DNA of 64,000 nt from NCBI RefSeq assembly GCF_028736155.1, contig NZ_CP117879.1, forward strand, positions 744,001 to 808,000. Direction: 5' to 3'. The position numbers and the translations under genes are program-made. The notes beneath the pieces were generated by a model. That model saw only the letters and a list, made by a program, of their open reading frames with translations. It was not told where the DNA came from and ran no database searches. The stretch's first letter is position 1, and each line of letters begins with the position of its first letter. This DNA is from Flavobacterium sp. KACC 22763 (GTDB lineage Bacteria; Bacteroidota; Bacteroidia; Flavobacteriales; Flavobacteriaceae). Positions 1 to 64,000 of this stretch are shown in pieces.

Positions 1-15
1 TTTTACATTATAAGA

Positions 16-612
16 ATGACAAAAGTTATTGGTCTTACAGGAGGAATTGGCAGCGGTAAAACTACTGTTGCAAACTATTTTGAAGAAATGGGCGTTCCTG
101 TTTATATTGCTGATGACGGTGCTAAAAGAGTAATGCAGTCAAAAAATATCCTTGCAGAAGTGAAATCTGCTTTTGGTGGCAACATTTTTGATGATGATAT
201 TTTAAATCGTGCCAAATTAGCACAGGTTGTTTTTAATGATAAAGAGCAATTAGCAAAATTGAATGCAATTGTACATCCCGCAGTAAAATTAGATTTTGAA
301 GAGTGGGTGAAAGAACATAAAAATCATGATTATGTAATTTATGAAGCTGCTATCTTATTTGAAAGTGGCCGATATAAAGATTGTGATGTAATTATCACTG
401 TGACAGCTCCAATAGAAGTTAGAGTTGAGCGAGTGATAAAACGAGATAAAACAACCCGCGAGCAAGTTTTAAGCAGAATGAAAATGCAGTGGGATGATGA
501 AAAACGAATTTCTAAGAGCAATTTCGTGATTAATAACAATAATCTTAAAAATGCTAAAGAAGAAGTTGTTAAAATTCTTAAAATTTTAAATATAAAACAA
601 AAACAGTCTTAA
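16..612 (+). CDS. coaE: Dephospho-CoA kinase
   Basis: Catalyses the last step of coenzyme A synthesis, ATP-dependent phosphorylation of dephospho-CoA on the ribose 3' hydroxyl, in the cytoplasm. The protein opens with a Walker A loop, GLTGGIGSGKT at residues 6-16, and its 198 residues fit the usual length of about 200. An IVHPAV stretch near residue 90 and the ILFESG stretch are typical of the family. Only 15 nt precede the ATG in this window, so its promoter and any upstream partner cannot be seen. The sensor kinase gene follows after about 60 nt and appears to have its own promoter, so coaE need not be co-transcribed with it. Confidence 0.96.
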   Translation: MTKVIGLTGGIGSGKTTVANYFEEMGVPVYIADDGAKRVMQSKNILAEVKSAFGGNIFDDDILNRAKLAQVVFNDKEQLAKLNAIVHPAVKLDFEEWVKEHKNHDYVIYEAAILFESGRYKDCDVIITVTAPIEVRVERVIKRDKTTREQVLSRMKMQWDDEKRISKSNFVINNNNLKNAKEEVVKILKILNIKQKQS

Positions 613-658
613 ATGTTAATATTTGGTTAATGTATTATTTAGTATATTGTTAAAATAT

Positions 659-666
659 TAATTTTG
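659..666 (+). promoter_or_regulatory. Candidate -7 box of the sensor kinase gene
   Basis: TAATTTTG matches the Bacteroidota TAnnTTTG consensus. It ends only 5 nt before the ATG at 672, so a transcript from it would be nearly or fully leaderless. No convincing TTTG is seen at the usual upstream distance, so this is a weak call. Confidence 0.35.
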
Positions 667-671
667 TTTCG

Positions 672-2261
672 ATGAATAAATTATTTTTTAGAATACTTGT
701 TTTATTGATGAGTCTGTCCTTGATAGGGATAATTCTGGTTCAAGTATTTTGGTTCAATTCTTCGTTCAAAAATAATGAAGAGCAGTTTAAATACCACGTT
801 ACTCAAGTAATTGGAAATGTTGCAGATAAGCTGGAACAACAAGAAGAGTACAGTTTCTACGACAAATATAACCGTATAAAAGACAGTACGGGTAAAATTC
901 CAAAAAAAGAAGATTTATTGCAAGTATTTTACGTTCAGAGAAATACTAAAACCAATAAAACAATTGTTTATTCTAATACCTTGACATCTGAAGATTATGA
1001 TATCAATGGTTCGGTTTTTAACAAAAAATTCAGCAGTGAGCGTTTTAAAAATTTTAGTTCTAAAAGAGTAACTGAAGTTTATAATAACAACAATGGAATT
1101 GATAATAATAACAGTTTAGGACAAAGTATTATTCCTGATCTTAAAATTGAAAAATCAGGAAGCTTAGATATATTAAATAAAGTTCAGCAGCAAATTCAAT
1201 ATAAAGACATTGCTTCTTTAACTCCAATTGAAGGGAGAATAACAAAAGATAAGCTTTTTAAATTATTAAAGAAAGAGCTCGAAGAATATGGCGTAAAAAC
1301 CAAATTTGAATTTGGGATATACAGCAGTGGCAATCCGACAAAGATAAAATCAGACGGATTTCATTATGATAAAGAAGCTACTTACAGTATTCCGATATAT
1401 ACAGATAATGAAGGAAACAGCAGATATGAACTCTCTGTGACATTTCCTCATAAAAAGAAGTTCTTATTGTCCGAATTATTAAGTATTACTATCTTATCGA
1501 TAGTCTTTACATTAATTATAATTGTAGCATATACGAGTGCCTTAAATCAGTTATTGCGTCAGAAACATATTTCTGAAATTAAAACAGATTTCATTAATAA
1601 CATGACGCATGAGTTTAAAACGCCAATTGCCACTATTAACTTAGCATTAGATGCGATTAGAAGCCCTAAGGTTATTGAAGATAAAGAGAAAGTTTATCGT
1701 TATCTTCAAATGATTAGGGATGAAAATAAGAGAATGCACGCTCAGGTCGAAAATGTTCTGCGTATTTCTAAACTAGAAAAAAGGGAGCTTGATATTACAA
1801 AAGAACCTACTGTAGTAACAGACATTATTGACGATGCAATTGAGCATGTTAATCTAATTTTGGAAGACAGACAAGGAACTGTCGAAAAGCATTATAATGC
1901 AGCCAGAACAACAGTTTTGATAAATGAAGTTCATTTTACAAACGTATTGGTTAATATTTTAGAAAATGCAATCAAATATTCTCCAGATGCGCCTAAGATT
2001 GAAATTTTTACTGAGAATGTGAAGGACATGATTCTGATAAAAGTAAAAGATCATGGTTTAGGAATGAGTAAGATAGCTCAGAAACGAGTTTTTGAGAAGT
2101 TTTACCGAGAACATACCGGAGATCTTCATAATGTAAAAGGACACGGTTTAGGATTGGCATATGTGAAAAGAATAGTGGAAGATCACAACGGTCAAGTATA
2201 TGTAGAAAGCGAAAAAGGAAAAGGTAGCACCTTTATAATAAAAATACCATTAATAAATTAA
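672..2261 (+). CDS. Sensor histidine kinase (RprX-like)
   Basis: A membrane sensor kinase of 529 residues. Residues about 5-27 form a first transmembrane helix, a periplasmic sensor region of about 235 residues follows, and a second helix lies near residues 266-290. The dimerisation/phosphoacceptor motif HEFKTP has its histidine at residue 313. The ATPase domain shows an N box (NILENAIKYS), DHGLGMS and GHGLGLAYVKRIVE. The response regulator starts 3 nt after the stop, so the two form an operon and probably a cognate pair. The architecture resembles the Bacteroides RprX/RprY system; the signal sensed cannot be read from the sequence. Confidence 0.93.
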   Translation: MNKLFFRILVLLMSLSLIGIILVQVFWFNSSFKNNEEQFKYHVTQVIGNVADKLEQQEEYSFYDKYNRIKDSTGKIPKKEDLLQVFYVQRNTKTNKTIVYSNTLTSEDYDINGSVFNKKFSSERFKNFSSKRVTEVYNNNNGIDNNNSLGQSIIPDLKIEKSGSLDILNKVQQQIQYKDIASLTPIEGRITKDKLFKLLKKELEEYGVKTKFEFGIYSSGNPTKIKSDGFHYDKEATYSIPIYTDNEGNSRYELSVTFPHKKKFLLSELLSITILSIVFTLIIIVAYTSALNQLLRQKHISEIKTDFINNMTHEFKTPIATINLALDAIRSPKVIEDKEKVYRYLQMIRDENKRMHAQVENVLRISKLEKRELDITKEPTVVTDIIDDAIEHVNLILEDRQGTVEKHYNAARTTVLINEVHFTNVLVNILENAIKYSPDAPKIEIFTENVKDMILIKVKDHGLGMSKIAQKRVFEKFYREHTGDLHNVKGHGLGLAYVKRIVEDHNGQVYVESEKGKGSTFIIKIPLIN

Positions 2262-2264
2262 AAT

Positions 2265-2981
2265 ATGGAAAATACTAACAAAAGAATACTTTTAGTAGAA
2301 GATGACCTAAATTTTGGGGCGGTTCTTAAAGATTATCTAATGTTAAATGACTTTGAAGTTACTTTAGCTAAAAACGGTATGGAAGGTTTCGAGAAATTCA
2401 AGAAGGATGTATACGATTTGTGCATTCTTGATGTAATGATGCCTTATAAAGATGGTTACACTTTGGCCAAAGAAATTAGAGAGAAGAACAGTGAAGTACC
2501 AATTATATTCTTGACAGCAAAATCTATGAAAGAAGATGTGTTAAAAGGATATAAAGCGGGTGCTGACGACTATTTAAATAAACCTTTTGATTCTGAAGTT
2601 CTTTTAATGAAAATTAAAGCAATCATTCAAAGAAAATCAGCTGATACAAAAGCAGAGCAAGTACAGTTTGAATTTAATATTGGTAAGTTCCACTTAAATT
2701 CAAAATTGAGATTCCTTACTTTCCAAGATGAGGAACCGATTAAATTATCTCCAAAAGAAAATGAATTGCTTAAAATGTTAATTCTTCATGAAAATGACTT
2801 AATGCCAAGAGAATTAGCGTTAACAAAAATTTGGAGAGATGACAACTACTTTACTTCAAGAAGTATGGACGTTTACATCGCTAAATTGAGAAAATACTTA
2901 AAAGCTGATGAAGACGTTGAAATCTTGAACATTCACGGAGAAGGTTTCAGATTGGTAGTAAAAAGCAAAGTTTCTGAATAA
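2265..2981 (+). CDS. OmpR-family response regulator (RprY-like)
   Basis: A 238-residue regulator with an N-terminal receiver domain (acidic pair near residues 13-14, phospho-acceptor Asp56 in LDVMMP, conserved Lys in NKPF) and a C-terminal winged helix (about residues 135-235, containing SPKENELLKML and SMDVYIAKLRKYL). It should be phosphorylated by the kinase encoded just upstream and bind DNA as a dimer. Its targets cannot be deduced. A strong terminator follows within 25 nt, so the operon ends here. Confidence 0.94.
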   Translation: MENTNKRILLVEDDLNFGAVLKDYLMLNDFEVTLAKNGMEGFEKFKKDVYDLCILDVMMPYKDGYTLAKEIREKNSEVPIIFLTAKSMKEDVLKGYKAGADDYLNKPFDSEVLLMKIKAIIQRKSADTKAEQVQFEFNIGKFHLNSKLRFLTFQDEEPIKLSPKENELLKMLILHENDLMPRELALTKIWRDDNYFTSRSMDVYIAKLRKYLKADEDVEILNIHGEGFRLVVKSKVSE

Positions 2982-3003
2982 TTAATTCACCGAAATATAA
3001 TAT

Positions 3004-3031
3004 AAGCTCTGAGAAATCAGAGCTTTTTTTA
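3004..3031 (+). terminator. Terminator of the two-component operon
   Basis: A 9-bp stem, AAGCTCTGA with TCAGAGCTT around a GAAA loop, is followed by seven T residues. Confidence 0.9.
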
Positions 3032-3162
3032 TGCATTTTAATTAAATTCTTTTTGGTGGTAATACTGAGTTTAATGTTTTGATTTCGAATTATTTACGTT
3101 TTTTGTTCTATGTTCTCTTTTAGAATAGGAATTTTATTTTGATGAATTTTCTTTAAAATAAA

Positions 3163-3195
3163 TTTGGAAAATCAAAAAACAATTCTGAATATTTG
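3163..3195 (+). promoter_or_regulatory. Candidate promoter of the small orphan unit
   Basis: TTTG at 3163-3166 lies 21 nt before AATATTTG (3188-3195), one mismatch from the TAnnTTTG consensus. Transcription would begin near 3202, just upstream of the small reading frame and hairpins described next. Confidence 0.35.
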
Positions 3196-3235
3196 CACAC
3201 GAAAAAAATAATAACCCTTTAAAAACGAAGAAAAA

Positions 3236-3319
3236 ATGTTTGTACTTACATCGACATCACAAAGCTTCACACCAAACGAATTTGGTGTAGCAATTCTTCG
3301 TGGCTTATTTCAATCTTAG
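3236..3319 (+). CDS. Possible 27-residue peptide
   Basis: ATG follows an A-rich tract four nt after the outer-stem arm at 3225-3232, and TAG ends at 3319. The peptide begins MFVLTSTSQSFTPNEF and ends GLFQS, with no recognisable signal or membrane segment. The codons overlap the 8-bp hairpin at 3269-3288, so translation and folding would compete. It may be a leader peptide or chance; coding status is unproven. Confidence 0.3.
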   Translation: MFVLTSTSQSFTPNEFGVAILRGLFQS

Positions 3320-3340
3320 AAATATATTTTTAGATATATA

Positions 3341-3377
3341 AAAAAGCCCGAAGACAATAAGTTTCGGGCTTTTTTTA
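3341..3377 (+). terminator. Terminator of the small orphan unit
   Basis: A 12-bp stem, AAAAAGCCCGAA with TTCGGGCTTTTT, carries a 10-nt loop and ends in a run of eight T residues. Confidence 0.9.
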
Positions 3378-3464
3378 TTCTAGACACTTCAAAATTTTCC
3401 CGAAAATCGATTTTAGTATTTATCTGTAAGGATAAAATTTTTAAGCCTTTTTGGCTCTAATTTA

Positions 3465-4244
3465 ATGCGCGATAATTTTTTTATGGAAAATTATACGGTA
3501 GATGAGTATGCATTATGTGCTCGTTTTAAAAGTAAACGAAAAAAGAAAAGATTAGTAAAAGAAGATTTTGAAAAACAATTAATTCAGTTAAGAGAGCTTG
3601 AAGTTGAGCTTTGGAAAAAGCGTAGAGACTTACCATTGGTTCCTTTAGAAATTCCTTATCAAAAAGGCTGGCAACGCAATTTTAAATTAAGAGACGATAT
3701 TGCCAGATCAAGCGAAGCGACATTTTACAGAGAGTTATTGGAAAAAATAAATACATGGCAGTTTTCTCCTGAAAAATCTTTTAAAAGAAAGAAAAAGAGA
3801 AAAAGAAAACATGTGTATGTTGAAAAACTCCAGACTGTAAAAGAATTTTCAGAATGGGAATGGAGAAGTTCTAAACTGGAATTGACCGAAAAAGAAAAAA
3901 CACATTTTTATAAAAGGGAACGTTGGTGCAGCAATTGCAAACGATACAAAATTCATTACGTATTTAATGAACCTTGGCGATATGTGCTTCGTGTTAGCCC
4001 TTATATGATAACACACACCAAAATGGTCGATTCAGATTTAGAAAGTCAAATTCAACTAGTTGACAATTATATTGTTAATCATAATCTGAGAAATAAAATA
4101 AATAGATTAATACACGGCAGTTCTCATAAATGGAGTTACTATGAAAATGAAAATCCAAAAGAGATAAGTCCAATTAAAAATAAAAGTCTGCACACTTTGT
4201 ATCAGCAATACGCAGATGAAATGATAGAAAATCATGGGAAATAA
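3465..4244 (+). CDS. Unknown basic CxxC protein, first gene of the RtcB-PrfH unit
   Basis: A 259-residue protein I do not recognise. It is strongly basic: KSKRKKKR near residues 22-29 and FKRKKKRKRK near 105-115, as expected of a nucleic-acid binder. A single CSNC pair (Cys155, Cys158) in an aromatic, basic context could be half of a metal site or a redox pair. No signal peptide or membrane helix is seen. Its end overlaps the rtcB start by 11 nt, so the two are translationally coupled. An in-frame ATG at 3483 (MENYTVDEY) is an alternative start. By context it may act on ribosomal RNA or another RNA that RtcB repairs; that is inference only. Confidence 0.8.
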   Translation: MRDNFFMENYTVDEYALCARFKSKRKKKRLVKEDFEKQLIQLRELEVELWKKRRDLPLVPLEIPYQKGWQRNFKLRDDIARSSEATFYRELLEKINTWQFSPEKSFKRKKKRKRKHVYVEKLQTVKEFSEWEWRSSKLELTEKEKTHFYKRERWCSNCKRYKIHYVFNEPWRYVLRVSPYMITHTKMVDSDLESQIQLVDNYIVNHNLRNKINRLIHGSSHKWSYYENENPKEISPIKNKSLHTLYQQYADEMIENHGK

Positions 4245-5625
4245 ATTATCTGGAAAAGACCTGATTAAATTAGGTTTTCCAAAGAACAATTCAATAAACA
4301 TTGCCTTAGGGCAGATAAACAGATATAGGAAAAGAGAAAAAAAAGAATCTATTCTAACAGAAGCAAAAGATGTTTTGCTAAATCCTGAAAAGTATGAAGG
4401 AAATGGAACTTGGGGAAAAGTTGCCGAAGGTTTGATTAAGCCTGTTCAAGTTCGAATGCATCAGCTTAAAAATACCAGAGCACCTTTTAAAATTTTTGGC
4501 GAAAATGAAATCGATGAGCAGGCAAAATTTCAACTATATGATTCGTTGAAACTGCCAATTTCTGTTGCTGGGGCTTTGATGCCAGACGCGCACTCAGGTT
4601 ACGGATTGCCAATTGGAGGAGTTTTAGCGACTGACAATGCTGTAATTCCTTATGGAGTTGGTGTCGATATTGGATGCAGAATGAGTCTTTCCATTTTTGA
4701 TTTGCCAGCTTCTCATTTTAAAGGAAAAGAACATCAATTGGAAGCTATTTTGAAAGACAATACCAAATTCGGAATGTATGAAACGCATGCTTCAAGAGTA
4801 GATCATGAAGTGTTTTATAATAGTGGATTTCAAGATATTCCATTATTGAAAAATCTTTTACCAAAAGCCTATAAGCAATTAGGAACTTCTGGAGGAGGAA
4901 ATCATTTTGTAGAATTTGGAATTGCTAAAATTGAAAATCCTGAGAACGAATGGAAGCTTGAAAAAGGTGAGTATTTCGCGGTTCTTTCGCATAGCGGTTC
5001 TCGTGGATTAGGTGCGAATATTGCGAAACATTATACGTATTTGGCAACAAAACAATGTCCGTTACCCAAAAATGTGCAGCATTTGGCGTGGTTAGATTTG
5101 AATACGCACGACGGTCAGGAATACTGGCTGGCGATGAATTTGGCTGGAGAATATGCAAAAGCTTGCCATGATGATATTCACAGAAGAATTGCTAAAGCGA
5201 TAGGGAAAAGAGTAGTGGTAACAATTGAGAATCACCACAATTTTGCTTGGAAAGAAATGGTTAATGGTCAGGAATGTATTGTTCATAGAAAAGGAGCAAC
5301 TCCAGCTAGTGAGGGACAATTAGGAATTATTCCAGGTTCAATGACTGCGCCAGGTTTTATTGTGAAAGGAAAAGGGAATTCTGAAAGTTTGAATTCTGCT
5401 TCGCATGGTGCGGGACGCTTGTTTTCGAGAGCAAAATGCAAAAGCAGTTTTACACAAAGTCAAATCAATAAAGAATTGAAGAAACATGAAGTGACTTTGA
5501 TTGGAGGAAATATTGATGAAGCGCCAATGGCATATAAAGACATTGAAAAAGTAATGGCAAACCAAACCGATCTAGTTGAAGTTCTAGGAACTTTTACGCC
5601 AAAGATTGTTAGAATGGATCGCTAA
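4234..5625 (+). CDS. rtcB: RNA-splicing ligase RtcB
   Basis: A GTP- and Mn2+-dependent ligase that joins RNA 2',3'-cyclic phosphate or 3'-phosphate ends to 5'-OH ends. The core motifs are present: MPDAHSGYGLPIGG (residues 116-129), GVDIGCRM with metal ligand Cys148, GTSGGGNHFVEFG, VLSHSGSRG, and SASHGAGR with His391 as the expected guanylation site. At 463 residues it has an N-terminal extension of about 65 residues before the ligase core. It overlaps the unknown CxxC gene by 11 nt and is followed by prfH after 14 nt. Pairing with prfH points to repair of damaged ribosomal RNA rather than tRNA splicing. Confidence 0.97.
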   Translation: MGNKLSGKDLIKLGFPKNNSINIALGQINRYRKREKKESILTEAKDVLLNPEKYEGNGTWGKVAEGLIKPVQVRMHQLKNTRAPFKIFGENEIDEQAKFQLYDSLKLPISVAGALMPDAHSGYGLPIGGVLATDNAVIPYGVGVDIGCRMSLSIFDLPASHFKGKEHQLEAILKDNTKFGMYETHASRVDHEVFYNSGFQDIPLLKNLLPKAYKQLGTSGGGNHFVEFGIAKIENPENEWKLEKGEYFAVLSHSGSRGLGANIAKHYTYLATKQCPLPKNVQHLAWLDLNTHDGQEYWLAMNLAGEYAKACHDDIHRRIAKAIGKRVVVTIENHHNFAWKEMVNGQECIVHRKGATPASEGQLGIIPGSMTAPGFIVKGKGNSESLNSASHGAGRLFSRAKCKSSFTQSQINKELKKHEVTLIGGNIDEAPMAYKDIEKVMANQTDLVEVLGTFTPKIVRMDR

Positions 5626-5639
5626 AGAAAGGAAAAGCA

Positions 5640-6329
5640 ATGGAAAAAATAATTCAGATAACAGCGGGTCGCGGACCTGCAGAATGCACTTGGGTTGTTG
5701 CCCAAGTGCTTAAAAAAGTCTTGGAAGAAGCCGAAGATCAGAATTTGGATGTGGTTTTACTCCAAAGAGAAAAAGGAGAAGAAAATGGAACGATTGAAAC
5801 TGCATCTATTTCTGTAAAAGGGAAAAATGCCGATATGTTTGTGAAATCTTGGATAGGAACTATTCAATGGATTGGGCAAAGTCAGTTTAGGAAAATGAAC
5901 AAACGCAAAAACTGGTTTGTTGGAATTTTTGAAATTGAACAGCAGGAAAGCAGTTTAGTTTCAGAAAATGATATTCAGTATCAAGCCATGAGAAGTTCAG
6001 GAGCTGGCGGCCAGCATGTGAACAAGGTGAGTTCGGCAATTCGGGCAACACATATTCCGACTGGAATTGCAGTTGTGGCAATGGACAGCCGTTCTCAGCA
6101 TCAAAACAAAAAACTGGCAACAGAAAGATTATTAAAAAAAATAGAAGACGAGAAATTAGTTCAGCTTAAAAATCATGTTGGAAAACAATGGGAAAATCAG
6201 CTTAATGTAGAGCGTGGAAATCCAGTGAGAGTTTTTGCAGGAAGCGATTTTAAGAAGAACAAAGTAGAGAAAAGCTACAAAGGAACTCGTCAGAAATTGA
6301 AAAACGATTTACGAAATGAAAACAACTGA
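5640..6329 (+). CDS. prfH: Peptide chain release factor homologue PrfH
   Basis: A class I release-factor relative of 229 residues, much shorter than RF1/RF2 (about 360). It keeps the peptidyl-tRNA hydrolysis loop GAGGQ (GGQ at residues 123-125) in the usual context RSSGAGGQHVNKVSSAIR, and the C-terminal basic tail. I see no PxT or SPF stop-codon recognition motif. The genes rtcB and prfH are paired in diverse bacteria, and in E. coli the pair has been linked to survival of colicin E3-type cleavage of 16S rRNA: PrfH frees the peptide and RtcB reseals the rRNA. The 14-nt gap after rtcB and the 14-nt overlap with the next gene indicate one operon. Confidence 0.94.
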   Translation: MEKIIQITAGRGPAECTWVVAQVLKKVLEEAEDQNLDVVLLQREKGEENGTIETASISVKGKNADMFVKSWIGTIQWIGQSQFRKMNKRKNWFVGIFEIEQQESSLVSENDIQYQAMRSSGAGGQHVNKVSSAIRATHIPTGIAVVAMDSRSQHQNKKLATERLLKKIEDEKLVQLKNHVGKQWENQLNVERGNPVRVFAGSDFKKNKVEKSYKGTRQKLKNDLRNENN

Positions 6330-6849
6330 TAAATACCTTTTTCAAGCCTTGGATAATTATCCGTTTTGGCTTGAAGGAACAATTGAATCTTTAGATTATG
6401 CTTTTTCTTATGATGATAAAAATACAATGGTTTTGTGTTTATACGGAAGAATTCAGGCAGAGCAATTAATGAATTATGAAGAAGCTAAATCTTATTTTCA
6501 GCAAGCATTATCGATTAATATTCATGCTCTTGAAGTTTATCCTTATTATTTAAAAACGTTGATTTTAAACGAAGATTACGAAGAAGCGCGAAAACTTATT
6601 GATTTTGCCTTAACGGTAAAAGGAATTAATAAATCAGAGATTTATCTTAAGAAAGCAATTCTGCTAGAAGTGCAACATGAATTTAAAGATGCTTTAAAAG
6701 AAATTAAGCAGGCAAAATTATATTCTATTCAGCATGATTATGATTCGGGAATTAGTGAGGTTGAGAAAAGAATTAAAGATAAAATTGATTTGCTGAAAAA
6801 GAAGAAAGAGAAAAAATCTAAGAAAGGTTCTAAAAAGAAATCGAAATGA
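6316..6849 (+). CDS. TPR-repeat protein, last gene of the RtcB-PrfH unit
   Basis: A 177-residue soluble helical protein. Residues about 40-75 (LYGRIQAEQL, NYEEAKSYFQQALSIN) and the following segments (EDYEEARKLIDFAL, EFKDALKEIKQAK) read as three or so tetratricopeptide repeats. The last 20 residues are almost entirely Lys, Ser and Glu, ending KKGSKKKSK, and could contact RNA. Its ATG lies inside prfH, 14 nt before the prfH stop, so it is translationally coupled to it. A terminator follows directly. A role as scaffold or adaptor for the repair enzymes is inferred from position only. Confidence 0.85.
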   Translation: MKTTDKYLFQALDNYPFWLEGTIESLDYAFSYDDKNTMVLCLYGRIQAEQLMNYEEAKSYFQQALSINIHALEVYPYYLKTLILNEDYEEARKLIDFALTVKGINKSEIYLKKAILLEVQHEFKDALKEIKQAKLYSIQHDYDSGISEVEKRIKDKIDLLKKKKEKKSKKGSKKKSK

Positions 6850-6860
6850 TTTTGATAAAA

Positions 6861-6890
6861 AAAAAGATGCAATTTGCATCTTTTTTTTTA
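6861..6890 (+). terminator. Terminator of the RtcB-PrfH unit
   Basis: GATGCAA with TTGCATC (6866-6880), flanked by A runs on the left and nine T residues on the right. Confidence 0.85.
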
Positions 6891-6903
6891 TTTATTACAA
6901 TTT

Positions 6904-6998
6904 CCTGCAAGGTTTTCAAAACCTTGTAGGTTTGTTATTTAGAATCTAGCATTTTTAACTAAAGTGAAATACCTACAAGGTTTTGAAAACCTTGCAGG
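6904..6998. repeat. Inverted pair of a 27-bp palindromic repeat
   Basis: A 27-nt unit at 6904-6930 (starts CCTGCAAGG, ends CCTTGTAGG) recurs as its exact reverse complement at 6972-6998, 41 nt away. Each unit is itself an imperfect palindrome. It lies between convergent transcription units and could fold as one long hairpin or two short ones. Confidence 0.9.
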
Positions 6999-7016
6999 AC
7001 AGTTGCCCGCCAAGAT

Positions 7017-7763
7017 TTACTTCCAATGCAATTCTAAAGCAAAACAAGTTTTTTCGCCTTTTGTAATGCTGAAAGTTGCTGTAGTATGATCGTCGTCTTC
7101 GCTTTCGTGGATTACCACATTATCTTGTAATGAAAGTTCTTTCATGAAATTCATTTCGAAGCTTTTAACTTCCTGTTTCATGATTCTTTTGGGATCAACA
7201 TGATCCAAACACCATTCTAGATATTTTACGTTATTTACGTGATTTACAATATCTAAATCTGACAGATAAACTGTTTTTTCGAAAACAGCTTCTTTTTCAT
7301 GATTGATGTTGATTTTTGAAAAGCCTTCTTTTGTAGCTCTGTTTTCTGGGAATAATTCGAAGTGTTCGTAAGGAAGTGCTAAAGCTTCAGGACGACGCGC
7401 TTGTGTGTTAAAAACAGCCCAATATGTTTCACAGCCTACTATTTTTTTACCGTTAACATACATTTCCAACGCACGGACAGAACGTGAATTTTCTAAGCTA
7501 TTAATCCATGTTTTTACGGTTACAACATCTTGCCATTTTGGTAAAGCGTGAACTTCAACACGCATTCGGCTTAAAACCCAAGCTTGGTGAAATTCCTGCA
7601 TGTCATAAAAGCTAATTCCTCCAATTTCTGAATGTGCAGCGGCAGTTAATTGTAGAATATTACACAAATCGGTATATTTTAAAAATCCGGTTGGCGTGCA
7701 TTGCGTGAAATTGATTTCCCAGTCTTTGCTTAAAACTGATGTGAAATTGGGTGATATTGGCAT
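7017..7763 (-). CDS. Acyl-ACP thioesterase
   Basis: A double hot-dog thioesterase of 248 residues that should release fatty acids from acyl-carrier protein, or act on acyl-CoA. The second hot-dog domain carries the FatA/FatB-type motif NHVNNVKYLEW with its Asn and His, after LSDLDI; the first half carries the substrate helix region GGISFYDMQEFHQAWVL. The start is ATG at 7763. miaA lies upstream in the same orientation, separated by 83 nt of repeat-like sequence (TTTTAGATTTTAGAG type). The fatty-acid chain preferred cannot be read from the sequence. Confidence 0.88.
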   Translation of the reverse strand: MPISPNFTSVLSKDWEINFTQCTPTGFLKYTDLCNILQLTAAAHSEIGGISFYDMQEFHQAWVLSRMRVEVHALPKWQDVVTVKTWINSLENSRSVRALEMYVNGKKIVGCETYWAVFNTQARRPEALALPYEHFELFPENRATKEGFSKININHEKEAVFEKTVYLSDLDIVNHVNNVKYLEWCLDHVDPKRIMKQEVKSFEMNFMKELSLQDNVVIHESEDDDHTTATFSITKGEKTCFALELHWK

Positions 7764-7846
7764 TTTTTAATTTTAGATTTTAGAGTTCTGATTTTAGATT
7801 TTTCCTGCGGAAAATAGAGTAACGATGAAAGAGGAAAGACTTTCTT

Positions 7847-8767
7847 TTACTTTAGAAGATTTTCTATGTAATTTATGATTTCTTTTCTATCAGTTGCGTA
7901 ATCAAACCATTTTGTATTTTCGTTTCGTTTGAACCACGTTAATTGCCTTTTGGAGAATCTTCTTGTGTTCTTTTTTATTTCTTCAATTGCGAAAGGTAAC
8001 GTAAATTCTCCGTCAAAATAACTAAATAATTCTCGATAACCGACCGTTTGGAGCGCATTTAACGCTTTGTTAGGATAAAGTGCTTCGGCTTCTTTCAATA
8101 ATCCTTCATTCATCATGATATCAACACGCTGGTTGATTCTGCTGTAAATGATTTCTCTGTCGGCATCTAAACCAACTAGAATAGGAGTAAAGTTTCTGTT
8201 GTTTTTTTTCAGATTTAAAAAAGAAGAATATGGTTTTTGAGAACCAATACAAACTTCTACAAAACGCATCATTCGTTGTGGGTTTTGTAAAGTCTGAGGA
8301 TTTTCTAAAGTGATTTTTTGATAATAATCAGGATCTAAATTTTTTAGCTGATCTTGAAGATATTCAATTCCGAGTTTTTCGTAGTTCGAATTTACTTCTG
8401 TACGAACTTTTGGGTCGATTTCTGGAAACTCGTCAAATCCTTTTAAAATAGCATCGACATATAATCCTGAGCCGCCAATAAGAATTGCAAGATCATTGTT
8501 TTGAAATAATTCTTCGATTTTGGTTAAAGCTTCTTTTTCGTAATCGCCAACAGTGTAGTTTTCAAAAATAGATTTGTTTTGAATGAAATGATGTTGGGCA
8601 GAGTTTAATTCTTCTTGATTTGGAACTGCTGTTCCGATGGTCATTTCTTTGAAAAACTGACGGCTGTCGCAAGAAACGATTTCGCATTTAAAATGTTGCG
8701 CCAAAGCAATACTCAAGGCTGTTTTGCCTATAGCTGTTGGTCCGACAATGGTGATTAGGTATTTCAT
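7847..8767 (-). CDS. miaA: tRNA dimethylallyltransferase
   Basis: Transfers a dimethylallyl group to N6 of A37 in tRNAs reading UNN codons, giving i6A. Motifs run in order: P-loop GPTAIGKTAL near the N terminus, SCDSRQFFKEMTIGTA, ILIGGSGLYVDAIL, and QTVGYRELFSYFDG followed by TRRFSKRQLTWFKR. I place the start at the ATG at 8767 (MKYLITIVGPT), giving 306 residues, the usual length; an upstream in-frame start would add 25 residues unlike the family. A gene for MiaE, which hydroxylates the ms2i6A product, is at 54428, so the modification can go further in this organism. Confidence 0.96.
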   Translation of the reverse strand: MKYLITIVGPTAIGKTALSIALAQHFKCEIVSCDSRQFFKEMTIGTAVPNQEELNSAQHHFIQNKSIFENYTVGDYEKEALTKIEELFQNNDLAILIGGSGLYVDAILKGFDEFPEIDPKVRTEVNSNYEKLGIEYLQDQLKNLDPDYYQKITLENPQTLQNPQRMMRFVEVCIGSQKPYSSFLNLKKNNRNFTPILVGLDADREIIYSRINQRVDIMMNEGLLKEAEALYPNKALNALQTVGYRELFSYFDGEFTLPFAIEEIKKNTRRFSKRQLTWFKRNENTKWFDYATDRKEIINYIENLLK

Positions 8768-8872
8768 AGTTTTTAGCCCAGATGGAAATGGAAACCCCGG
8801 ACTTATATTTGTTACATTTTTTTGGTGTAAAAGAGCGACCAACGGAAGCTCCTTTTATGCCTTAAAAAATTA

Positions 8873-8880
8873 CAAATATA
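8873..8880 (-). promoter_or_regulatory. Candidate -7 box for miaA
   Basis: Read on the minus strand the sequence is TATATTTG, a full match to TAnnTTTG. It lies about 105 nt upstream of the miaA start. No clear upstream TTTG element was found. Confidence 0.4.
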
Positions 8881-8919
8881 AGGAGGAGTTGGAATGTACA
8901 GCTGGATTAGCTTCTTAAA

Positions 8920-9759
8920 TTAATTATTTGGCAGTTCAGTTCCACATTCGTAACAATATTTGGCATTGTCAAAATGGACTTGAGACTGACATTTTCTGCA
9001 TGTTTTTTTCCCGCTTACTGAATTGTTTTTTAAGCTGCTTTTAGCAAATTCGGCTGTTACAATTCCGGTTGGAACAGCGATGATTCCATAACCTAAAATC
9101 ATTACAAAAGCTGCTATAAATTGTCCAAGAGGTGTTTGGGGTGAAATATCTCCGTAGCCTACTGTTGTTAAGGTTACAATTGTCCAATAAATTCCCATTG
9201 GAATACTGGTAAAACCTGATTCTCGGCCTTCAACTAGATACATTACTGTGCCAATGATTACGGTGCTGATTAAGACGAAATAAATGAAAACCAGAATTTT
9301 TTCTTTACTAGCTTCTATAGCTTCTTTTAATTGCAGGGATTGATGGTTGATTTGCGGAATATGCAAAATTTTGAATAATCGGAGAAAACGTAATGCTCTT
9401 ACGATTGATAAAATGCTCGCACCAGGGAAAAAGATGGACAAATACATAGGCAAAACGGCCAGCAAATCGATGATTCCGTAAAAGCTAAAAATGTATTTGA
9501 CGGGTTTTTGAATTGAAATAATTCTCAGGACATATTCTATGGTGAAAAATACGGTAATTACCCATTCGCATATCAATAATTGATCGTGATATTTTGAGCT
9601 TATACCTTCAACGGTATCGAGCATTATTAAAAGTACGCTCAGTAAAATTAAACCCAGCAATACTAAATCGAACATTCTGCCTAATATGGTATTGGTGCCA
9701 TACAGAACGATTTTGACTTTTTCTCTAAAGATTTCGTATTGTGATTTATTGTTTTTCAT
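8920..9759 (-). CDS. Voltage-gated-type potassium channel with zinc-ribbon tail
   Basis: A six-helix ion channel of 279 residues. The S4-like helix VRALRFLRLFKIL carries regularly spaced arginines. The pore loop TLTTVGYGDISP contains the potassium selectivity signature TVGYGD, preceded by the pore helix (GIYWTIV) and followed by the last membrane helix (about residues 205-230). The final 30 residues carry CRKC and, 14 residues on, CYEC, a zinc-ribbon-like four-cysteine tail in the cytoplasm. It should form a tetramer in the inner membrane. The next minus-strand gene upstream ends 30 nt away, so co-transcription is possible. Confidence 0.93.
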   Translation of the reverse strand: MKNNKSQYEIFREKVKIVLYGTNTILGRMFDLVLLGLILLSVLLIMLDTVEGISSKYHDQLLICEWVITVFFTIEYVLRIISIQKPVKYIFSFYGIIDLLAVLPMYLSIFFPGASILSIVRALRFLRLFKILHIPQINHQSLQLKEAIEASKEKILVFIYFVLISTVIIGTVMYLVEGRESGFTSIPMGIYWTIVTLTTVGYGDISPQTPLGQFIAAFVMILGYGIIAVPTGIVTAEFAKSSLKNNSVSGKKTCRKCQSQVHFDNAKYCYECGTELPNN

Positions 9760-9789
9760 ATCCTTAAAGATAATGAAAGTTTCGATTTG

Positions 9790-11151
9790 TTAAAATTGAA
9801 GTATTTTTAATGATTTGCTTTTTCGGATATAATTCTGAATAATATTCTTTACATCGCGATTATGCTGCATTGGTACCAGAATATTTTTTAAAATATCGAT
9901 ATTCGTGATTTGATAATTGAGATCGTAATAGGCATAACCTTTGTAAATTCCATCTTCGATCAGAATTGCGCTTCGTTCGTTTACATTTCTTCCTCTGTCT
10001 ATCAGAACCATACTTTTGTTCTCAAAACTGTTTTCAGAAATAAACTGCTGTACTCTTAGATTGTAAATTTCGGGAGTGATTTCGCCAATACAGGCTCCAT
10101 CACATTCTTTGATTTTGTACTGAAAGCACTCTTTTTTGGTTTGATATAAACCTGTGAGTTTTTGGCACAAATGGTATTTTGAAGTGAATCTGAAAAGTGC
10201 ATTTTTGCCTTCTTGTAATGAAGCAAAAGAAGTGATTTCTTTTTTTCGTCCGTCTGCTTTCTCTAGTTTTAAATTGATATAGCCGTTTGAATCTTTTTCT
10301 GCATATAAAGCGAAAGGAAAAACGGTTTTCTTTTGCGAACGATTGTATCTTGGACGATTGATTTTTATTTCCTGACTTTCCTTTAAAAGTGCGATTAGTT
10401 CACTTCCAGTTTCGTCATAGGTAATGGTAAAAACTTCTGCTTGGATTCTTTTGCTTTTGGTTGTAATTCCTGTAAAGTGCTGATTTACTCTTTTTTTAAT
10501 ATTTTGGCTTTTGCCAATGTAAATTAAAGTCCCATCTTCTTTGTAGATATAATAAACACCTGTTTTAGCTGGCATTTGATTTAAAATGTCCAAGAATTTT
10601 GGAGAAATGCCTTTTTCGACTTCTAGTTTTATAAAATCTTTTACGATTGTTTTCTCAGTGTCTTTTTCTAGAAGCATTTTGAAAAGCTTCGTTGTTGCCA
10701 TAGCATCTCCGCTGGCACGATGCCTGTCGGCCATTGGGATTCCGAGTGAACGAACTAGTTTCCCTAAACTGTAAGAAGGCTGTTCTGGAATTAGTTTTTT
10801 TGCTAATTCTACCGTACAAAGTGTCTTGGCTTCAAAATCGTAGCCTAAACGTCTGAATTCTGTGCGTAGGATTCTATAGTCAAATGAAGCGTTGTGAGCG
10901 ACAATAACGCAGTCTTGGGTGATTTCTATAATTCGTTTGGCAACTTCGTAGAATTTTGGAGCAGAGCGCAACATTGCATTGTTTATTCCTGTCAGTTTTA
11001 CAACAAAAGGCTGAATGGGAATTTCAGGATTAACAAGGCTGATGAATTGATCAACTACTTCATGCCCATCAAATTTGTAGATAGCGATTTCAGTAATTCC
11101 CTCTTCATTAAATTGCCCTCCGGTTGTTTCTATGTCTAATATCGCGTACAA
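9790..11151 (-). CDS. DnaQ-like exonuclease fused to a GIY-YIG (UvrC/Cho-like) nuclease
   Basis: A two-nuclease fusion of 453 residues. Residues about 1-165 are a DEDD 3'-5' exonuclease: YAILDIETTGG (Exo I), HNASFDYRIL (Exo II), HRASGDAMATTKLF (Exo III). Residues about 195-275 are a GIY-YIG domain: GVYYIYKEDGTLIYIGKS then KRVNQHF. A later four-cysteine stretch (LCQK, ECFQYKIKECDGACIG) resembles the cysteine cluster of UvrC. The C-terminal nuclease and helix-hairpin-helix parts of UvrC are absent. The start appears to be TTG at 11151: an in-frame TGA lies four codons upstream and no ATG precedes the exonuclease motif. Likely role: DNA repair nuclease. Confidence 0.9.
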   Translation of the reverse strand: MYAILDIETTGGQFNEEGITEIAIYKFDGHEVVDQFISLVNPEIPIQPFVVKLTGINNAMLRSAPKFYEVAKRIIEITQDCVIVAHNASFDYRILRTEFRRLGYDFEAKTLCTVELAKKLIPEQPSYSLGKLVRSLGIPMADRHRASGDAMATTKLFKMLLEKDTEKTIVKDFIKLEVEKGISPKFLDILNQMPAKTGVYYIYKEDGTLIYIGKSQNIKKRVNQHFTGITTKSKRIQAEVFTITYDETGSELIALLKESQEIKINRPRYNRSQKKTVFPFALYAEKDSNGYINLKLEKADGRKKEITSFASLQEGKNALFRFTSKYHLCQKLTGLYQTKKECFQYKIKECDGACIGEITPEIYNLRVQQFISENSFENKSMVLIDRGRNVNERSAILIEDGIYKGYAYYDLNYQITNIDILKNILVPMQHNRDVKNIIQNYIRKSKSLKILQF

Positions 11152-11207
11152 ATTCAGTATTCAGTGTTCAGATTCGATTGAAATCGAAATTAGTGTTCAG
11201 TTTTTCT

Positions 11208-11231
11208 GTAAAGACACAAGTGCGTCTTTAC
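11208..11231. repeat. Palindromic repeat just downstream of yggS
   Basis: GTAAAGACACA and TGCGTCTTTAC form an imperfect palindrome (one mismatch). It belongs to the same family as the copy inside yggS at 11343-11370, which differs in its centre. It is 18 nt beyond the yggS stop and may act as its transcript-end hairpin. Confidence 0.8.
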
Positions 11232-11248
11232 GATTGTGGTTTGGAAAA

Positions 11249-11920
11249 TTATCTTCCTCCAAAAATGCTGCTTCCAATGCGAACCATTGTACTTCCGCAT
11301 TCTATTGCTAATTGATAATCTCCAGACATTCCCATTGAAATTGTAGAGACGCACTGCAGTGCGTCTTTACCATATCCCTCAATGCTTTTTAATGAATCAA
11401 AGATGGATTTCAACTGGGTAAATTCTTTTTTAATCTGGTTTTGGTCTTCGGTGAAAGTTGCCATTCCCATTAAACCTAAGATACGAATATTTTTTAATTC
11501 TTTAAATTCTGAAGAAGTTAAAAGTTCGTTTAATTCGTTTTCATCCAAACCAAATTTAGATTCTTCTTCAGCAATATAAATTTGAAGAAGACAATCTATG
11601 GTTCTGTTATTTTTTAAAGCTTGTTTATTGATTTCTTGCAATAATTTCAAACTGTCAACGCCGTGAATCAAAGTGACATACGGCGCCATAAATTTGACTT
11701 TATTTGACTGAACATGACCAATCATATGCCATTGGATATCTTTTGGCATTTGTTCCCATTTTTCAGTCATTTCCTGAATTTTGTTTTCTCCAAAAATGCG
11801 CTGTCCAGCTTCATAAGCCTGCATCAAATCTGAAACAGGTTTTGTTTTTGAAACGGCAACAAGAGTTACATGTTCAGGTAAACTTGCTTTAATTGTATTT
11901 AAATTCGATTGAATCGACAT
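11249..11920 (-). CDS. YggS-family PLP homeostasis protein
   Basis: A single-domain pyridoxal-phosphate protein (223 residues) of the YggS/PROSC/YBL036C family, involved in vitamin B6 and amino-acid balance rather than a defined reaction. The PLP lysine is expected to be Lys25 in AVSKTKP; FGENKIQE, HMIGHVQSNK, GLMGMATF and SMGMSGDYQLAIECGSTMVRIGS segments fit the family. Residues 184-193 (GKDALQCVST) are encoded by a palindromic intergenic-type repeat inserted in frame just before the conserved SMGMSGD strand. The reading frame is intact. It lies 11 nt downstream of the hydroxybutyryl-CoA dehydrogenase gene and may share its transcript. Confidence 0.93.
   Translation of the reverse strand: MSIQSNLNTIKASLPEHVTLVAVSKTKPVSDLMQAYEAGQRIFGENKIQEMTEKWEQMPKDIQWHMIGHVQSNKVKFMAPYVTLIHGVDSLKLLQEINKQALKNNRTIDCLLQIYIAEEESKFGLDENELNELLTSSEFKELKNIRILGLMGMATFTEDQNQIKKEFTQLKSIFDSLKSIEGYGKDALQCVSTISMGMSGDYQLAIECGSTMVRIGSSIFGGR
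11343..11370. repeat. Palindromic repeat inside the yggS coding sequence
   Basis: A 28-nt near-perfect palindrome with one mismatch; its centre GACGCACTGCAGTGCGTC is perfect. It is related to the 24-nt element at 11208-11231. It encodes most of residues 184-193 of the YggS protein without breaking the frame. Confidence 0.9.
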
Positions 11921-11931
11921 GATATTTCTTT

Positions 11932-12819
11932 TTATAAAAACTGCTTAGAGATTTTCTCTGCTTTTTTGCTTTCGCTATAATCATAAAACCCTTCACCAGA
12001 TTTTACTCCCAGTTTACCAGCTCTAACCATATTAACTAAAAGTGGGCAAGGAGCATATTTAGGGTTTTTGAATCCGTCGTACATTACATTTAGAATGGCA
12101 AGACAAACATCAAGACCAATAAAATCAGCTAATTGAAGAGGTCCCATTGGGTGACCCATTCCTAATTTCATAACCGTGTCAATTTCGTAAACTCCTGCAA
12201 CACCATTGTATAACGTTTCAATTGCTTCGTTTAGCATTGGCATTAAAATTCTGTTTGCCACAAAACCAGGATAATCGTTTACTTCTACAGGAACTTTACC
12301 TAATTTTTCAGATAAATCCATGATGATTTTAGTCACTTCATCGCTTGTGTTATAACCGCGGATGATTTCGACCAATTTCATAATCGGCACTGGATTCATA
12401 AAGTGCATTCCGATAACACGCTCAGGGTGTGCTACAACAGCTCCAATTTGTGTAATAGAAATAGAAGATGTATTGGTTGCTAAAATCGTATTGTGTGAAC
12501 AATATTCGTTTAATTGTTTGAAGATGTTCAGTTTTAATTCAACGTTTTCAGTTGCTGCTTCAACTACTAAATCAACGCCGACAACTCCGTCTTTTAAGTC
12601 TGTATACGTAATAATGTTAGTAATAGTTTTAGCAACATCTTCTTGAGTGATGCTTCCTTTAGACAACATACGGTCTAAGTTGGCAGCAATTGTTGCCATT
12701 CCTTTATCTAATGATTTTTCAGAAACATCAATTAATTTTACGGTAAATCCGCTTTGCGCAAAGGTATGAGCAATTCCGTTACCCATTGTTCCCGCTCCAA
12801 TTACAGCTATTGTTTTCAT
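11932..12819 (-). CDS. 3-hydroxybutyryl-CoA dehydrogenase
   Basis: An NAD(P)-dependent dehydrogenase of 295 residues interconverting acetoacetyl-CoA and 3-hydroxybutyryl-CoA (fatty acid or butanoate metabolism). The Rossmann motif GAGTMGNGIAHTFAQ is at residues 7-21, the signature HFMNPVPIMKLVEII has the catalytic His, and PGFVANRILMPMLNEA opens the C-terminal helical domain. It is the single-domain type (no hydratase fusion). yggS follows 11 nt downstream. The gene upstream is separated by a 15-bp hairpin repeat, so these are probably separate transcripts. Confidence 0.94.
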   Translation of the reverse strand: MKTIAVIGAGTMGNGIAHTFAQSGFTVKLIDVSEKSLDKGMATIAANLDRMLSKGSITQEDVAKTITNIITYTDLKDGVVGVDLVVEAATENVELKLNIFKQLNEYCSHNTILATNTSSISITQIGAVVAHPERVIGMHFMNPVPIMKLVEIIRGYNTSDEVTKIIMDLSEKLGKVPVEVNDYPGFVANRILMPMLNEAIETLYNGVAGVYEIDTVMKLGMGHPMGPLQLADFIGLDVCLAILNVMYDGFKNPKYAPCPLLVNMVRAGKLGVKSGEGFYDYSESKKAEKISKQFL

Positions 12820-12845
12820 TTTATGCTAGATATTTTTTTATGATT

Positions 12846-12885
12846 TAGCCACGAATTCACCAAATAATTCGTGAATTCGTGGCTA
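12846..12885. repeat. GCCACGAATT-family hairpin repeat
   Basis: TAGCCACGAATTCAC (12846-12860) and GTGAATTCGTGGCTA (12871-12885) form a perfect 15-bp stem around a 10-nt loop. It is the compact form of the repeat also found at 33450-33560 and, more degenerate, at 32079-32218. Confidence 0.9.
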
Positions 12886-12910
12886 TTTATTTTGATTTAC
12901 TTTTTTAAAA

Positions 12911-13876
12911 CTATTTATTGAAACAATCAATAATTTGATAAGCCACGCGCAATGCATCAGTTGCCTGCTCAAGTGTTACAACTGGAGTTGTATCATTATT
13001 AATGGCATCTGCAAATGAATTTAACTCATCTAAAATGGCATTGTTGTGCTCTACATCAGGATTCGTGAAATAGATTTGTTTTTTCACGCCTTCAGCATTT
13101 TGAAGGATCATATCAAAATCCCCAGGAACTTCTGGCGCATCTTTCATACGAACCACTTCACATTTTTTCTCTAAAAAGTCAACAGAAATATAAGCGTCTT
13201 TTTGAAAGAAACGTGATTTACGCATATTTTTCAACGAAATTCTGCTTGCCGTTAAATTGGCAACACAGCCATTTTCGAATTCGATTCTAGCATTGGCAAT
13301 ATCTGGAGTATCACTAATTACCGATACACCGCTTGCATGAATGTCTTTTACTTTTGAATTAACAACACTTAAAATAGCATCAATATCATGAATCATTAAA
13401 TCTAAAACCACGGGAACGTCTGTACCACGCGGATTAAATTCTGCCAAACGATGTGTTTCTATAAACATCGGATTTTCGATCATGTTTTTTGTAGCAATAA
13501 AAGCGGGATTAAAACGCTCTACGTGACCAACTTGTCCTTTTACATTGTATTCTTTGGCTAAAGCTATAATTTCTTCAGCTTCTTCTACCGTATTGGCAAT
13601 TGGTTTTTCAATAAAGATATGTTTTCCAGATTTTATCGCAACTTTTGCACATTTATAGTGCGAAAGGGTTGGAGTTACAATATCAATCACGTCGACAGCG
13701 TGAATGAGTTTTGCAATTGTGCTGAAGTTTTTATAGCCAAACTCTTTTGAGATTTTTTCGGCATTTTCTTGATTTTCGTCGTAAAATCCAACTAATTCGT
13801 ATTTGTCAGATTGTTGTAATAAGCGTAAATGTATTTTACCAAGATGACCAGCACCTAAAACTCCTACTTTTAACAT
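12911..13876 (-). CDS. Gfo/Idh/MocA family oxidoreductase
   Basis: A 321-residue NAD(P)-dependent dehydrogenase. Residues 4-20 are the Rossmann motif (GVLGAGHLGKIHLRLL) and IFIEKPIANTVEEAEE holds the family's EKP signature, followed by GQVGHVERFNPAF. The C-terminal half is the family's alpha/beta substrate domain, including DLMIHDIDAIL. The substrate, probably a sugar or cyclic polyol, cannot be told from the sequence. The minus-strand sequence TATTTTTG at 13893-13900 is a good -7 promoter box 17 nt upstream of the ATG. Confidence 0.9.
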   Translation of the reverse strand: MLKVGVLGAGHLGKIHLRLLQQSDKYELVGFYDENQENAEKISKEFGYKNFSTIAKLIHAVDVIDIVTPTLSHYKCAKVAIKSGKHIFIEKPIANTVEEAEEIIALAKEYNVKGQVGHVERFNPAFIATKNMIENPMFIETHRLAEFNPRGTDVPVVLDLMIHDIDAILSVVNSKVKDIHASGVSVISDTPDIANARIEFENGCVANLTASRISLKNMRKSRFFQKDAYISVDFLEKKCEVVRMKDAPEVPGDFDMILQNAEGVKKQIYFTNPDVEHNNAILDELNSFADAINNDTTPVVTLEQATDALRVAYQIIDCFNK

Positions 13877-13995
13877 GAGAATGTATTTTAAACAAAAATA
13901 TAATTTATTTGTTTAACGTGAAAATGAATTTAGCGAATTATTGGTTGTTGGTCGTTTGAAGTTTGCAGTTGATTGCTCCTTTTAATTTTATAGTT

Positions 13996-14060
13996 TGTCA
14001 CTCTGAGAGAAGTCGAAGGGCTATACTGGTTGAAGGACTTCAACTCCGCTTAGCCTGATA
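13996..14060. repeat. GTCGAAG-type repeat in an inverted pair
   Basis: TGTCACTCTGAGAGAAGTCG (continuing AAGGG, 13996-14020) and a degenerate reverse-complement copy at 14035-14060 (GGACTTCAACTCCGCTTAGC). The unit is common in flavobacterial spacers; two further copies lie at 55087-55113 and 55169-55194. It fills most of the 294-nt spacer between divergent genes, which otherwise holds only promoter-like sequence. Confidence 0.75.
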
Positions 14061-14119
14061 GATAGTGAGCTTTGGGCTTTCGACTTTTGACTTTACACTT
14101 TATTATTTAAAAATCAATA

Positions 14120-14149
14120 TTTGAAATCCTGTTTTGTTTCTTATTTTTG
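14120..14149 (+). promoter_or_regulatory. Promoter of pcm
   Basis: TTTG at 14120-14123 and TATTTTTG at 14142-14149, spaced by 18 nt, match the Bacteroidota promoter consensus. Transcription should start near 14155, giving a leader of roughly 16 nt. Confidence 0.7.
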
Positions 14150-14170
14150 CGAAAATAAAACCTACCTATT

Positions 14171-14812
14171 TTGAAAGATACTGCCAAACATCAAGGACTT
14201 CGCAATCAATTAGTAACGACTTTAGAACAAAAAGGAATTACTGATAGAGCGGTTTTGGATGCGATAAAAAAAATCCCGAGACACCTTTTTTTGAATTCAA
14301 GTTTTGAAGATTATGCTTATCAAGATAAGGCTTTTCCTATTGGAGCCGGGCAGACTATTTCGCAACCTTACACGGTTGCTTTTCAGTCACAGTTGTTAGA
14401 AGTAAAAAGAGATCACAAAATTCTTGAAATCGGTACTGGTTCTGGTTACCAGACTGCTGTTTTGTTTATGCTCGGAGCTAAAGTATATACGGTTGAAAGA
14501 CAAAGTGAGTTGTTTAAAACGACATCTAATTTATTTCCGAAGTTAAATATTCGTCCAAAACACGTTACTTTTGGAGATGGATATAAAGGATTGCCAAATT
14601 TTGCGCCATTTGACAGTATTATAGTTACTGCAGGTGCGCCGTTTATTCCACAGCCTTTAATGGCTCAGCTTAAAATAGGAGGAAGACTGGTTATTCCGTT
14701 GGGAGAAGATGTTCAGATTATGACTTTATTAATTAGGAAAAACGAAACTCAATTTGAAAAACATGAGTTTGGAGAATTTAGATTTGTTCCTCTATTAGAA
14801 GATAAAAATTAA
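14171..14812 (+). CDS. pcm: Protein-L-isoaspartate O-methyltransferase
   Basis: Repairs damaged proteins by methylating L-isoaspartyl residues with S-adenosylmethionine. Of 213 residues, the family motifs are AGQTISQPYTVA, the SAM-binding ILEIGTGSGYQTAV, VYTVERQSEL, and FDSIIVTAGAP. The start is TTG at 14171; no ATG lies between the promoter at 14120-14149 and the family's N-terminal KHQGLRNQLV, so TTG is the likely start. A terminator follows the stop by 3 nt. Confidence 0.95.
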   Translation: MKDTAKHQGLRNQLVTTLEQKGITDRAVLDAIKKIPRHLFLNSSFEDYAYQDKAFPIGAGQTISQPYTVAFQSQLLEVKRDHKILEIGTGSGYQTAVLFMLGAKVYTVERQSELFKTTSNLFPKLNIRPKHVTFGDGYKGLPNFAPFDSIIVTAGAPFIPQPLMAQLKIGGRLVIPLGEDVQIMTLLIRKNETQFEKHEFGEFRFVPLLEDKN

Positions 14813-14815
14813 AAG

Positions 14816-14840
14816 AAAGCCCGTTTGAACGGGCTTTTTT
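14816..14840. terminator. Terminator between pcm and the Fic gene
   Basis: AAAGCCCGTT with AACGGGCTTT (14816-14837) followed by T residues. It lies between converging genes and overlaps the end of the Fic gene, so it may serve both strands. Confidence 0.8.
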
Positions 14841-15888
14841 ATTGCGTAAGAATTGAAATATATCTTTCTAAGCTTTCTTTCTCTTTTTGGGCTATAAAGA
14901 GAAAAAAGTCTTCTTTGTCTTTTTTGGTTTGAGCAATTTCTAAAGACTGGTAATATTGCATTCGAGTTTCGTAATCACCTTTGATATTGGCTATTGGATA
15001 GCCTTTTTGCATTAGTATTAAGTTCATTATCAATCGTGAAGTTCTTCCGTTTCCGTCAATAAATGGATGAATGGTAACTAATTTTTCATGCATTTCAGCA
15101 GCAAGAATAATGGGATGCAATTTATTTTTATTGATTTCATACCAAGTAAAATATTCTTCCATTTCTTGTGGAACCATTAAAGGTTGAGGGGGCATGTGAC
15201 TGCTTCCTTGAATCATAACTTGAACTTTTCTGTAACGTCCAGCATCTTCTGGGATTATGCCACGTAAGATTAAATTATGAATGGATAAAAGATCACGTTC
15301 ATTTAATGAATTGTTTTTAGTCATTAACTCTTTTATAAAGCCAATAGCTTCTTGATGATTAATGGCTTCAAGATGTTCGCGCATACTTTTTCCAGAAATT
15401 GTCAGACCTTCGTTGATAACCATATCCGTTTCACGAAGCGTCATGGTATTTCCTTCAATTCTATTGCTTTCAAAGGTATATTCTAATTCCAGAGCCTGTT
15501 TTATTTTAAAACTGTCGTACTGTCGATAAGAATCTAATTTTTCTTTTAAAATATCAATTTCTCTTAGAATTTTCTCTAGTGAAGTAGATAATTTGAAATT
15601 TGAGACTGTTTTATTGTACCTAATTTCGTCTTCTGCAACTTTTAGCGCCTTTAAAGCAAGATCATCATCGCCAATTTCATAAAGAATTTTTTCTTTAAGC
15701 CAAGCAATCATTAAAGTTTCATAATCAATTTCTAAAAGCTGAGAAAGTTTAATTATTTGATCCTTTGTAGGTTTTCTTGTTCCCGATTCAAATTTACTTA
15801 TCAAGGCTTGATCAATTTCAGCAAGCTGTGCCAATTCTCGCGTTTTTAAACCTTTCTGTTCTCTGGCATTTTTTAATAAAGATTTCAT
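14839..15888 (-). CDS. Fic-domain protein with N-terminal XRE helix-turn-helix
   Basis: Residues 1-60 form an XRE DNA-binding domain (LLKNAREQKGLKTRELAQLA, KFESGTRKPT). The Fic core HPFIDGNGRTSR is at about residues 274-285, the AMP-transfer active site. The inhibitory motif SNRIEG (residues 141-146) lies before the core, as in class II Fic proteins. Target proteins are unknown. I use the ATG at 15888 (349 residues): the upstream TTG at 15924 lies inside a -7 box, TAAATTTG. The start region carries an inverted repeat that may be an autoregulatory operator. No antitoxin-like partner gene is adjacent, which fits self-inhibition. Confidence 0.92.
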   Translation of the reverse strand: MKSLLKNAREQKGLKTRELAQLAEIDQALISKFESGTRKPTKDQIIKLSQLLEIDYETLMIAWLKEKILYEIGDDDLALKALKVAEDEIRYNKTVSNFKLSTSLEKILREIDILKEKLDSYRQYDSFKIKQALELEYTFESNRIEGNTMTLRETDMVINEGLTISGKSMREHLEAINHQEAIGFIKELMTKNNSLNERDLLSIHNLILRGIIPEDAGRYRKVQVMIQGSSHMPPQPLMVPQEMEEYFTWYEINKNKLHPIILAAEMHEKLVTIHPFIDGNGRTSRLIMNLILMQKGYPIANIKGDYETRMQYYQSLEIAQTKKDKEDFFLFIAQKEKESLERYISILTQ

Positions 15889-15900
15889 TTTAATGAAAGT

Positions 15901-15924
15901 TTTAGTCTTGACAAATTTAGTCAA
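15901..15924 (-). promoter_or_regulatory. Promoter box and possible operator of the Fic gene
   Basis: On the minus strand TAAATTTG matches the -7 consensus. It is embedded in the inverted repeat TTGAC-N7-GTCAA (15908-15924). On the plus strand TTTAGTC occurs twice, 15 nt apart, at 15901 and 15916. This is a plausible site for the protein's own XRE domain. Confidence 0.45.
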
Positions 15925-15939
15925 TTTTTAAATCAAAAG

Positions 15940-15965
15940 AAAAGCGATATTTAAATATCGCTTTT
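15940..15965 (-). terminator. Terminator of the lipoprotein gene
   Basis: A 26-nt perfect palindrome (AAAAGCGATATTT and its complement), 9 nt beyond the stop of the minus-strand lipoprotein gene. It could also act as an upstream boundary for the Fic gene. Confidence 0.7.
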
Positions 15966-15974
15966 TCTGTATTG

Positions 15975-16613
15975 TTATTTTGGAGGCAAAGAGCCGTCTT
16001 TTCTCATTTCTTTAACTACAGCTTGCATGATGGCATCAACTGTTTGCCCTAAATCTGTAACATATTGTGATTCTGTGGTTCCTGTCCAGATTAATTTGTT
16101 TTGTTTTAATGAAAAAACATTGGTTTCTACCATGTAAGAAGTAGTTTCTTGATAATACCCTGGGTCATAAAAATTTGGAGAATACATTCCGTACCAATTT
16201 CCAAAACCATATCCATACATTCCCGTGTACATTCCGTCAAAACCTCCGTAATACATTCCGGTGTACGTGCCCGGAACATAATTAACTTCTTTTTCTTTGC
16301 TGACCAAACGCATGCTGATTACCCCGTCAAAATTTTCGTCTTGTAAAACTTTTAGTTTTTGTTCTTGTGTTAATTGAGAAGTTGCGTTTAAATATTGATA
16401 TGAAGTTTTGAAAATCGGATTGCCTGCTGCAATTCTATTTTCAGTAATTCGTCTCGAAGCTTCGTCTTTGACTAAAGCAACAACCAAAACCTTTTTAAAT
16501 TGTTCTTGTGTAATCGTTACATCTGGATCTCTCCAGCTGTTTACAATTGAAGTATTACTGCCGCAACTTGAAAACGTTGCTATAGCGAAAAACAAAACTA
16601 AGTACTTTTTCAT
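15975..16613 (-). CDS. Unknown lipoprotein
   Basis: A 212-residue lipoprotein: signal peptide MKKYLVLFFAIATFSSCGS, with the lipobox Cys at residue 17. The mature part begins NTSIVNSWRDPDVTI, then a region around KKVLVVALVKDEASRR, and a glycine/tyrosine-rich stretch in the middle (YTGMYYGGFDGMYTGMYGYG). The C-terminal LWTGTTESQYVTDLGQTVD segment resembles DUF4136-like periplasmic lipoproteins, but I cannot assign the family firmly. Function unknown; probably anchored in the envelope. Confidence 0.8.
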   Translation of the reverse strand: MKKYLVLFFAIATFSSCGSNTSIVNSWRDPDVTITQEQFKKVLVVALVKDEASRRITENRIAAGNPIFKTSYQYLNATSQLTQEQKLKVLQDENFDGVISMRLVSKEKEVNYVPGTYTGMYYGGFDGMYTGMYGYGFGNWYGMYSPNFYDPGYYQETTSYMVETNVFSLKQNKLIWTGTTESQYVTDLGQTVDAIMQAVVKEMRKDGSLPPK

Positions 16614-16695
16614 ATTTTACAGTTAAATTATTTTGTAATAAAAATAACAAATAAAATATTATAAATACATCATTCAGAGCAAATTAAATTTTCTT

Positions 16696-17151
16696 TTAAT
16701 TGTAAGCTTTTTTAATACGGTCCAAATCACGTTTAGTATCTTGTTCTTTTAAAGATTCACGCTTATCATAGTTCTTTTTCCCTTTACAAAGTCCAATCTG
16801 TAGTTTGGCTAAGCCTTTTTCGTTTGTAAACAGTTTTAAAGGTATAATGGTTAAACCTTTTGCTTGAACATTTTTATGAAGTGTTTTTAATTCCTTTTTG
16901 TTCAAAAGCAATTTTCTTTCGCTTCTCGATTTATGATTGAATTGGTTTCCAAAAGAATACTCTTCAATATAAGTATTAATAGCAAAAAGCTCCATTCCGC
17001 TAAATTCGCAAAAGCTTTCTGTAATATTCGCTTTCCCTAAACGTATAGATTTAATTTCTGTTCCTGCCAAAACAATTCCAGCAGTATAAGTATCGATTAT
17101 TTCATAATCGAATCGGGCTCTCTTGTTAAGTATATTGACTGATTTTATCAT
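16696..17151 (-). CDS. smpB: SsrA-binding protein SmpB
   Basis: Binds tmRNA and delivers it to stalled ribosomes for trans-translation. Residues about 5-30 (NKRARFDYEIIDTYTAGIVL) open the OB-fold, GTEIKSIRLGKANI is the family signature, and the tail KGKKNYDKRESLKEQDTKRD is the C-terminal extension that enters the decoding site. 151 residues is the usual size. The tmRNA gene itself was not found here. It is a second ribosome-rescue gene in this window, beside prfH at 5640. Confidence 0.97.
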   Translation of the reverse strand: MIKSVNILNKRARFDYEIIDTYTAGIVLAGTEIKSIRLGKANITESFCEFSGMELFAINTYIEEYSFGNQFNHKSRSERKLLLNKKELKTLHKNVQAKGLTIIPLKLFTNEKGLAKLQIGLCKGKKNYDKRESLKEQDTKRDLDRIKKAYN

Positions 17152-17156
17152 GGTTG

Positions 17157-17164
17157 CAAATGTA
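17157..17164 (-). promoter_or_regulatory. Candidate -7 box of smpB, abutting the ATG
   Basis: On the minus strand TACATTTG matches TAnnTTTG and ends 5 nt before the smpB ATG, which predicts an almost leaderless mRNA. The upstream -33 element is not evident. Confidence 0.4.
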
Positions 17165-17255
17165 ACGAAAATTGAAAAAATGTAGCAGTTAAAATTAATT
17201 AAAGATTTTTTTTTAATCCATGATTTAAATCATCCTTAAGCCGAAACCTTACTCA

Positions 17256-17263
17256 TAAGTTTG
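17256..17263 (+). promoter_or_regulatory. Candidate -7 box of the outer-membrane protein gene
   Basis: TAAGTTTG matches TAnnTTTG and lies 28 nt upstream of the ATG at 17292. No obvious TTTG partner is seen. Confidence 0.4.
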
Positions 17264-17291
17264 TCCTGTAATTAAAAAAAAACGAAATAAA

Positions 17292-17948
17292 ATGAAAAAG
17301 ATTGTAACATTAGTGAGTATGGTGTTAATCGGTTTAACTGCTAAAGCTCAAGATTCATCTCAAGGGTTAAAAGGAGCTTGGTTTGCAACTTCGCAGTTTG
17401 GTTATCAGCAGACTAAAACTGGAGATGTAAAAGGAACTAATCTATCAGTGCTTCCAATTGTTGGAACATTTATTACGCCATCTGTAGCAGTAGGTGCGGG
17501 AATAGGTTATATTAACATTAAATCAGAAGGTTATGATAAAGTTAGTCCCGATCTTAAAACATTAGGGAATACAGACCTAATTGTAATTCAGCCATTAGCT
17601 AGAAAATACTGGAATGTAGCAGGTTCTTTATATTTCTTTGGACAAGCAGCAATTCCTGTTATTACTGGAAAAGAAAAAGAAAGCAACTTAAAAGTAAATC
17701 AGGTTGGTGTATCTGTATCGGGAGGTTTCGATTATTTTGTAACTAAGAATTTCTCAGTAGAGTTTTCTTATGATTTAGTAAACTTTACTTCTACAACTCT
17801 AAAACCAGAGAATGGAGAAAAAACAACTGTTACTAATTTTGGATTAGCTCATGTAGCTAATGTTGATTCTTATTACAACACAGCATTAGGCGGAAGTGCC
17901 CCAAACTTAACAACCCCGATTTCTGTTGGATTTAAATTCATATTCTAA
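17292..17948 (+). CDS. Outer-membrane beta-barrel protein
   Basis: A 218-residue protein with a signal peptide (MKKIVTLVSMVLIGLTAKAQ, cleavage after AQ) followed by alternating hydrophobic strands, such as SVAVGAGIGYINIKS and VNQVGVSVSGGFDYFV, and an aromatic C-terminal strand ending in VGFKFIF. This fits a small OmpW/OmpX-like barrel in the outer membrane. No specific ligand can be inferred. A 12-bp-stem terminator follows. Confidence 0.87.
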   Translation: MKKIVTLVSMVLIGLTAKAQDSSQGLKGAWFATSQFGYQQTKTGDVKGTNLSVLPIVGTFITPSVAVGAGIGYINIKSEGYDKVSPDLKTLGNTDLIVIQPLARKYWNVAGSLYFFGQAAIPVITGKEKESNLKVNQVGVSVSGGFDYFVTKNFSVEFSYDLVNFTSTTLKPENGEKTTVTNFGLAHVANVDSYYNTALGGSAPNLTTPISVGFKFIF

Positions 17949-18002
17949 TTTATTCTTTATTTGATTAATGTAAAATTCTATTTAGTAATTTTGCGAAAAA
18001 AG

Positions 18003-18034
18003 AAGACCGTACTTTTTTGAAGTACGGTCTTTTT
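18003..18034 (+). terminator. Terminator after the beta-barrel gene
   Basis: AAGACCGTACTT (18003-18014) pairs with AAGTACGGTCTT (18020-18031), followed by T residues. Confidence 0.85.
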
Positions 18035-18056
18035 GATATTATTAAAAAAATACAAG

Positions 18057-18281
18057 ATGCAAAATCAATCCAAAGATCCATTACACGGAATTACACTTCA
18101 AAAAATAGTCGAAACGCTAGTTGGCTATTACGGTTTTGATACTTTAGGTGAATTAATTCCGATAAAATGCTTTAATTCAAATCCAAGTGTAAAATCAAGT
18201 CTTACTTTTTTAAGAAAAACAGATTGGGCACGTAAAAAAGTAGAAGAACTTTATATTAAAACACTTCCTAAGTTAGGGTGA
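18057..18281 (+). CDS. VF530 family (DUF2132) small protein
   Basis: A 74-residue protein of the VF530 family, whose fold resembles a DNA-binding domain. The family pattern [20 protein letters not shown] (residues 7-26), [17 protein letters not shown] and the C-terminal LYIKT are present. The start is taken at the ATG at 18057, since upstream residues (MILLKKYK) lie in the terminator region and are not family-like. The gene ends 2 nt before the end of a converging gene. Confidence 0.88.
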
Positions 18282-18283
18282 TT

Positions 18284-18838
18284 TTATAATTTATACGAAA
18301 TCATAACTCCTCCGCGGTACGGAAGCCATTCGCCACTTTTATTATAGTGAACTGCTTTGTCATATCTTCCTGGGGTTCCGTCATTATAATATCCGTGATA
18401 AAATCCTTGATGCCATCCACCGCCTACAAAAAAGTCAAGTAAAAATTTATCGCTTAGTTTTAGATTGTAGCCTACTGTTGCTCCAATTCTGTAGCCGAAA
18501 CCATCTTCGTAATGGTTGCTATCCCAATAATTCCACTTTTGTATTTCATATTTATCAGCTCCTATATGTGCTCCAGCATAGAAACCATTATATTTCTCTT
18601 TAAAATGATAACGAATTTCAGGAGTAATAGTAACAAACTTCATAGGATGGTGTCCATTAAAAGATTCCCAAAATGAAGCCATTACGTCGGCACTAAAAGT
18701 GGTTTTTTCTCCTATACTGGTTTCAATGCCAATGTTAGGAATGGCTAATAAAGCTGTAGCTCCGTTAAATTTTACAAATGTCTGACTTTGCATTTGCACA
18801 CAAAATAGAAGAACAATTAGGGCAGGTATTTTTTTCAT
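18284..18838 (-). CDS. Outer-membrane protein, DUF3575-like
   Basis: A 184-residue secreted protein starting MKKIPALIVLLFCVQMQSQ (signal peptide). The mature part reads as beta strands: FNGATALLAIPNIGIETSIG, KTTFSADVMASFWESFNG, GYRIGATVGYNLKLSDKFLLD, and a final RGGVMISYKL. This layout resembles DUF3575 barrel proteins, but the assignment is tentative. The start at 18838 places the signal peptide correctly; the longer reading frame upstream would put charged residues before it. Confidence 0.8.
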   Translation of the reverse strand: MKKIPALIVLLFCVQMQSQTFVKFNGATALLAIPNIGIETSIGEKTTFSADVMASFWESFNGHHPMKFVTITPEIRYHFKEKYNGFYAGAHIGADKYEIQKWNYWDSNHYEDGFGYRIGATVGYNLKLSDKFLLDFFVGGGWHQGFYHGYYNDGTPGRYDKAVHYNKSGEWLPYRGGVMISYKL

Positions 18839-18856
18839 AAGGACTTTTTGGAATTC

Positions 18857-18897
18857 AAAATCAGCAACTTTTTTTGCTGATTTTGCTCGCAAATATA
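18857..18897 (-). promoter_or_regulatory. Candidate promoter and 5' leader hairpin
   Basis: On the minus strand TATATTTG (18890-18897) is a good -7 box. The transcript would begin near 18883 with a perfect 11-bp hairpin, AAAATCAGCAA/TTGCTGATTTT (18857-18884, loop CTTTTT on the plus strand), ahead of the ATG at 18838. Such a 5'-terminal stem could protect the mRNA. Confidence 0.45.
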
Positions 18898-18952
18898 ACA
18901 GATAATGCTTGAGAACTATTAATTATAAGATTATTTTAACAAGTAGAAAGTT

Positions 18953-19501
18953 TTACTTTTCTAGTAATGAATAGATTACTTTGTCTATAAATTTTCCATC
19001 CCAGAATTCTACTTCTCTTAAATGGGCTTCTTTAACAAAACCGCACTTTTGCAATACCTTTTCAGAAGCATAATTTTCGGGATCAATTACAGCTTCAATT
19101 GAATGAAGTTTTAAATCTTCAAAACCATATTTAATCAGGTGGTTAACAGCTTCTGTAATAATTCCTTTTCCATGATGGTTAGGTGAAAGGATATAGCCTA
19201 TTTCAGCTCGATAATTCTCTGGCTGCATTCTGTAGAATCCAATAATTCCAATTAATTTAGAATCATTTTTAAATCGGACGCTCCAGTTTATTCCTTCATT
19301 AGTATCGATCTTTTCATCAATCATTTTAATGAGTTCCAAAGCATCCTCGTGGTTTTTTGCCAGAGGTCTCGGAATATATTTCATATTTTCAGGATTAGAA
19401 CGCAAGTCAAAGACTTCCTGTACATCTTTATCTGTTAGCCTGTCTAAAATTAAGCGTTCTGTTTCTATTATTGGAAAAGGAGTAAAATTGAAATCTAACA
19501 T
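18953..19501 (-). CDS. GNAT acetyltransferase, RimJ/RimL type
   Basis: A 182-residue N-acetyltransferase. The N terminus (FPIIETERLILDRLTDKD) and the acetyl-CoA loop AEIGYILSPNHHGKGIITEAV are typical of the RimJ/RimL group, as is the following SIEAVIDPENYASEKVLQKCGF. The natural start is the ATG at 19501; the longer upstream frame would overlap the neighbouring epimerase gene. The gap to that gene is 10 nt, so they probably share a transcript. Substrate unknown. Confidence 0.88.
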   Translation of the reverse strand: MLDFNFTPFPIIETERLILDRLTDKDVQEVFDLRSNPENMKYIPRPLAKNHEDALELIKMIDEKIDTNEGINWSVRFKNDSKLIGIIGFYRMQPENYRAEIGYILSPNHHGKGIITEAVNHLIKYGFEDLKLHSIEAVIDPENYASEKVLQKCGFVKEAHLREVEFWDGKFIDKVIYSLLEK

Positions 19502-19511
19502 TTTGTTATTT

Positions 19512-20363
19512 TTATAATATAGTAATACTAAATTTTGCGCTGAAATCTTTGTTTTCATCCAGAATCAAAATTCCTTCTTTTTTGTATAAATCGCCTGTGT
19601 TTTCATCAGTATCAGAATAACCTAGCCAAGGTTCGATGCAGATAAAAGGTGCATTTTCTTTTGTCCAGATTCCTAAACTTGGAAAGTCATTATAGCTGAC
19701 TTTTACATATGGTTTTGAATTGTTAAGAATAGTCAATGATTTGGATTCTAATGTTTTGAAAATTAAAGCGTCATTCTTAAAAAGCTCATAATTTAAAGGG
19801 GCTAAATTATTTTTTGTTTCCAGAACTTTAGTTTTAGAAGAAATCAAATCATTTTCAAGAAGATAATACTTTAAATTTTCTTCTTTTTCGAATTGAAAAG
19901 CATAATCTTCAAAATTGTCCGGAAGTGCGATTGCTGGATGTGCTCCAATTGAAAAAGGCATTTTTTCTTTTCCTTTATTTATTACTTTATATTCAAGTTC
20001 TAATGCGTTTTCAATAAGAGTGTAAATAAGCTGTAATTCAAAATCAAAAGGATATTTCTGTAATGTTTCTTCAGAAGATTTAAGAGAGAAGATGGCTTTG
20101 TTTTCCGTTTTTTCAATCAATTCAAAATCCATGTCACGAGCAAAACCATGACGTGGCAGATGATATTCTTTTTCATTGATTGTATAGGTGTTATTTTTTA
20201 AAGTTCCTACAATTGGAAAAAGAACAGGAGAGTGCTTGCCCCAAAAATCTGGATTGCCTTCCCATATATATTCGTCGTTTTGATTGTCTTTTATCGAAAA
20301 TAATTCAGCTCCAGCATGTTTAATAGAAGCTTTTAATATAGAATTTGAAATGGTTGTAGTCAC
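19512..20363 (-). CDS. Aldose 1-epimerase family protein
   Basis: A 283-residue galactose-mutarotase-like protein (LacX/YeaD type). Motifs include ISNSILKASIKHAGAELFSI at the N terminus, PVLFPIVG, HGFARDMDFE, FSIGAHPAIALP and the C-terminal ICIEPWLGYSD. It should act on the alpha/beta anomers of a sugar or sugar phosphate. The first codon appears to be GTG at 20363. The GNAT gene follows 10 nt downstream. Confidence 0.88.
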   Translation of the reverse strand: MTTTISNSILKASIKHAGAELFSIKDNQNDEYIWEGNPDFWGKHSPVLFPIVGTLKNNTYTINEKEYHLPRHGFARDMDFELIEKTENKAIFSLKSSEETLQKYPFDFELQLIYTLIENALELEYKVINKGKEKMPFSIGAHPAIALPDNFEDYAFQFEKEENLKYYLLENDLISSKTKVLETKNNLAPLNYELFKNDALIFKTLESKSLTILNNSKPYVKVSYNDFPSLGIWTKENAPFICIEPWLGYSDTDENTGDLYKKEGILILDENKDFSAKFSITIL

Positions 20364-20548
20364 AATGTTGAGTCTAAAATGAATGTTCTTTTGATAGATG
20401 TAAATATATTTTATAAAATTTAGTTTTTTAAGAAAAAGGCTTAAATTATTTTATTGATAAAATTATGCTAAAATTAAATTTATGTTTTGAAATTTCTCTG
20501 TAAATAGCTTTTTTTTTCATTAATTTGCTACATAAACAGCTAAAAAAT

Positions 20549-22819
20549 ATGAAAAAGCAATCTGCAAAAGCCATTTTAACCGCGGCTTTATTTTTTGGGA
20601 TTTCTTCAGTTTGGGCGCAGCAAACTCCTTCAGCACCAACAGCAAATCCAGTAAACAATTACAATTATCATGATGCCTTTGGACCTCATTTTTACACTAA
20701 AAATGCGACATCGACTCGTACTGCGAGCGGTGAGCCAGGAATAGAGTATTGGCAGAATAGAGCCGATTATCAGATTACGGCAAAATTAAACGGAACTACA
20801 AACGAGATTGTAGGGACAGATGAAATTACTTACACTAATAATAGTCCTAATAAATTAGGATTTCTTTGGCTGAATTTAGATCAGAACTTATTTAAAGAAG
20901 ATTCTAGAGGAAATGCTGTTGTGCCTTTAACAGGAAGCCGTAACGGAGCTCAAGGGCAAGTTTTTGATGGTGGAAATAAAATAAAATCTGTAAAAGTAAT
21001 TTCTGGCGGAAAAAACAAAACTGAAGTCGATGCTAAATATATCGTTACAGATACCAGAATGCAGATTTTCCTTCCTCAGGAATTGGCGGCAAAAGGAGGT
21101 TCTGTAAAGGTTAAAATTGAATTCTCTTTCATCGCGCCTTTTGAAGGATCTGATAGAATGGGGGTTTTAGAAACTAAAAACGGAAAAATCTTTACAATTG
21201 CACAATGGTACCCACGCATGTGCGTGTATGATGATGTGAGAGGATGGAATACAGCTCCTTATTTAGGTGCATCTGAGTTTTACTTAGAGTACGGTGATTT
21301 TGATGTGAAATTAACTGTTCCAGGAAATCACTTTGTAGTAGCTTCTGGTGAATTATTAAATGGTCAAGAAGTGCTTTCTGCAGATCATTTCAAAAAATAT
21401 AAGGATGCTGCAAACAGTGATAAAACGGTAACAATTCGTTCTGAGCAAGAAGTAAATTCAGCTTCAAATGCAAATGCAGGAACAGAAAAAACATGGCATT
21501 ATAAAATCAAAAATGCACGTGATTTCTCTTGGGCATCGTCTCCAGCTTTCATTTTAGATGGAGCAAAAATTAATCTTCCAAGCGGTAAAAAATCATTAGC
21601 ATTATCAGCTTATCCTGTTGAAAGTGCAGGGCAAGGTGCTTACGGACGTTCTACAGAATATGTAAAAGCGTCTATTGAACATTATTCAAAACAATGGTTT
21701 GAATATCCTTATCCAGCAGCTACAAACGTTGCAGGAAATGAAGGTGGTATGGAATATCCTGGAATTGTTTTCTGCGGATGGAAATCTAAAGGACAAGATC
21801 TTTGGGGCGTAACAGATCACGAATTTGGACATATTTGGTTCCCAATGATTGTGGGTTCAAACGAAAGACTATTTGCTTGGATGGATGAAGGATTTAACAC
21901 CTTTATTAATTCATTAAGTACTGCTGCATTTAACAACGGTGAGTATAAAGAAGAGCCGACAAATTTGCATGAAATGGCAGAACCGTTTACTAGACCAGAT
22001 TTAGAAACCATTATGAGCTCTCCTGATAATATGAAAGAGGCTAATATCGGTATGTTATGCTACTTTAAGCCAAGTGCAGGTTTAGTGATTTTAAGAGAGC
22101 AGATTTTAGGAAAAGAGCGTTTTGATACTGCTTTTAGAACTTATATTGAGCGTTGGGCATACAAACACCCGCAACCGGATGATTTCTTCAGATCTATGGA
22201 AAATGTTGCTGGTGAAGATTTAAGCTGGTTTTGGAGAAGCTGGTACGTAAATAACTGGCGTTTTGACCAAGGTGTTAATTCAGTAAAATATGTAAAGAAT
22301 GATCCAGCAAAAGGTGCAGTAATCACAGTTGAAAACTTTGACAAAATGCCAATGCCAATTGTTTTAGATGTGAAAACAAAAAGCGGAAAAGTGACTAGAG
22401 TTAATCTTCCGGTAGAAATCTGGCAAAGAAATAATTCTTGGTCTTTCAAACACAATTCTACCGAAGAAATTGAAAGTATTACTTTAGATCCAGATAATGC
22501 TTTTCCAGATAATAATACGTCTAATAATGTTTGGACAGCAGGAAAAGGAAAAATTGAAAAAGATATTATTTTAGATCCTTTTGTTGGTAGCTATGTTACG
22601 TCAAAATCGCCTTTGACAATTGAATTGACTGAGAAAAACAGTGTTTTAAATGCTGAACTTCCAAACTATCCTAAATTTGCATTGAAGCCTGTTGAAAACG
22701 AAAAAGATACATTCGAATCATCGAGAGCTGGTTTAAAAATTAAATTTAATGATGCTAAAAACGGTTTCGATTTAATACTTTTAGGAAATGGTCAAGTAAT
22801 ACCTTTTACTAGAAAATAA
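20549..22819 (+). CDS. M1 family metallopeptidase, secreted
   Basis: A secreted zinc peptidase of 756 residues. It starts [20 protein letters not shown] with a cleavage site after WAQ. The zinc site HEFGH with a downstream Glu in WMDEGFN (HExxH-18-E) and the GGMEY exopeptidase-type motif identify the gluzincin M1 family. A beta-rich domain precedes the catalytic one and a C-terminal extension of about 200 residues follows. I chose the ATG at 20549 rather than a TTG 24 nt upstream because it begins the signal peptide. A terminator lies 21 nt past the stop. Confidence 0.93.
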
Positions 22820-22840
22820 TAGAAATAAAGCTAAAAACTT

Positions 22841-22876
22841 AAAACCCGATAGTTATTTTAACTATCGGGTTTTCTT
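22841..22876 (+). terminator. Terminator of the M1 peptidase gene
   Basis: A 15-bp stem, AAAACCCGATAGTTA with TAACTATCGGGTTTT, around a 3-nt loop. Confidence 0.88.
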
Positions 22877-22923
22877 TTGTTTTTAAGTTTCAAGTTTATT
22901 TTGTTTAATTTTTAAGAATTAAA

Positions 22924-22963
22924 AACTCAGAACCTCAGTAGCTTAGAGTCTTAGAATCTTTAA
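22924..22963. repeat. CTTAGAATCT-type degenerate repeat
   Basis: Tandem degenerate units of about 9-10 nt (CTCAGAACCTCAGTAGCTTA, then GAGTCTTAGAATCTTT). The same family recurs at 28861-28889, 31213-31298 and 32314-32358, all within the arginine/proline cluster. This is the left part of a 546-nt gene-free stretch, whose rest holds the arg promoter and leader. Confidence 0.75.
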
Positions 22964-23008
22964 AGAATAACAAAACGTAAAAAAAATGTTAGAATTTTAA
23001 TTTTTTGT

Positions 23009-23037
23009 TTTGTGAATTAAAAAATAATGTAATTTTG
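23009..23037 (+). promoter_or_regulatory. Promoter of the arginine cluster
   Basis: TTTG at 23009-23012 lies 17 nt before TAATTTTG at 23030-23037, a good match to the Bacteroidota consensus. Transcription should begin near 23042-23045, that is, at or just before the ATG of the 28-codon frame and the first arm of the leader's outer stem. Confidence 0.7.
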
Positions 23038-23042
23038 CACCG

Positions 23043-23129
23043 ATGAATAAAATAAGTTTACATATAACTTCTTTGTCACGGACAAACTCACCGATTACTT
23101 CTCCCGAAGTACGGACGCTATCTCTATAG
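23043..23129 (+). CDS. Possible 28-residue leader peptide of the arg cluster
   Basis: The peptide starts MNKISLHITSLSRTNSPITS and ends RTLSL. Its ATG lies at the predicted transcription start, so it would be read without a ribosome-binding site. It contains two Arg codons, both CGG, a rare choice in this AT-rich genome, and is rich in Ser and Thr. It overlaps the hairpins of the leader, as expected of an attenuator peptide, though only two Arg codons is few for an arginine sensor. Coding status unproven. Confidence 0.35.
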   Translation: MNKISLHITSLSRTNSPITSPEVRTLSL

Positions 23130-23164
23130 TGTTCACTGAGTTTTATAGCCGTATATTTATTCAT
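23043..23164 (+). promoter_or_regulatory. Structured leader RNA of the arg cluster
   Basis: An outer 9-bp stem joins ATGAATAAA (23043-23051) to TTTATTCAT (23156-23164). Inside it, TTTGTC/GACAAA (23072-23086) and AAACTCA/TGAGTTT (23084-23090 with 23137-23143) share bases and cannot both form. The second encloses ACTTC/GAAGT (23097-23110) and CTAT/ATAG (23118-23129). Mutually exclusive helices near the start of a biosynthetic operon suggest a regulatory switch. I do not recognise a known riboswitch class. Confidence 0.5.
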
Positions 23165-23192
23165 ACCCATTTTTCATTTTGAAATCATATAA

Positions 23193-23209
23193 TTTGTCCA
23201 TTGGACAAA
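23193..23209. promoter_or_regulatory. TTTGTCCA inverted repeat in the arg leader
   Basis: TTTGTCCA-T-TGGACAAA, an 8-bp inverted repeat with a one-base centre. It echoes the TTTGTC-ACG-GACAAA hairpin at 23072-23086. Either a protein-binding palindrome or a further leader hairpin. From 23210 to the GNAT start at 23366 nothing else is seen beyond AT-rich sequence. Confidence 0.4.
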
Positions 23210-23365
23210 CATATCCTAAAAGTATTTATTATTTTGTAAATTTTCTTGATCAAGTTTTTGATTTTGAGAATGTTACTTCTATTTTGCTTAATTTTATTGG
23301 ATTCAATTCTGGATTTCAAACGAATCAATATGCTTTAATTTTTAACTCTAACTTCAATAATTGAA

Positions 23366-24001
23366 ATGAAGATCTCTATTGTTGTTACCCAGGAAGAACA
23401 CTTTAAATACGCACAAGAAATCTGCGATACGATAGAATCATCTGCCTTGTTAAGAGGCACGGGGATTGCTAAAAGAACTCCTGAGTACATTCAGAAAAAA
23501 ATGGCAAACGGTGATGCAATGATTGCTTTGGCTGACGGAAAGTTTGCAGGTTTTTGTTATATAGAAAGCTGGCAGCACGGAAAGTTTGTTGCGCATTCTG
23601 GGTTAATTGTACATCCAGATTATAGAAGTCATGGTTTGGCCAAAAAGATAAAATCAAAGGTTTTTGAGTATTCTTTGAAAAGATTTCCAGACGCTAAAAT
23701 ATTTGGAATTACGACTGGTTTGGCGGTAATGAAAATTAACTCTGAATTAGGCTATAAACCAGTTCCGTTCTCAGAATTGACAACCGATCCAAGTTTCTGG
23801 GCGGGTTGTAAAACGTGTACAAATTATCATATTCTACAAAGCAAAGAGAACAAAATGTGCCTTTGTACAGGAATGTTATATGATCCAAAAGAAAAACAAA
23901 AAACACCGCCAAGACATCCTTTTAACGAGGCTGTTTTAAACAGACTTAGAAAAATAAAACAAGCTTTATTCTTAAACAAAATCTTGTCATTGTTCGTTTA
24001 A
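23366..24001 (+). CDS. GNAT acyltransferase, probable N-succinylglutamate synthase
   Basis: First gene of the arginine cluster, 211 residues. The GNAT core spans about residues 55-130: GDAMIALADGKFAGFCYIES, then SGLIVHPDYRSHGLAKKIK, the acyl-CoA loop. A C-terminal Cys cluster (CKTC, then CLC) is distinctive. In Bacteroidota the homologous gene at the head of the arg operon has been assigned by mutant-fitness work as the synthase that acylates glutamate with a succinyl group (recalled, not checked). That fits the transcarbamylase type encoded downstream. No other ArgA or ArgJ is seen here. argG follows 64 nt later. Confidence 0.85.
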   Translation: MKISIVVTQEEHFKYAQEICDTIESSALLRGTGIAKRTPEYIQKKMANGDAMIALADGKFAGFCYIESWQHGKFVAHSGLIVHPDYRSHGLAKKIKSKVFEYSLKRFPDAKIFGITTGLAVMKINSELGYKPVPFSELTTDPSFWAGCKTCTNYHILQSKENKMCLCTGMLYDPKEKQKTPPRHPFNEAVLNRLRKIKQALFLNKILSLFV

Positions 24002-24065
24002 GTCAAATGAATTAGAAAAAATCTCAAACTGCTACATACGAAAGTATTAGCCTAAATTATAAAAA

Positions 24066-25259
24066 ATGAAAAAAGTAGTATTAGCTTATAGCGGAGGATT
24101 AGATACCTCGTATTGTTTGAAATATTTAAAAAATGAAAAAGGATACGAAGTTCACACTGTTCTTGTTGACACAGGAGGATTTTCTGCTGAAGAATTAACA
24201 GCTATTGAAAAAAGAGCTTATGAGTTAGGAAGTGCACAACACGCCAACTTAACAATTTTAGATAAATATTACGATAAAGCTATCAAATACTTGATTTTCG
24301 GAAATGTATTAAAAAACAACACATATCCATTATCAGTAAGTGCGGAGCGTGTTTTTCAAGCAATTGAAGCTATAAAATATGCGAAAAAAGTAGGAGCTAC
24401 TGCAATCGCTCACGGAAGTACTGGTGCAGGAAATGATCAAATTCGTTTTGATTTGATTTTCCAAACGATTGCTCCAGAAATCGAAATTATTACTCCAATT
24501 AGAGATTTAAAACTTTCAAGACAAGAAGAGGTTGATTATTTGGCTCAAAATGGAGTTCACTATTCTTGGGAAAAAGCACAATATTCTATTAATAAAGGAC
24601 TTTGGGGAACAAGCGTTGGAGGAAAAGAAACGCTAACTTCTAGTCAGCCATTGCCAAGCGAAGCTTATCCTTCGCAATTGCAAAAAGAAGGTGAAGAAAA
24701 AGTAACACTTCATTTTGAACAAGGAGAATTAGTTGGTTTAAACGGAAAAACAGATAAGCCTTCAAATAATATTGTGGCTCTTGAAAAACTCGCAAGTGCT
24801 TATGCAATTGGTAGAGATATTCACGTAGGTGATACGATTATCGGAATTAAAGGAAGAGTTGGTTTTGAAGCTGCTGCCCCATTAATTATCATCAAAGCGC
24901 ACCATTTATTAGAGAAACACACTCTTGGAAAATGGCAGCAATACTGGAAAGAGCAATTAGGAAACTGGTACGGAATGTTATTTCATGAAGGTCAGTTCTT
25001 GGATCCAGTTATGAGAAATATTGAAACTTTCTTGCAAGACACACAAAAAACAGTAAACGGAACGGTAACAGTTTCTTTAAAACCATATCATTTCTCACTT
25101 GACGGAATCGAATCTGAAAACGATTTGATGAACACAGGTTTCGGTCAGTACGGAGAAATGAACAATGCTTGGACATCTGACGATGCAAAAGGATTTATCA
25201 AGATTTTAGGAAATGCGCAAAACATATTCTCATCTGTAAACAAATTAGATCATGATTAA
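24066..25259 (+). CDS. argG: Argininosuccinate synthase
   Basis: Condenses citrulline and aspartate using ATP. The N-terminal pyrophosphatase loop YSGGLDTSYC is at residues 8-17, and 397 residues is normal. HGSTGAGNDQIRFDL and the C-terminal FGQYGEMNNAW are consistent with the family. It overlaps argC by 8 nt, so the two are translationally coupled. Confidence 0.97.
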   Translation: MKKVVLAYSGGLDTSYCLKYLKNEKGYEVHTVLVDTGGFSAEELTAIEKRAYELGSAQHANLTILDKYYDKAIKYLIFGNVLKNNTYPLSVSAERVFQAIEAIKYAKKVGATAIAHGSTGAGNDQIRFDLIFQTIAPEIEIITPIRDLKLSRQEEVDYLAQNGVHYSWEKAQYSINKGLWGTSVGGKETLTSSQPLPSEAYPSQLQKEGEEKVTLHFEQGELVGLNGKTDKPSNNIVALEKLASAYAIGRDIHVGDTIIGIKGRVGFEAAAPLIIIKAHHLLEKHTLGKWQQYWKEQLGNWYGMLFHEGQFLDPVMRNIETFLQDTQKTVNGTVTVSLKPYHFSLDGIESENDLMNTGFGQYGEMNNAWTSDDAKGFIKILGNAQNIFSSVNKLDHD

Positions 25260-26229
25260 TGTCGGAATTATTGGTGGTTCGGGCTACACAGCCGGAGAAC
25301 TCATCAGAATTTTAATGTATCACCCAAAAGTAAACATCGATTTTGTTTACAGTACAACAAACGCTGGAAAACCGCTTTCTGTAGCGCATCATGATTTGAT
25401 GGGTGATATTGAAATGAATTTCACAGCTGAAATCAATCCGAATGTGAATGTTGTTTTCTTGTGTTTAGGTCACGGAAAATCGATTTCATTTTTGAAGGAA
25501 AATCAGTTTGCAAGTCATACCAAAATCATCGATTTAGGAAATGATTTTAGATTGAATAAAGATGCTCATTTCGAAGGAAAAGATTTTGTTTACGGTTTGC
25601 CTGAAATCAATAAAGCTGAAATCAAAAAGACAAATTATATCGCAAATCCAGGTTGTTTTGCAACTGCTATTCAGTTGGCTTTATTGCCTTTGGCAAAACA
25701 TAATTTGTTGAATAATGATGTTCACATTAACGCTACAACTGGAAGCACAGGAGCAGGAGTAAGTCTTTCTGAAACGTCTCATTTCAGTTGGAGAAACAAT
25801 AATATGTCACATTACAAAGCTTTTGAACATCAGCATTTAGGTGAAATTTCAGAAAGTCTGGTGCAATTGCAGGATGATTTTGACAGTGAATTGCTTTTTA
25901 TTCCGAACAGAGGAGATTTTCCAAGAGGAATTTTTGCTACGCTTTATACATTGTGCGATGATAGTTTGGAACAATTGGTTGCAAAATACGAAGAGTTCTA
26001 TAAAAACGAACCTTTCGTAACTGTTACCACGACAAACATCAACATGAAACAAGTGGTGCAAACGAATAAATGTATTATTAGTTTATTGAAAAAAGGAAAC
26101 CGGGTTCTCATAACATCAATTATCGATAACTTAACCAAAGGTGCTTCAGGACAAGCAATTCAAAACATGAATTTAATGTTCGGATTAGAAGAAACCACAG
26201 GTTTACATTTGAAACCAAGCGGATTTTAA
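25252..26229 (+). CDS. argC: N-acyl-gamma-glutamyl-phosphate reductase
   Basis: Reduces N-acyl-glutamyl phosphate (here probably the N-succinyl form) to the semialdehyde with NADPH. The N-terminal GGSGYTAGELIRI is the nucleotide-binding loop and NPGCFATA holds the catalytic Cys135. The length, 325 residues, fits the short class of ArgC. It starts inside the last codons of argG. The spacer after it carries a TTATGAGTT-type repeat. Confidence 0.96.
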   Translation: MINVGIIGGSGYTAGELIRILMYHPKVNIDFVYSTTNAGKPLSVAHHDLMGDIEMNFTAEINPNVNVVFLCLGHGKSISFLKENQFASHTKIIDLGNDFRLNKDAHFEGKDFVYGLPEINKAEIKKTNYIANPGCFATAIQLALLPLAKHNLLNNDVHINATTGSTGAGVSLSETSHFSWRNNNMSHYKAFEHQHLGEISESLVQLQDDFDSELLFIPNRGDFPRGIFATLYTLCDDSLEQLVAKYEEFYKNEPFVTVTTTNINMKQVVQTNKCIISLLKKGNRVLITSIIDNLTKGASGQAIQNMNLMFGLEETTGLHLKPSGF

Positions 26230-26232
26230 TTT

Positions 26233-26320
26233 AAAAAAGTTATGAGTTATGAGTTATTGGTTAAGCGTTAATAACTGCTTGCTTTTAAAACTTCTAACTC
26301 CTATTATAAATAACTTTTTT
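26233..26320. repeat. TTATGAGTT-type repeat in the argC-argD spacer
   Basis: AAAAAAGTTAT (26233-26243), continuing as TTATGAG units, is inverted at 26310-26320 (ATAACTTTTTT). More TAACTCTTAAC units follow at 26361-26377. The same family flanks the terminator at 38692-38835. Confidence 0.65.
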
Positions 26321-26403
26321 CAGAGTTAAAAAGTTATAAGCAGTTTAAAGTCTGCTAAATAACTCTTAACTCTTAACAAATAACCTTTTAACTTTAAAAA
26401 GAA

Positions 26404-27543
26404 ATGAACTTATTCAACGTTTACCCATTATACGACATAACTCCAGTAAAAGCAGTAGATTGTACAATCATTGACGACAAAGGAGTAGAGTATTTAGATT
26501 TATACAGCGGACATGGTGTGATTTCTATCGGGCACACACAACCAGATTATGTAGAAAAACTTAAAAATCAGATAGATAACTTAGGTTTTTATTCGAATGC
26601 GATTCAAAACCCTTTGCAGGTGGAACTGGCTCAGAAATTAGGAAAACTTTCTGGTCTTGAGGATTATGAATTGTTTTTGTGCAGTTCTGGAGCTGAAGCA
26701 AACGAAAATGCTTTAAAATTAGCGTCTTTCCATAACGGAAAATCAAGAGTTGTGGCTTTTGATAATTCTTTCCACGGAAGAACTTCTGCGGCAGTTGCAG
26801 TTACAGATAATAAAAAGATTGTTGCGCCAATTAATGCACAGCAAGAAGTAACGTTTTTACCTCTAAACCAAATCGAATTGGTTGAAGCTGAATTAGCTAA
26901 AGGAGATGTTACAGCAGTAATTATCGAAGGAATTCAAGGAGTTGGAGGTTTAGATCAAGGAACAACTGAATTTTTCCAGGCTTTAGAAAAAGTATGTAAA
27001 AAACATGATGTTGTTTTGATTTTAGACGAAGTGCAATCTGGATACGGAAGAAGCGGGAAATTCTTCGCTTTCCAACACCACGGAATCAACGCTGATATTA
27101 TCTCAGTTGCAAAAGGAATGGGGAACGGTTTTCCAGTTGGAGCGATTTTGATTTCTCCAAAATTCGAAGCAAGCTTCGGATTATTAGGAACTACTTTCGG
27201 CGGAAGTCATTTATCTTGTGCAGCAGGGATTGCTGTTTTAGACGTAATTGAAAAACTTGATTTACAGAAAAATGTAAATGAAGTTTACGAATATTTCTTA
27301 GAAAAAATCAAAGAAGTTGACGGAATCAAACAAGTAAAAGGAAAAGGATTAATGCTTGGAGTAGAATTTGATTTTGATGTTGCAGCTTTAAGAAAGAAAC
27401 TAATCATCGAAAAACACATTTTTACAGGAAGTGCCAACAATAAAAATCTGTTAAGAATTTTACCGCCACTTACAGTTAAAAAAGCAGATATCGATACTTT
27501 CGTAAAAGCTTTAAAAGAAAGTTTAGAGGAACTTAAAAACTAA
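26404..27543 (+). CDS. argD: Acylornithine aminotransferase
   Basis: A class III PLP aminotransferase (379 residues) giving N-acyl-ornithine, presumably succinylated here. The PLP lysine is Lys237 in SVAKGMGNGFPVGA, and LILDEVQSGYGRSGKF precedes it. SSGAEANENALK binds the cofactor phosphate. By position between argC and the transcarbamylase it belongs to arginine synthesis rather than ornithine breakdown. Confidence 0.93.
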   Translation: MNLFNVYPLYDITPVKAVDCTIIDDKGVEYLDLYSGHGVISIGHTQPDYVEKLKNQIDNLGFYSNAIQNPLQVELAQKLGKLSGLEDYELFLCSSGAEANENALKLASFHNGKSRVVAFDNSFHGRTSAAVAVTDNKKIVAPINAQQEVTFLPLNQIELVEAELAKGDVTAVIIEGIQGVGGLDQGTTEFFQALEKVCKKHDVVLILDEVQSGYGRSGKFFAFQHHGINADIISVAKGMGNGFPVGAILISPKFEASFGLLGTTFGGSHLSCAAGIAVLDVIEKLDLQKNVNEVYEYFLEKIKEVDGIKQVKGKGLMLGVEFDFDVAALRKKLIIEKHIFTGSANNKNLLRILPPLTVKKADIDTFVKALKESLEELKN

Positions 27544-27560
27544 GTTTGCCTATAACTGTT

Positions 27561-27613
27561 AATTCGTTTAATCGTTTAACTGGTTAATCGATTAAACGAA
27601 TTAGCGATTAACC
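27561..27613. repeat. GTTTAATCG-type hairpin repeat in the argD-proA spacer
   Basis: AATTCGTTTAATCG (27561-27574) pairs with CGATTAAACGAATT (27589-27602) as a 14-bp stem. GGTTAATCG (27582-27590) can instead pair with CGATTAACC (27605-27613). It ends 17 nt before the proA ATG. Confidence 0.85.
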
Positions 27614-27629
27614 AATTAAACCAAAAAAA

Positions 27630-28823
27630 ATGAAACCATTATCAATTGAAACACGCAATGCGGTTTTGCGGACTATGGCAAAGCTTGTCGAGCAGGAGCG
27701 GAATCAGATAATCCTAACCAATCAGGAAGATTTATCAGATTACGATGGCTCAGATTTAGCGATGGAAGAACGTTTAAAAGTAGATGATAAAAAAGTCGAC
27801 GAAATGATTTTATCGTTAAATCAGTTAGCTTCTCAGGAAGATCCCGTTGGCGTTGAGCGTTTTCATTTTACACATGATAATGGAATAAAAGTGGTGAATA
27901 AAACCGCTGCTTTTGGAACGATTTTAATCATATACGAATCTCGCCCAGATGTTACCATTGAAGCGGGAGGAATTGCCTTTAAATCCGGAAATAAAATTTT
28001 ATTAAAGGGAGGAAAAGAGTCTTTAAAATCAAACTTGAAAATCGTAAGTCTTTGGCATAAAGCTTTAGAAGAAAACGGAGTTTCAAAAGATTGGGTAGAA
28101 TATCTCAATTACAACCGAACAGAAACTCAGGCATTTTTAGAAAAACCAACTCAAAAAGTTGATTTAATAGTTCCAAGAGGAGGAGAAAAACTTATTGAAT
28201 TTGTAAAAGCACATGCGACTTGCCCAGTAATCGTAAGCGGACGAGGAAATAATTTTGTTTACGTTCACGAAAAAGCAGATACTGATTTGGCTCTAAAAGT
28301 AATTTTGAATGCTAAAACATCTAAAATTTCGGCTTGTAATGCTTTAGATAAAGTTTTAATCGATTCCAAATTGCCAAACTTTGAAGGTTTCGTTGCAATG
28401 TTAATCGAAGCTTTAATTGAATCAAAAGTAGAAGTTATTGTAGATAAATCGTTAGAGAATTTCGAAAATACTAAAACACTTCAAAACGAAGATATTTGGT
28501 ACGAAGAGTTCTTAGATTATAAAATTGTAATTGGAACCATAGATTCTCAAGAGCATGCCATTAATATGATCAATAAATACTGCGGAGGACATTCTGCAGC
28601 AATTATTACAAGAGATAATGAAGCGGCACAGCAGTTTATGGAATCGATCGATGCCGCTGCAGTTTATCAAAATGCCTCAACCCGTTTCACAGATGGCGGA
28701 CAGTTTGGTTTAGGCGGAGAATTAGCCATAAGTACTGATAAACTCCATCAACGCGGTCCAATCGGCCTTCAACATCTTGTAACCAATAAATGGTACGTTT
28801 ACGGAGAAGGACAGATTAGATAA
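27630..28823 (+). CDS. proA: Glutamate-5-semialdehyde dehydrogenase
   Basis: Makes glutamate 5-semialdehyde from glutamyl phosphate for proline synthesis. The family's TILIIYESRPDVTIEAGGIA stretch is at residues 97-116, the catalytic Cys236 lies in SKISACNALDK, and FGLGGELAISTDKLHQRGP is near the C terminus. 397 residues, slightly shorter than the E. coli enzyme. It precedes its partner proB, reversing the common proB-proA order. Confidence 0.95.
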   Translation: MKPLSIETRNAVLRTMAKLVEQERNQIILTNQEDLSDYDGSDLAMEERLKVDDKKVDEMILSLNQLASQEDPVGVERFHFTHDNGIKVVNKTAAFGTILIIYESRPDVTIEAGGIAFKSGNKILLKGGKESLKSNLKIVSLWHKALEENGVSKDWVEYLNYNRTETQAFLEKPTQKVDLIVPRGGEKLIEFVKAHATCPVIVSGRGNNFVYVHEKADTDLALKVILNAKTSKISACNALDKVLIDSKLPNFEGFVAMLIEALIESKVEVIVDKSLENFENTKTLQNEDIWYEEFLDYKIVIGTIDSQEHAINMINKYCGGHSAAIITRDNEAAQQFMESIDAAAVYQNASTRFTDGGQFGLGGELAISTDKLHQRGPIGLQHLVTNKWYVYGEGQIR

Positions 28824-28889
28824 TTTTAGATTTTAGAGTTCAGATTTTAGATTAAAAAAACTTAGAATCTCAGCATCTTAGAACCTTAG
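28824..28889. repeat. Two repeat types in the proA-proB spacer
   Basis: TTTTAGATTTTAGAGTTCAG (28824-28843, continuing ATTTTAGATT) followed by CTTAGAATCTCAGCATCTTA (28861-28880, continuing GAACCTTAG). The first type also occurs near 7770 and 55272; the second recurs at 31213-31298. The repeat ends about 15 nt before the proB ATG. Confidence 0.7.
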
Positions 28890-28903
28890 CACCTTTAAAA
28901 AAA

Positions 28904-29665
28904 ATGGGTAAGAAACGGATTTTATTAAAAATAGGAAGTAATACTTTAACCAAAGAAACCAATCATATTTCGCGGGGAAAGATTGAAGACCTAGGAATAC
29001 AGATTGCAGCTTTAAACGACGAATATGAGTTTATCATAGTGAGTTCAGGAGCAATTGCAGCAGCAAAGCAGTTTGTGAAGCTGGATAATCAAGACAAAGA
29101 TGTTTTTGTAAAACAAGCTCTAGCTTCAATCGGTCAGCCACATTTAATGCGGATTTACAATGAAAATTTTAAAGATTTAGGATTAAACACTTCTCAGTGT
29201 TTGCTTTCTTATTCTGATTTCGAAAAAGAGCAGACCAAAAAGAATATTGTAAATACGATTAATGTATTGGTTAAAAACAATTACATTCCGATTATCAATG
29301 AAAATGATACCGTTGCAACAGACGAGATTCGTTTTGGAGATAATGATAAATTAGCGGCTTTAACGGCAGTTCTTTTAAATGTTGATATTCTGATTATTGC
29401 GACCAACACAAACGGAATTTATACGAAAGAATCGATTCATAATGAGGTTCCGGAAACAATAAAATTGGTAAATGACTTAAAAACGCTTGAGAAAGAAATC
29501 GGCGATTCAAAATCATCACACGGAACAGGAGGGATGCAGTCTAAAATAGAAGCAGCCGCAATTTCAAAAGCAGCCAACATCGAAACTTGGATTGTCAATG
29601 GATTAAATGATAATTTTATTCTGCGAGCTTTGAAGGATGAAATTCCCTTTACCAAAATTGTGTAG
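28904..29665 (+). CDS. proB: Glutamate 5-kinase, short form without PUA domain
   Basis: Phosphorylates glutamate on the gamma carboxyl for proline synthesis. The amino-acid-kinase core is complete: RILLKIGSNTLTK near the start, SSGAIAAA, INENDTVATDEIRFGDNDKLA and SHGTGGMQSKIEAA. At 253 residues it lacks the C-terminal PUA domain of the E. coli enzyme, which is normal for many bacteria. A CGCGGAT-type repeat begins just after the stop. Confidence 0.95.
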   Translation: MGKKRILLKIGSNTLTKETNHISRGKIEDLGIQIAALNDEYEFIIVSSGAIAAAKQFVKLDNQDKDVFVKQALASIGQPHLMRIYNENFKDLGLNTSQCLLSYSDFEKEQTKKNIVNTINVLVKNNYIPIINENDTVATDEIRFGDNDKLAALTAVLLNVDILIIATNTNGIYTKESIHNEVPETIKLVNDLKTLEKEIGDSKSSHGTGGMQSKIEAAAISKAANIETWIVNGLNDNFILRALKDEIPFTKIV

Positions 29666-29668
29666 ATA

Positions 29669-29720
29669 GAACGCGGATGAAACGGATTCGCTATCGCGAA
29701 GACGCGGATTTAAACTGATT
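29669..29720. repeat. CGCGGAT repeat, left copy beside the GxxExxY gene
   Basis: Contains GATTCGCTATCGCGAAGACG followed by C (core 29685-29705), whose centre TTCGC-TATC-GCGAA is a small hairpin, flanked by two CGCGGAT boxes. The identical 21-nt core recurs inverted at 30180-30200. Confidence 0.9.
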
Positions 29721-29772
29721 TTTTATATTTGTTTTAATTTTATGTAGTATATTTCATTCAAATTTGTTTTTT

Positions 29773-30162
29773 ATGGAATTATTGCATCGAGAGTTAACAG
29801 AAGTCATTATCAAAACTTTTTATGAAGTTTATAATGAATTAGGACATGGGTTTTTAGAAAGAGTTTATCAAAATTCCTTGTATTTGGAATTGAAAAATAA
29901 AGGTCTGTATGTTGAAGCTCAGAAGAAAATTAAAGTTTATTATAAAGGAATCGAAGTTGGCGAATATTATGCAGATTTAGTAGTTGAAGATTTAATTATT
30001 TTAGAATTAAAAGCTGCGAATTGCATAGTAATAGAATTTGAAAACCAAATTTTAAATTATTTAAAAGGCACTAATTGTGAAGTAGGTTTACTTCTAAATT
30101 TTGGAACAAAACCAGAATTTAGACGAAAAGTATTTGAAAACAGTAGAAAAATAAGAATATAA
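29773..30162 (+). CDS. GxxExxY family protein (PD-(D/E)xK nuclease-like)
   Basis: A 129-residue protein of the GxxExxY family. The name motif is present as GFLERVY (Gly26, Glu29, Tyr32) after IIKTFYEVYNELGH. The pattern Asp68 (YADLVVED) then Glu78 and Lys80 (ILELKA) fits a PD-(D/E)xK nuclease core, as proposed for this family. No catalytic activity is established to my knowledge. The start is the ATG at 29773; a TTG 9 nt upstream is less likely. It splits the proline and arginine genes and lies between inverted CGCGGAT repeats, so it looks like a late insertion with its own repeat ends. Confidence 0.9.
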   Translation: MELLHRELTEVIIKTFYEVYNELGHGFLERVYQNSLYLELKNKGLYVEAQKKIKVYYKGIEVGEYYADLVVEDLIILELKAANCIVIEFENQILNYLKGTNCEVGLLLNFGTKPEFRRKVFENSRKIRI

Positions 30163-30220
30163 AAAATCCGCGTTAATCTGCGTCTTCGCGATAGCGAATC
30201 AGTAAAATCCGCGTCTAATT
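30163..30220. repeat. CGCGGAT repeat, right copy beside the GxxExxY gene
   Basis: The inverted counterpart of 29669-29720: the 21-nt core at 30180-30200 is its exact reverse complement, again flanked by CCGCG boxes. A third, solo copy (two mismatches in the core) is at 55221-55260. Confidence 0.9.
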
Positions 30221-30248
30221 TTTTACAAACCAATAAGAAAAAAAGAAA

Positions 30249-31202
30249 ATGAACTATATTTCAATAAAAGACATAAACTCATTATCAAAATGGGTAAAAC
30301 AAGCGATCAAAATCAAAAAGAATCCGCTTAAAAATCAGAGTTTAGGAAAGAATAAGACTTTAGGGATGTTATTCTTCAATCCAAGTTTAAGAACGCGTTT
30401 GAGTACTCAAAAAGCGGCAATGAACTTAGGAATGAACGTGATGGTAATGAACTTTACCAACGAAGGATGGACTTTAGAATTTGAAGACGGAGCTGTGATG
30501 AATTCTGGTGCTTCAGAACATATTAAAGAAGCAGCAGAAGTAGTTTCTCAATACTGTGATATTATTGCAATCCGTGCTTTTGCTGGTTTGGTTGATAAAG
30601 AAAAAGATTATCAAGAAACAGTAATTTCAGGATTTTTGAAATATGCTACAGTACCAATCGTGAATATGGAAAGCGCTATCCGTCACCCATTACAGTCACT
30701 GGCAGATGCGATTACAATGGAAGAATTCAAACCTAGACACAAAGACAAACCAAAGGTAGTTCTTTCATGGGCGCCGCATCCAAAAGCTTTACCGCAGGCT
30801 GTAGCAAATTCATTCGTAGAAATGATGCAGATGCAAAAGGATATGGATTTTGTAATCACTCATCCAGAAGGTTATGAACTAAGTCCAGAAATTACAAAAG
30901 ACTGTACAATTGAATACGATCAAAACAAAGCTTTCGAAAATGCTGATTTCGTTTACGTAAAAAACTGGAGCAACTTCAACGATTACGGAAAAGTAACCAA
31001 TAGCGATCCAAATTGGACAGTTACTGCCGAAAAAATGGCTTTGACCAATAACGGAAAATTCATGCACTGTCTTCCAGTTCGTCGTAACGTAATTGTAAGC
31101 GATGAAGTTTTGGATGGCGAAAATTCAATTGTAATTGAGCAGGCAAATAACAGAACGTATTCAGCACAATTAGTTTTACAAAAGATTCTTAAAAAAATAT
31201 AA
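30249..31202 (+). CDS. argF': N-succinylornithine carbamoyltransferase
   Basis: Transfers a carbamoyl group from carbamoyl phosphate to N-acylated ornithine. The carbamoyl-phosphate loop FFNPSLRTRLS is at residues 42-52, HPLQSLADA and the C-terminal HCLPVRRNV follow the AOTCase/SOTCase subfamily rather than classical ArgF. At the position that decides acyl preference (Glu92 in the Xanthomonas acetyl enzyme, Pro90 in the Bacteroides succinyl enzyme) this protein has Ser89 in GASEHIKE. Changing that Glu to Ser, Pro or Ala was reported to switch activity to succinylornithine, so the succinyl substrate is favoured. 317 residues is normal. Confidence 0.93.
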   Translation: MNYISIKDINSLSKWVKQAIKIKKNPLKNQSLGKNKTLGMLFFNPSLRTRLSTQKAAMNLGMNVMVMNFTNEGWTLEFEDGAVMNSGASEHIKEAAEVVSQYCDIIAIRAFAGLVDKEKDYQETVISGFLKYATVPIVNMESAIRHPLQSLADAITMEEFKPRHKDKPKVVLSWAPHPKALPQAVANSFVEMMQMQKDMDFVITHPEGYELSPEITKDCTIEYDQNKAFENADFVYVKNWSNFNDYGKVTNSDPNWTVTAEKMALTNNGKFMHCLPVRRNVIVSDEVLDGENSIVIEQANNRTYSAQLVLQKILKKI

Positions 31203-31212
31203 ATTTTTAAAG

Positions 31213-31298
31213 TTGCTAAGATTCTAAGCTACTAAGATGCTGAGAAACTTTGCGCAGAAAAAACTTAGTATCTTAGAATCTCAGAACCTTAGAATCTT
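31213..31298. repeat. CTTAGAATCT repeat hairpin in the carbamoyltransferase-argB spacer
   Basis: Degenerate units on the left (TTGCTAAGATTCTAAGCTAC, 31213-31232, onward to GATGCTGAG) are inverted on the right (CTTAGTATCTTAGAATCTCA, 31264-31283, onward), forming a long imperfect hairpin. The right arm runs directly into the argB ATG at 31299, so the ribosome-binding region is repeat sequence. Confidence 0.8.
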
Positions 31299-32072
31299 AT
31301 GAAAGTTACCGTAATCAAAATAGGTGGAAACATCATTGACAATCCAGCAGAATTAGAGCAATTTTTAACCGATTTTTCTAAAATTGAAGGCTATAAAGTT
31401 TTAGTTCACGGTGGTGGAAAATCGGCTACGAAAATGGCACAGAGTATTGGTTTGGTTCCGCAGATGATTGACGGACGCCGAATTACAAATGCTCCGATGC
31501 TTGATGTTGTCGTGATGATTTACGCAGGACAAATCAACAAGCATATTATAGCGCAGTTACAGGCGAAAGACAATAACGCAATTGGTTTTTCTGGAGCTGA
31601 CGGAAATTTAATTCAGTCCACAAAAAGAAACCATCCAACAATCGATTACGGATTTGTAGGCGATGTAAAACAAGTCAACACCAAATTACTGGCAACTTTA
31701 TTGGAAGCTGGAGTTGTTCCTGTATTTTGTGCCATTACACACGATAAAAACGGACAATTGTTAAATACAAATGCTGACACCATTGCAAGCGAATTATCGA
31801 TTGCTTTATCTGAAGTTTTTGACGTTACATTGACATATTGTTTTGAAAAACAAGGTGTTTTGATGGATTCAGAAGACGATTCATCTGTAATTACAGAAAT
31901 CAACGAAGCTTTATATAATAAATTAAAAGAAGAAAAAATAATCCATTCTGGAATGATTCCAAAATTGGATAACTGTTTCAACAGTTTGTCAAGAGGCGTG
32001 CAGAAAATCAAAATTGGACATCACAGAATGCTTCAAAATTCAGATATTCCGCATACAACGATTACGTTGTAA
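31299..32072 (+). CDS. argB: N-acylglutamate kinase
   Basis: Phosphorylates the gamma carboxyl of N-acylglutamate, probably the succinyl form here. The amino-acid-kinase fold shows VIKIGGNIIDN at the N terminus, LVHGGGKSATKMA, RITNAPMLDVV and LNTNADTIASELS. 257 residues fits ArgB. It lacks the N-terminal helix of arginine-inhibited hexameric kinases, so feedback inhibition at this step is less likely; that is inference. Confidence 0.95.
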   Translation: MKVTVIKIGGNIIDNPAELEQFLTDFSKIEGYKVLVHGGGKSATKMAQSIGLVPQMIDGRRITNAPMLDVVVMIYAGQINKHIIAQLQAKDNNAIGFSGADGNLIQSTKRNHPTIDYGFVGDVKQVNTKLLATLLEAGVVPVFCAITHDKNGQLLNTNADTIASELSIALSEVFDVTLTYCFEKQGVLMDSEDDSSVITEINEALYNKLKEEKIIHSGMIPKLDNCFNSLSRGVQKIKIGHHRMLQNSDIPHTTITL

Positions 32073-32078
32073 AGATAT

Positions 32079-32218
32079 AGCCACGAATTATATGAATTGG
32101 CACTAATTTTTTTCGGCTTAAAAAAGAGAAAATAATTTTAAACAGACAGTAAAAAGTTTATTTTGATTTTAAATCTGTTACAAAAAGATAATTTGTGAAA
32201 ATTCGTGCAATTAGTGGC
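32079..32218. repeat. Degenerate GCCACGAATT repeat pair in the argB-argE spacer
   Basis: TAGCCACGAATTATATGAAT (32079-32098) and, inverted, AATTCGTGCAATTAGTGGC (32200-32218). An interior of about 100 nt shows nothing recognisable. It is a degraded relative of 33450-33560. Confidence 0.65.
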
Positions 32219-32313
32219 AAAAAAAGAGAACTGCGCAGTACTTTTAAATATTAATTTAAGAAATTTGCGCAAATTAATTTTCTGGCTAAGATTGGTAAGG
32301 TCATGCTTAAAAA

Positions 32314-32358
32314 ACTTAGAATCTCAGTCCCGATAGCTATCGGGATAGCCTCAGAACC
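32314..32358. repeat. CTTAGAATCT repeat interrupted by a palindrome
   Basis: CTTAGAATCTCAG is followed by the perfect 18-bp palindrome TCCCGATAGCTATCGGGA (32328-32345), then AGCCTCAGAACCTAA resumes the repeat. It looks like one repeat element inserted in another. argE starts 8 nt beyond. Confidence 0.8.
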
Positions 32359-32366
32359 TAACAAAA

Positions 32367-33437
32367 ATGAAAAATATAGATACGCTTACCCAGGAAGCAA
32401 TTAGTTTATTAAAAAGCTTAATCGAAACGCCTTCATTTTCAAGTGAAGAAGATCAAACGGCTCTTTTAATTGAAAATTGGTTCAATCAGAATGAAATACC
32501 TTTCAAGAGAGAAAACAATAATGTGTGGGCTTTCAATAAATATTTCGACGAAAACAAACCAACACTTTTACTAAATTCACATCACGATACTGTACGTCCA
32601 AATCAAGCGTACACCAACGATCCGTTTAAAGCAATTGAAAAAGACGGAAAATTATTTGGTTTAGGAAGTAATGACGCTGGAGGATGCTTAGTTTCGTTAC
32701 TGGCGACTTTTGTACATTTTTACGAAAATCAAAACCTTTCTCACAATATTGTAATTGTAGCTTCCGCGGAAGAAGAAAGCAGCGGAAAAAATGGTTTAAA
32801 CAGCGTTTTAAAGCATTTACCAGAATTAGATTGCGCGATTGTAGGAGAACCAACTTTAATGCAATTGGCAGTTGCCGAAAAAGGACTTTTAGTTCTTGAT
32901 GTAAAAGTAAAAGGAACGGCAAGCCACGCCGCACATCAAAACGATGATAATGCTTTATACAAATCAATTCCAGTAATGGAGTGGTTTAAAAACTATAAAT
33001 TCGACAAAATCTCAGACGTTTTAGGTCCCGTAAAAATGACCGTAACGCAGATTAATGCTGGAAAACAGCATAACGTTGTGCCTTCAGAATGTGATTTGGT
33101 AGTAGATATTCGCGTAACTGACCGTTATACCAATGCTGAAATTCTGGAAGTTGTAAAAGCAAATGTAAACGCCGAAGTAACACCAAGATCAATGCACTTA
33201 AATGCTTCGTCTATTCCAGTTAATCATGGATTAGTTTTGGCAGGAATTGCTTTAGGAAGAACAACTTATGGCTCGCCAACACTTTCAGATCAGTCGGTTT
33301 TAAGCTGTCAGTCTTTAAAATTAGGGCCAGGAGAAACATTACGTTCGCATTCAGCAGACGAATTTATTTTTGTAAATGAAATTGAAGAAGGAGTCGACTT
33401 GTATATCAAAATACTAACTGATTTCTTTAAATTATAA
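32367..33437 (+). CDS. M20 family deacylase, probable N-succinylornithine or succinylcitrulline deacylase
   Basis: A zinc metallopeptidase-fold hydrolase (356 residues) removing the acyl group in arginine synthesis. Metal ligands: His in LLNSHHDTVRP, Asp in GLGSNDAGG, Glu in SAEEESSGKNG, Asp/Glu in IVGEPT, and the final His in RSHSADEFI. The dimerisation domain begins near KGTASHAAHQ. Since the carbamoyltransferase acts on acylated ornithine, the logical substrate is N-succinylcitrulline; this is inferred from the pathway. Confidence 0.9.
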   Translation: MKNIDTLTQEAISLLKSLIETPSFSSEEDQTALLIENWFNQNEIPFKRENNNVWAFNKYFDENKPTLLLNSHHDTVRPNQAYTNDPFKAIEKDGKLFGLGSNDAGGCLVSLLATFVHFYENQNLSHNIVIVASAEEESSGKNGLNSVLKHLPELDCAIVGEPTLMQLAVAEKGLLVLDVKVKGTASHAAHQNDDNALYKSIPVMEWFKNYKFDKISDVLGPVKMTVTQINAGKQHNVVPSECDLVVDIRVTDRYTNAEILEVVKANVNAEVTPRSMHLNASSIPVNHGLVLAGIALGRTTYGSPTLSDQSVLSCQSLKLGPGETLRSHSADEFIFVNEIEEGVDLYIKILTDFFKL

Positions 33438-33449
33438 GAAAAGAAAAAC

Positions 33450-33560
33450 CGCCACGAATTCACGAATTATTTTTTACTATCTAAATGAGATATTAATTCG
33501 AATTAATTCGAAAAAAAATAATCGCAAAGATTTGAAAAAATAATTCGTGAATTCGTGGCG
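33450..33560. repeat. 111-bp element with perfect 26-bp inverted ends
   Basis: The end beginning CGCCACGAATTCACGAATTA (33450-33475) is repeated exactly inverted at 33535-33560, ending TCGTGAATTCGTGGCG. The 59-nt interior is AT-rich with ATTAATTCGAATTAATTCGA. It has the form of a miniature element but encodes nothing, and it fills the argE-argH spacer. Confidence 0.9.
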
Positions 33561-33577
33561 AAAAAAAAACAGTACCT

Positions 33578-34858
33578 ATGAAACTTTGGGAAAAAGGAAT
33601 ACCAACAGATAAACAAATTGAGCAATTCACAGTAGGAAACGACCGTGAACTGGATTTGGTTTTAGCAAAATATGATGCTTTAGGTTCAATTGCACACGCC
33701 AAAATGCTTGGGCAAATTGGCTTATTAACTCAGGAAGAAACAACTTCTTTAGTGGATGCATTAAACGAAATTATTGCTGATATAGTAGTAGGAAATTTCG
33801 AAATCGAAGACAGTTTTGAAGACGTGCATTCTAAAATTGAATATCTGTTAACCGTAAAGCTAGGCGATGCAGGAAAGAAAATCCACACCGCGCGTTCTCG
33901 TAACGATCAGGTTTTGGTTGATGTTCATTTGTATTTAAGAGACGAATTAAAAGCAATAAAAGAGCAGGTAAAAACATTGTTCGATTTGTTGATGGAATCG
34001 GCGGAAAAACACCAAAACGTTTTATTGCCAGGTTACACGCATTTACAAATCGCCATGCCATCTTCTTTCGGAATGTGGTTTTCTGCTTATGCCGAAAGTT
34101 TGATTGATGATGTAACGATGCTGAATGCAGCTTCAAAAATTGTAGACCAGAATCCATTAGGATCTGCTGCAGGTTACGGAAGTTCATTTCCAATCAACAG
34201 AACATTTACAACAAAAGAATTAGGTTTCGAAACCTTAAAATACAATGCTGTTGCAGCACAAATGAGCCGTGGAAAAGCGGAGAAAACAGTTGCTTTTGCG
34301 ATGACAAGCGTTGCAGGAACTTTGTCAAAATTTGCAATGGACGTTTGTTTGTATATGAGCCAGAATTTTGACTTTATTGGTCTTCCGGCGCTTCTTACAA
34401 CAGGTTCGAGCATCATGCCTCATAAAAAGAATCCGGACGTTTTCGAATTAATCAGAGGAAAATGCAACAAGATTCAGGCGCTTCCTTATGAAATCACTTT
34501 AATTACAAATAATCTTCCTAGCGGTTATCATAGAGATTTGCAACTTTTAAAAGAAGGTTTATTTCCAGCGATTCAAAACTTAAAAGCTTGTTTAGATATT
34601 GCTATATTTTCAATAAAAGATATCACGGTTAAAGATCATATTTTAGAAGATAAAAAATACGATTATTTGTTTACTGTAGATACTTTAAATGAAATGGTTG
34701 TCGCGGGAATGCCATTTAGAGATGCGTACAAAGCTGTTGCTGAACAGTTAGAAGCAGGAACGTATCAGTCGCCAAAAGCTACAAGGCACACGCATGAAGG
34801 AAGTATCAATAACTTATGTCTTGATGCAATTAAAGATAAAATGAAAGCTGCTTTTTAA
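33578..34858 (+). CDS. argH: Argininosuccinate lyase
   Basis: Last step of arginine synthesis, splitting argininosuccinate to arginine and fumarate. The fumarase/ASL superfamily signature GSSIMPHKKNPD is near residues 282-293, HTARSRNDQVLVD near residue 100, and LLPGYTHLQIAMP follows. At 426 residues it is shorter than E. coli ArgH (about 457) but the core is complete. A 14-bp-stem terminator 35 nt past the stop closes the cluster. Confidence 0.96.
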   Translation: MKLWEKGIPTDKQIEQFTVGNDRELDLVLAKYDALGSIAHAKMLGQIGLLTQEETTSLVDALNEIIADIVVGNFEIEDSFEDVHSKIEYLLTVKLGDAGKKIHTARSRNDQVLVDVHLYLRDELKAIKEQVKTLFDLLMESAEKHQNVLLPGYTHLQIAMPSSFGMWFSAYAESLIDDVTMLNAASKIVDQNPLGSAAGYGSSFPINRTFTTKELGFETLKYNAVAAQMSRGKAEKTVAFAMTSVAGTLSKFAMDVCLYMSQNFDFIGLPALLTTGSSIMPHKKNPDVFELIRGKCNKIQALPYEITLITNNLPSGYHRDLQLLKEGLFPAIQNLKACLDIAIFSIKDITVKDHILEDKKYDYLFTVDTLNEMVVAGMPFRDAYKAVAEQLEAGTYQSPKATRHTHEGSINNLCLDAIKDKMKAAF

Positions 34859-34892
34859 TTTTGTTAAATGTAAAAAGTAAGCTGTAAAAAGT

Positions 34893-34930
34893 AAAAAGGT
34901 CATTGATTTTATTTTCAATGACCTTTTTGT
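34893..34930. terminator. Terminator closing the arginine cluster
   Basis: AAAAAGGTCATTGA (34893-34906) pairs with TCAATGACCTTTTT (34915-34928), 14 bp. It lies between converging genes and can serve both strands. Confidence 0.9.
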
Positions 34931-34942
34931 TTTATAAAAGAA

Positions 34943-36259
34943 TTAGTTTTTTACTAATTTGAATGTTTTGCTTCTATTGTCAATTTGTACTTTACAGACA
35001 TAAATACCTTTTGCAAGATTTCCGACGTTTAATTCTAATTTTTCATCTGGAGAAACATTTTGAGAATGTGAATATATTTTTGATCCATTAGAAGAAAATA
35101 AATTCACTTCAGCTAAACCATTATCCGAACTTGAAAAGTCAATATTTAACAGACGATTTATAACTGATGGGTAATACTTCAAATCGAGATTATTTACATT
35201 ATCATTAAGCCCCAAATTGTTGCAGCTTGTAGAAAGTGCACCTTGAGGAGTAACCTGAAGTGTTGCTCCAGCGCCGCATGAAGCGTTCGAAATATATCCT
35301 GCAACGTTAGCAATAGGCAAAACACTATAAGTATATGAAGGTTTTGTTACTGTAGTTCCTGAATTTGCAGGAGCATTCAAACAATCTGTAAAAGCAACTC
35401 CAATTGTTCCGCCGTCAGTGCTTACGTAGCTTTTAAAAGCAGTTCCGATTTTGGCAAAATCTGTGCCTTCAACATAACAAGTTGTGTTGTTGCTTCCGCC
35501 ACCTAAACCAATTGCCAATGAACCTGATACAGAAGTATTGTAATAGCAATTTAAAATATGAAGTTCAGCATTTCTAGCCCTTGGCATTCTTTCTTTGCAA
35601 CCTTCTGCCCAATAGCAGTTTTTAAAAGTAATGCTGTAATGACCATCAGAAGGGGCATCGGTTTTAGAAGAACCAACTAAATCTGAAAATCTATGATCAT
35701 CAGCACCGCCAGAGCCTCCAGCTTTTGGTGCTTTCAAATAGATAAATTTACACCAAGAAACCGTTACGTTATCCGCTGCACCTTTATTGTCAAAATTGCC
35801 ATCCATTCCGTCCTGAAATTCACAATGGTCCACCCAAATATTAGTTGCTTCTGAGGTTAGATTGTCACGTCCGTCAACATCGTATGCGCCAGGTCCTTCA
35901 AAAATTAAGTTTCTTATAATAATATTATTAGATCCAGGTTTTAAACTTAGAATTCCCGAGCCAGCAGCCGTTTGATCCAAGTTAATTAATCGTGCACCCG
36001 GAAGACCAATTATAGTTTTATCATTGACTAGTAGGCTGGTATAGGTACAATTTATGGTTCCTGAAACTAAAATAACTTGCGGAGTAGTTAATTTCAATTT
36101 TGCTGTTAAATCGGCTAAAGTAGTAACTGTCACTGGAGCTGCATTTCCTCCGCCGGTTGCAGAAGCACCAAATCCTTCTGGAGAACTCATAAAATAATTT
36201 TGAGCAAATAGAAAGGAGCAAGGTAGCAGTAATGCTAGTAAAATAAGTTTTGTTTTCAT
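34943..36259 (-). CDS. Secreted pectate lyase with T9SS sorting domain
   Basis: A polysaccharide lyase family 1-like beta-helix enzyme that should cleave pectin by beta-elimination outside the cell. The signal peptide (MKTKLILLALLLPCSFLFAQ) follows the ATG at 36259. VDHCEFQDGMDGNFD and ERMPRARNAELHILNCYYN carry the expected calcium-binding and RxPxxR catalytic elements. The last 80 residues (YYPSVINRLLNIDF through GIYVCKVQ to SKTFKLVKN) are a type A type IX secretion sorting domain. Length 438 residues. The longer upstream frame (17 more residues) would bury the signal peptide. Confidence 0.93.
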   Translation of the reverse strand: MKTKLILLALLLPCSFLFAQNYFMSSPEGFGASATGGGNAAPVTVTTLADLTAKLKLTTPQVILVSGTINCTYTSLLVNDKTIIGLPGARLINLDQTAAGSGILSLKPGSNNIIIRNLIFEGPGAYDVDGRDNLTSEATNIWVDHCEFQDGMDGNFDNKGAADNVTVSWCKFIYLKAPKAGGSGGADDHRFSDLVGSSKTDAPSDGHYSITFKNCYWAEGCKERMPRARNAELHILNCYYNTSVSGSLAIGLGGGSNNTTCYVEGTDFAKIGTAFKSYVSTDGGTIGVAFTDCLNAPANSGTTVTKPSYTYSVLPIANVAGYISNASCGAGATLQVTPQGALSTSCNNLGLNDNVNNLDLKYYPSVINRLLNIDFSSSDNGLAEVNLFSSNGSKIYSHSQNVSPDEKLELNVGNLAKGIYVCKVQIDNRSKTFKLVKN

Positions 36260-36518
36260 TTTTAAGTGTGGTTTTTTGTGGTTTTTATCGGTTAATGTAA
36301 TCGATTGCACAAATGTAAAAGATTCAGATTAATTTCAAATTAATTTATTAAATATTTATGTTTTAAAGTTTTGATTCATAGAAATATAAATGTAATTTCT
36401 ACACTTTTGTTTATGGTGATTTGCAGAAGTATTGTTTAAAAAATGGAAAGGTTTTATAGTAAAAGCAGAAAATTCATGCTAAATACATATATTTGATGTG
36501 CCAGTTTAAAACATATCA

Positions 36519-37520
36519 ATGGAAAAATTCAAAGATCAGTCTGCTCTCCATCTTTTTGAGAAAGGCTTAATTACTGAAAATCAGTTTGAAGAAGTAAAAA
36601 CGTATCGAAATCTAAACATCTTTTCATTAAACGCAGAATTAAAACTATTTCTTTATTTATCAGTATTATTGTTTACTTCAGGAATCGGAATTCTGATTTA
36701 TGAAAATATTGATACCATAGGACATATTGCTATTTTGTCATTGCTTTTAATTGTGATTGCAGTTTGCTTTTTTTATTGTTTCAAGCATTCTAAAGGTTTT
36801 CAGAAAACAGAAACAACTTTTGAGCATCCTGTTTTAGAATATTTGGTTTTGGCAGGAAATATTTTAACCTGTATTTTTATTGGATATCTTCAATTTCAAT
36901 ACAAAACTTTTGGTGAACATTACGGATTAGCTACTTTGGTTCCTACAATAGTAAGTTTCTTTTGTGCTTATTATTTTGATAATAGAAGTGTTTTAACCAT
37001 TGCTATTACTGGTTTAGCAGCTTATATTGGACTTTCGGTTACGCCACAAGATATATTTAATGACAGTAATAATTTGTACGCAAGCCAAAATTTGAGCTAT
37101 TCTGCAGTTATGCTTGGAGTTTTATTGGTTTTATGGACAATCTACAGTCAGCGAATTTCGCTCAAAACCCATTTTAGCTTAGTTTTTCTCACTTTTGCGT
37201 TGCATATTGTAAGTATTGCTGCCATCAGTAATCTAACAGGTTATGATGCCTTAATTTGGGTAATTTTTGCTCTAATTTTAGCTGGTTCAACATACTATTT
37301 TTATAAGGTAAGTTATCAATACAAAGCCATGTCGTTATATGTATTTATGATTGTTTATGCTTACATCGGCGGAAACATTGTTTTGTTTAGAGTTTTTGAA
37401 AACGTTGACTTCTCAGATATTTGGGAATTATTAATCTTCCTATTGCCTGCATATTTTGTCGGCTCGATTATAATGTTCATTAAACTGATTAAAAACTTCC
37501 ACAAAGAAATAGCAGAATGA
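36519..37520 (+). CDS. DUF2157-type polytopic membrane protein
   Basis: A 333-residue inner-membrane protein. A short soluble N terminus (about 40 residues, ENQFEEVKTYRN) precedes roughly eight hydrophobic helices from residue 43 onward. This N-terminal-segment-plus-helices layout is typical of DUF2157 proteins; function unknown. Its stop overlaps the start of the next gene in ATGA, so the pair is translationally coupled. Confidence 0.8.
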   Translation: MEKFKDQSALHLFEKGLITENQFEEVKTYRNLNIFSLNAELKLFLYLSVLLFTSGIGILIYENIDTIGHIAILSLLLIVIAVCFFYCFKHSKGFQKTETTFEHPVLEYLVLAGNILTCIFIGYLQFQYKTFGEHYGLATLVPTIVSFFCAYYFDNRSVLTIAITGLAAYIGLSVTPQDIFNDSNNLYASQNLSYSAVMLGVLLVLWTIYSQRISLKTHFSLVFLTFALHIVSIAAISNLTGYDALIWVIFALILAGSTYYFYKVSYQYKAMSLYVFMIVYAYIGGNIVLFRVFENVDFSDIWELLIFLLPAYFVGSIIMFIKLIKNFHKEIAE

Positions 37521-38680
37521 TAGTATACAACAAACAATTATTAGATAACGAAGTTTTAGTTGATGAAGCTGATGCTTTGTATAAAGGAGGTTTCATTAGT
37601 AAAGAGCAGAAGAAATTTATAGAAAAAGAACTGCCAGTTTTAAAAAGTCAGAATAATATTCTCGTTAGATTAGGTTTCTTTTTGCTAGGCTGTTTATTGT
37701 ACGGCTCAATTTGCGGAGCAATTTCTTTGTTTGGACTAAGTGCTGAGAATACATTTTTTAAAATCTGCTGTTATATTTTTGCTGCAGTTGGATTTGCGGG
37801 AGTAGAATTGCTTGCGAATCAGGAGTATCATAATCACGGTTTAGACGATGCTTTTATATTGAATGCGCTTTTATGCTTAGGAGTGGCAGTAGGAATAACA
37901 ACAGAAGGTTATGAAATGGTAATTGCTTTTTTTGTAGCAGTTGGAGCGCTTTTTATGTTTTTAAGATATTTGCATGTACTATCAATGCTCGTGTTCTGTC
38001 TTTCTGCAACTGCGTTTTTGTTTTACGGAATGTTTGAATTTGGAGATATCGGAAAAGCTATTTTGCCATTTTTGGCAATGATTTTCGCAGCTGGATTTTA
38101 TTTTTTGACTAAAAAAATGATGAATCGTTTAAACGAAAGCTATTATTACAATGGACTTTTGCTGGCGAATAGTTTTTGTCTTGTTTTATTTTATCTTTCT
38201 TGTAATTATTTGGTTGTAAGAGAGCTTTCTGCAGAACTATTAGGAACAGAAGTAAAACCTGGAACAGATATTCCGTTTGCGTACTTCTTTTATGTATTTA
38301 CTTTTATAGTTCCAGTGCTTTATTTGGTTCAGGCTTTAAAAGCAAAAGATAGAATAATGCTTTGGTTGAGCTTTTTGGCGATTGCATTTTCAATTTATAC
38401 GGTTCGATTTTATCATTCTGTTTTGCCAATCGAAGTTGCATTAACACTTGGAGGTGTAGTTTTATTTGTAATTGCTTATTTCTCAATTAAAAAATTAAAA
38501 GAAAAAGAAAGCGGTCTGACCTTTAAACCAGATAGAATTAACCATTCAGATAACTTATTAAATGCAGAAGCTTTAGTTGTGGCTTCAACTTTCGGAATGA
38601 AACCAGAAGTTAAGACAGGCTCTCCAATGGAATTTGGAGGAGGAGGCTTCAGCGGTGGAGGCTCTGAGGGAAGTTTTTAA
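37517..38680 (+). CDS. Polytopic membrane protein with glycine-rich tail (DUF4401-like)
   Basis: Second gene of the coupled pair, 387 residues. It has about ten hydrophobic helices between residues 60 and 330, after a soluble N-terminal segment (ADALYKGGFISKEQKKFIEKE). The C terminus is soluble and ends GGGGFSGGGSEGSF. The layout resembles DUF4401-type partners of DUF2157 proteins. Function unknown; probably acts in complex with the preceding protein. Confidence 0.78.
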   Translation: MIVYNKQLLDNEVLVDEADALYKGGFISKEQKKFIEKELPVLKSQNNILVRLGFFLLGCLLYGSICGAISLFGLSAENTFFKICCYIFAAVGFAGVELLANQEYHNHGLDDAFILNALLCLGVAVGITTEGYEMVIAFFVAVGALFMFLRYLHVLSMLVFCLSATAFLFYGMFEFGDIGKAILPFLAMIFAAGFYFLTKKMMNRLNESYYYNGLLLANSFCLVLFYLSCNYLVVRELSAELLGTEVKPGTDIPFAYFFYVFTFIVPVLYLVQALKAKDRIMLWLSFLAIAFSIYTVRFYHSVLPIEVALTLGGVVLFVIAYFSIKKLKEKESGLTFKPDRINHSDNLLNAEALVVASTFGMKPEVKTGSPMEFGGGGFSGGGSEGSF

Positions 38681-38691
38681 GTTTAATTATG

Positions 38692-38835
38692 AATTATGAG
38701 TTGAGCGCTAATTTGAATTAAAATTAGACTTGACGTAGAAATATAAAAGCCTGGAATTATACAAATAATTTCAGGCTTTTAATTTTTAAAATTTGTAGTA
38801 TTCTAAGTTAAGTAATTAACTCATAACTCATAATT
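38692..38835. repeat. TTATGAGTT-type inverted repeat around a terminator
   Basis: AATTATGAGTT (38692-38702) and its complement AACTCATAATT (38825-38835) flank the terminator at 38745-38780. Confidence 0.65.
38745..38784 (+). terminator. Terminator of the DUF2157 pair
   Basis: AAAAGCCTGGAATTAT (38745-38760) pairs with ATAATTTCAGGCTTTT (38765-38780), 16 bp with one G-T pair. Confidence 0.85.
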
Positions 38836-38841
38836 TATAAC

Positions 38842-39231
38842 TTAGATCTTGCTTTTCAATGCTTCAGCATCAATGTCACTGTGTGAAACATCGTAAACTG
38901 CTTTTCCGTTTTTGATTAAAATCAATTGAGGTGATTCGTGATATACTCCAAATTTGCTTGCAATTTCGTTTGAAATATCTCTATTTGCGATTAAATCTAA
39001 AAAGTACGGATCAACTGCTTCTTCGAGATCAAATTCTCTTTCAAATTGTTTTAAAGCCATTCGGCTGATACTGCATCTTGTGCTGTGTTTAAAAATGACA
39101 ACTGGTTTTTCATTAGAAATGGCTTCGATTTCCATTAATTGAAGCATATCTGTTAATTCTGTCCAGTTTACTTTGCTTTTTGCTGCTTCTGAGTTCTCTG
39201 AACTTCCGAAGATTGAATTGAAAAAACTCAT
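38842..39231 (-). CDS. ytxJ: Bacillithiol-linked redox protein YtxJ
   Basis: A monothiol thioredoxin-fold protein of 129 residues (YtxJ/BrxC, DUF2847). The active-site Cys53 lies in FKHSTRCSISRMALKQFE, replacing the CxxC of thioredoxins; ESPQLILIKNGKAVYDVSH is the cis-Pro region. The family removes bacillithiol from oxidised proteins in Firmicutes, and its presence suggests this bacterium makes bacillithiol or a related thiol. No bacillithiol synthesis gene is in this window. Confidence 0.9.
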   Translation of the reverse strand: MSFFNSIFGSSENSEAAKSKVNWTELTDMLQLMEIEAISNEKPVVIFKHSTRCSISRMALKQFEREFDLEEAVDPYFLDLIANRDISNEIASKFGVYHESPQLILIKNGKAVYDVSHSDIDAEALKSKI

Positions 39232-39437
39232 ATTTGACTTGATTTATGACTTTTTGACGTGTTAAAATAAAGAAATTTTAATTTTTAACGACATTTTGTC
39301 TGTTTTTTTACTGTGGAATATAATTTGAATATTTGAATGCAAAGTTAAATTATTTGAGTTAAAAAAGTACCTCAATAAATCGTAACTTTAATCTTATAAA
39401 TTGTCAAACAAATAAAATCAATCAAAATCGTAAAAAT

Positions 39438-42035
39438 ATGAATATAAATAAGTTTACTATTAAATCACAAGAAGCCATTCAGTTGTCGCAACAATTAGCG
39501 CAGCGAAATGGCCAACAGCAAATTGAAAATGAACACATTTTCAAAGCAATTTTTGAAGTTGATGAAAACGTAGCGCCGTTTATTTTGAAAAAATTGAATG
39601 TAAACGTGCCTTTGTTTCTTCAAATTTTGGACAGTACAATTCAGAGTTTTCCAAAAGTTTCAGGTGGAGATTTAATGCTTTCTAGAGACGCGAATAAAGC
39701 TTTGAATGAAGCTGAAATCATTGCGCAAAAAATGAACGACGAATACGTTTCGATCGAGCATTTAATTTTAGCCATTTTTGACTCAAAAAGTAAAGTTTCT
39801 CAGATTTTAAAAGATCAGGGCGTTACAGGAAAAGGTTTGAAAGCGGCTATTGAAGAATTAAGAAAAGGTGAAAGAGTAACTTCGGCTTCAGCAGAAGAAA
39901 CGTATAATTCACTAAATAAATTCGCTAAAAACTTAAATGAATTAGCACGTACAGGAAAACTAGATCCAGTTATCGGACGTGATGAAGAAATTCGTCGTGT
40001 ATTGCAGATTCTGACTCGTAGAACAAAAAATAACCCAATGCTTATTGGTGAACCAGGAGTTGGTAAAACTGCAATTGCAGAAGGTTTAGCGCACAGAATT
40101 GTTGATGGAGACGTTCCGGAAAACTTAAAGGAAAAAATCGTTTTCTCATTAGATATGGGAGCTTTGATTGCCGGAGCGAAATACAAAGGAGAATTTGAAG
40201 AGCGTTTAAAATCGGTTGTAAAAGAAGTTACAGCTGCAGAAGGTGATATTGTTCTTTTTATTGATGAGATTCATACGCTTGTTGGTGCAGGTGGAGGAGA
40301 AGGCGCAATGGACGCGGCTAATATCTTGAAACCAGCTTTGGCTCGTGGAGAATTGAGAGCAATTGGTGCAACGACTTTAGATGAATATCAAAAATATTTC
40401 GAAAAAGATAAAGCGCTAGAAAGACGTTTCCAAAAAGTATTAATCGACGAACCAGATACAGAAAGCGCGATTTCGATTCTTCGTGGAATTAAAGAGAAAT
40501 ACGAAACGCACCATAAAGTTCAGATTAAAGACGAAGCGATTATTGCGGCTGTTGAGCTTTCGCAACGTTATATTACAAATCGTTTCTTACCAGATAAAGC
40601 GATCGACTTAATGGACGAAGCAGCTTCTAAACTGCGTATGGAAATCAATTCAAAACCTGAAGAATTAGATGTTTTGGATCGTAAAATCATGCAGTTGGAA
40701 ATCGAGATCGAAGCTATCAAACGTGAAAAAGAAGAAAGCAAGCTGAAAATTTTAGGAATGGAATTGGCCAACCTGAAAGAAGAGCGAAACGAAATCTACG
40801 CAAAATGGAAACAGGAAAAAGATATCGTTGACGGAATTCAAGCTGTAAAACACGAAATTGAAGACTTTAAATACGAAGCAGAACGTGCAGAACGTGATGG
40901 TGATTACGGAAAAGTAGCAGAAATTCGTTACGGAAAAATAAAAGAAGCGCAGGAACGTCAGGAAACTTTGCAAAAACAATTGCTAGAATTCCAATCTGGA
41001 AATTCTTTAATTAAAGAAGAAGTTACCAGAGAAGATATCGCAGAAGTTGTAGCAAAATGGACAGGAATTCCAGTTACTAAAATGCTTCAAACAGAAAGAG
41101 AAAAACTATTGCATCTGGAAGACGAATTGCACAAACGTGTAGTAGGTCAGGAAGAAGCGATAGAAGCCGTGAGTGATGCCGTTCGCAGAAGCCGTGCCGG
41201 TTTGCAGGATATGAAAAAACCTGTTGGATCATTCTTATTCTTAGGAACAACCGGAGTGGGAAAAACAGAGTTAGCAAAAGCTTTGGCCGAATATCTTTTT
41301 GACGATGAAAATGCCATGACTCGTATCGATATGAGTGAATACCAAGAACGTCACAGTGTGAGCCGTTTGGTGGGTGCGCCTCCAGGATATGTGGGTTATG
41401 ATGAAGGAGGTCAGTTGACGGAAGCGGTTCGTAGAAAACCTTATTCTGTTGTGCTTTTAGACGAGATCGAAAAAGCGCATCCGGATACATTCAATATTTT
41501 GTTGCAGGTTCTGGACGAAGGACGTTTGACAGACAATAAAGGTCGTCTAGCCGATTTTAGAAATACGATCATTATTATGACCTCAAATATGGGAAGTAAT
41601 ATTATTCAGGAGAAATTTGAAAACCTGAAAGGAAGCGTCGAAGCAGCAACAGAAGCGGCTAAAAACGAAGTTTTAGGATTGTTAAAGCAAACTGTTCGTC
41701 CTGAGTTTATCAACCGTATCGACGAGATTGTTATGTTTACGCCGCTTACAGTAGAGAATATTTCGAGAATTGTAAGTCTGCAGTTAAAAAGCGTTACCAA
41801 AATGCTGGCGTTGCAAGGCATTACAATGGATGCAACTCCAGAAGCTATTGCTTACTTGGCCGATAAAGGTTACGATCCGCATTTTGGAGCTCGACCTGTG
41901 AAACGTGTAGTTCAAAGAGAAGTGTTGAATCAATTGTCAAAAGAAATTTTGGCAGGAAACATAACAACAGACAGCATCATTTTATTAGATGCTTTCGATG
42001 GCAATTTGGTCTTTAGAAACCAGACCGCTAAATAA
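39438..42035 (+). CDS. clpB: ATP-dependent disaggregase ClpB
   Basis: A hexameric AAA+ chaperone of 865 residues that rescues aggregated proteins with DnaK. Residues 1-145 are the Clp N-domain repeats. NBD1 has Walker A GEPGVGKT (204-211) and Walker [13 protein letters not shown]. The coiled-coil M domain spans about residues 400-520. NBD2 has GTTGVGKT (603-610) and the C-terminal [10 protein letters not shown] sensor region. No IGF/L ClpP-docking loop is needed or seen, consistent with ClpB rather than ClpA. A terminator follows. Confidence 0.97.
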
Positions 42036-42056
42036 TTATTTTTTTAGTTAATCTTG

Positions 42057-42092
42057 AAAAAGCATCAGTTTAAAAAGCTGGTGCTTTTTTTT
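42057..42092 (+). terminator. Terminator of clpB
   Basis: AAAAGCATCAG pairs with CTGGTGCTTTT (with G-T pairing) across a short AT loop, followed by T residues. Confidence 0.8.
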
Positions 42093-42201
42093 GCTCAAAA
42101 TTCTGAAACTTTTTATCTAATTCATATAACGATATATTTTTAAAAAAGAATCAATTTTAAATTGATAAAAACCAGCAAATTATTAATTTAAAATTAAAAT
42201 C

Positions 42202-42321
42202 ATGAACAATATTTTCAGAGGATTATTAGCAGGATATGGAGCTAAGAAGTTAGGTGGAGGCTGTTTCGGAACTATTATAGTTTTTATTATTCTTTGGGTT
42301 CTTTTAGGACAATGCAGTTAG
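42202..42321 (+). CDS. Small single-helix membrane protein
   Basis: A 39-residue protein. The N-terminal half is basic and glycine-rich (MNNIFRGLLAGYGAKKLGGG); the C-terminal half is one hydrophobic helix (TIIVFIILWVLLG) ending QCS. It starts at a clear ATG in an isolated 394-nt gap between clpB and the DUF808 gene. Similar short proteins are, from memory, common in flavobacteria. Function unknown. Confidence 0.6.
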   Translation: MNNIFRGLLAGYGAKKLGGGCFGTIIVFIILWVLLGQCS

Positions 42322-42429
42322 ATTTTATCTACAGAAAAATATGAATAAAAAGAAAAATTTTCATGTAATATTATTGGGCAGATTAAGTCAAAATGTCTAG
42401 ATTCGCATCACTAAAAATAAATTTAAAAA

Positions 42430-43308
42430 ATGGGTTCAGGTTTTTTCGCACTATTAGATGATATCGCAGCAATTATGGATGATGTTGCAGTAATGAGTAA
42501 AGTTGCTGCAAAGAAAACTGCCGGAATTTTGGGCGACGATTTAGCTGTAAATGCAGAAAAAGCTTCTGGATTTGCATCTTCACGAGAATTGCCGGTTTTG
42601 TGGGCAATCAGTAAAGGTTCTTTACTGAATAAAATTATCATTCTTCCAATTGCATTTTTGTTAAGTGCATTTTTTCCAGTTGCCATCATGGTAATTTTAG
42701 TTTTAGGCGGATTATTTTTAGCTTATGAAGGAGCAGAAAAAATCTATGAGTTCATTGTTCCTCACAAACATGAAGAATCGGAAGGAATTACTGATGAAGT
42801 GCTTACCGAAGAAGAAATTTTAGTAATCGAAAAAGAGAAAGTAAAATCGGCAATCGTTACCGATTTTATCCTTTCTGTAGAAATTGTAATTATCGCTTTG
42901 GGAACTGTAATCGGAAAACCATTAACGTCTCAGATTATTACGGTATCAATTATTGCAGTGATTGCTACAGTTGGAGTTTACGGAATCGTAGCGCTTATTG
43001 TTCGTATGGATGAAGTAGGTTTTAAAATGATTCAGCACAGCAAAAAAGAAAATAGTATTTTAAAGTTTATCGGAAACATTTTAGTTCAGGCGCTTCCAAA
43101 AGTTATTAAAGCGTTGACCGTTATTGGAACCATTGCCTTAATTTTGGTTGCGGGAGGTTTATTCGTTCATAATATTGAATTTTTCCACCATCTTTTACCA
43201 AATTTTCCTTCTATTATAAAAGAGTTTGCAATCGGACTTATTATTGGTTTTATTGTTTTAGGAATCGTAAATCTCTTCAAAAAGATATTTCAAAAGAAAA
43301 CGGCTTAA
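42430..43308 (+). CDS. DUF808 family membrane protein
   Basis: A 292-residue protein of the DUF808 (YedI) family. The conserved N terminus MGSGFFALLDDIAAIMDDVA is present, followed by TAGILGDDLAVNAEKASGF and several membrane helices (about residues 62-110, 135-190, 225-245, 260-280). Function unknown. It lies between two terminators and appears to be transcribed alone. Confidence 0.88.
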   Translation: MGSGFFALLDDIAAIMDDVAVMSKVAAKKTAGILGDDLAVNAEKASGFASSRELPVLWAISKGSLLNKIIILPIAFLLSAFFPVAIMVILVLGGLFLAYEGAEKIYEFIVPHKHEESEGITDEVLTEEEILVIEKEKVKSAIVTDFILSVEIVIIALGTVIGKPLTSQIITVSIIAVIATVGVYGIVALIVRMDEVGFKMIQHSKKENSILKFIGNILVQALPKVIKALTVIGTIALILVAGGLFVHNIEFFHHLLPNFPSIIKEFAIGLIIGFIVLGIVNLFKKIFQKKTA

Positions 43309-43330
43309 TTCCGCTTTAAAAATATAGTAA

Positions 43331-43362
43331 AAAAACATCAGTTAACGCTGGTGTTTTTTTGT
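43331..43362 (+). terminator. Terminator of the DUF808 gene
   Basis: A CATCAG stem pairs with CTGGTG (one G-T) within A and T runs at 43331-43360. This starts a 339-nt gene-free stretch that also holds the repeat at 43402-43473 and AT-rich promoter-like sequence. Confidence 0.7.
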
Positions 43363-43401
43363 TTTTAGGAGCAGATCAATTCGTTTTTAAAAGAAAGTTC
43401 A

Positions 43402-43473
43402 GTCCCGCTATCCATTATATTTTTTGTTGTGAACCCCACAACAAAAAGATGCCATTTCTATCGGGGCTATTCC
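43402..43473. repeat. TCCCGCTATCC-type hairpin repeat
   Basis: GTCCCGCTATCC at the left and TCTATCGGGGCTATTCC at the right flank a perfect 11-bp hairpin, TTTTTGTTGTG (43421-43431) with CACAACAAAAA (43437-43447). This whole arrangement is a known type of flavobacterial spacer repeat, from memory; the palindrome at 32328-32345 shares the CTATCGGG end. Confidence 0.8.
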
Positions 43474-43647
43474 AGAAAGTTTTTATTTTTATAAGAAATA
43501 ACCGTATTTTTTAAATATTTTTTCATTGATTAAGTTGTTGGTTTTTAGTTGATTAATTGTTAGTCTAATTTTTTTAACATTTCTTCTAAGCAACCTTTGC
43601 AATTATGCCATGTCTTCATAGTAATTAACAATTAATTATTATTTTAT

Positions 43648-44058
43648 ATGAAAAGTTTTAGATTAAAAACAGCTTTAGTAGTATTATTTTTATCAATTGG
43701 ATTTGTTTCTTGTAGTAACGACGATGATAAAGTAGAATCGACTGTTAAAACAAAAACAGCATTTGTAACCGAAATTAAAGGTGCAGCAACTGGAAAAGTA
43801 AATGAAGAATTAAGTTATGATGTGACTTTTGTTGTTGATAACGCTTGTGGAGAATTTGATAAAATTACCGAGGCAACAATTGGTACAGACAAAGGATTGC
43901 AAGTTATAGCAAAATATGCTTCAGATGTTTGTACACAGCAAATACCAGATCCTAAAAAAACAGTTTATAAATTTAAATCTGCTACAAAAGGAACTTTCGA
44001 AATTAAATTCAAGAAATCAGAAACAGAATTCTTAACTCAGAAAGTTGTGATCGAATAA
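43648..44058 (+). CDS. Small lipoprotein
   Basis: A 136-residue lipoprotein: signal peptide MKSFRLKTALVVLFLSIGFV, lipobox SC with Cys22, then an acidic stretch SNDDDKVES, usual in outer-surface-targeted Bacteroidota lipoproteins. The remainder (KTAFVTEIKGAATGKVNEEL, ATIGTDKGLQVIA, FEIKFKKSETEFLTQKVVIE) reads as a beta-rich, Ig-like domain. Function unknown. Confidence 0.8.
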   Translation: MKSFRLKTALVVLFLSIGFVSCSNDDDKVESTVKTKTAFVTEIKGAATGKVNEELSYDVTFVVDNACGEFDKITEATIGTDKGLQVIAKYASDVCTQQIPDPKKTVYKFKSATKGTFEIKFKKSETEFLTQKVVIE

Positions 44059-44254
44059 CAACTTTTTTTGGTTGATATTTTTTAGGTTGAAAAGCCATTT
44101 TGCAAAGGCTTAATTTTAAGCTAATGTAAAGTGGTTTTTTTAATTTTGATTAAATTGTAAGAATTTTTAATTCTGAAAAACAATGCTAATTAAATTGATT
44201 TGAAATAGATGTGGCTTTTTTTTCTTACATTTGTATTTGAAATCAAAAACAATC

Positions 44255-44371
44255 ATGGAAAAAACAATAATCATAAAGCCAGATGCTAAGACAATTTCTG
44301 TTCTTAAAAAAATGGTTGATTTAAAAGAAGAACATCGAAAAGAAGTTATAGCAAGATTAAAGAAAAAATAG
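44255..44371 (+). CDS. Small basic protein upstream of a DUF6169-like gene
   Basis: A 38-residue protein: MEKTIIIKPDAKTISVLKKM then a charged helix (DLKEEHRKEVIARLKKK). The start is an ATG after an AT-rich leader, and the stop is only 10 nt before the next gene, so the two are probably co-transcribed. The form, a short hydrophobic strand and a charged helix, is like small antitoxins or partner peptides, but no family is recognised. Confidence 0.5.
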   Translation: MEKTIIIKPDAKTISVLKKMVDLKEEHRKEVIARLKKK

Positions 44372-44381
44372 TATTTCTTTT

Positions 44382-44855
44382 ATGTATCAATATATTCAAG
44401 AAGAGGGTTTATACCCTCTTTTTTATTTTACAACAAAACATGGATTAGAATATTTTGTCAGTTTTCAAAAAATGGATTTTGATAATATTTTTTTTGAAAA
44501 TTTATATTCAGTGGATTTTTATGAAGCTAATAATCAAAAGTTCTTTAATGATCCTTTAATAGAAATTACGATAACTAATATCATCAATAATTATTTTAAA
44601 GATAACCCAGATATAATATTGAATTATGTTTGTGACAGTGTTGACTTTAAGCAAGATTTCAGGCAAAAATTATTTGATAAATGGTATAAAAACACTTCGA
44701 ATAATGAATTTTCTAAAGTTAATTTTCAGTATCAGCTTGAACATGAAAAGATGATTTATCATTTGAGTTTTATTTTTAAATCAGAATTTTATAATGTGCA
44801 TGAGATTGTTGAAGAAGTTAACTTGCTATTAAAAGAGTTTTCGAATTTGAAATAA
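44382..44855 (+). CDS. DUF6169-like protein
   Basis: A 157-residue acidic, aromatic-rich protein: MYQYIQEEGLYPLFYFTTKH then GLEYFVSFQKMDF, and DFDNIFFENLYSVDFY. The second half (about residues 55-155) has a possible helix-rich domain (IEITITNIINNYFKDNPDIIL, EKMIYHLSFIFKSEFY). It resembles DUF6169, a Bacteroidota family of unknown function; the assignment is tentative. No signal peptide or membrane helix. Confidence 0.55.
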   Translation: MYQYIQEEGLYPLFYFTTKHGLEYFVSFQKMDFDNIFFENLYSVDFYEANNQKFFNDPLIEITITNIINNYFKDNPDIILNYVCDSVDFKQDFRQKLFDKWYKNTSNNEFSKVNFQYQLEHEKMIYHLSFIFKSEFYNVHEIVEEVNLLLKEFSNLK

Positions 44856-44887
44856 ATGCTGTTGATTTGAAGAAGGTTTTTCTTCGC

Positions 44888-44918
44888 TTTGCCATTCCTT
44901 TAAAAAGTATTATTTTTG
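44888..44918 (+). promoter_or_regulatory. Promoter of the N-carbamoylputrescine amidase gene
   Basis: TTTG at 44888-44891 and TATTTTTG at 44911-44918, spaced by 19 nt, match the Bacteroidota promoter consensus. The predicted leader is about 13 nt. Confidence 0.75.
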
Positions 44919-44937
44919 CACTCTTAAATTTTATGTC

Positions 44938-45828
44938 ATGGCGAAAAGAAAGTATAAAATATCGGTTATTCAGTTAAATCTGAATGATGTTGCCGAAAAT
45001 AATCTTAAAAAATGTATCAGCTGGGTAAGAGATGCTGCAAGTCAAGGAGCAGAAGTTATCTTATTGCCTGAATTATATAGCAGTCATTATTTTTGTCAAA
45101 GTGAAGATGTAGACAATTTTGCATTAGCAGAACCGCTTTACAGTACTTCGTTTATTGCATTCAGTGAATTGGCAAAAGAATTAGGAGTAGTGATTATTGT
45201 TCCTTTCTTCGAGAAGAGAATGGCTGGAATTTATCATAACAGTGCTTATATCATTGACACTGATGGAACTGAAGCAGGTTTATACCGTAAAATGCACATT
45301 CCAGACGATCCTCATTTCTATGAAAAATTCTATTTCACTCCAGGAGATTTAGGTTTCCAAGCAATCGAAACTAAAAAAGGAACTGTTGGAACATTAATCT
45401 GCTGGGATCAATGGTATCCAGAAGCGGCTCGTATTACAGCGCTTAAAGGAGCTGAAGTTTTATTCTACCCAACAGCAATTGGATGGCATCCAAAAGAAAA
45501 AGAGCAATACGGAGAAAATCAGTATGGTGCTTGGATGAATGTAATGAAAGGTCACGCTGTTGCAAATGGTGTTTTCGTTGCAGCTGCAAACCGAATTGGT
45601 CTTGAAAAATACCTTGAAGGAACAGAAGGAATTCAGTTCTGGGGAGCTTCTTTTATTGCTGGACCGCAAGGAGAAATTTTAGCTCAGGCTTCTCATGATA
45701 AAGAAGAAATCTTAATTGCTGAGGTTGATTTAGATCTTCAGGAAAATGTTCGTCAAAACTGGCCGTTTTTCAGAGACAGAAGAATTGATGCTTTTGGAGA
45801 TATTACAAAAAGAGCAATTGATAAATAA
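44938..45828 (+). CDS. aguB: N-carbamoylputrescine amidase
   Basis: A nitrilase-family hydrolase (296 residues) converting N-carbamoylputrescine to putrescine. The triad is Glu45 (LLPELYSSHYFCQ), Lys118 (YRKMHIPDDPHFYEKF) and Cys155 (GTLICWDQWYPEAAR). The MHIPDDPHFYEKFYFTPGD stretch is typical of AguB. Its partner agmatine deiminase is at 49071, separated here by two unrelated genes, which is looser than the usual paired layout. Confidence 0.94.
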   Translation: MAKRKYKISVIQLNLNDVAENNLKKCISWVRDAASQGAEVILLPELYSSHYFCQSEDVDNFALAEPLYSTSFIAFSELAKELGVVIIVPFFEKRMAGIYHNSAYIIDTDGTEAGLYRKMHIPDDPHFYEKFYFTPGDLGFQAIETKKGTVGTLICWDQWYPEAARITALKGAEVLFYPTAIGWHPKEKEQYGENQYGAWMNVMKGHAVANGVFVAAANRIGLEKYLEGTEGIQFWGASFIAGPQGEILAQASHDKEEILIAEVDLDLQENVRQNWPFFRDRRIDAFGDITKRAIDK

Positions 45829-45849
45829 TTTTGATTTATCTCAAATATA

Positions 45850-45884
45850 AAAAGGGCAAAATTTAATATTTTGCCCTTTTCTGT
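45850..45884. terminator. Bidirectional terminator between aguB and the OmpA gene
   Basis: AAAAGGGCAAAAT (45850-45862) pairs with ATTTTGCCCTTTT (45868-45880), 13 bp, between converging genes. Confidence 0.88.
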
Positions 45885-45904
45885 TTTTAGCTTTTATATA
45901 TAGA

Positions 45905-47164
45905 TTACTTCACTTGGAAAGTAACTCGTCTCACGATCTGACGTGCCTCTTTAGAACTTTTATTAACAGAAGTATCTTCTCCGTTAGCAATTACATTCAA
46001 TCTTGAAGCGTCTATTCCTGCATTTACTGCTACTTTTTTCACAGCTTCCGCTCTTTTTCTAGACAATTCAACATTGTAGTTTGTGTTTCCAATTTCATCA
46101 GCATAACCAATAATATCGGCCGATTTTCCTGGATTGTTTTTTAAGTATTTCACTAAGAAATCAACACCAGATAAAGATGCGTTTGTTGGTTTAGACGAAT
46201 TGAAATCGAAGTAAACATTTACATAACCTCCGTTGATTAATTCTTCAACAGTGTTGTTTGTAGCTGTTCCAGCTCCTTTTTTCTCATACGTTTTATCTAA
46301 ATAGCTTTCTAACTCATCTGGCACACCATTTTGATTTGTATCAATAGATTGTCCTTTTGTATTAACAGCAACTCCTGCAATACTGTTTGGTTCTAAATCG
46401 TATAAATCAGCAACTCCATCTTTGTCTGAATCTATAAGACCAGTTTCGATTAAGTCCACTCTTTTTTCCAATTCACCAATTCTATCTTCTTCACCAACCC
46501 AGTCAGCATGTTTTTGGTTTTTTCCTAGGTAGAAAGTTAAACCTACAGAAGCATTTAGTAAAACGCCATCAAAAGAACCTGTGGAAGTATTTCCCATTCC
46601 GTCAAAATTCCAATTTTGTCTTCCGTTTACAATTCCGGTAAGATCACCAGTTAAAGCTACTCTGTTGCTTAATCTAATTTGTCCAGTTAAACCTGCGATT
46701 CCGTGGGCCATGTAATCCTGTCCACCAAATCCTGTTTCGGTACTGATTTGAGAAACCCCAAAACCACCATGAGCTAAAAGTCCAATTGTATTTGTCCAAG
46801 TTTCAAAGTTTAAAGCACGTCCCACATTGATAACCCCTTGTAAACTTGCTCTAACGTAGCGGCTGTCAAAATCTGGAGTGTTTTTTTTCTCTTTAAATTG
46901 GTCGTAACCAACATCTAATTTTACCCCAAACTTTGGACTAAACATATATCTAACACCTAGATCTCCGTGGAAAAAGTTTAATGATTCTGTAGTATAACCT
47001 GGAGTCATTGTTCTGGTTGGTTTGTTAACCCCGCCATTCAGTTCGATCGACCATTTGTTGTATTCTTGATCTACGCTAGGTGTGGTAGAAGTGGTAGCCA
47101 TATTTTGAGCGCCTGCAGCAAATGATAGTAATAATAAGGATACTGATACTAATTTCTTTTTCAT
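45905..47164 (-). CDS. OmpA-family outer-membrane protein
   Basis: A 419-residue protein. Signal peptide MKKKLVSVSLLLLSFAAGAQ; residues about 30-225 read as an eight-stranded barrel (GDLGVRYMFSPKFGVKLDVG, VALTGDLTGIVNGRQ). A thrombospondin type 3-like calcium-binding linker (DSDKDGVADLYDLEPN, DTNQNGVPDELE) precedes the C-terminal OmpA domain with YFDFNSSKP and NVELSRKRAEAVKK, which binds peptidoglycan. It ties the outer membrane to the cell wall. Confidence 0.93.
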   Translation of the reverse strand: MKKKLVSVSLLLLSFAAGAQNMATTSTTPSVDQEYNKWSIELNGGVNKPTRTMTPGYTTESLNFFHGDLGVRYMFSPKFGVKLDVGYDQFKEKKNTPDFDSRYVRASLQGVINVGRALNFETWTNTIGLLAHGGFGVSQISTETGFGGQDYMAHGIAGLTGQIRLSNRVALTGDLTGIVNGRQNWNFDGMGNTSTGSFDGVLLNASVGLTFYLGKNQKHADWVGEEDRIGELEKRVDLIETGLIDSDKDGVADLYDLEPNSIAGVAVNTKGQSIDTNQNGVPDELESYLDKTYEKKGAGTATNNTVEELINGGYVNVYFDFNSSKPTNASLSGVDFLVKYLKNNPGKSADIIGYADEIGNTNYNVELSRKRAEAVKKVAVNAGIDASRLNVIANGEDTSVNKSSKEARQIVRRVTFQVK

Positions 47165-47316
47165 GATATCAAAAATTAAATTGTTTTTATTTTAAACTCT
47201 GAAACAAAATTAGAAGTCGTATTCTAGAAAGTGTTGTATATACTCTTACATAATTCCCATATTTTAGCTTTTAATTGTGTAAATACGTTAAAATAAGTAC
47301 AATAGAATGCATAAAA

Positions 47317-47346
47317 AAAGGACAAAATTCACATTTTGTCCTTTCT
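47317..47346 (-). terminator. Terminator of the beta-propeller lipoprotein gene
   Basis: AAAGGACAAAAT (47317-47328) pairs with ATTTTGTCCTTT (47333-47344), 12 bp, just past that gene's stop on the minus strand. Confidence 0.82.
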
Positions 47347-47366
47347 GCTATCCTAAAAAAGAGTTA

Positions 47367-48887
47367 TTATTTTAAATCAGGCTGATAAATTTTAACAGAT
47401 CCATCTCCTTCGCTGCTTACTACCAATAAGCTTCTTTTTGTCGGGCTTTTTGAAGCCGGAATGAAAAGAATGCCTTCTGGAGCATCTCCAGTTTTTACAG
47501 TTTGTAAATACTGTGGAGAAGTCGGATTTGTAGCATCATAAACCATAAAAGCATCAGATCTTTCTAAGCCAACAAATAAAATGTTTTGGTTTCCCATTTT
47601 AGCAGCAACCACAGCTTCTGGCTCAGAACCTTTATCGTCACTTCTCTTGTCATCATACGTGCCTAACTCGTTTGTTTTTTTGTCAACATCATTTTTGCTG
47701 TCAAAAACAATTTTTCCTGTATTTCCGTTCCAGATAGAAAAAGATCTTCCTCCAAAACTTACCATTTGATCTAAATCTCCGTCTCCGTCAGTATCTCCCA
47801 TATCGGCAACAAGATTTAATCTTCCCATATTAGCATCTAATTTTAAAGTAGCTGCATCAGGGAAAGCTGTTGCATCAAGCGTCATGCTCTTCATACGTTT
47901 TACATCAGTATAAGCTGTATATTCTCTTGCGTCACCTTCATTAGCGGTTACAAAATATGGTGTATTATTTACTGTAAAATGACTGATAGCATCTGGCATA
48001 TAAAGACCTTTTACTTTCCATGGATTAAAAGCGATTTTGCTGTCGCTATCGCTTACATCAATTGCGTTTTCGGCTGTATTGTAATCTTTTAAACCTAATG
48101 GATAAATAGCAGTGATGGTTTTTGAAGCTAAGTCAACTTTTGCGACACCATTATTTTCTTGTAAAGTTACCCAAGCCGTTTTAGAATCATCTGAAATTGT
48201 AATGTATTCAGGTTCGATATCCTGAGCAAAACTAGTTTTAGCAAATTTTGAAATTCTGAAACCATCTTTTACTAATGCCGCAGCCTGACCAGCAAATGAA
48301 GCAAAATCTAAAGTAGTAACATTATAAGTGCTCGTTTCAATAATAGAAACAGTTCCGTTTGGATCTTGTGTATAATCTGTATTTGGCTCGCCTTCATTGG
48401 CAGTCATGATAAATTTTCCGTCGGGAGAAAAAGTAATCATATCTGGCAATGCACCAACTGTTACTTGTTTGATTAAGCTGTAATCTGAAGTATTAAAAAC
48501 AACTACTTTTCCATTTCCTTGTTTGTTTACAGTAGATTCTAAAGCTACAGCCAATTTTCCGTCAAAAACAGAAACACTGTTTGCAGCGCCTTCGTAAGCA
48601 ACTAAATCAATTTTTCCGATTTTAAGCGGTTTTGCAGGATCACTAATATCAATAACATCAATCTGGTTTACGCCGCTATTGTTTACTGTAAAAAGTCTTT
48701 TTGTTTTTTCGCAGTAAGCAGAGATTTCTGCAGCAGCTTCTCCGCCGATTGTAATAGAACCAATTTCTTTAAAAGTTCCAGGATTTTCGTTTACAACAAC
48801 TTCTGGTTCGGTGTTTGAATTTTCATCATTGTTACAGCTCGCCAATACAAATAGAGCTGCTAATAATGAGAGAGATAAATTTTTCAT
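47367..48887 (-). CDS. Beta-propeller lipoprotein, choice-of-anchor I type
   Basis: A 506-residue lipoprotein: MKNLSLSLLAALFVLASCNN with lipobox Cys18 and an acidic DENSNTEPE stretch. It is built of repeating propeller blades, each with VDVIDISDPAKPLKIGKI-like or DMITFSPDGKFIMTANEGEP-like strands; NEGDAREYTAYTDVKRM and DTDGDGDLDQMVSFGGRSF are recognisable from the choice-of-anchor I family. Likely surface-exposed; ligand unknown. Some annotations call such proteins alkaline phosphatases, but no phosphatase active site is evident. Confidence 0.85.
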   Translation of the reverse strand: MKNLSLSLLAALFVLASCNNDENSNTEPEVVVNENPGTFKEIGSITIGGEAAAEISAYCEKTKRLFTVNNSGVNQIDVIDISDPAKPLKIGKIDLVAYEGAANSVSVFDGKLAVALESTVNKQGNGKVVVFNTSDYSLIKQVTVGALPDMITFSPDGKFIMTANEGEPNTDYTQDPNGTVSIIETSTYNVTTLDFASFAGQAAALVKDGFRISKFAKTSFAQDIEPEYITISDDSKTAWVTLQENNGVAKVDLASKTITAIYPLGLKDYNTAENAIDVSDSDSKIAFNPWKVKGLYMPDAISHFTVNNTPYFVTANEGDAREYTAYTDVKRMKSMTLDATAFPDAATLKLDANMGRLNLVADMGDTDGDGDLDQMVSFGGRSFSIWNGNTGKIVFDSKNDVDKKTNELGTYDDKRSDDKGSEPEAVVAAKMGNQNILFVGLERSDAFMVYDATNPTSPQYLQTVKTGDAPEGILFIPASKSPTKRSLLVVSSEGDGSVKIYQPDLK

Positions 48888-49038
48888 GTGTTAGTTTTTA
48901 GTTTTGGCAAAAGTAATTCTGAGCTCTCTGTTAAATATTAAGTGTGTATTATTTAATCTTTAACTTAAATTTTGCAGGATAAGTTTTGTGAAATTAGGAG
49001 GAATTTCAACCAAATGTTTTATAATCCTAGCGAATGCT

Positions 49039-49046
49039 TATCTTTG
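49039..49046 (+). promoter_or_regulatory. Candidate -7 box of the agmatine deiminase gene
   Basis: TATCTTTG matches TAnnTTTG and lies 24 nt upstream of the ATG at 49071. The upstream element is unclear. Confidence 0.45.
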
Positions 49047-49070
49047 CACTTTCTAAATTAGAACCTATTT

Positions 49071-50111
49071 ATGTCAACAAATAATAGAAGATTTCCAGCA
49101 GAATGGGAAAAACAGCAAGGAATTGTATTGTGTTTTCCGCACAATGGCAACGATTGGCCAGGAAAATACGAAGCAGTTCAATGGGCTTTTGTAGAGTTTA
49201 TAAAAAAAGTAGCCACTTTTGAAACTGTTTTTTTGGTTGTAGCCGATGAAAAACTGAAAGAAAAAGTTGCTGATATGCTTGAAAGAGCTCGTGTGAATCT
49301 TAAAAATGTTTCATATATCATTCATAAAACCAACAGAAGCTGGATGCGTGACTCTGGACCAATTATTGTGAAAAATGGTTCAAAAAGAGAAGCGTTGAAT
49401 TTCAATTTTAATGGTTGGGCAAAATATAAAAATTATCAATTAGATAAGTATGTTCCAGGTAAAGTAGCTGATTTTATTGACGTTCCGCTAACTCAGGTAA
49501 TGTACAAAGGAAAACCGGTAATTGTTGAAGGTGGAGCAATTGATGTAAACGGAAAGGGAACGTTACTGACTTCTGAGGAATGTTTAATGCATCCAACAAT
49601 TCAAGTAAGAAATCCTGGTTTTACAAAAGAAGATTACGAAGCTGTTTTTAAAGAATATCTTGGAGTAACGAATGTAATTTGGTTAGGAGACGGAATAGAA
49701 GGAGATGATACGCATGGTCATATCGACGATTTATGCCGATTTGTAAATGAAGATACGATTGTAACGATTGTAGAGACGGATAAAAATGATTCAAACTACA
49801 AACCTTTACAGGATAATTTGAAACGTCTGCAAAATGCAAAATTAGAAAACGGAAAATCTCCAGTTATTGTGGCATTGCCAATGCCAAAGCGTGTAGATTT
49901 TGAAGATTTAAGATTGCCAGCAAGTTATGCTAATTTCTTAATTTTGAACAATTGCGTTTTAGTGCCAACATTTAATGATAGCAACGACCGCGTAGCTTTA
50001 AATATATTAGCAGAATGTTTCCCTGATAGAGAAGTTATCGGAATCAGTTGTATTGATTTCATATGGGGATTCGGAACTTTACATTGTTTAAGTCAGCAGA
50101 TTCCTGCATAA
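49071..50111 (+). CDS. aguA: Agmatine deiminase
   Basis: Hydrolyses agmatine to N-carbamoylputrescine and ammonia; member of the guanidino-modifying superfamily. Motifs: RFPAEWEKQQGIVLCFPHNG at the N terminus, WMRDSGPIIV, DDTHGHIDDLCRFV with the catalytic His, and the nucleophile Cys339 in GTLHCLSQQ near the C terminus. 346 residues. With aguB at 44938 it makes putrescine from agmatine. No arginine decarboxylase gene is seen here. Confidence 0.93.
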   Translation: MSTNNRRFPAEWEKQQGIVLCFPHNGNDWPGKYEAVQWAFVEFIKKVATFETVFLVVADEKLKEKVADMLERARVNLKNVSYIIHKTNRSWMRDSGPIIVKNGSKREALNFNFNGWAKYKNYQLDKYVPGKVADFIDVPLTQVMYKGKPVIVEGGAIDVNGKGTLLTSEECLMHPTIQVRNPGFTKEDYEAVFKEYLGVTNVIWLGDGIEGDDTHGHIDDLCRFVNEDTIVTIVETDKNDSNYKPLQDNLKRLQNAKLENGKSPVIVALPMPKRVDFEDLRLPASYANFLILNNCVLVPTFNDSNDRVALNILAECFPDREVIGISCIDFIWGFGTLHCLSQQIPA

Positions 50112-50120
50112 AAATAGTAG

Positions 50121-50232
50121 TCACAGATTATAAAATAATCGTTTTGATTTTTTTAATCTGTGATAAAATTATCAGATATACAGAGACTTTCTTCTGTAAT
50201 TTAAGCTGTCACCAAAAGTGGCAGCTTTTTTT
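50121..50232. terminator. Repeat hairpin and terminator after the agmatine deiminase gene
   Basis: TCACAGATTA (50121-50130) pairs with TAATCTGTGA (50154-50163), a 10-bp stem of repeat type. The terminator proper is at 50203-50232: AAGCTGTCAC with GTGGCAGCTT followed by T residues. The rest of the 214-nt gap before 50326 holds nothing recognisable. Confidence 0.75.
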
Positions 50233-50325
50233 TGTTGTATATTTAACAAACAGATTTGCCGTGTGTCCCAACATCCTTCTTATATTCGTATGTTCAATAA
50301 TGCAGAAATGCAGATTTAATTTTAT

Positions 50326-51510
50326 ATGAAGAAAATATTTTTTATCCTTTCCGTGCTTTCTTCCGGAGCTCTTTTTTCACAGTCTGATTCACAAGACAAA
50401 AATGAACTTACATTTGCTACCTACAATGTTAGTATGGAATCTGATAATTATTCTCCTAAAGGCGCAATGGGAAAATCGGAGCAGATATTGATTTATCAGC
50501 TTAATTCAGGGCATAATACTCAAATTAGAAATATTGCCCAGATTATTCAAACCGTTAGACCAGACGTTATTCTTTTAAACGAATTTGATTATATTAAAGA
50601 CCCTGAACTTGGTGTAAAGGCGTTTATAAAAAACTATTTGAATGTGAGCCAAGGCGGAGCTATGGCGATCGATTATCCTTACTTCTATTATTCAACAGTG
50701 AATACGGGTCAGCCAAGCCCTTATGATTTGAATAATGATGGAAAGCTGGATAATTTTGGAAATGATGCTTGGGCGTTTGGTATGTATCCTGGACAATATG
50801 GTATGATGCTTTTATCTAAATATCCTATTGATGTTAATGTGGTTCGCACTTTTCAGCATTTTAAATGGAAAGATATGCCAGGAGCATTGATTACCAAAAA
50901 AGCAGATGGGTCAGATTGGTATAGCAAGAAAGCATGGAAAGAATTTCCGTTATCTTCAAAATCTCACTGGGATGTTCCTGTAGAAATTGGTAATAAAACA
51001 GTTCATGTTTTAGTCAGCCATCCAACTCCTCCTACTTTTGATAGTACTGAAGATCGCAATGGAAAAAGAAATCATGATGAAATCCGATTCTGGAAAGACT
51101 ATATTTCAGACAATTCGGCTTCATATATTTATGATGATAAAGGTGTAAAAGGTGGTTTACCTCCAAATTCTCGATTTGTCATAATGGGTGATCAAAATGC
51201 TTCGCCAGTTGAAGGAGATGCTATTAGAGAAGGAATAAAGTCTTTAGTAGACGATTCGAAAATTAATAATGACTTTACGCCTGCGAGTAAAGGTGGTGTT
51301 GAATTTAGTCCTGAAAATCCTTTTGGAATTAATCATACTGCCTTTTGGAGAATGCGTGCTGATTATGTACTACCGTCAAGACTTGGTTTTAAGTTTGTCG
51401 ACAGCGGCGTGTTCTGGCCTGCCAAAGGTGAATCAATGTCAGAATTAGTTGAAAAACGCGAATCAAGTTCTGATCATCGTTTGGTTTGGGTAAAGTTGAT
51501 TTTAGAATAA
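50326..51510 (+). CDS. Secreted endonuclease/exonuclease/phosphatase family protein
   Basis: A 394-residue secreted hydrolase. Signal peptide MKKIFFILSVLSSGALFSQS; then the EEP fold: FATYNVSM, VILLNEFDYI (Glu), VLVSHPTPPTFD (His), VIMGDQNASPVEGD (Asp, Asn), and the final SSDHRLVWVKL (His). Substrate could be nucleic acid, phosphodiester or lipid; not resolvable by sequence. A terminator with a 12-bp stem follows. Confidence 0.9.
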   Translation: MKKIFFILSVLSSGALFSQSDSQDKNELTFATYNVSMESDNYSPKGAMGKSEQILIYQLNSGHNTQIRNIAQIIQTVRPDVILLNEFDYIKDPELGVKAFIKNYLNVSQGGAMAIDYPYFYYSTVNTGQPSPYDLNNDGKLDNFGNDAWAFGMYPGQYGMMLLSKYPIDVNVVRTFQHFKWKDMPGALITKKADGSDWYSKKAWKEFPLSSKSHWDVPVEIGNKTVHVLVSHPTPPTFDSTEDRNGKRNHDEIRFWKDYISDNSASYIYDDKGVKGGLPPNSRFVIMGDQNASPVEGDAIREGIKSLVDDSKINNDFTPASKGGVEFSPENPFGINHTAFWRMRADYVLPSRLGFKFVDSGVFWPAKGESMSELVEKRESSSDHRLVWVKLILE

Positions 51511-51554
51511 ATAGCTTTTTCTTTCAACTTTTTCAAGATTAAATATAAAGCATA

Positions 51555-51590
51555 AAAAAACCTTGGCGACAAACCAAGGTTTTTTGTTTT
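51555..51590. terminator. Bidirectional terminator
   Basis: AAAAAACCTTGG (51555-51566) pairs with CCAAGGTTTTTT (51574-51585), between converging genes. Confidence 0.9.
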
Positions 51591-51618
51591 TCTATATCTC
51601 TTCAGATTGTTCTGCTCT

Positions 51619-52905
51619 TCATTGTTTAATGAAAGGAGGTAGCAATTGGCTAGAAACTTCTCCAAAGCCAATTCTTACTTCCGTATTTTCACAGAATCCA
51701 CGAATAATTACAGTGTCATTATCTTCAATAAATTTACGTTCACTTCCATCTTTTAACTTCAACGGATTTTTTCCTCCCCAAGTTAATTCTAGCATAGAAC
51801 CAAAACTATCAGGAGTTGGACCAGAAATTGTTCCAGAACCCATCATGTCACCAGAGTTTACACGGCATCCATTAGAAGTATGATGCGCTAACTGCTGACT
51901 CATAGACCAATACAGATATTTGAAGTTAGATTTTGAAATCACAGTTTCTTCTTCTTGATTTTCAGGTTTTAATGAAACTTCCAAATGAATATCAAATGCT
52001 TTTTTTCCTTTAGTCTGTAAATATGGAAGCGGTGTTGGGTCTTGTTTAGGTCCTTTTGTTCTAAAAGGTTCCAAAGCATCCATAGTCACAATCCAAGGTG
52101 AAATTGAAGTAGCGAAGTTTTTAGCTAAAAATGGTCCAAGCGGCACATATTCCCATTTCTGAATATCACGAGCGCTCCAGTCATTTAGTAAAACCATTCC
52201 GAAAATATAATCTTCTGCTTCATAAGTAGAAATATTTTCGCCCATTACATTCACATCTGTAGTGATAAAAGCAGTTTCTAATTCGAAATCTACTAAACGA
52301 GAAGCACCAAAAACAGGCGTGTCATGACCAGCAGGCAAAGTCTGTCCCATTGGTCGGTGAACTGGAATTCCAGATGGCACAATTGTAGAGCTTCTTCCGT
52401 GGTATCCAACTGGAATATGCAACCAGTTTGGCAATAATGCATTTTCTGGATCACGGAACATTTTACCTACGTTTGTAGCGTGCTCTCTGCTTGAATAAAA
52501 GTCAGTATAATCACCAATTAAAACTGGCAATTGCATTTCTACGTCTTCGATCTTAAATATAACAATATCGCGATGTTTTGTTGAATCTCTTAACTGCGGA
52601 TTAGTCTCGTCGAAAATCTCAGCGATGCGATTTCGAACCAAACGCCATGTTTTTTTTCCATCAGAAATAAAATCATTTAGCGTGTCCTGCATAAACATAT
52701 CATCGGTTAATTCTATTCCCTCAAAATAATTTAATTGCTGCAAAGCCCCTAAATCTATGGCATAATCGCCAATTCTTGTTCCTACAGTAACGACATTTTC
52801 TTTGGTAAGAAATACACCGAAAGGAATATTCTGAATAGGGAAGTCGCTATTTTGTGGCACTTCTAACCATGATTTTCTATTGGTATCGTTGGCGGTTATT
52901 GGCAT
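51619..52905 (-). CDS. fahA: Fumarylacetoacetase
   Basis: Last step of tyrosine breakdown, splitting fumarylacetoacetate to fumarate and acetoacetate. The 428 residues match the two-domain family: an N-terminal beta domain (FPIQNIPFGVFLTKENVVTV) and the catalytic domain with FYSSREHATNVGKMFRDPEN, FELETAFI (metal), NDWSARDIQKWEYVPLGPF and GDMMGSGTISGPTPDSFGSM. It faces away from glyA on a shared upstream region. Other steps of the pathway are not in this window. Confidence 0.95.
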   Translation of the reverse strand: MPITANDTNRKSWLEVPQNSDFPIQNIPFGVFLTKENVVTVGTRIGDYAIDLGALQQLNYFEGIELTDDMFMQDTLNDFISDGKKTWRLVRNRIAEIFDETNPQLRDSTKHRDIVIFKIEDVEMQLPVLIGDYTDFYSSREHATNVGKMFRDPENALLPNWLHIPVGYHGRSSTIVPSGIPVHRPMGQTLPAGHDTPVFGASRLVDFELETAFITTDVNVMGENISTYEAEDYIFGMVLLNDWSARDIQKWEYVPLGPFLAKNFATSISPWIVTMDALEPFRTKGPKQDPTPLPYLQTKGKKAFDIHLEVSLKPENQEEETVISKSNFKYLYWSMSQQLAHHTSNGCRVNSGDMMGSGTISGPTPDSFGSMLELTWGGKNPLKLKDGSERKFIEDNDTVIIRGFCENTEVRIGFGEVSSQLLPPFIKQ

Positions 52906-52981
52906 GTTTAATGTTAATTGTTTGTTGAAAAATTACATGTCAAATATATCATAATCTAGCTGTTTGGCAAACGTTTTTTTG

Positions 52982-52989
52982 TATTTTTG
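52982..52989 (+). promoter_or_regulatory. Candidate -7 box of glyA
   Basis: TATTTTTG matches TAnnTTTG. It lies 25 nt upstream of the ATG at 53015. A TTTG at 52963-52966 is only 15 nt away, shorter than usual spacing. Confidence 0.5.
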
Positions 52990-53014
52990 CGTGAAATTAA
53001 CGAAAAACAAAAAA

Positions 53015-54289
53015 ATGCAACGCGACGAACAAATTTTTGATCTTATCCAAGAGGAGAAAGAAAGACAAATTCACGGACTAGAGCTTATTGCTTCTGAGAA
53101 TTTTGTAAGTGATGAAGTAATGGCAGCAGCAGGGTCTGTTTTAACTAATAAATATGCTGAGGGTTATCCTGGCAAAAGATACTACGGCGGTTGCGAAGTA
53201 GTTGACGTTATTGAGCAAATTGCAATCGACAGAGCTAAAGAATTATTTGGAGCTGAATATGCAAACGTACAGCCTCACTCAGGTTCTCAGGCAAATACAT
53301 CTGTTTACCATGCTTGTTTAAATCCAGGTGATACTATTTTAGGTTTCGATTTATCTCACGGAGGTCACTTAACTCACGGTTCTCCAGTAAACTTCTCAGG
53401 ACGTCTATATCGTCCAGTATTCTACGGTGTAGATGCTGAAACTGGTCGTTTAGATTATGATAAAATTCAAGAAATTGCAACTAAAGAACAGCCAAAATTA
53501 ATCATCGCTGGAGCTTCTGCTTATTCTCGTGATATGGATTTTGCTCGTTTCAGACAAATTGCTGACAGTGTAGGAGCGATCTTATTTGCTGATATTTCTC
53601 ACCCAGCTGGTCTTATTGCAAAAGGATTAATGAACGATCCAATTCCACATTGTCATATTGTTTCTACAACAACTCATAAAACATTAAGAGGACCACGTGG
53701 AGGTCTTATTTTAATGGGGAAAGATTTCCCAAATCCACAAGGATTAACAACTCCAAAAGGAGAAATCAGAATGATGTCTTCATTATTAGACTTAGCTGTT
53801 TTTCCAGGAAACCAAGGTGGACCTTTAATGCATATTATTGCTGCTAAAGCGGTTGCTTTTGGTGAAGCTCTTAAAGATGAGTTCTTTACTTATGCAATGC
53901 AATTACAAAAAAATGCAAATGCAATGGCTGATGCTTTCGTAAAGAGAGGTTACAACATTATCTCTGGCGGAACAGACAACCACATGATGCTTATTGATTT
54001 AAGAAATAAAGGTATTTCTGGAAAAGAAGCTGAAAATGCATTAGTAAAAGCTGAAATTACAGTAAATAAAAACATGGTTCCTTTTGATGATAAATCTCCA
54101 TTTATCACTTCTGGAATCCGTGTTGGAACAGCTGCAATCACAACTCGTGGTTTAGTTGAAAAAGATATGGAAACTATTGTAGCGCTTATCGATAAAGTTT
54201 TATCTAACCATACAGATGAAGCTGTTATCGAAGAAGTTGCTGAACAAGTAAACGATATGATGAGCGAAAGACCGATTTTTGCTTATTAA
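53015..54289 (+). CDS. glyA: Serine hydroxymethyltransferase
   Basis: A PLP enzyme converting serine and tetrahydrofolate to glycine and methylene-tetrahydrofolate. The start at 53015 gives [18 protein letters not shown], the normal N terminus, and 424 residues. [26 protein letters not shown], and the PLP-lysine motif [14 protein letters not shown] are all present. An in-frame upstream ATG at 52964 would add 17 non-family residues lying over the promoter. Confidence 0.96.
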
Positions 54290-54306
54290 TTAGTTTAAAG
54301 TTTAAG

Positions 54307-54397
54307 GTTTCAAGTTTAAAGTTTTGTAATGCGTAATTGAACGTATTATGAAACTTTAAACTTTTTTCATTTAGGATGAAAACTTTAAACTTGAAAC
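54307..54397. repeat. GTTTAAAG-type inverted repeat in the glyA-miaE spacer
   Basis: GTTTCAAGTTTAAAGTTTT (54307-54325) is exactly inverted at 54379-54397 (19 bp). Further AAACTTTAAAC units lie between. Confidence 0.8.
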
Positions 54398-54427
54398 AAA
54401 ATAAACCTGAAACAAATTTTAAAAAAA

Positions 54428-55021
54428 ATGGGCGTATTAAGATTACAATTGCCAACCGACCCAAGATGGGTAAATATTGTTGAGAAAAACATCGAAGAAA
54501 TCTTAACAGATCACGCTTGGTGCGAGCAAAAAGCAGCAACAAATGCGATTACAATTATTACAAACAATCCAGAACATCAGGATTTAGTTCAAGATTTATT
54601 GGCTTTAGTAAAAGAAGAAGTAGATCATTTTGAGCAAGTGCATAATATCATCATCAAAAGAGGACTAAAATTAGGTCGTGAGCGCAAAGATGAATATGTA
54701 AACGAACTATATCAATACATGAAAAGAAGCGGAGACGGAAGCCGTGTTTCTGGTCTTGTAGAAAGACTTCTTTTCTCAGCTATGATCGAAGCCAGAAGTT
54801 GTGAACGTTTTAAAGTGCTTTCTGAAAATATTCAAGACGAAGAATTATCTGTTTTTTATAGAGAATTAATGGAAAGCGAAGCAGGACATTACACAACTTT
54901 CATTACATATGCTCGTAAATACGGAGTTGGAATCGATGTTGAAAAACGTTGGAGAGAATGGTTAGAATTTGAAGAATCTATCATTACCAATTACGGAAAA
55001 AACGAAACTATTCACGGGTAG
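54428..55021 (+). CDS. miaE: tRNA 2-methylthio-N6-isopentenyl adenosine-37 hydroxylase
   Basis: A diiron hydroxylase (197 residues) making ms2io6A37 in tRNA. The family N terminus MGVLRLQLPTDPRWVNIVEK is clear. Iron ligands are expected in ILTDHAWCEQKAATNA, VKEEVDHFEQVHNII and MIEARSCERFKVL and ELMESEAGHYTTF, the ferritin-like repeats of Glu and ExxH. It extends the modification begun by MiaA (gene at 7847); MiaB should also be present elsewhere. Confidence 0.95.
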   Translation: MGVLRLQLPTDPRWVNIVEKNIEEILTDHAWCEQKAATNAITIITNNPEHQDLVQDLLALVKEEVDHFEQVHNIIIKRGLKLGRERKDEYVNELYQYMKRSGDGSRVSGLVERLLFSAMIEARSCERFKVLSENIQDEELSVFYRELMESEAGHYTTFITYARKYGVGIDVEKRWREWLEFEESIITNYGKNETIHG

Positions 55022-55039
55022 TTTTTTTTAGTGTTCAGG

Positions 55040-55310
55040 TTTTTTTAGTGGTCAGTCACAGTCGCAGTGACAGTTTTCAGTTTTACGTTTGTCACATTGA
55101 GCGATGTCGAAATGCATTTTTGTTTGAAAACTTTGTGTATCTCTGTGGAATTGGGAAGGGTTTCTTTTGTCAGGCTGAGCGGAGTCGAAGCCCACGCAAA
55201 GCAAAAAAAAATCGGTATAAATCCGCGTTTTCGCGAAAGCGAATCCGTTTAATCCGCGTCACAATTTATGCGATTAGATTTAATCTAAAATCTACAATCT
55301 AAATTCTAAA
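55040..55310. repeat. Cluster of spacer repeats between miaE and guaC
   Basis: This 325-nt gap holds no gene, only repeats: a GTCAC-N7-GTGAC palindrome near 55055; two GTCGAAG-type units (TTGTCACATTGAGCGATGTC from 55089; TGTCAGGCTGAGCGGAGTCG from 55169); a solo CGCGGAT-type copy at 55221-55260; and TTTAATCTAAAATCTACAAT-type sequence from 55270. Confidence 0.75.
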
Positions 55311-55316
55311 ATTCCT

Positions 55317-55324
55317 TACATTTG
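55317..55324 (+). promoter_or_regulatory. Candidate -7 box of guaC
   Basis: TACATTTG matches TAnnTTTG, 22 nt before the ATG at 55347. The upstream element is not evident. Confidence 0.45.
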
Positions 55325-55346
55325 AGAGTAACCAAAATCTCGAACT

Positions 55347-56387
55347 ATGAGAATAGAAATGGACCTTAAATTAGGATTTAAAGACGTAATGTTTAGACCT
55401 AAAAGATCAACGCTCAAAAGCAGATCTGAAGTTTCCTTAGAACAAAATTTCAAATTTTTGCACAGTACTGCAAATTGGACAGGAGTCCCGATTATGGCTG
55501 CCAATATGGATACCGTAGGAACTTTTGAAATAGCAAAGGTTTTGGCTAAAGAAAAGCTTTTTACAGCTATTCATAAACATTATACTTTAGAAGAGTGGAA
55601 TAATTTCTTAAAAAATGCAACTCCAGATTTCTACGATTATATTGCTGTAAGTACAGGAACAGGAAAGGAAGATTTTGACAAAATTGAAAAAATAATTACT
55701 GCAAATCCGTCATTGAAATTTATCTGCATTGATGTTGCAAATGGTTATTCAGAACATTTTGTTCAGTTTTTAAAGAAAACCCGTAAACAATATCCAGACA
55801 AAATAATTATCGCAGGAAATGTTGTTACAGGAGAAATGACCGAAGAGCTATTATTGGCTGGTGCTGATATTGTAAAAGTCGGAATTGGACCGGGTTCTGT
55901 CTGTACAACTCGCGTTAAAACAGGTGTTGGTTATCCGCAGTTATCGGCCATTATCGAATGTGCTGATGCCGCTCACGGTTTAGGCGGACACATCATAAGC
56001 GATGGTGGATGTACAACTCCGGGGGATGTTGCAAAAGCTTTTGGTGCAGGAGCCGATTTTGTAATGTTAGGCGGAATGCTTGCAGGACACACAGAAAGCG
56101 GCGGTGAATTAATTGAAGTAAAAGGCGAAAAATTCAAACAGTTTTACGGAATGAGTTCAAAAACTGCAATGGACAAGCATTCTGGAGGCGTTGCAGAATA
56201 CAGAGCAAGTGAAGGAAAAACAGTTCAAGTTCCGTTTAAAGGAGATGTGATTCACACCGTTTTGGATATTTTAGGAGGAATAAGAAGCACTTGTACGTAT
56301 GTTGGAGCCTCAAGATTAAAAGAATTGACTAAACGAACGACTTTTATCCGCGTAAGCGAGCAGGAAAATCAAGTTTTTACAAAATAA
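55347..56387 (+). CDS. guaC: GMP reductase
   Basis: Reduces GMP to IMP with NADPH in purine salvage. A TIM-barrel enzyme of 346 residues with the IMPDH/GMPR signature [17 protein letters not shown] holding the catalytic Cys186. [20 protein letters not shown] at the N terminus and [20 protein letters not shown] are GMP-reductase-like. No CBS domain is present, which separates it from IMP dehydrogenase. Confidence 0.95.
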
Positions 56388-56407
56388 AATATACTTCAAA
56401 ATACATT

Positions 56408-56905
56408 ATGATTAGCATTTCAGAAGCAGGGTTAGGTGATATCACTACAATTCAGAAAATTACAAACATCACTTGGCCTATTACATACGGTGAAATTTTA
56501 TCTCAATCGCAATTAGATTACATGTTAGGTTTGTTTTATTCTGATGAGGCTTTGGCAAAACAAATTGAGAATAAAGAACAATTATTCTATCTTATTCTAG
56601 ATTCTGAATCTACAATTGGCTTTATAGGAATTGAGCATCATTATAAAAATGAAGCCATTACGAAAATCCATAAAATCTACTTGTTACCAGAAACACAAGG
56701 AAAAGGTTATGGAAAAAAAGTATTTGATTTTATAGAAAAACTGGCTTTAGAAAACAATTCAAAACAATTATCATTAAACGTAAACCGATTTAATACAGCA
56801 TTAGATTTTTATAAAAAAATAGGTTTCCAAATTAAAGAAATCGTTGATATAGAAATTGGAAATGGGTATTTGATGGAAGATTATGTGATGGGGAAGAAGC
56901 TTTAA
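56408..56905 (+). CDS. GNAT family acetyltransferase
   Basis: A 165-residue acetyltransferase. NITWPITYGEILSQSQLDYM near the start, and the acetyl-CoA loop KIYLLPETQGKGYGKKVFDF (R/Q-x-x-G-x-G/K pattern) identify a GNAT. The next strand and helix, SLNVNRFNTALDFYKKIGF, complete the fold. Starts 20 nt after the guaC stop, so probably co-transcribed. Substrate unknown. Confidence 0.88.
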   Translation: MISISEAGLGDITTIQKITNITWPITYGEILSQSQLDYMLGLFYSDEALAKQIENKEQLFYLILDSESTIGFIGIEHHYKNEAITKIHKIYLLPETQGKGYGKKVFDFIEKLALENNSKQLSLNVNRFNTALDFYKKIGFQIKEIVDIEIGNGYLMEDYVMGKKL

Positions 56906-56965
56906 GACTACCTTATTTTATAAAATTAAGTAGCTCCTAATTGAAAAAAAAAGCATAGTAACAAT

Positions 56966-57937
56966 ATGAAATATAGTATAATATTTTTTTTAATATTTTC
57001 AATAATCAGTTGTGATTTAAAAGGACAATCAATAGATATTCCTGACCAAATTGAAGTTTCAAATATTCAGAATAAAATAAATGTTAAGGGTACTAAAATA
57101 CTAATTGACAGTTCAGGTTCGTATAAATACTTTGATGAGTTAAAGAGGTTTCAAAAGGATTCTGAGAACTATTTCCAAATTATTGAAATTCCTAATCAAG
57201 ATTATTTTAAAGTAATGCCAAATGTAATTAATAAGATTAATGATCTTGAAAAACAAGGTGGTAAATTAAGGATTAAAAAAGAATTTAAATTAGGAATTTA
57301 TAATGCATACTTTGCCCTTGCTCCTCAAGGTATGGATTCCGAACAAATAATTTTAGGATTTGGAGATTCTTCTTTTTCGGTATTAGTTATGGGGGTTTTT
57401 GAAAATAACGAAAAATCAAGAAACGAAATTGTTAAACTAGTACTTAGTACATACTATGATAAAAATGTGAAAATTACGTTAGGAGATAACTTACTATTTA
57501 ATCTTCAGTTAGAAGATTCAAAATTTAAATTATCAAATGTAGTTGGTAATGTGGCTTTTTATACTATAAATAATGAGCAATTGCTATCTAATAATCCTTA
57601 TGCTAATAATTTTATAGTAAGTACTTTGCCAAATGACTTGAACGATTTCAATTTAAAAAAGTATAGTGATAATTTGATATCCAAATATCAAAACAATGCC
57701 TTTAAAGAAAAAAATATTGGCATAGAAATAATTTCTGAGCAGAATTATAAAAAAGGTCAAGACGAAATTGTTGCAGTTGAAATGTTAGGAGTGTACCAGG
57801 GCAAAAAACTAAAGATGTTTCAATATTTAAAACAAACGACAAAGGGTGTAATTTTATTTGTTGGGACAGATATTTCAAAAAACTATGTTTATTTTAAAGA
57901 GTTTAAGCAAATTGCTGATAAGATAAAATTGAAGTAA
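56966..57937 (+). CDS. Unknown lipoprotein
   Basis: A 323-residue lipoprotein, signal peptide MKYSIIFFLIFSIISCDLKG with lipobox Cys16. The mature region has two similar beta/alpha-like halves (VSNIQNKINVKGTKILIDSS, then FNLQLEDSKFKLSNVVGNVAFYT), an LGFGDSSFSVLVMGVF strand and a C-terminal VILFVGTDISKNYVYFKEF segment. I do not recognise the family. Its AT content is higher than its neighbours'. Confidence 0.72.
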   Translation: MKYSIIFFLIFSIISCDLKGQSIDIPDQIEVSNIQNKINVKGTKILIDSSGSYKYFDELKRFQKDSENYFQIIEIPNQDYFKVMPNVINKINDLEKQGGKLRIKKEFKLGIYNAYFALAPQGMDSEQIILGFGDSSFSVLVMGVFENNEKSRNEIVKLVLSTYYDKNVKITLGDNLLFNLQLEDSKFKLSNVVGNVAFYTINNEQLLSNNPYANNFIVSTLPNDLNDFNLKKYSDNLISKYQNNAFKEKNIGIEIISEQNYKKGQDEIVAVEMLGVYQGKKLKMFQYLKQTTKGVILFVGTDISKNYVYFKEFKQIADKIKLK

Positions 57938-57986
57938 AAGTTTGGATAAAAAATAGAGCAGAGTATTTATTATAAAAAAAACATAG

Positions 57987-58571
57987 TTAATTATCACTCA
58001 CAATCACATCATGCGTAAACAATAGCCCTTTAACTTCCTTTAAAGAAAAAATAGCTTTCTTCAATTTAGTTTTAGAAGGATCAATAGTATAATTATAACT
58101 CGTTTTAAAATCGGCTTTATTAGCGATGGCTTTGTTAAATTCTGAACGGTATAAGTCGCAATTATCGAAAATTGCGTTGGTTAAATCTGCAGCCATAAAA
58201 TCTACAGCTATTAGACTGCAATTGGTAAATGGAGTTCCTTTTAATTTTAAAGTGTAGAATTTCGAAAAATCAAGAATGCAATCATTAAAATGAACTTCAA
58301 AAATTAGTTTGTCGCACATAGCGAAATTTACTTCTTTAATTTCGCATCGATTAAAAGTAACGGTTCTCAATGCCACATAATTAATTTTTGCTTCGCTGAA
58401 AATGCAGTCATTAAAAATGCAATCAATAAAAGTAACAGCAAGAAAAGTACAAGCGGAGAAATTACAATTGTTGAAAACGCAAGATTCAAAGTCCTTAAAA
58501 TTCAAATCGTCTTTGGCGTAAACAATCGTATTGTATTCTTTATCAAGAAAATATTCGCTTTCTTTTTTCAA
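57987..58571 (-). CDS. Pentapeptide-repeat protein
   Basis: A 194-residue protein of pentapeptide repeats: A/C(D/N)F-type five-residue units with Cys, Phe and Leu at the stacked positions, as in FESCVFNNCNFSACTFLAVT and DCIFNDCIFSEAKINYVALR. It should form a quadrilateral beta-helix. The start appears to be TTG at 58571: the upstream frame is open to a TAA about 14 codons away without an ATG. Role unknown; some members protect DNA gyrase, which cannot be inferred here. Confidence 0.85.
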   Translation of the reverse strand: MKKESEYFLDKEYNTIVYAKDDLNFKDFESCVFNNCNFSACTFLAVTFIDCIFNDCIFSEAKINYVALRTVTFNRCEIKEVNFAMCDKLIFEVHFNDCILDFSKFYTLKLKGTPFTNCSLIAVDFMAADLTNAIFDNCDLYRSEFNKAIANKADFKTSYNYTIDPSKTKLKKAIFSLKEVKGLLFTHDVIVSDN

Positions 58572-58728
58572 CTCTTTTCTGTAATTATTTGAAGGTGAAA
58601 AGGTAATAATTTACGATAAAATAATGGGAACAAATTATAAATGATTTTGATTTCATTCACATTTTTAATGCATAATTTGATGTAGCTTTACACTTATTTT
58701 TTAAGTCAAAACATATCAATTTTATTAT

Positions 58729-60138
58729 ATGGAACCAACAAGAAAAGAACATGATTTTCTGGGAGAATTAGAAATTCCTAATCATTTATACTACGGAATT
58801 CAGACTTTTAGAGCGGTAGAGAACTTTAATATCACAGGAATTCCGATTTCAAAAGAACCTTTATTTATCAAAGCTTTAGGGTATGTAAAAAAGGCGGCGG
58901 CTTTAGCCAATAAAGACTGCGGCGCAATTGATTCTAAAATTGCCGAAGCAATCTGTTACGGAAGTGATCAGGTTATTGCTGGTAAATTTGATCAGGAGTT
59001 TGTGAGCGATTTAATCCAGGGTGGAGCAGGAACTTCTGTTAATATGAATGCCAATGAAGTAATTGCCAATATCGGATTAGAATATTTAGGCCATAAAAAG
59101 GGCGAATACCAGTTTCTTCACCCAAACAATCATGTAAACTGTTCTCAGTCAACAAACGATGCTTATCCATCGGCTTTTAGAATTGCTTTGTATTTGAAGA
59201 TGGAAAGCTTTATTAAAACTTTTGCTGGTTTAGAAGTAGCTTTTGCTAAAAAAGGAGAGGAGTTTAAAGAAGTTTTAAAAATGGGAAGAACGCAATTGCA
59301 AGATGCGGTTCCGATGACTTTGGGACAGGAGTTTAAAGCTTATGCCACAACAATTGGAGAAGATATTCAGCGTTTAAAAAATGCTCAGGAATTGTTGTTA
59401 GAAATCAATATGGGAGCAACTGCTATTGGAACAAAAGTAAATGCACCAGAAGGTTATCCAGAAATTTGCGTAAAATATTTAGCAGATGAGGTTGGAATTC
59501 CATTAACACTTTCGCCAGATTTAATTGAAGCAACGGTTGATACAGGCGCTTACGTTCAGATTATGGGAACTTTAAAACGTTCTGCGGTTAAGATTTCTAA
59601 AATCTGTAATGATTTGCGATTATTGAGTTCAGGGCCAAGAACTGGTTTTAACGAAATCAATCTTCCAGCACGTCAGCCAGGTTCATCTATTATGCCAGGG
59701 AAAGTAAATCCGGTAATTCCGGAAGTGGTAAATCAGACCTGTTTTTATGTGATTGGTCAGGATTTAACGGTTACAATGGCTGCAGAAGCGGGACAATTAC
59801 AATTGAATGTAATGGAACCTGTTATTGCTTTTGCCATGTTTACTTCTTTGGATTATCTTTCAAATGCAATTCAGACTTTAATCGATAAATGTATTAACGG
59901 AATCACTGCAAATGTGGATCACTGTTATAATATGGTCATGAACAGCATCGGAATTGTAACGCAATTGAATCCAATTTTAGGTTATGAAGAAAGTGCCAGT
60001 ATTGCAGGAGAAGCTTTAAAAACAGGTAAAAGCGTACATCAGATTGCAGTTCTCGAAAGAAAATTAATTACTCAGGAAAAGTGGGATGAAATTTATTCTT
60101 TAGAAAACTTAATTCACCCAAAGTTTATAACGAAGTAA
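58729..60138 (+). CDS. aspA: Aspartate ammonia-lyase
   Basis: Converts aspartate to fumarate and ammonia. The 469 residues match the fumarase/aspartase family: the signature GSSIMPGKVNPVIPEVVNQ is complete, VNCSQSTNDAYPSAFRIALY (substrate loop) and GRTQLQDAVPMTLGQEF are present. Aspartase is favoured over fumarase C by overall likeness (KEHDFLGELEIPNHLYYGIQ). Preceded by a 157-nt spacer with no clear promoter; a terminator follows. Confidence 0.93.
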   Translation: MEPTRKEHDFLGELEIPNHLYYGIQTFRAVENFNITGIPISKEPLFIKALGYVKKAAALANKDCGAIDSKIAEAICYGSDQVIAGKFDQEFVSDLIQGGAGTSVNMNANEVIANIGLEYLGHKKGEYQFLHPNNHVNCSQSTNDAYPSAFRIALYLKMESFIKTFAGLEVAFAKKGEEFKEVLKMGRTQLQDAVPMTLGQEFKAYATTIGEDIQRLKNAQELLLEINMGATAIGTKVNAPEGYPEICVKYLADEVGIPLTLSPDLIEATVDTGAYVQIMGTLKRSAVKISKICNDLRLLSSGPRTGFNEINLPARQPGSSIMPGKVNPVIPEVVNQTCFYVIGQDLTVTMAAEAGQLQLNVMEPVIAFAMFTSLDYLSNAIQTLIDKCINGITANVDHCYNMVMNSIGIVTQLNPILGYEESASIAGEALKTGKSVHQIAVLERKLITQEKWDEIYSLENLIHPKFITK

Positions 60139-60155
60139 CATTTGGATAATATATC

Positions 60156-60190
60156 AAAGCCGTCAAATATTTTTTGACGGCTTTTTTTGT
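60156..60190 (+). terminator. Terminator of aspA
   Basis: AAAGCCGTCAAA (60156-60167) pairs with TTTGACGGCTTT (60173-60184), 12 bp, then T residues. Confidence 0.9.
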
Positions 60191-60293
60191 TAAAATATTT
60201 TAAACTTATTCGGTTTTAATGTTTAACATGTTGAAAATAAGACTTATATTTACAATGAGATTGTAATCTTATTTCTAAAACCAAACGTTGTAA

Positions 60294-61580
60294 ATGGTGA
60301 TTTTTTTTGAAAATAAAGCCGTTCAGTACAAGTATAAAATCTTAGGATTATTACTCTTTATTTCCTTCAATTTATTTGCTCAAGAAGAAAATCAAAATCC
60401 CGAAAATCAAAATCCAAATATCTGTCCTCCTAAAACAATATTAGAAATCTTCAAAAAAAAGGATTCTGTTTATGTTGTTAAACCCATAAAAAATAGCTTT
60501 TTCTTGATTATTCCCGCGATAGGTTCCCAGCCAGCAACAGGTTTCTTTTATGGTGCTGTGGCGCAATATACTTTCAAGGGAAAAGAAGCAGCCGATAAAT
60601 ATTCAATAGCAAATGTTGGAATAACTTATACCACAAAAAAACAATGGCTGGTAAATGTCAAGAATAATATTTTGCTCAAAAACAACAAGATATTCTTGAG
60701 TGGAGATTACCGTTTGTATATTTTTTCGCAACCCAATTATGGTTTAGGAACAAATATTATTCCGCCTCGACGTGAACAAGATTCAGGTTTCAGTATTGAT
60801 TCTATTGCTGAACCAATGGATTACAATTACTTTAAATTTCATCAGTCGGTTTCCTTTCAAGTTCGCCCAAATTTTTATGTTGGAGGAGGTCTAAATATCG
60901 ATTGGTATTCAAGTATTGTCGATAAAGAACTTGATGTTGCAAATGGAAAACTTACTTATCATTATAATTATAATCAAAAATATGGATTTGATGAATCAGA
61001 ATATTTTTTAAACGGTGTGAGTCTTAATTTGGTTTATGATTCTAGAGATAATCAAGTAAATGCAACACATGGATGGTTTGCTAATATAAATTACCGTTTT
61101 AATCCAGAAATATTTGACAATCAGGAAGTAAGTAATGTTTTGTATGCCGAATACCGAAATTTTATTCCAGTTTCACAAAAAGATAAACGATACATTCTAG
61201 CGCTCTGGACTTACGGACAGTTTGTAACCAAAGGAAAAGTTCCGTATTTGAATTTACCTGCAATTGGTTGGGATCAGCGTAGTCGAAGCGGTGAGGGATA
61301 TACACAGGGATTATTTAGAGGAACAAATTTAGTTTATCTAGCAACAGAATTCAGGTTTCCGCTTAGTTGCGATCAAATGTTCAGCGGAACGGTTTTTACA
61401 AACTTCGTAACAACCAGTAATCCAGATACCAATACAAAACTTTTTCAATATGTTCAGCCAGCTTTTGGTTTCGGACTTCGCATTTTAATTGATAAAGCAA
61501 CAAGAACCAATCTTATTGCAGATTTGGCGTGGGGTAATAACTCGAAAGGCTTTTATTTAAATGCTGGAGAGACTTTTTAA
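60294..61580 (+). CDS. BamA/TamA-type (Omp85) outer-membrane protein
   Basis: A 428-residue outer-membrane protein with a signal-type N terminus (LGLLLFISFNLFAQ) and no POTRA domains. Strands typical of the Omp85 C-terminal barrel follow: FGVSLNLVYDSRDN-like (GVSLNLVYDSRDNQVN), THGWFANINYRFNPE and TNLVYLATEFRFPLSCDQMF, ending ERF-like in the C-terminal region. It could be a secretion or assembly barrel without partners, or a patatin-type relative; substrate unknown. The ATG at 60294 gives a slightly long N terminus. Confidence 0.82.
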   Translation: MVIFFENKAVQYKYKILGLLLFISFNLFAQEENQNPENQNPNICPPKTILEIFKKKDSVYVVKPIKNSFFLIIPAIGSQPATGFFYGAVAQYTFKGKEAADKYSIANVGITYTTKKQWLVNVKNNILLKNNKIFLSGDYRLYIFSQPNYGLGTNIIPPRREQDSGFSIDSIAEPMDYNYFKFHQSVSFQVRPNFYVGGGLNIDWYSSIVDKELDVANGKLTYHYNYNQKYGFDESEYFLNGVSLNLVYDSRDNQVNATHGWFANINYRFNPEIFDNQEVSNVLYAEYRNFIPVSQKDKRYILALWTYGQFVTKGKVPYLNLPAIGWDQRSRSGEGYTQGLFRGTNLVYLATEFRFPLSCDQMFSGTVFTNFVTTSNPDTNTKLFQYVQPAFGFGLRILIDKATRTNLIADLAWGNNSKGFYLNAGETF

Positions 61581-61620
61581 TTTTAAAAATTACAAGCTTT
61601 AAACGTAAAATAATATCAAT

Positions 61621-61650
61621 AAGCAGGCTATCGGGTCTGCTTTTTTTATT
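61621..61650 (+). terminator. Terminator after the Omp85-type gene
   Basis: AAGCAG pairs with CTGCTT (61621-61642) across a 10-nt loop, then seven T residues. Confidence 0.75.
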
Positions 61651-61707
61651 CTTCACAATAAAATCATAATTTGTAAAGTTGTTTAAAATTATTTTAAATA
61701 GTATTCT

Positions 61708-61715
61708 TATTTTTG
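61708..61715 (+). promoter_or_regulatory. Candidate -7 box of the second two-component operon
   Basis: TATTTTTG matches TAnnTTTG, 22 nt upstream of the ATG at 61738. The upstream element is not clear. Confidence 0.5.
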
Positions 61716-61737
61716 TTGTATATACAAACTTCTTAAT

Positions 61738-62412
61738 ATGAAATTACTGATAGTCGAAGACGAGCCAAATCTATTATCAATTTTACGAAAAGGTTTTGCA
61801 GAAAATAATAATGAAGTAAGCGTAGCTATGGATGGTAAAACGGCCATGGAAATGATTCATAATTATACTTTCGATGTGGTAATTTTAGACGTAATGCTTC
61901 CTGATGTTAACGGAATTGAAATCTGCAGAAGACTTCGCGCGGCAAAAAACTTTGTGCCAATTTTGCTTTTAACTGCTTTAGGAACTTCAGAAAACATTGT
62001 AACTGGACTTAATTCTGGTGCGGATGATTATTTGGTTAAACCTTTTAAATTTGGAGAATTAGACGCCAGAGTAAATGCTTTATATAGAAGATCGCAGCAA
62101 GAAACAGAAAAAATTGATACGATCACAATAGCTGATTTAGAAATAAACGGACGCGCCAAAACCGTTAAAAGAGATGGGGAAAATATAGTATTAACGGCGA
62201 AAGAATTTAAACTTTTATATTATTTGGCTAAAAATACGGGACGCATTGTTTCGCGCGATCAGATTTTGGACAATGTTTGGGATATCAATTTTGATATGAA
62301 TACCAATGTTGTCGATGTATACATTACGTACTTAAGAAGAAAGATAGACAAGCCTTTTTCAACCAAACTGATTCATACCATGAAAGGTTTGGGTTATGTA
62401 ATAAAACCATAA
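61738..62412 (+). CDS. OmpR-family response regulator
   Basis: A 224-residue regulator: receiver domain with acidic pair in VEDEPN, phospho-acceptor Asp in VILDVMLPDVNG, and conserved Lys in LVKPFKFGEL; winged-helix domain (about residues 130-224) with LTAKEFKLLYYLAKN and VVDVYITYLRRKIDKPF. The kinase gene starts 1 nt after its stop, so the pair is cognate. Resembles heavy-metal-type regulators (CusR/CopR), but targets are not seen. Confidence 0.94.
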   Translation: MKLLIVEDEPNLLSILRKGFAENNNEVSVAMDGKTAMEMIHNYTFDVVILDVMLPDVNGIEICRRLRAAKNFVPILLLTALGTSENIVTGLNSGADDYLVKPFKFGELDARVNALYRRSQQETEKIDTITIADLEINGRAKTVKRDGENIVLTAKEFKLLYYLAKNTGRIVSRDQILDNVWDINFDMNTNVVDVYITYLRRKIDKPFSTKLIHTMKGLGYVIKP

Positions 62413-62413
62413 T

Positions 62414-63796
62414 ATGGACATTAGGAAAAAAATCACCTTCAATTATGTTGCTCTTTCTACCTTTAGCACTTCGCTATTGTGTATCATCGTGTTTTTCTTG
62501 TTCAGAGAAAACAATCGTTACCACTTTTTAAAGCGTTTAGATGATAGGGCAAAAATTGTAGCTTCAATTCATTTTCAAAAAGACCCTGAGAAAATTAAAT
62601 ACTATAAAAATCTTCAGAAAAACGGTCTTGAAGAATTGATCGAAGAAGAAGAGTATGTGCTCAAAATAAATAGTCACAACAGTTTTGATTACAATACAAA
62701 CCTAAATCTGCCAAATACTTTTTATACTAATATTTTAAGTACAGGAAAAGACTCGTACGAAAGAGATAATAAATATTATTTAGGACAGATTTTTCAAGAA
62801 AACAATCAAAAATATATTGTAATTGTTGGTGCAAGAGACCGTAAAGGAAAAGACACAACAATTTATATTGTCAAAATCATGCTTTTTGGCGGTATCGGAT
62901 TTGTGATTCTAGCTTTTCTTTTAGGTCGATATTTAGCAAAACGTGTTATTAATCCCGTAGCAAGAATTACAAAGGAAGTAAAGAGAATTAGTGCTTCTAA
63001 TCTACACAATCGTCTTCCGGAAGTTAAAAACTCTGATGAAATTTCAGATTTGACCAATACTTTTAATAATATGCTGGATCGACTAGAAACTTCTTTTGAG
63101 ATTCAGGCAAACTTTATTAACAATGCTTCTCACGAGTTAAAAACGCCAATTACCACTATTATTGCCGAATCTGAGATTATGCTGCTGAAAGAGAGAGAAA
63201 AGCATGAATATGTAGAATCTTTGCAAAATATTTATAGCCAAGCTTCAAGATTAGGAAACTTGACAGAAAGCCTTCTTAAGCTGACGCAGACAGGATATGA
63301 TGGACAAAAACAAGTTTCAGATATTGCCCGCATGGACGAATTGTTATTGGATGTAAAATCAGATTTAGATAAAATTTATCCAGATAATCGCGTAAGCATT
63401 AAACTGAATTTTGCGCCAGAAGATTCTAATTTATTATTGTTGCCATGTAATAAACCGCTTTTAGAATTGGCAATCAATAATATTATAACGAACGGAGTAA
63501 AGTATTCGGATAACAACGAAGTCTTTGTAAATCTTACGGCCAATAAAGAAATGATCAAAATTGCGATTAATGATATTGGAATCGGAATTCCGCCAGAAGA
63601 TATTCCGCATTTGTATGAGCCTTTCTTTAGAGGAAAAATTGCTGCTAAATACATTGGTTATGGTTTAGGTCTTCCTTTAGCTTCTAAAATTATCAGAATG
63701 CACGATGGGGAACTTCAAGTGCAATCGGAACAAAACAAAGGAACAATCGTTACAATCATCTTCAAAAAAGGCAACATTAAAAAATCTAATGTTTAA
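62414..63796 (+). CDS. Sensor histidine kinase with HAMP domain
   Basis: A 460-residue kinase. First membrane helix at about residues 10-29, periplasmic region of about 125 residues, second helix near 152-172, then a HAMP domain (NPVARITKEVKRISASNLHN). The phospho-acceptor motif is SHELKTPITTI. ATPase motifs: NNIITNGVKYSDN, NDIGIGIPPEDIPH, and GYGLGLPLASKI. Signal unknown; architecture is close to CusS-type kinases. Confidence 0.93.
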   Translation: MDIRKKITFNYVALSTFSTSLLCIIVFFLFRENNRYHFLKRLDDRAKIVASIHFQKDPEKIKYYKNLQKNGLEELIEEEEYVLKINSHNSFDYNTNLNLPNTFYTNILSTGKDSYERDNKYYLGQIFQENNQKYIVIVGARDRKGKDTTIYIVKIMLFGGIGFVILAFLLGRYLAKRVINPVARITKEVKRISASNLHNRLPEVKNSDEISDLTNTFNNMLDRLETSFEIQANFINNASHELKTPITTIIAESEIMLLKEREKHEYVESLQNIYSQASRLGNLTESLLKLTQTGYDGQKQVSDIARMDELLLDVKSDLDKIYPDNRVSIKLNFAPEDSNLLLLPCNKPLLELAINNIITNGVKYSDNNEVFVNLTANKEMIKIAINDIGIGIPPEDIPHLYEPFFRGKIAAKYIGYGLGLPLASKIIRMHDGELQVQSEQNKGTIVTIIFKKGNIKKSNV

Positions 63797-63878
63797 TTTT
63801 AGAAAATTCTAATTTTAGATTAATAACGGTCTAATTTGCCGAGAGTTATTTTGTAAGTATAAACTAAAAGATATACTT

Positions 63879-64000
63879 ATGAAAAATTTTCTTATACCTA
63901 CAACTTTAAAAGATGATACTATTTCGGCTGTTAAATCTGCGGTAAATCAGTCTAAGAATACTGAATCGGAAATTATTTTAGTATTAGTTTCAGAAGCTCC
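63879..64000 (+). CDS. Partial gene at window end, possible universal stress protein
   Basis: An ATG at 63879 opens a frame that runs off the window after 40 codons. The start MKNFLIPTTLKDDTISAVKS then NQSKNTESEIILVLVSEA resembles the first strand and helix of a universal-stress-protein fold (N-terminal beta strand LIPT, then helix). Too little remains for a firm assignment. Confidence 0.5.
   Translation, partial: MKNFLIPTTLKDDTISAVKSAVNQSKNTESEIILVLVSEA

Follow-up and report, generated by a model that had tools for sequence, protein, structure and literature searches.

For E. coli, the RtcB2-PrfH system is reported to confer protection against colicin E3, with PrfH-RtcB acting in peptide release where 16S rRNA has been cleaved and in rejoining that rRNA (available sections of PMC9223846 and work cited there). 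As partners of RFH-RtcB, the accessible part of a 2019 paper (PMC6514570) describes TPR proteins, Pol-beta NTases, zinc-ribbon proteins and charged proteins without homologues; its main text, as far as available, contains neither 'leader' nor 'attenuat'. The literature covered, available in part, names no regulator of RtcB-PrfH systems. An attenuator acting in cis, by which ribosomes are tested on a short ORF, would be a simple answer to how broken ribosomes are detected and rRNA repair is induced. In Flavobacterium psychrophilum, attenuators are reported ahead of operons for amino-acid biosynthesis (PMC9723704, available sections).

The window, i.e. the whole stretch of 64,000 nucleotides from Flavobacterium sp. 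KACC 22763 analysed here, carries a compact unit in which four genes follow one another on the + strand and are ended by a terminator:

3465/3483-4244, + strand: YCX, a basic protein of 253 aa with a net charge of +19 and a fold without confident match
4234-5625, + strand: RtcB RNA ligase (Pfam PF01139)
5640-6329, + strand: PrfH, release factor H (NCBIfam TIGR03072, GGQ)
6316-6849, + strand: TPR protein with a Lys-rich tail, its Pfam TPR scores being sub-threshold
6867-6889, + strand: operon terminator, GATGCAATTTGCATC followed by a T-run

The coordinates bear out the original prediction of a four-gene unit joined, in order, by an 11-nt overlap, a 14-nt gap and a 14-nt overlap and closed by a terminator, which was identified by eye from the sequence and is missing from the output of a scan. 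The two enzymes had also been named correctly: RtcB matches PF01139 with 285.5 bits (cut-off 27), and PrfH, which carries AGGQH, scores 231.6 bits against TIGR03072 (cut-off 166.65) and matches PDB entry 9mor_A, 'Peptide chain release factor H', at E 1.5e-77. Against TIGR03073 'release_rtcB', which represents the RtcB2 subgroup, RtcB stayed under the cut-off (141.8 vs 271.8 bits). Its N-terminal extension, pointed out in the original prediction, is not distinctive, as the second RtcB of the same genome (480 aa, 51% identical) also has a stretch N-terminal to the RtcB domain. None of the four proteins matched a family among the PADLOC anti-phage models at E <= 1. Together, the four genes form a kit that probably mends cut ribosomes.

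What is new seems to lie upstream of this gene set rather than in it. Positions 3225-3376 are predicted to be a leader ORF plus terminator shaped as a classic three-helix transcription attenuator. In attenuators of amino-acid operons such as trp and his, competing helices 1:2, 2:3 and 3:4 are combined with a leader ORF. The corresponding parts are:

3163-3166 and 3190-3195, + strand: promoter-like elements TTTG and TATTTG, resembling the Bacteroidota consensus -33 TTTG / -7 TAnnTTTG
3225-3231, + strand: segment 1, A CGAAG A, directly preceding the start codon of the leader, pairing with segment 2
3236-3319, + strand: leader ORF, MFVLTSTSQSFTPNEFGVAILRGLFQS, 27 codons, also detected in relatives by tblastn
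3269-3288, + strand: hairpin within the leader ORF, ACACCAAA / TTTGGTGT, in the minimum-energy fold
3296-3310, + strand: segment 2, CTTCGTGGCTTATTT, codons for Leu-Arg-Gly-Leu-Phe, 5' strand of the antiterminator
3340-3353, + strand: segment 3, AAAAAAGCCCGAAG, common to antiterminator and terminator
3362-3376, + strand: segment 4, TTTCGGGC and a T-run, 3' arm of the terminator
3377-3404, + strand: conserved stretch 3' of the leader terminator, ATTCTAGACACTTCAAAATTTTCCCGAA, seen by eye in most Flavobacterium leaders compared

Both the short ORF and the attenuator (3225-3376) had gone unmentioned in the original prediction. Rfam 15 gave no family at gathering score between 3100 and 3600, the top hit being His_leader with 30.6 vs 49 bits. 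Stretches similar to the promoter-like elements were present in most of the relatives examined.

A leader of this LR type was found in 82 of 85 loci scanned, and removal of five exact duplicates left a set of 77; the three remaining loci comprise one with 23 nt of upstream sequence (L016) and two with another leader type (L139, L140). The ORF, 25, 27 or 28 codons long, is open in all 77 leaders, the other two frames in 32 and 43. Likewise, the cores of the mutually exclusive helices 1:2, 2:3 and 3:4 are kept in 77/77. The 1:2 core is CGAAG:CUUCG throughout, with a flanking pair that is A-U in 67, C-G in 8 and U-G in 2 leaders, and one 2:3 pair is missing in 9 of the 77. In each of the 77 leaders, segment 2 is a better match for segment 3 than all other 14-mers tried from the same ORF. 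At one shared position most leaders combine G in segment 3 with a C in both segment 2 and segment 4, and seven (six of family f2, plus L130) combine A with a U in both; other matched changes occur in L142/L143 and L147. In L051/L126 the letters of the ORF-internal hairpin differ and, judged by eye, complementarity is kept. Alignment A2 (76 distinct rows) has 98.6% of cells paired for 2:3 and 98.5% for 3:4, with 8 and 9 both-side changes, respectively, vs a shuffled mean of 1.3 for either helix, and pairing falls to 12.6-66% when the partner is slid by 1-3 columns. Shuffling, in which shared ancestry remains, by itself keeps ~97.5% of cells paired because most helix columns hardly vary, and the number of 'further pair types' in 3:4 did not exceed that in shuffles (377/500 as high).

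The window leader folds with -41.7 kcal/mol (z -4.99), a value reached by 0/200 shuffles. When folds were computed without segment 4, helix 2:3 had P > 0.5 in 77/77 leaders if the start was masked by a ribosome and in 4/77 if the stop was. The truncated RNA likewise favours 2:3 in 76/77 leaders without any ribosome, and the switch may therefore report any missing translation of the leader, not damage specifically. Selection acts weakly at the peptide level: over 52 distinct leaders of 27 codons, codons 2-19 gave a pN/pS of 0.60, compared with 0.66 and 0.97 for the two alternative frames; conservation of the LRG codons can be put down to RNA pairing.

The analysis establishes the genes, their conservation, the leader ORF, the three covarying helices and the predicted effect of ribosome position; control of transcription in the cell, its inducing signal and the functions of TPR and YCX are inferred. 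The best reading is that ribosomes failing to complete the leader turn the operon on. An intact ribosome would translate all 27 leader codons up to the stop, where it would cover the Leu-Arg-Gly codons of segment 2, which would leave segment 3 free to form the terminator 3:4, so that transcription would end before the genes. A ribosome that stalls or fails early in the leader, as expected with cut rRNA, would allow segments 2 and 3 to pair, the terminator would be blocked and the operon transcribed. On the damaged ribosome, PrfH would then free the peptide and RtcB would reseal the rRNA, as reported for E. coli. We assign a probability of about 0.72 to a four-gene ribosome-damage repair operon controlled by such a leader-peptide transcription attenuator; between the leader terminator and the first gene there may also be an independent promoter.

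Alternatively, the attenuator could sense ribosome-targeting antibiotics via a drug-dependent arrest peptide, which would make the unit mainly a drug-stress operon. In Listeria, HflXr is governed by an attenuator of this kind whose peptide contains RLR (PMC6310831, available sections), and RLR is present in 8 of the 77 leaders, all of family f2. This macrolide-type arrest motif is, however, absent from the window leader and from 68/76 others, peptide conservation is weak, the LRG codons are accounted for by RNA pairing, and a ribosome halted on these codons should mask segment 2 and favour the terminator. We thus consider an antibiotic sensor unlikely.

It is more doubtful still that the upstream element is a separate gene for a small RNA or small protein that does not regulate the operon. 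It does have its own promoter-like start, ORF and terminator, and attenuator leader RNAs resemble sRNAs once terminated; yet the 5' arm of the terminator covaries both with its 3' arm and with codons of the ORF, the latter being nothing an ordinary terminator would need, and the element stays foremost in operons that differ in content and surroundings. The leader precedes the operon in all 26 Flavobacteriales genomes with PrfH among the 395 sampled, whether YCX is present or absent, and in other genera it is found ahead of TPR without PrfH. A strict leader pattern has one match in the genome that contains the window; the leader pattern matched 48 of 390 genomes, 23 of which are PrfH genomes with the leader and 25 of which stand outside the leader counts, and a reversed control pattern also matches some genomes. 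Among 25 further places, 12 that looked leader-like by eye were taken, three were already in the set and ten were placed outside the comparison. Of 12 leaders that are more distant, 9 lack CGAAG directly ahead of the start codon, and in Sphingobacteriales and relatives the genes are preceded by another kind of leader ORF.

Translation of YCX probably starts at ATG 3483, the position at which most aligned homologues begin. At E <= 1 the window copy has no match among the families of Pfam, NCBIfam and PADLOC, and its AlphaFold model (pLDDT 84.9) gave no confident match in PDB and viral structures. The earlier label 'CxxC protein' does not describe a family feature: in 34 aligned homologues the first Cys of CSNC is present in 12 and the second in two, both occurring together solely in the window YCX and P0047. 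YCX has 135 homologues at E <= 0.001. Of 79 named loci, 77 carry rtcB immediately 3' of YCX, and all 26 Flavobacteriales PrfH genomes carry the TPR family, so that both flanking families are conserved next to rtcB and prfH and the original proposal survives this part of the refutation set for it. YCX is nevertheless optional, with matches in 12 of the sample's 28 PrfH genomes, and its alleles are exchanged between genomes whose RtcB is nearly identical. As part of the favoured explanation as a whole, and with the same likelihood, YCX would bind RNA or the ribosome as an optional component, open to exchange, that fits the system to particular attackers. That it is a nuclease or toxin-like effector whose damage RtcB-PrfH repairs is improbable, even though it is fast-evolving, exchangeable, optional and adjoins a conserved repair enzyme without having a known fold. 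A weak HEPN_AbiA_CTD match of one of the 34 homologues (E 0.017), likely due to chance, would also speak for it. Against it, the window copy lacks any family match, and two Pedobacter loci retain a YCX gene that stands alone, with no rtcB beside it.

For the TPR protein, the Lys-rich tail is borne out; the window copy itself scores 25 vs 27 bits with its best Pfam match, TPR_2, its relative L205 exceeding the cut-off of TPR_19 (40.5 vs 25 bits). The family occurs in 29 of 395 sampled genomes at E <= 1.2e-36. It is the constant partner and probably a scaffold, a role likewise proposed in the available part of PMC6514570. In the stretches fetched around the loci, both TPR and YCX also occur without rtcB or prfH, and each can lack an adjacent prfH; that the four genes are mere neighbours, with TPR and YCX in unrelated housekeeping roles, is nevertheless very improbable, since in nearly every locus examined TPR or YCX is coupled to rtcB, prfH or the same leader type.

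Chances are even that, throughout Flavobacteriales, the LR[G/D/N] leader serves as a general sensor of ribosome health, a cis RNA switch that opens a modular repair set when its test ORF is left unfinished, with an unrelated leader ORF serving the same task in Sphingobacteriales and relatives. The set under this sensor would, at the same joint odds, comprise YCX, PcfJ-like, RtcB, zinc-ribbon, NTase, PrfH, TPR and divergent RtcB proteins, together or apart. A cis attenuator of this kind would also allow further repair genes, such as those for TPR, YCX and PcfJ-like proteins, to be sought through the sequence of their leader rather than through gene neighbourhood.

The helix scheme is shared with amino-acid operon attenuators, but the Flavobacterium operon makes no amino acid and its leader lacks a control-codon run; by eye, none of the leader peptides has the one-amino-acid codon run of an amino-acid-starvation attenuator. 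With RtcB2-PrfH of E. coli (PMC9223846, available sections) the unit has in common the ligase gene followed by prfH and the same enzyme families, and it differs by the extra YCX and TPR and by an RtcB under the TIGR03073 cut-off. The accessory types of RFH-RtcB neighbourhoods match the TPR protein and two insert genes of relatives, and YCX probably corresponds, by description only, to the charged proteins without homologues listed there as item 4 (accessible part of PMC6514570). The flanking genes belong with rtcB-prfH, as had been supposed, but such an extended system is already known, its TPR and charged-protein partners having been described in 2019. The rli80 attenuator of HflXr in Listeria (PMC6310831, in part) likewise combines leader ORF, antiterminator and terminator and has a target acting on stalled ribosomes; it differs in its phylum, its 14-aa RLR arrest peptide, its antibiotic specificity and its target, a ribosome splitter instead of RNA repair. 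RtcR-controlled rtcBA (PMC7790460, available sections) is likewise an operon for RNA repair that is switched on when RNA is damaged, but its sensor is a transcription activator that binds tRNA halves, whereas a cis RNA switch is proposed here.

The four genes of the original prediction were found at their predicted positions in the window sequence, with the overlaps that had been claimed, and they are preceded by a short leader:

3465/3483-4244, + strand, YCX (the basic protein with CSNC)
4234-5625, + strand, RtcB
5640-6329, + strand, release factor H (PrfH)
6316-6849, + strand, TPR protein
3236-3319, leader ORF of 27 codons, upstream of the operon
3346-3376, leader terminator, behind the leader ORF

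The identities of RtcB and PrfH are secured by curated models. TPR models matched the fourth protein with scores under the cut-off. YCX gave zero matches to Pfam, NCBIfam and PADLOC. A second RtcB, 51% identical, is encoded elsewhere in the genome (a single 5.56-Mb contig). TPR, NTase, zinc-ribbon and charged proteins were listed earlier as RtcB-PrfH partners (excerpts of PMC6514570), and the four-gene unit is a new member of this already described system. Two inverted copies of the 27-nt palindromic repeat CCTGCAAGGTTTTCAAAACCTTGTAGG are located at 6904-6998, in the intergenic space that follows the TPR gene, and positions 8771-8912 match the Rfam Flavo-1 RNA with 42.6 bits, barely above the gathering score of 42.

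YCX loci were collected with a profile from an alignment of 34 YCX sequences (A1), with one genome per species. Among the best 79 of 208 confirmed stretches, the closest matches are from Flavobacterium species, rtcB lies immediately 3' of YCX in 77 loci, and tblastn with the window proteins detected PrfH in 67 and TPR in 55, TPR being confined to Flavobacterium and its close relatives. The two exceptions, L069 and L081, are both from Pedobacter, and neither rtcB nor prfH was matched in the stretch examined; from position 8001, they carry stand-alone YCX genes followed by unrelated genes. PrfH scored above the cut-off in 28 of 395 Bacteroidota genomes (own genome included) and YCX in 12, every one of them among the 28. 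Two of these YCX proteins are remote from the rest, with best E-values of 1.2e-7 and 1.1e-4; hhalign supports their homology (97%, E 7.8e-11). The profile used for TPR was built in part from sequences of the genomes searched. At E 1e-6 it matched 39 of the 395; 29 matched at E <= 1.2e-36, including all 26 Flavobacteriales PrfH genomes. TPR follows prfH in the window and likewise in 25 of the 27 other sampled PrfH loci. The flanking families are conserved beside rtcB-prfH, as had been proposed, and these co-occurrence counts for YCX-rtcB, PrfH and TPR show both to be part of the system.

The rtcB-prfH gap measures 450-700 nt in 29 of the 67 named loci having both genes. Two kinds of insert gene were detected. 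One encodes a multi-CxxC protein and occurs in 29 of the 79 named loci and in 6 of the 27 sampled PrfH loci; for the other, encoding a nucleotidyltransferase-like protein, the counts are 1 and 7. The family matches are weak, with one NTase slightly over a Pfam cut-off. The window contains neither insert gene.

The idea that CxxC characterizes the YCX family had to be abandoned, as the motif is unconserved among homologues. YCX is basic, with a net charge of +19, and its fairly confident AlphaFold model (pLDDT 84.9) found no usable structural match among PDB and viral folds. Median pairwise identity over 53 loci was 69% for YCX, 94% for RtcB, 87% for PrfH and 80% for TPR, and YCX was <62% identical in 68 of 488 pairs whose RtcB was >=95% identical. 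At the sequence level, YCX is fast-evolving. In L129, L135 and L137 the operon occupies the same chromosomal site without YCX. We infer that YCX may be an exchangeable factor that binds RNA or ribosomes and confers specificity.

Searches with the leader peptide (tblastn) revealed the ORF ahead of the operon in relatives, operons without YCX included, and the leader was present in 82 of 85 loci scanned (Flavobacteriales-type and sampled PrfH loci). Taking out 5 duplicates left 77 leaders, 76 of them distinct. Their ORFs are only 25, 27 or 28 codons long, followed by spacers of seven different lengths; the frame is open in 77/77, against 32 and 43 for the two alternative frames, and constraint on the peptide sequence is weak. 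All eight leaders (L144-L151) of f2, another family of the same order (f1 and f2 are labels for families, g2 for a genus), contain RLR, a macrolide arrest peptide motif (excerpts of PMC6310831). A stretch of 28 nt behind the terminator (3377-3404) is conserved; at its end stands CCCGAA, which could pair with terminator arm 4. Four segments can form the competing helices 1:2, 2:3 (antiterminator) and 3:4 (terminator):

Segment 1: ACGAAGA, before the leader start codon
Segment 2: Leu-Arg-Gly codons of the leader ORF
Segment 3: terminator 5' arm
Segment 4: terminator 3' arm

In helix 1:2, the core of five pairs is intact in 77/77 leaders. All ten positions of 2:3 are kept in 68 and the first seven in 77, while seven of nine positions of 3:4 are kept in 77 and the other two in 76 and 72. 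Where segment 3 varies, pairing with both of its partners is preserved. Six f2 leaders and L130 have A for G in segment 3 and U for C in each of segments 2 and 4. L142 and L143 have U for C in segment 3 and A for G in both partners; their rows are misaligned at segment 3 in the alignment behind the shuffle-controlled helix counts. In L147, segment 3 has G for A, segment 4 has the compensating C for U, and segment 2 pairs through a G-U wobble. The one departure is L151, where 2:3 contains a C-A mismatch. In folds predicted for leader RNA lacking segment 4, with part of it masked as if covered by a ribosome (mask sizes assumed), the antiterminator reached P > 0.5 in 77/77 leaders with the mask at the start, 69/77 near codon 8, 4/77 at the stop and 76/77 without a mask.

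A strict leader pattern has a single match in the own genome, that of the window. Among 390 Bacteroidota genomes it matched 16/16 Flavobacterium-genus and 7/8 f2 PrfH genomes and also 25 other genomes. The eighth f2 genome (G095) and two g2 PrfH genomes have leader variants, recognized by eye; strict matches and variants therefore place the leader in 26/26 Flavobacteriales PrfH genomes. A looser pattern gave 25 places in 179 family genomes. Twelve were picked by eye and examined, and in 11 the family TPR gene lies downstream of the leader: with rtcB-prfH in L196, L206 and L207, with prfH in L198, and with PrfH absent from the stretch in seven, six of which encode a divergent RtcB at some distance downstream. 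In the remaining locus, L204, the gene found is PcfJ-like. Leader and TPR without prfH also occur in L193 (G226) and L194 (G367, an LRN variant), and in L195 (G335) PcfJ-like, RtcB and TPR genes stand behind another possible attenuator, seen by eye. Helix 2:3 is complete at nine positions, part of which the pattern itself required, in 11 of 13 LR[D/G] leaders (L193, L196-L207); CGAAG directly precedes the start in 3 of the 12 loci.

A different ORF of 14-15 codons (about MTExxYIS[PS]LSxxA, chosen with an IS[PST][LPF] filter) lies 142-253 nt upstream of YCX or rtcB in 21 of 24 loci of Sphingobacteriales, Chitinophagaceae and unclassified relatives. It is followed by conserved RNA, with no consistent T-run terminator behind it in the loci examined. 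A pattern search of 61 genomes gave 6 matches: G122 and G422 have the ORF ahead of rtcB-prfH, G416 has a leader-like frame without start codon directly before a broken rtcB, and the other three stretches showed no rtcB, prfH or YCX match. In L189, rtcB and prfH matches split over several frames follow such a start-less frame; this is perhaps a decaying operon. The solo YCX locus L069 has kept a leader ORF, MTAYIYISSPSEIA, and none was found in L081. On the E. coli plasmid NZ_AP023208.1 (L209:1191-1238), the Shine-Dalgarno sequence AAGGAGGT and the 15-codon ORF MTNPLSMTLCRPFQD lie upstream of rtcB2-prfH; complementary stretches follow the ORF, which is identical in the 93.5%-identical allele L213 and is possibly another leader. 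On an Aureibacter plasmid, a short ORF upstream of rtcB-prfH (L208:1845-1877) encodes MLVYHSNIAL and has a good Shine-Dalgarno sequence. Several unremarkable short ORFs were present in Thiodictyon (L210), and no comparable one was listed for Skermanella (L211).

The predicted attenuator seems to be what is new here; no report of it was seen in the literature searched. Compared with the HflXr attenuator, as far as excerpts of PMC6310831 describe it, the leader is alike in logic but differs in peptide and in target.
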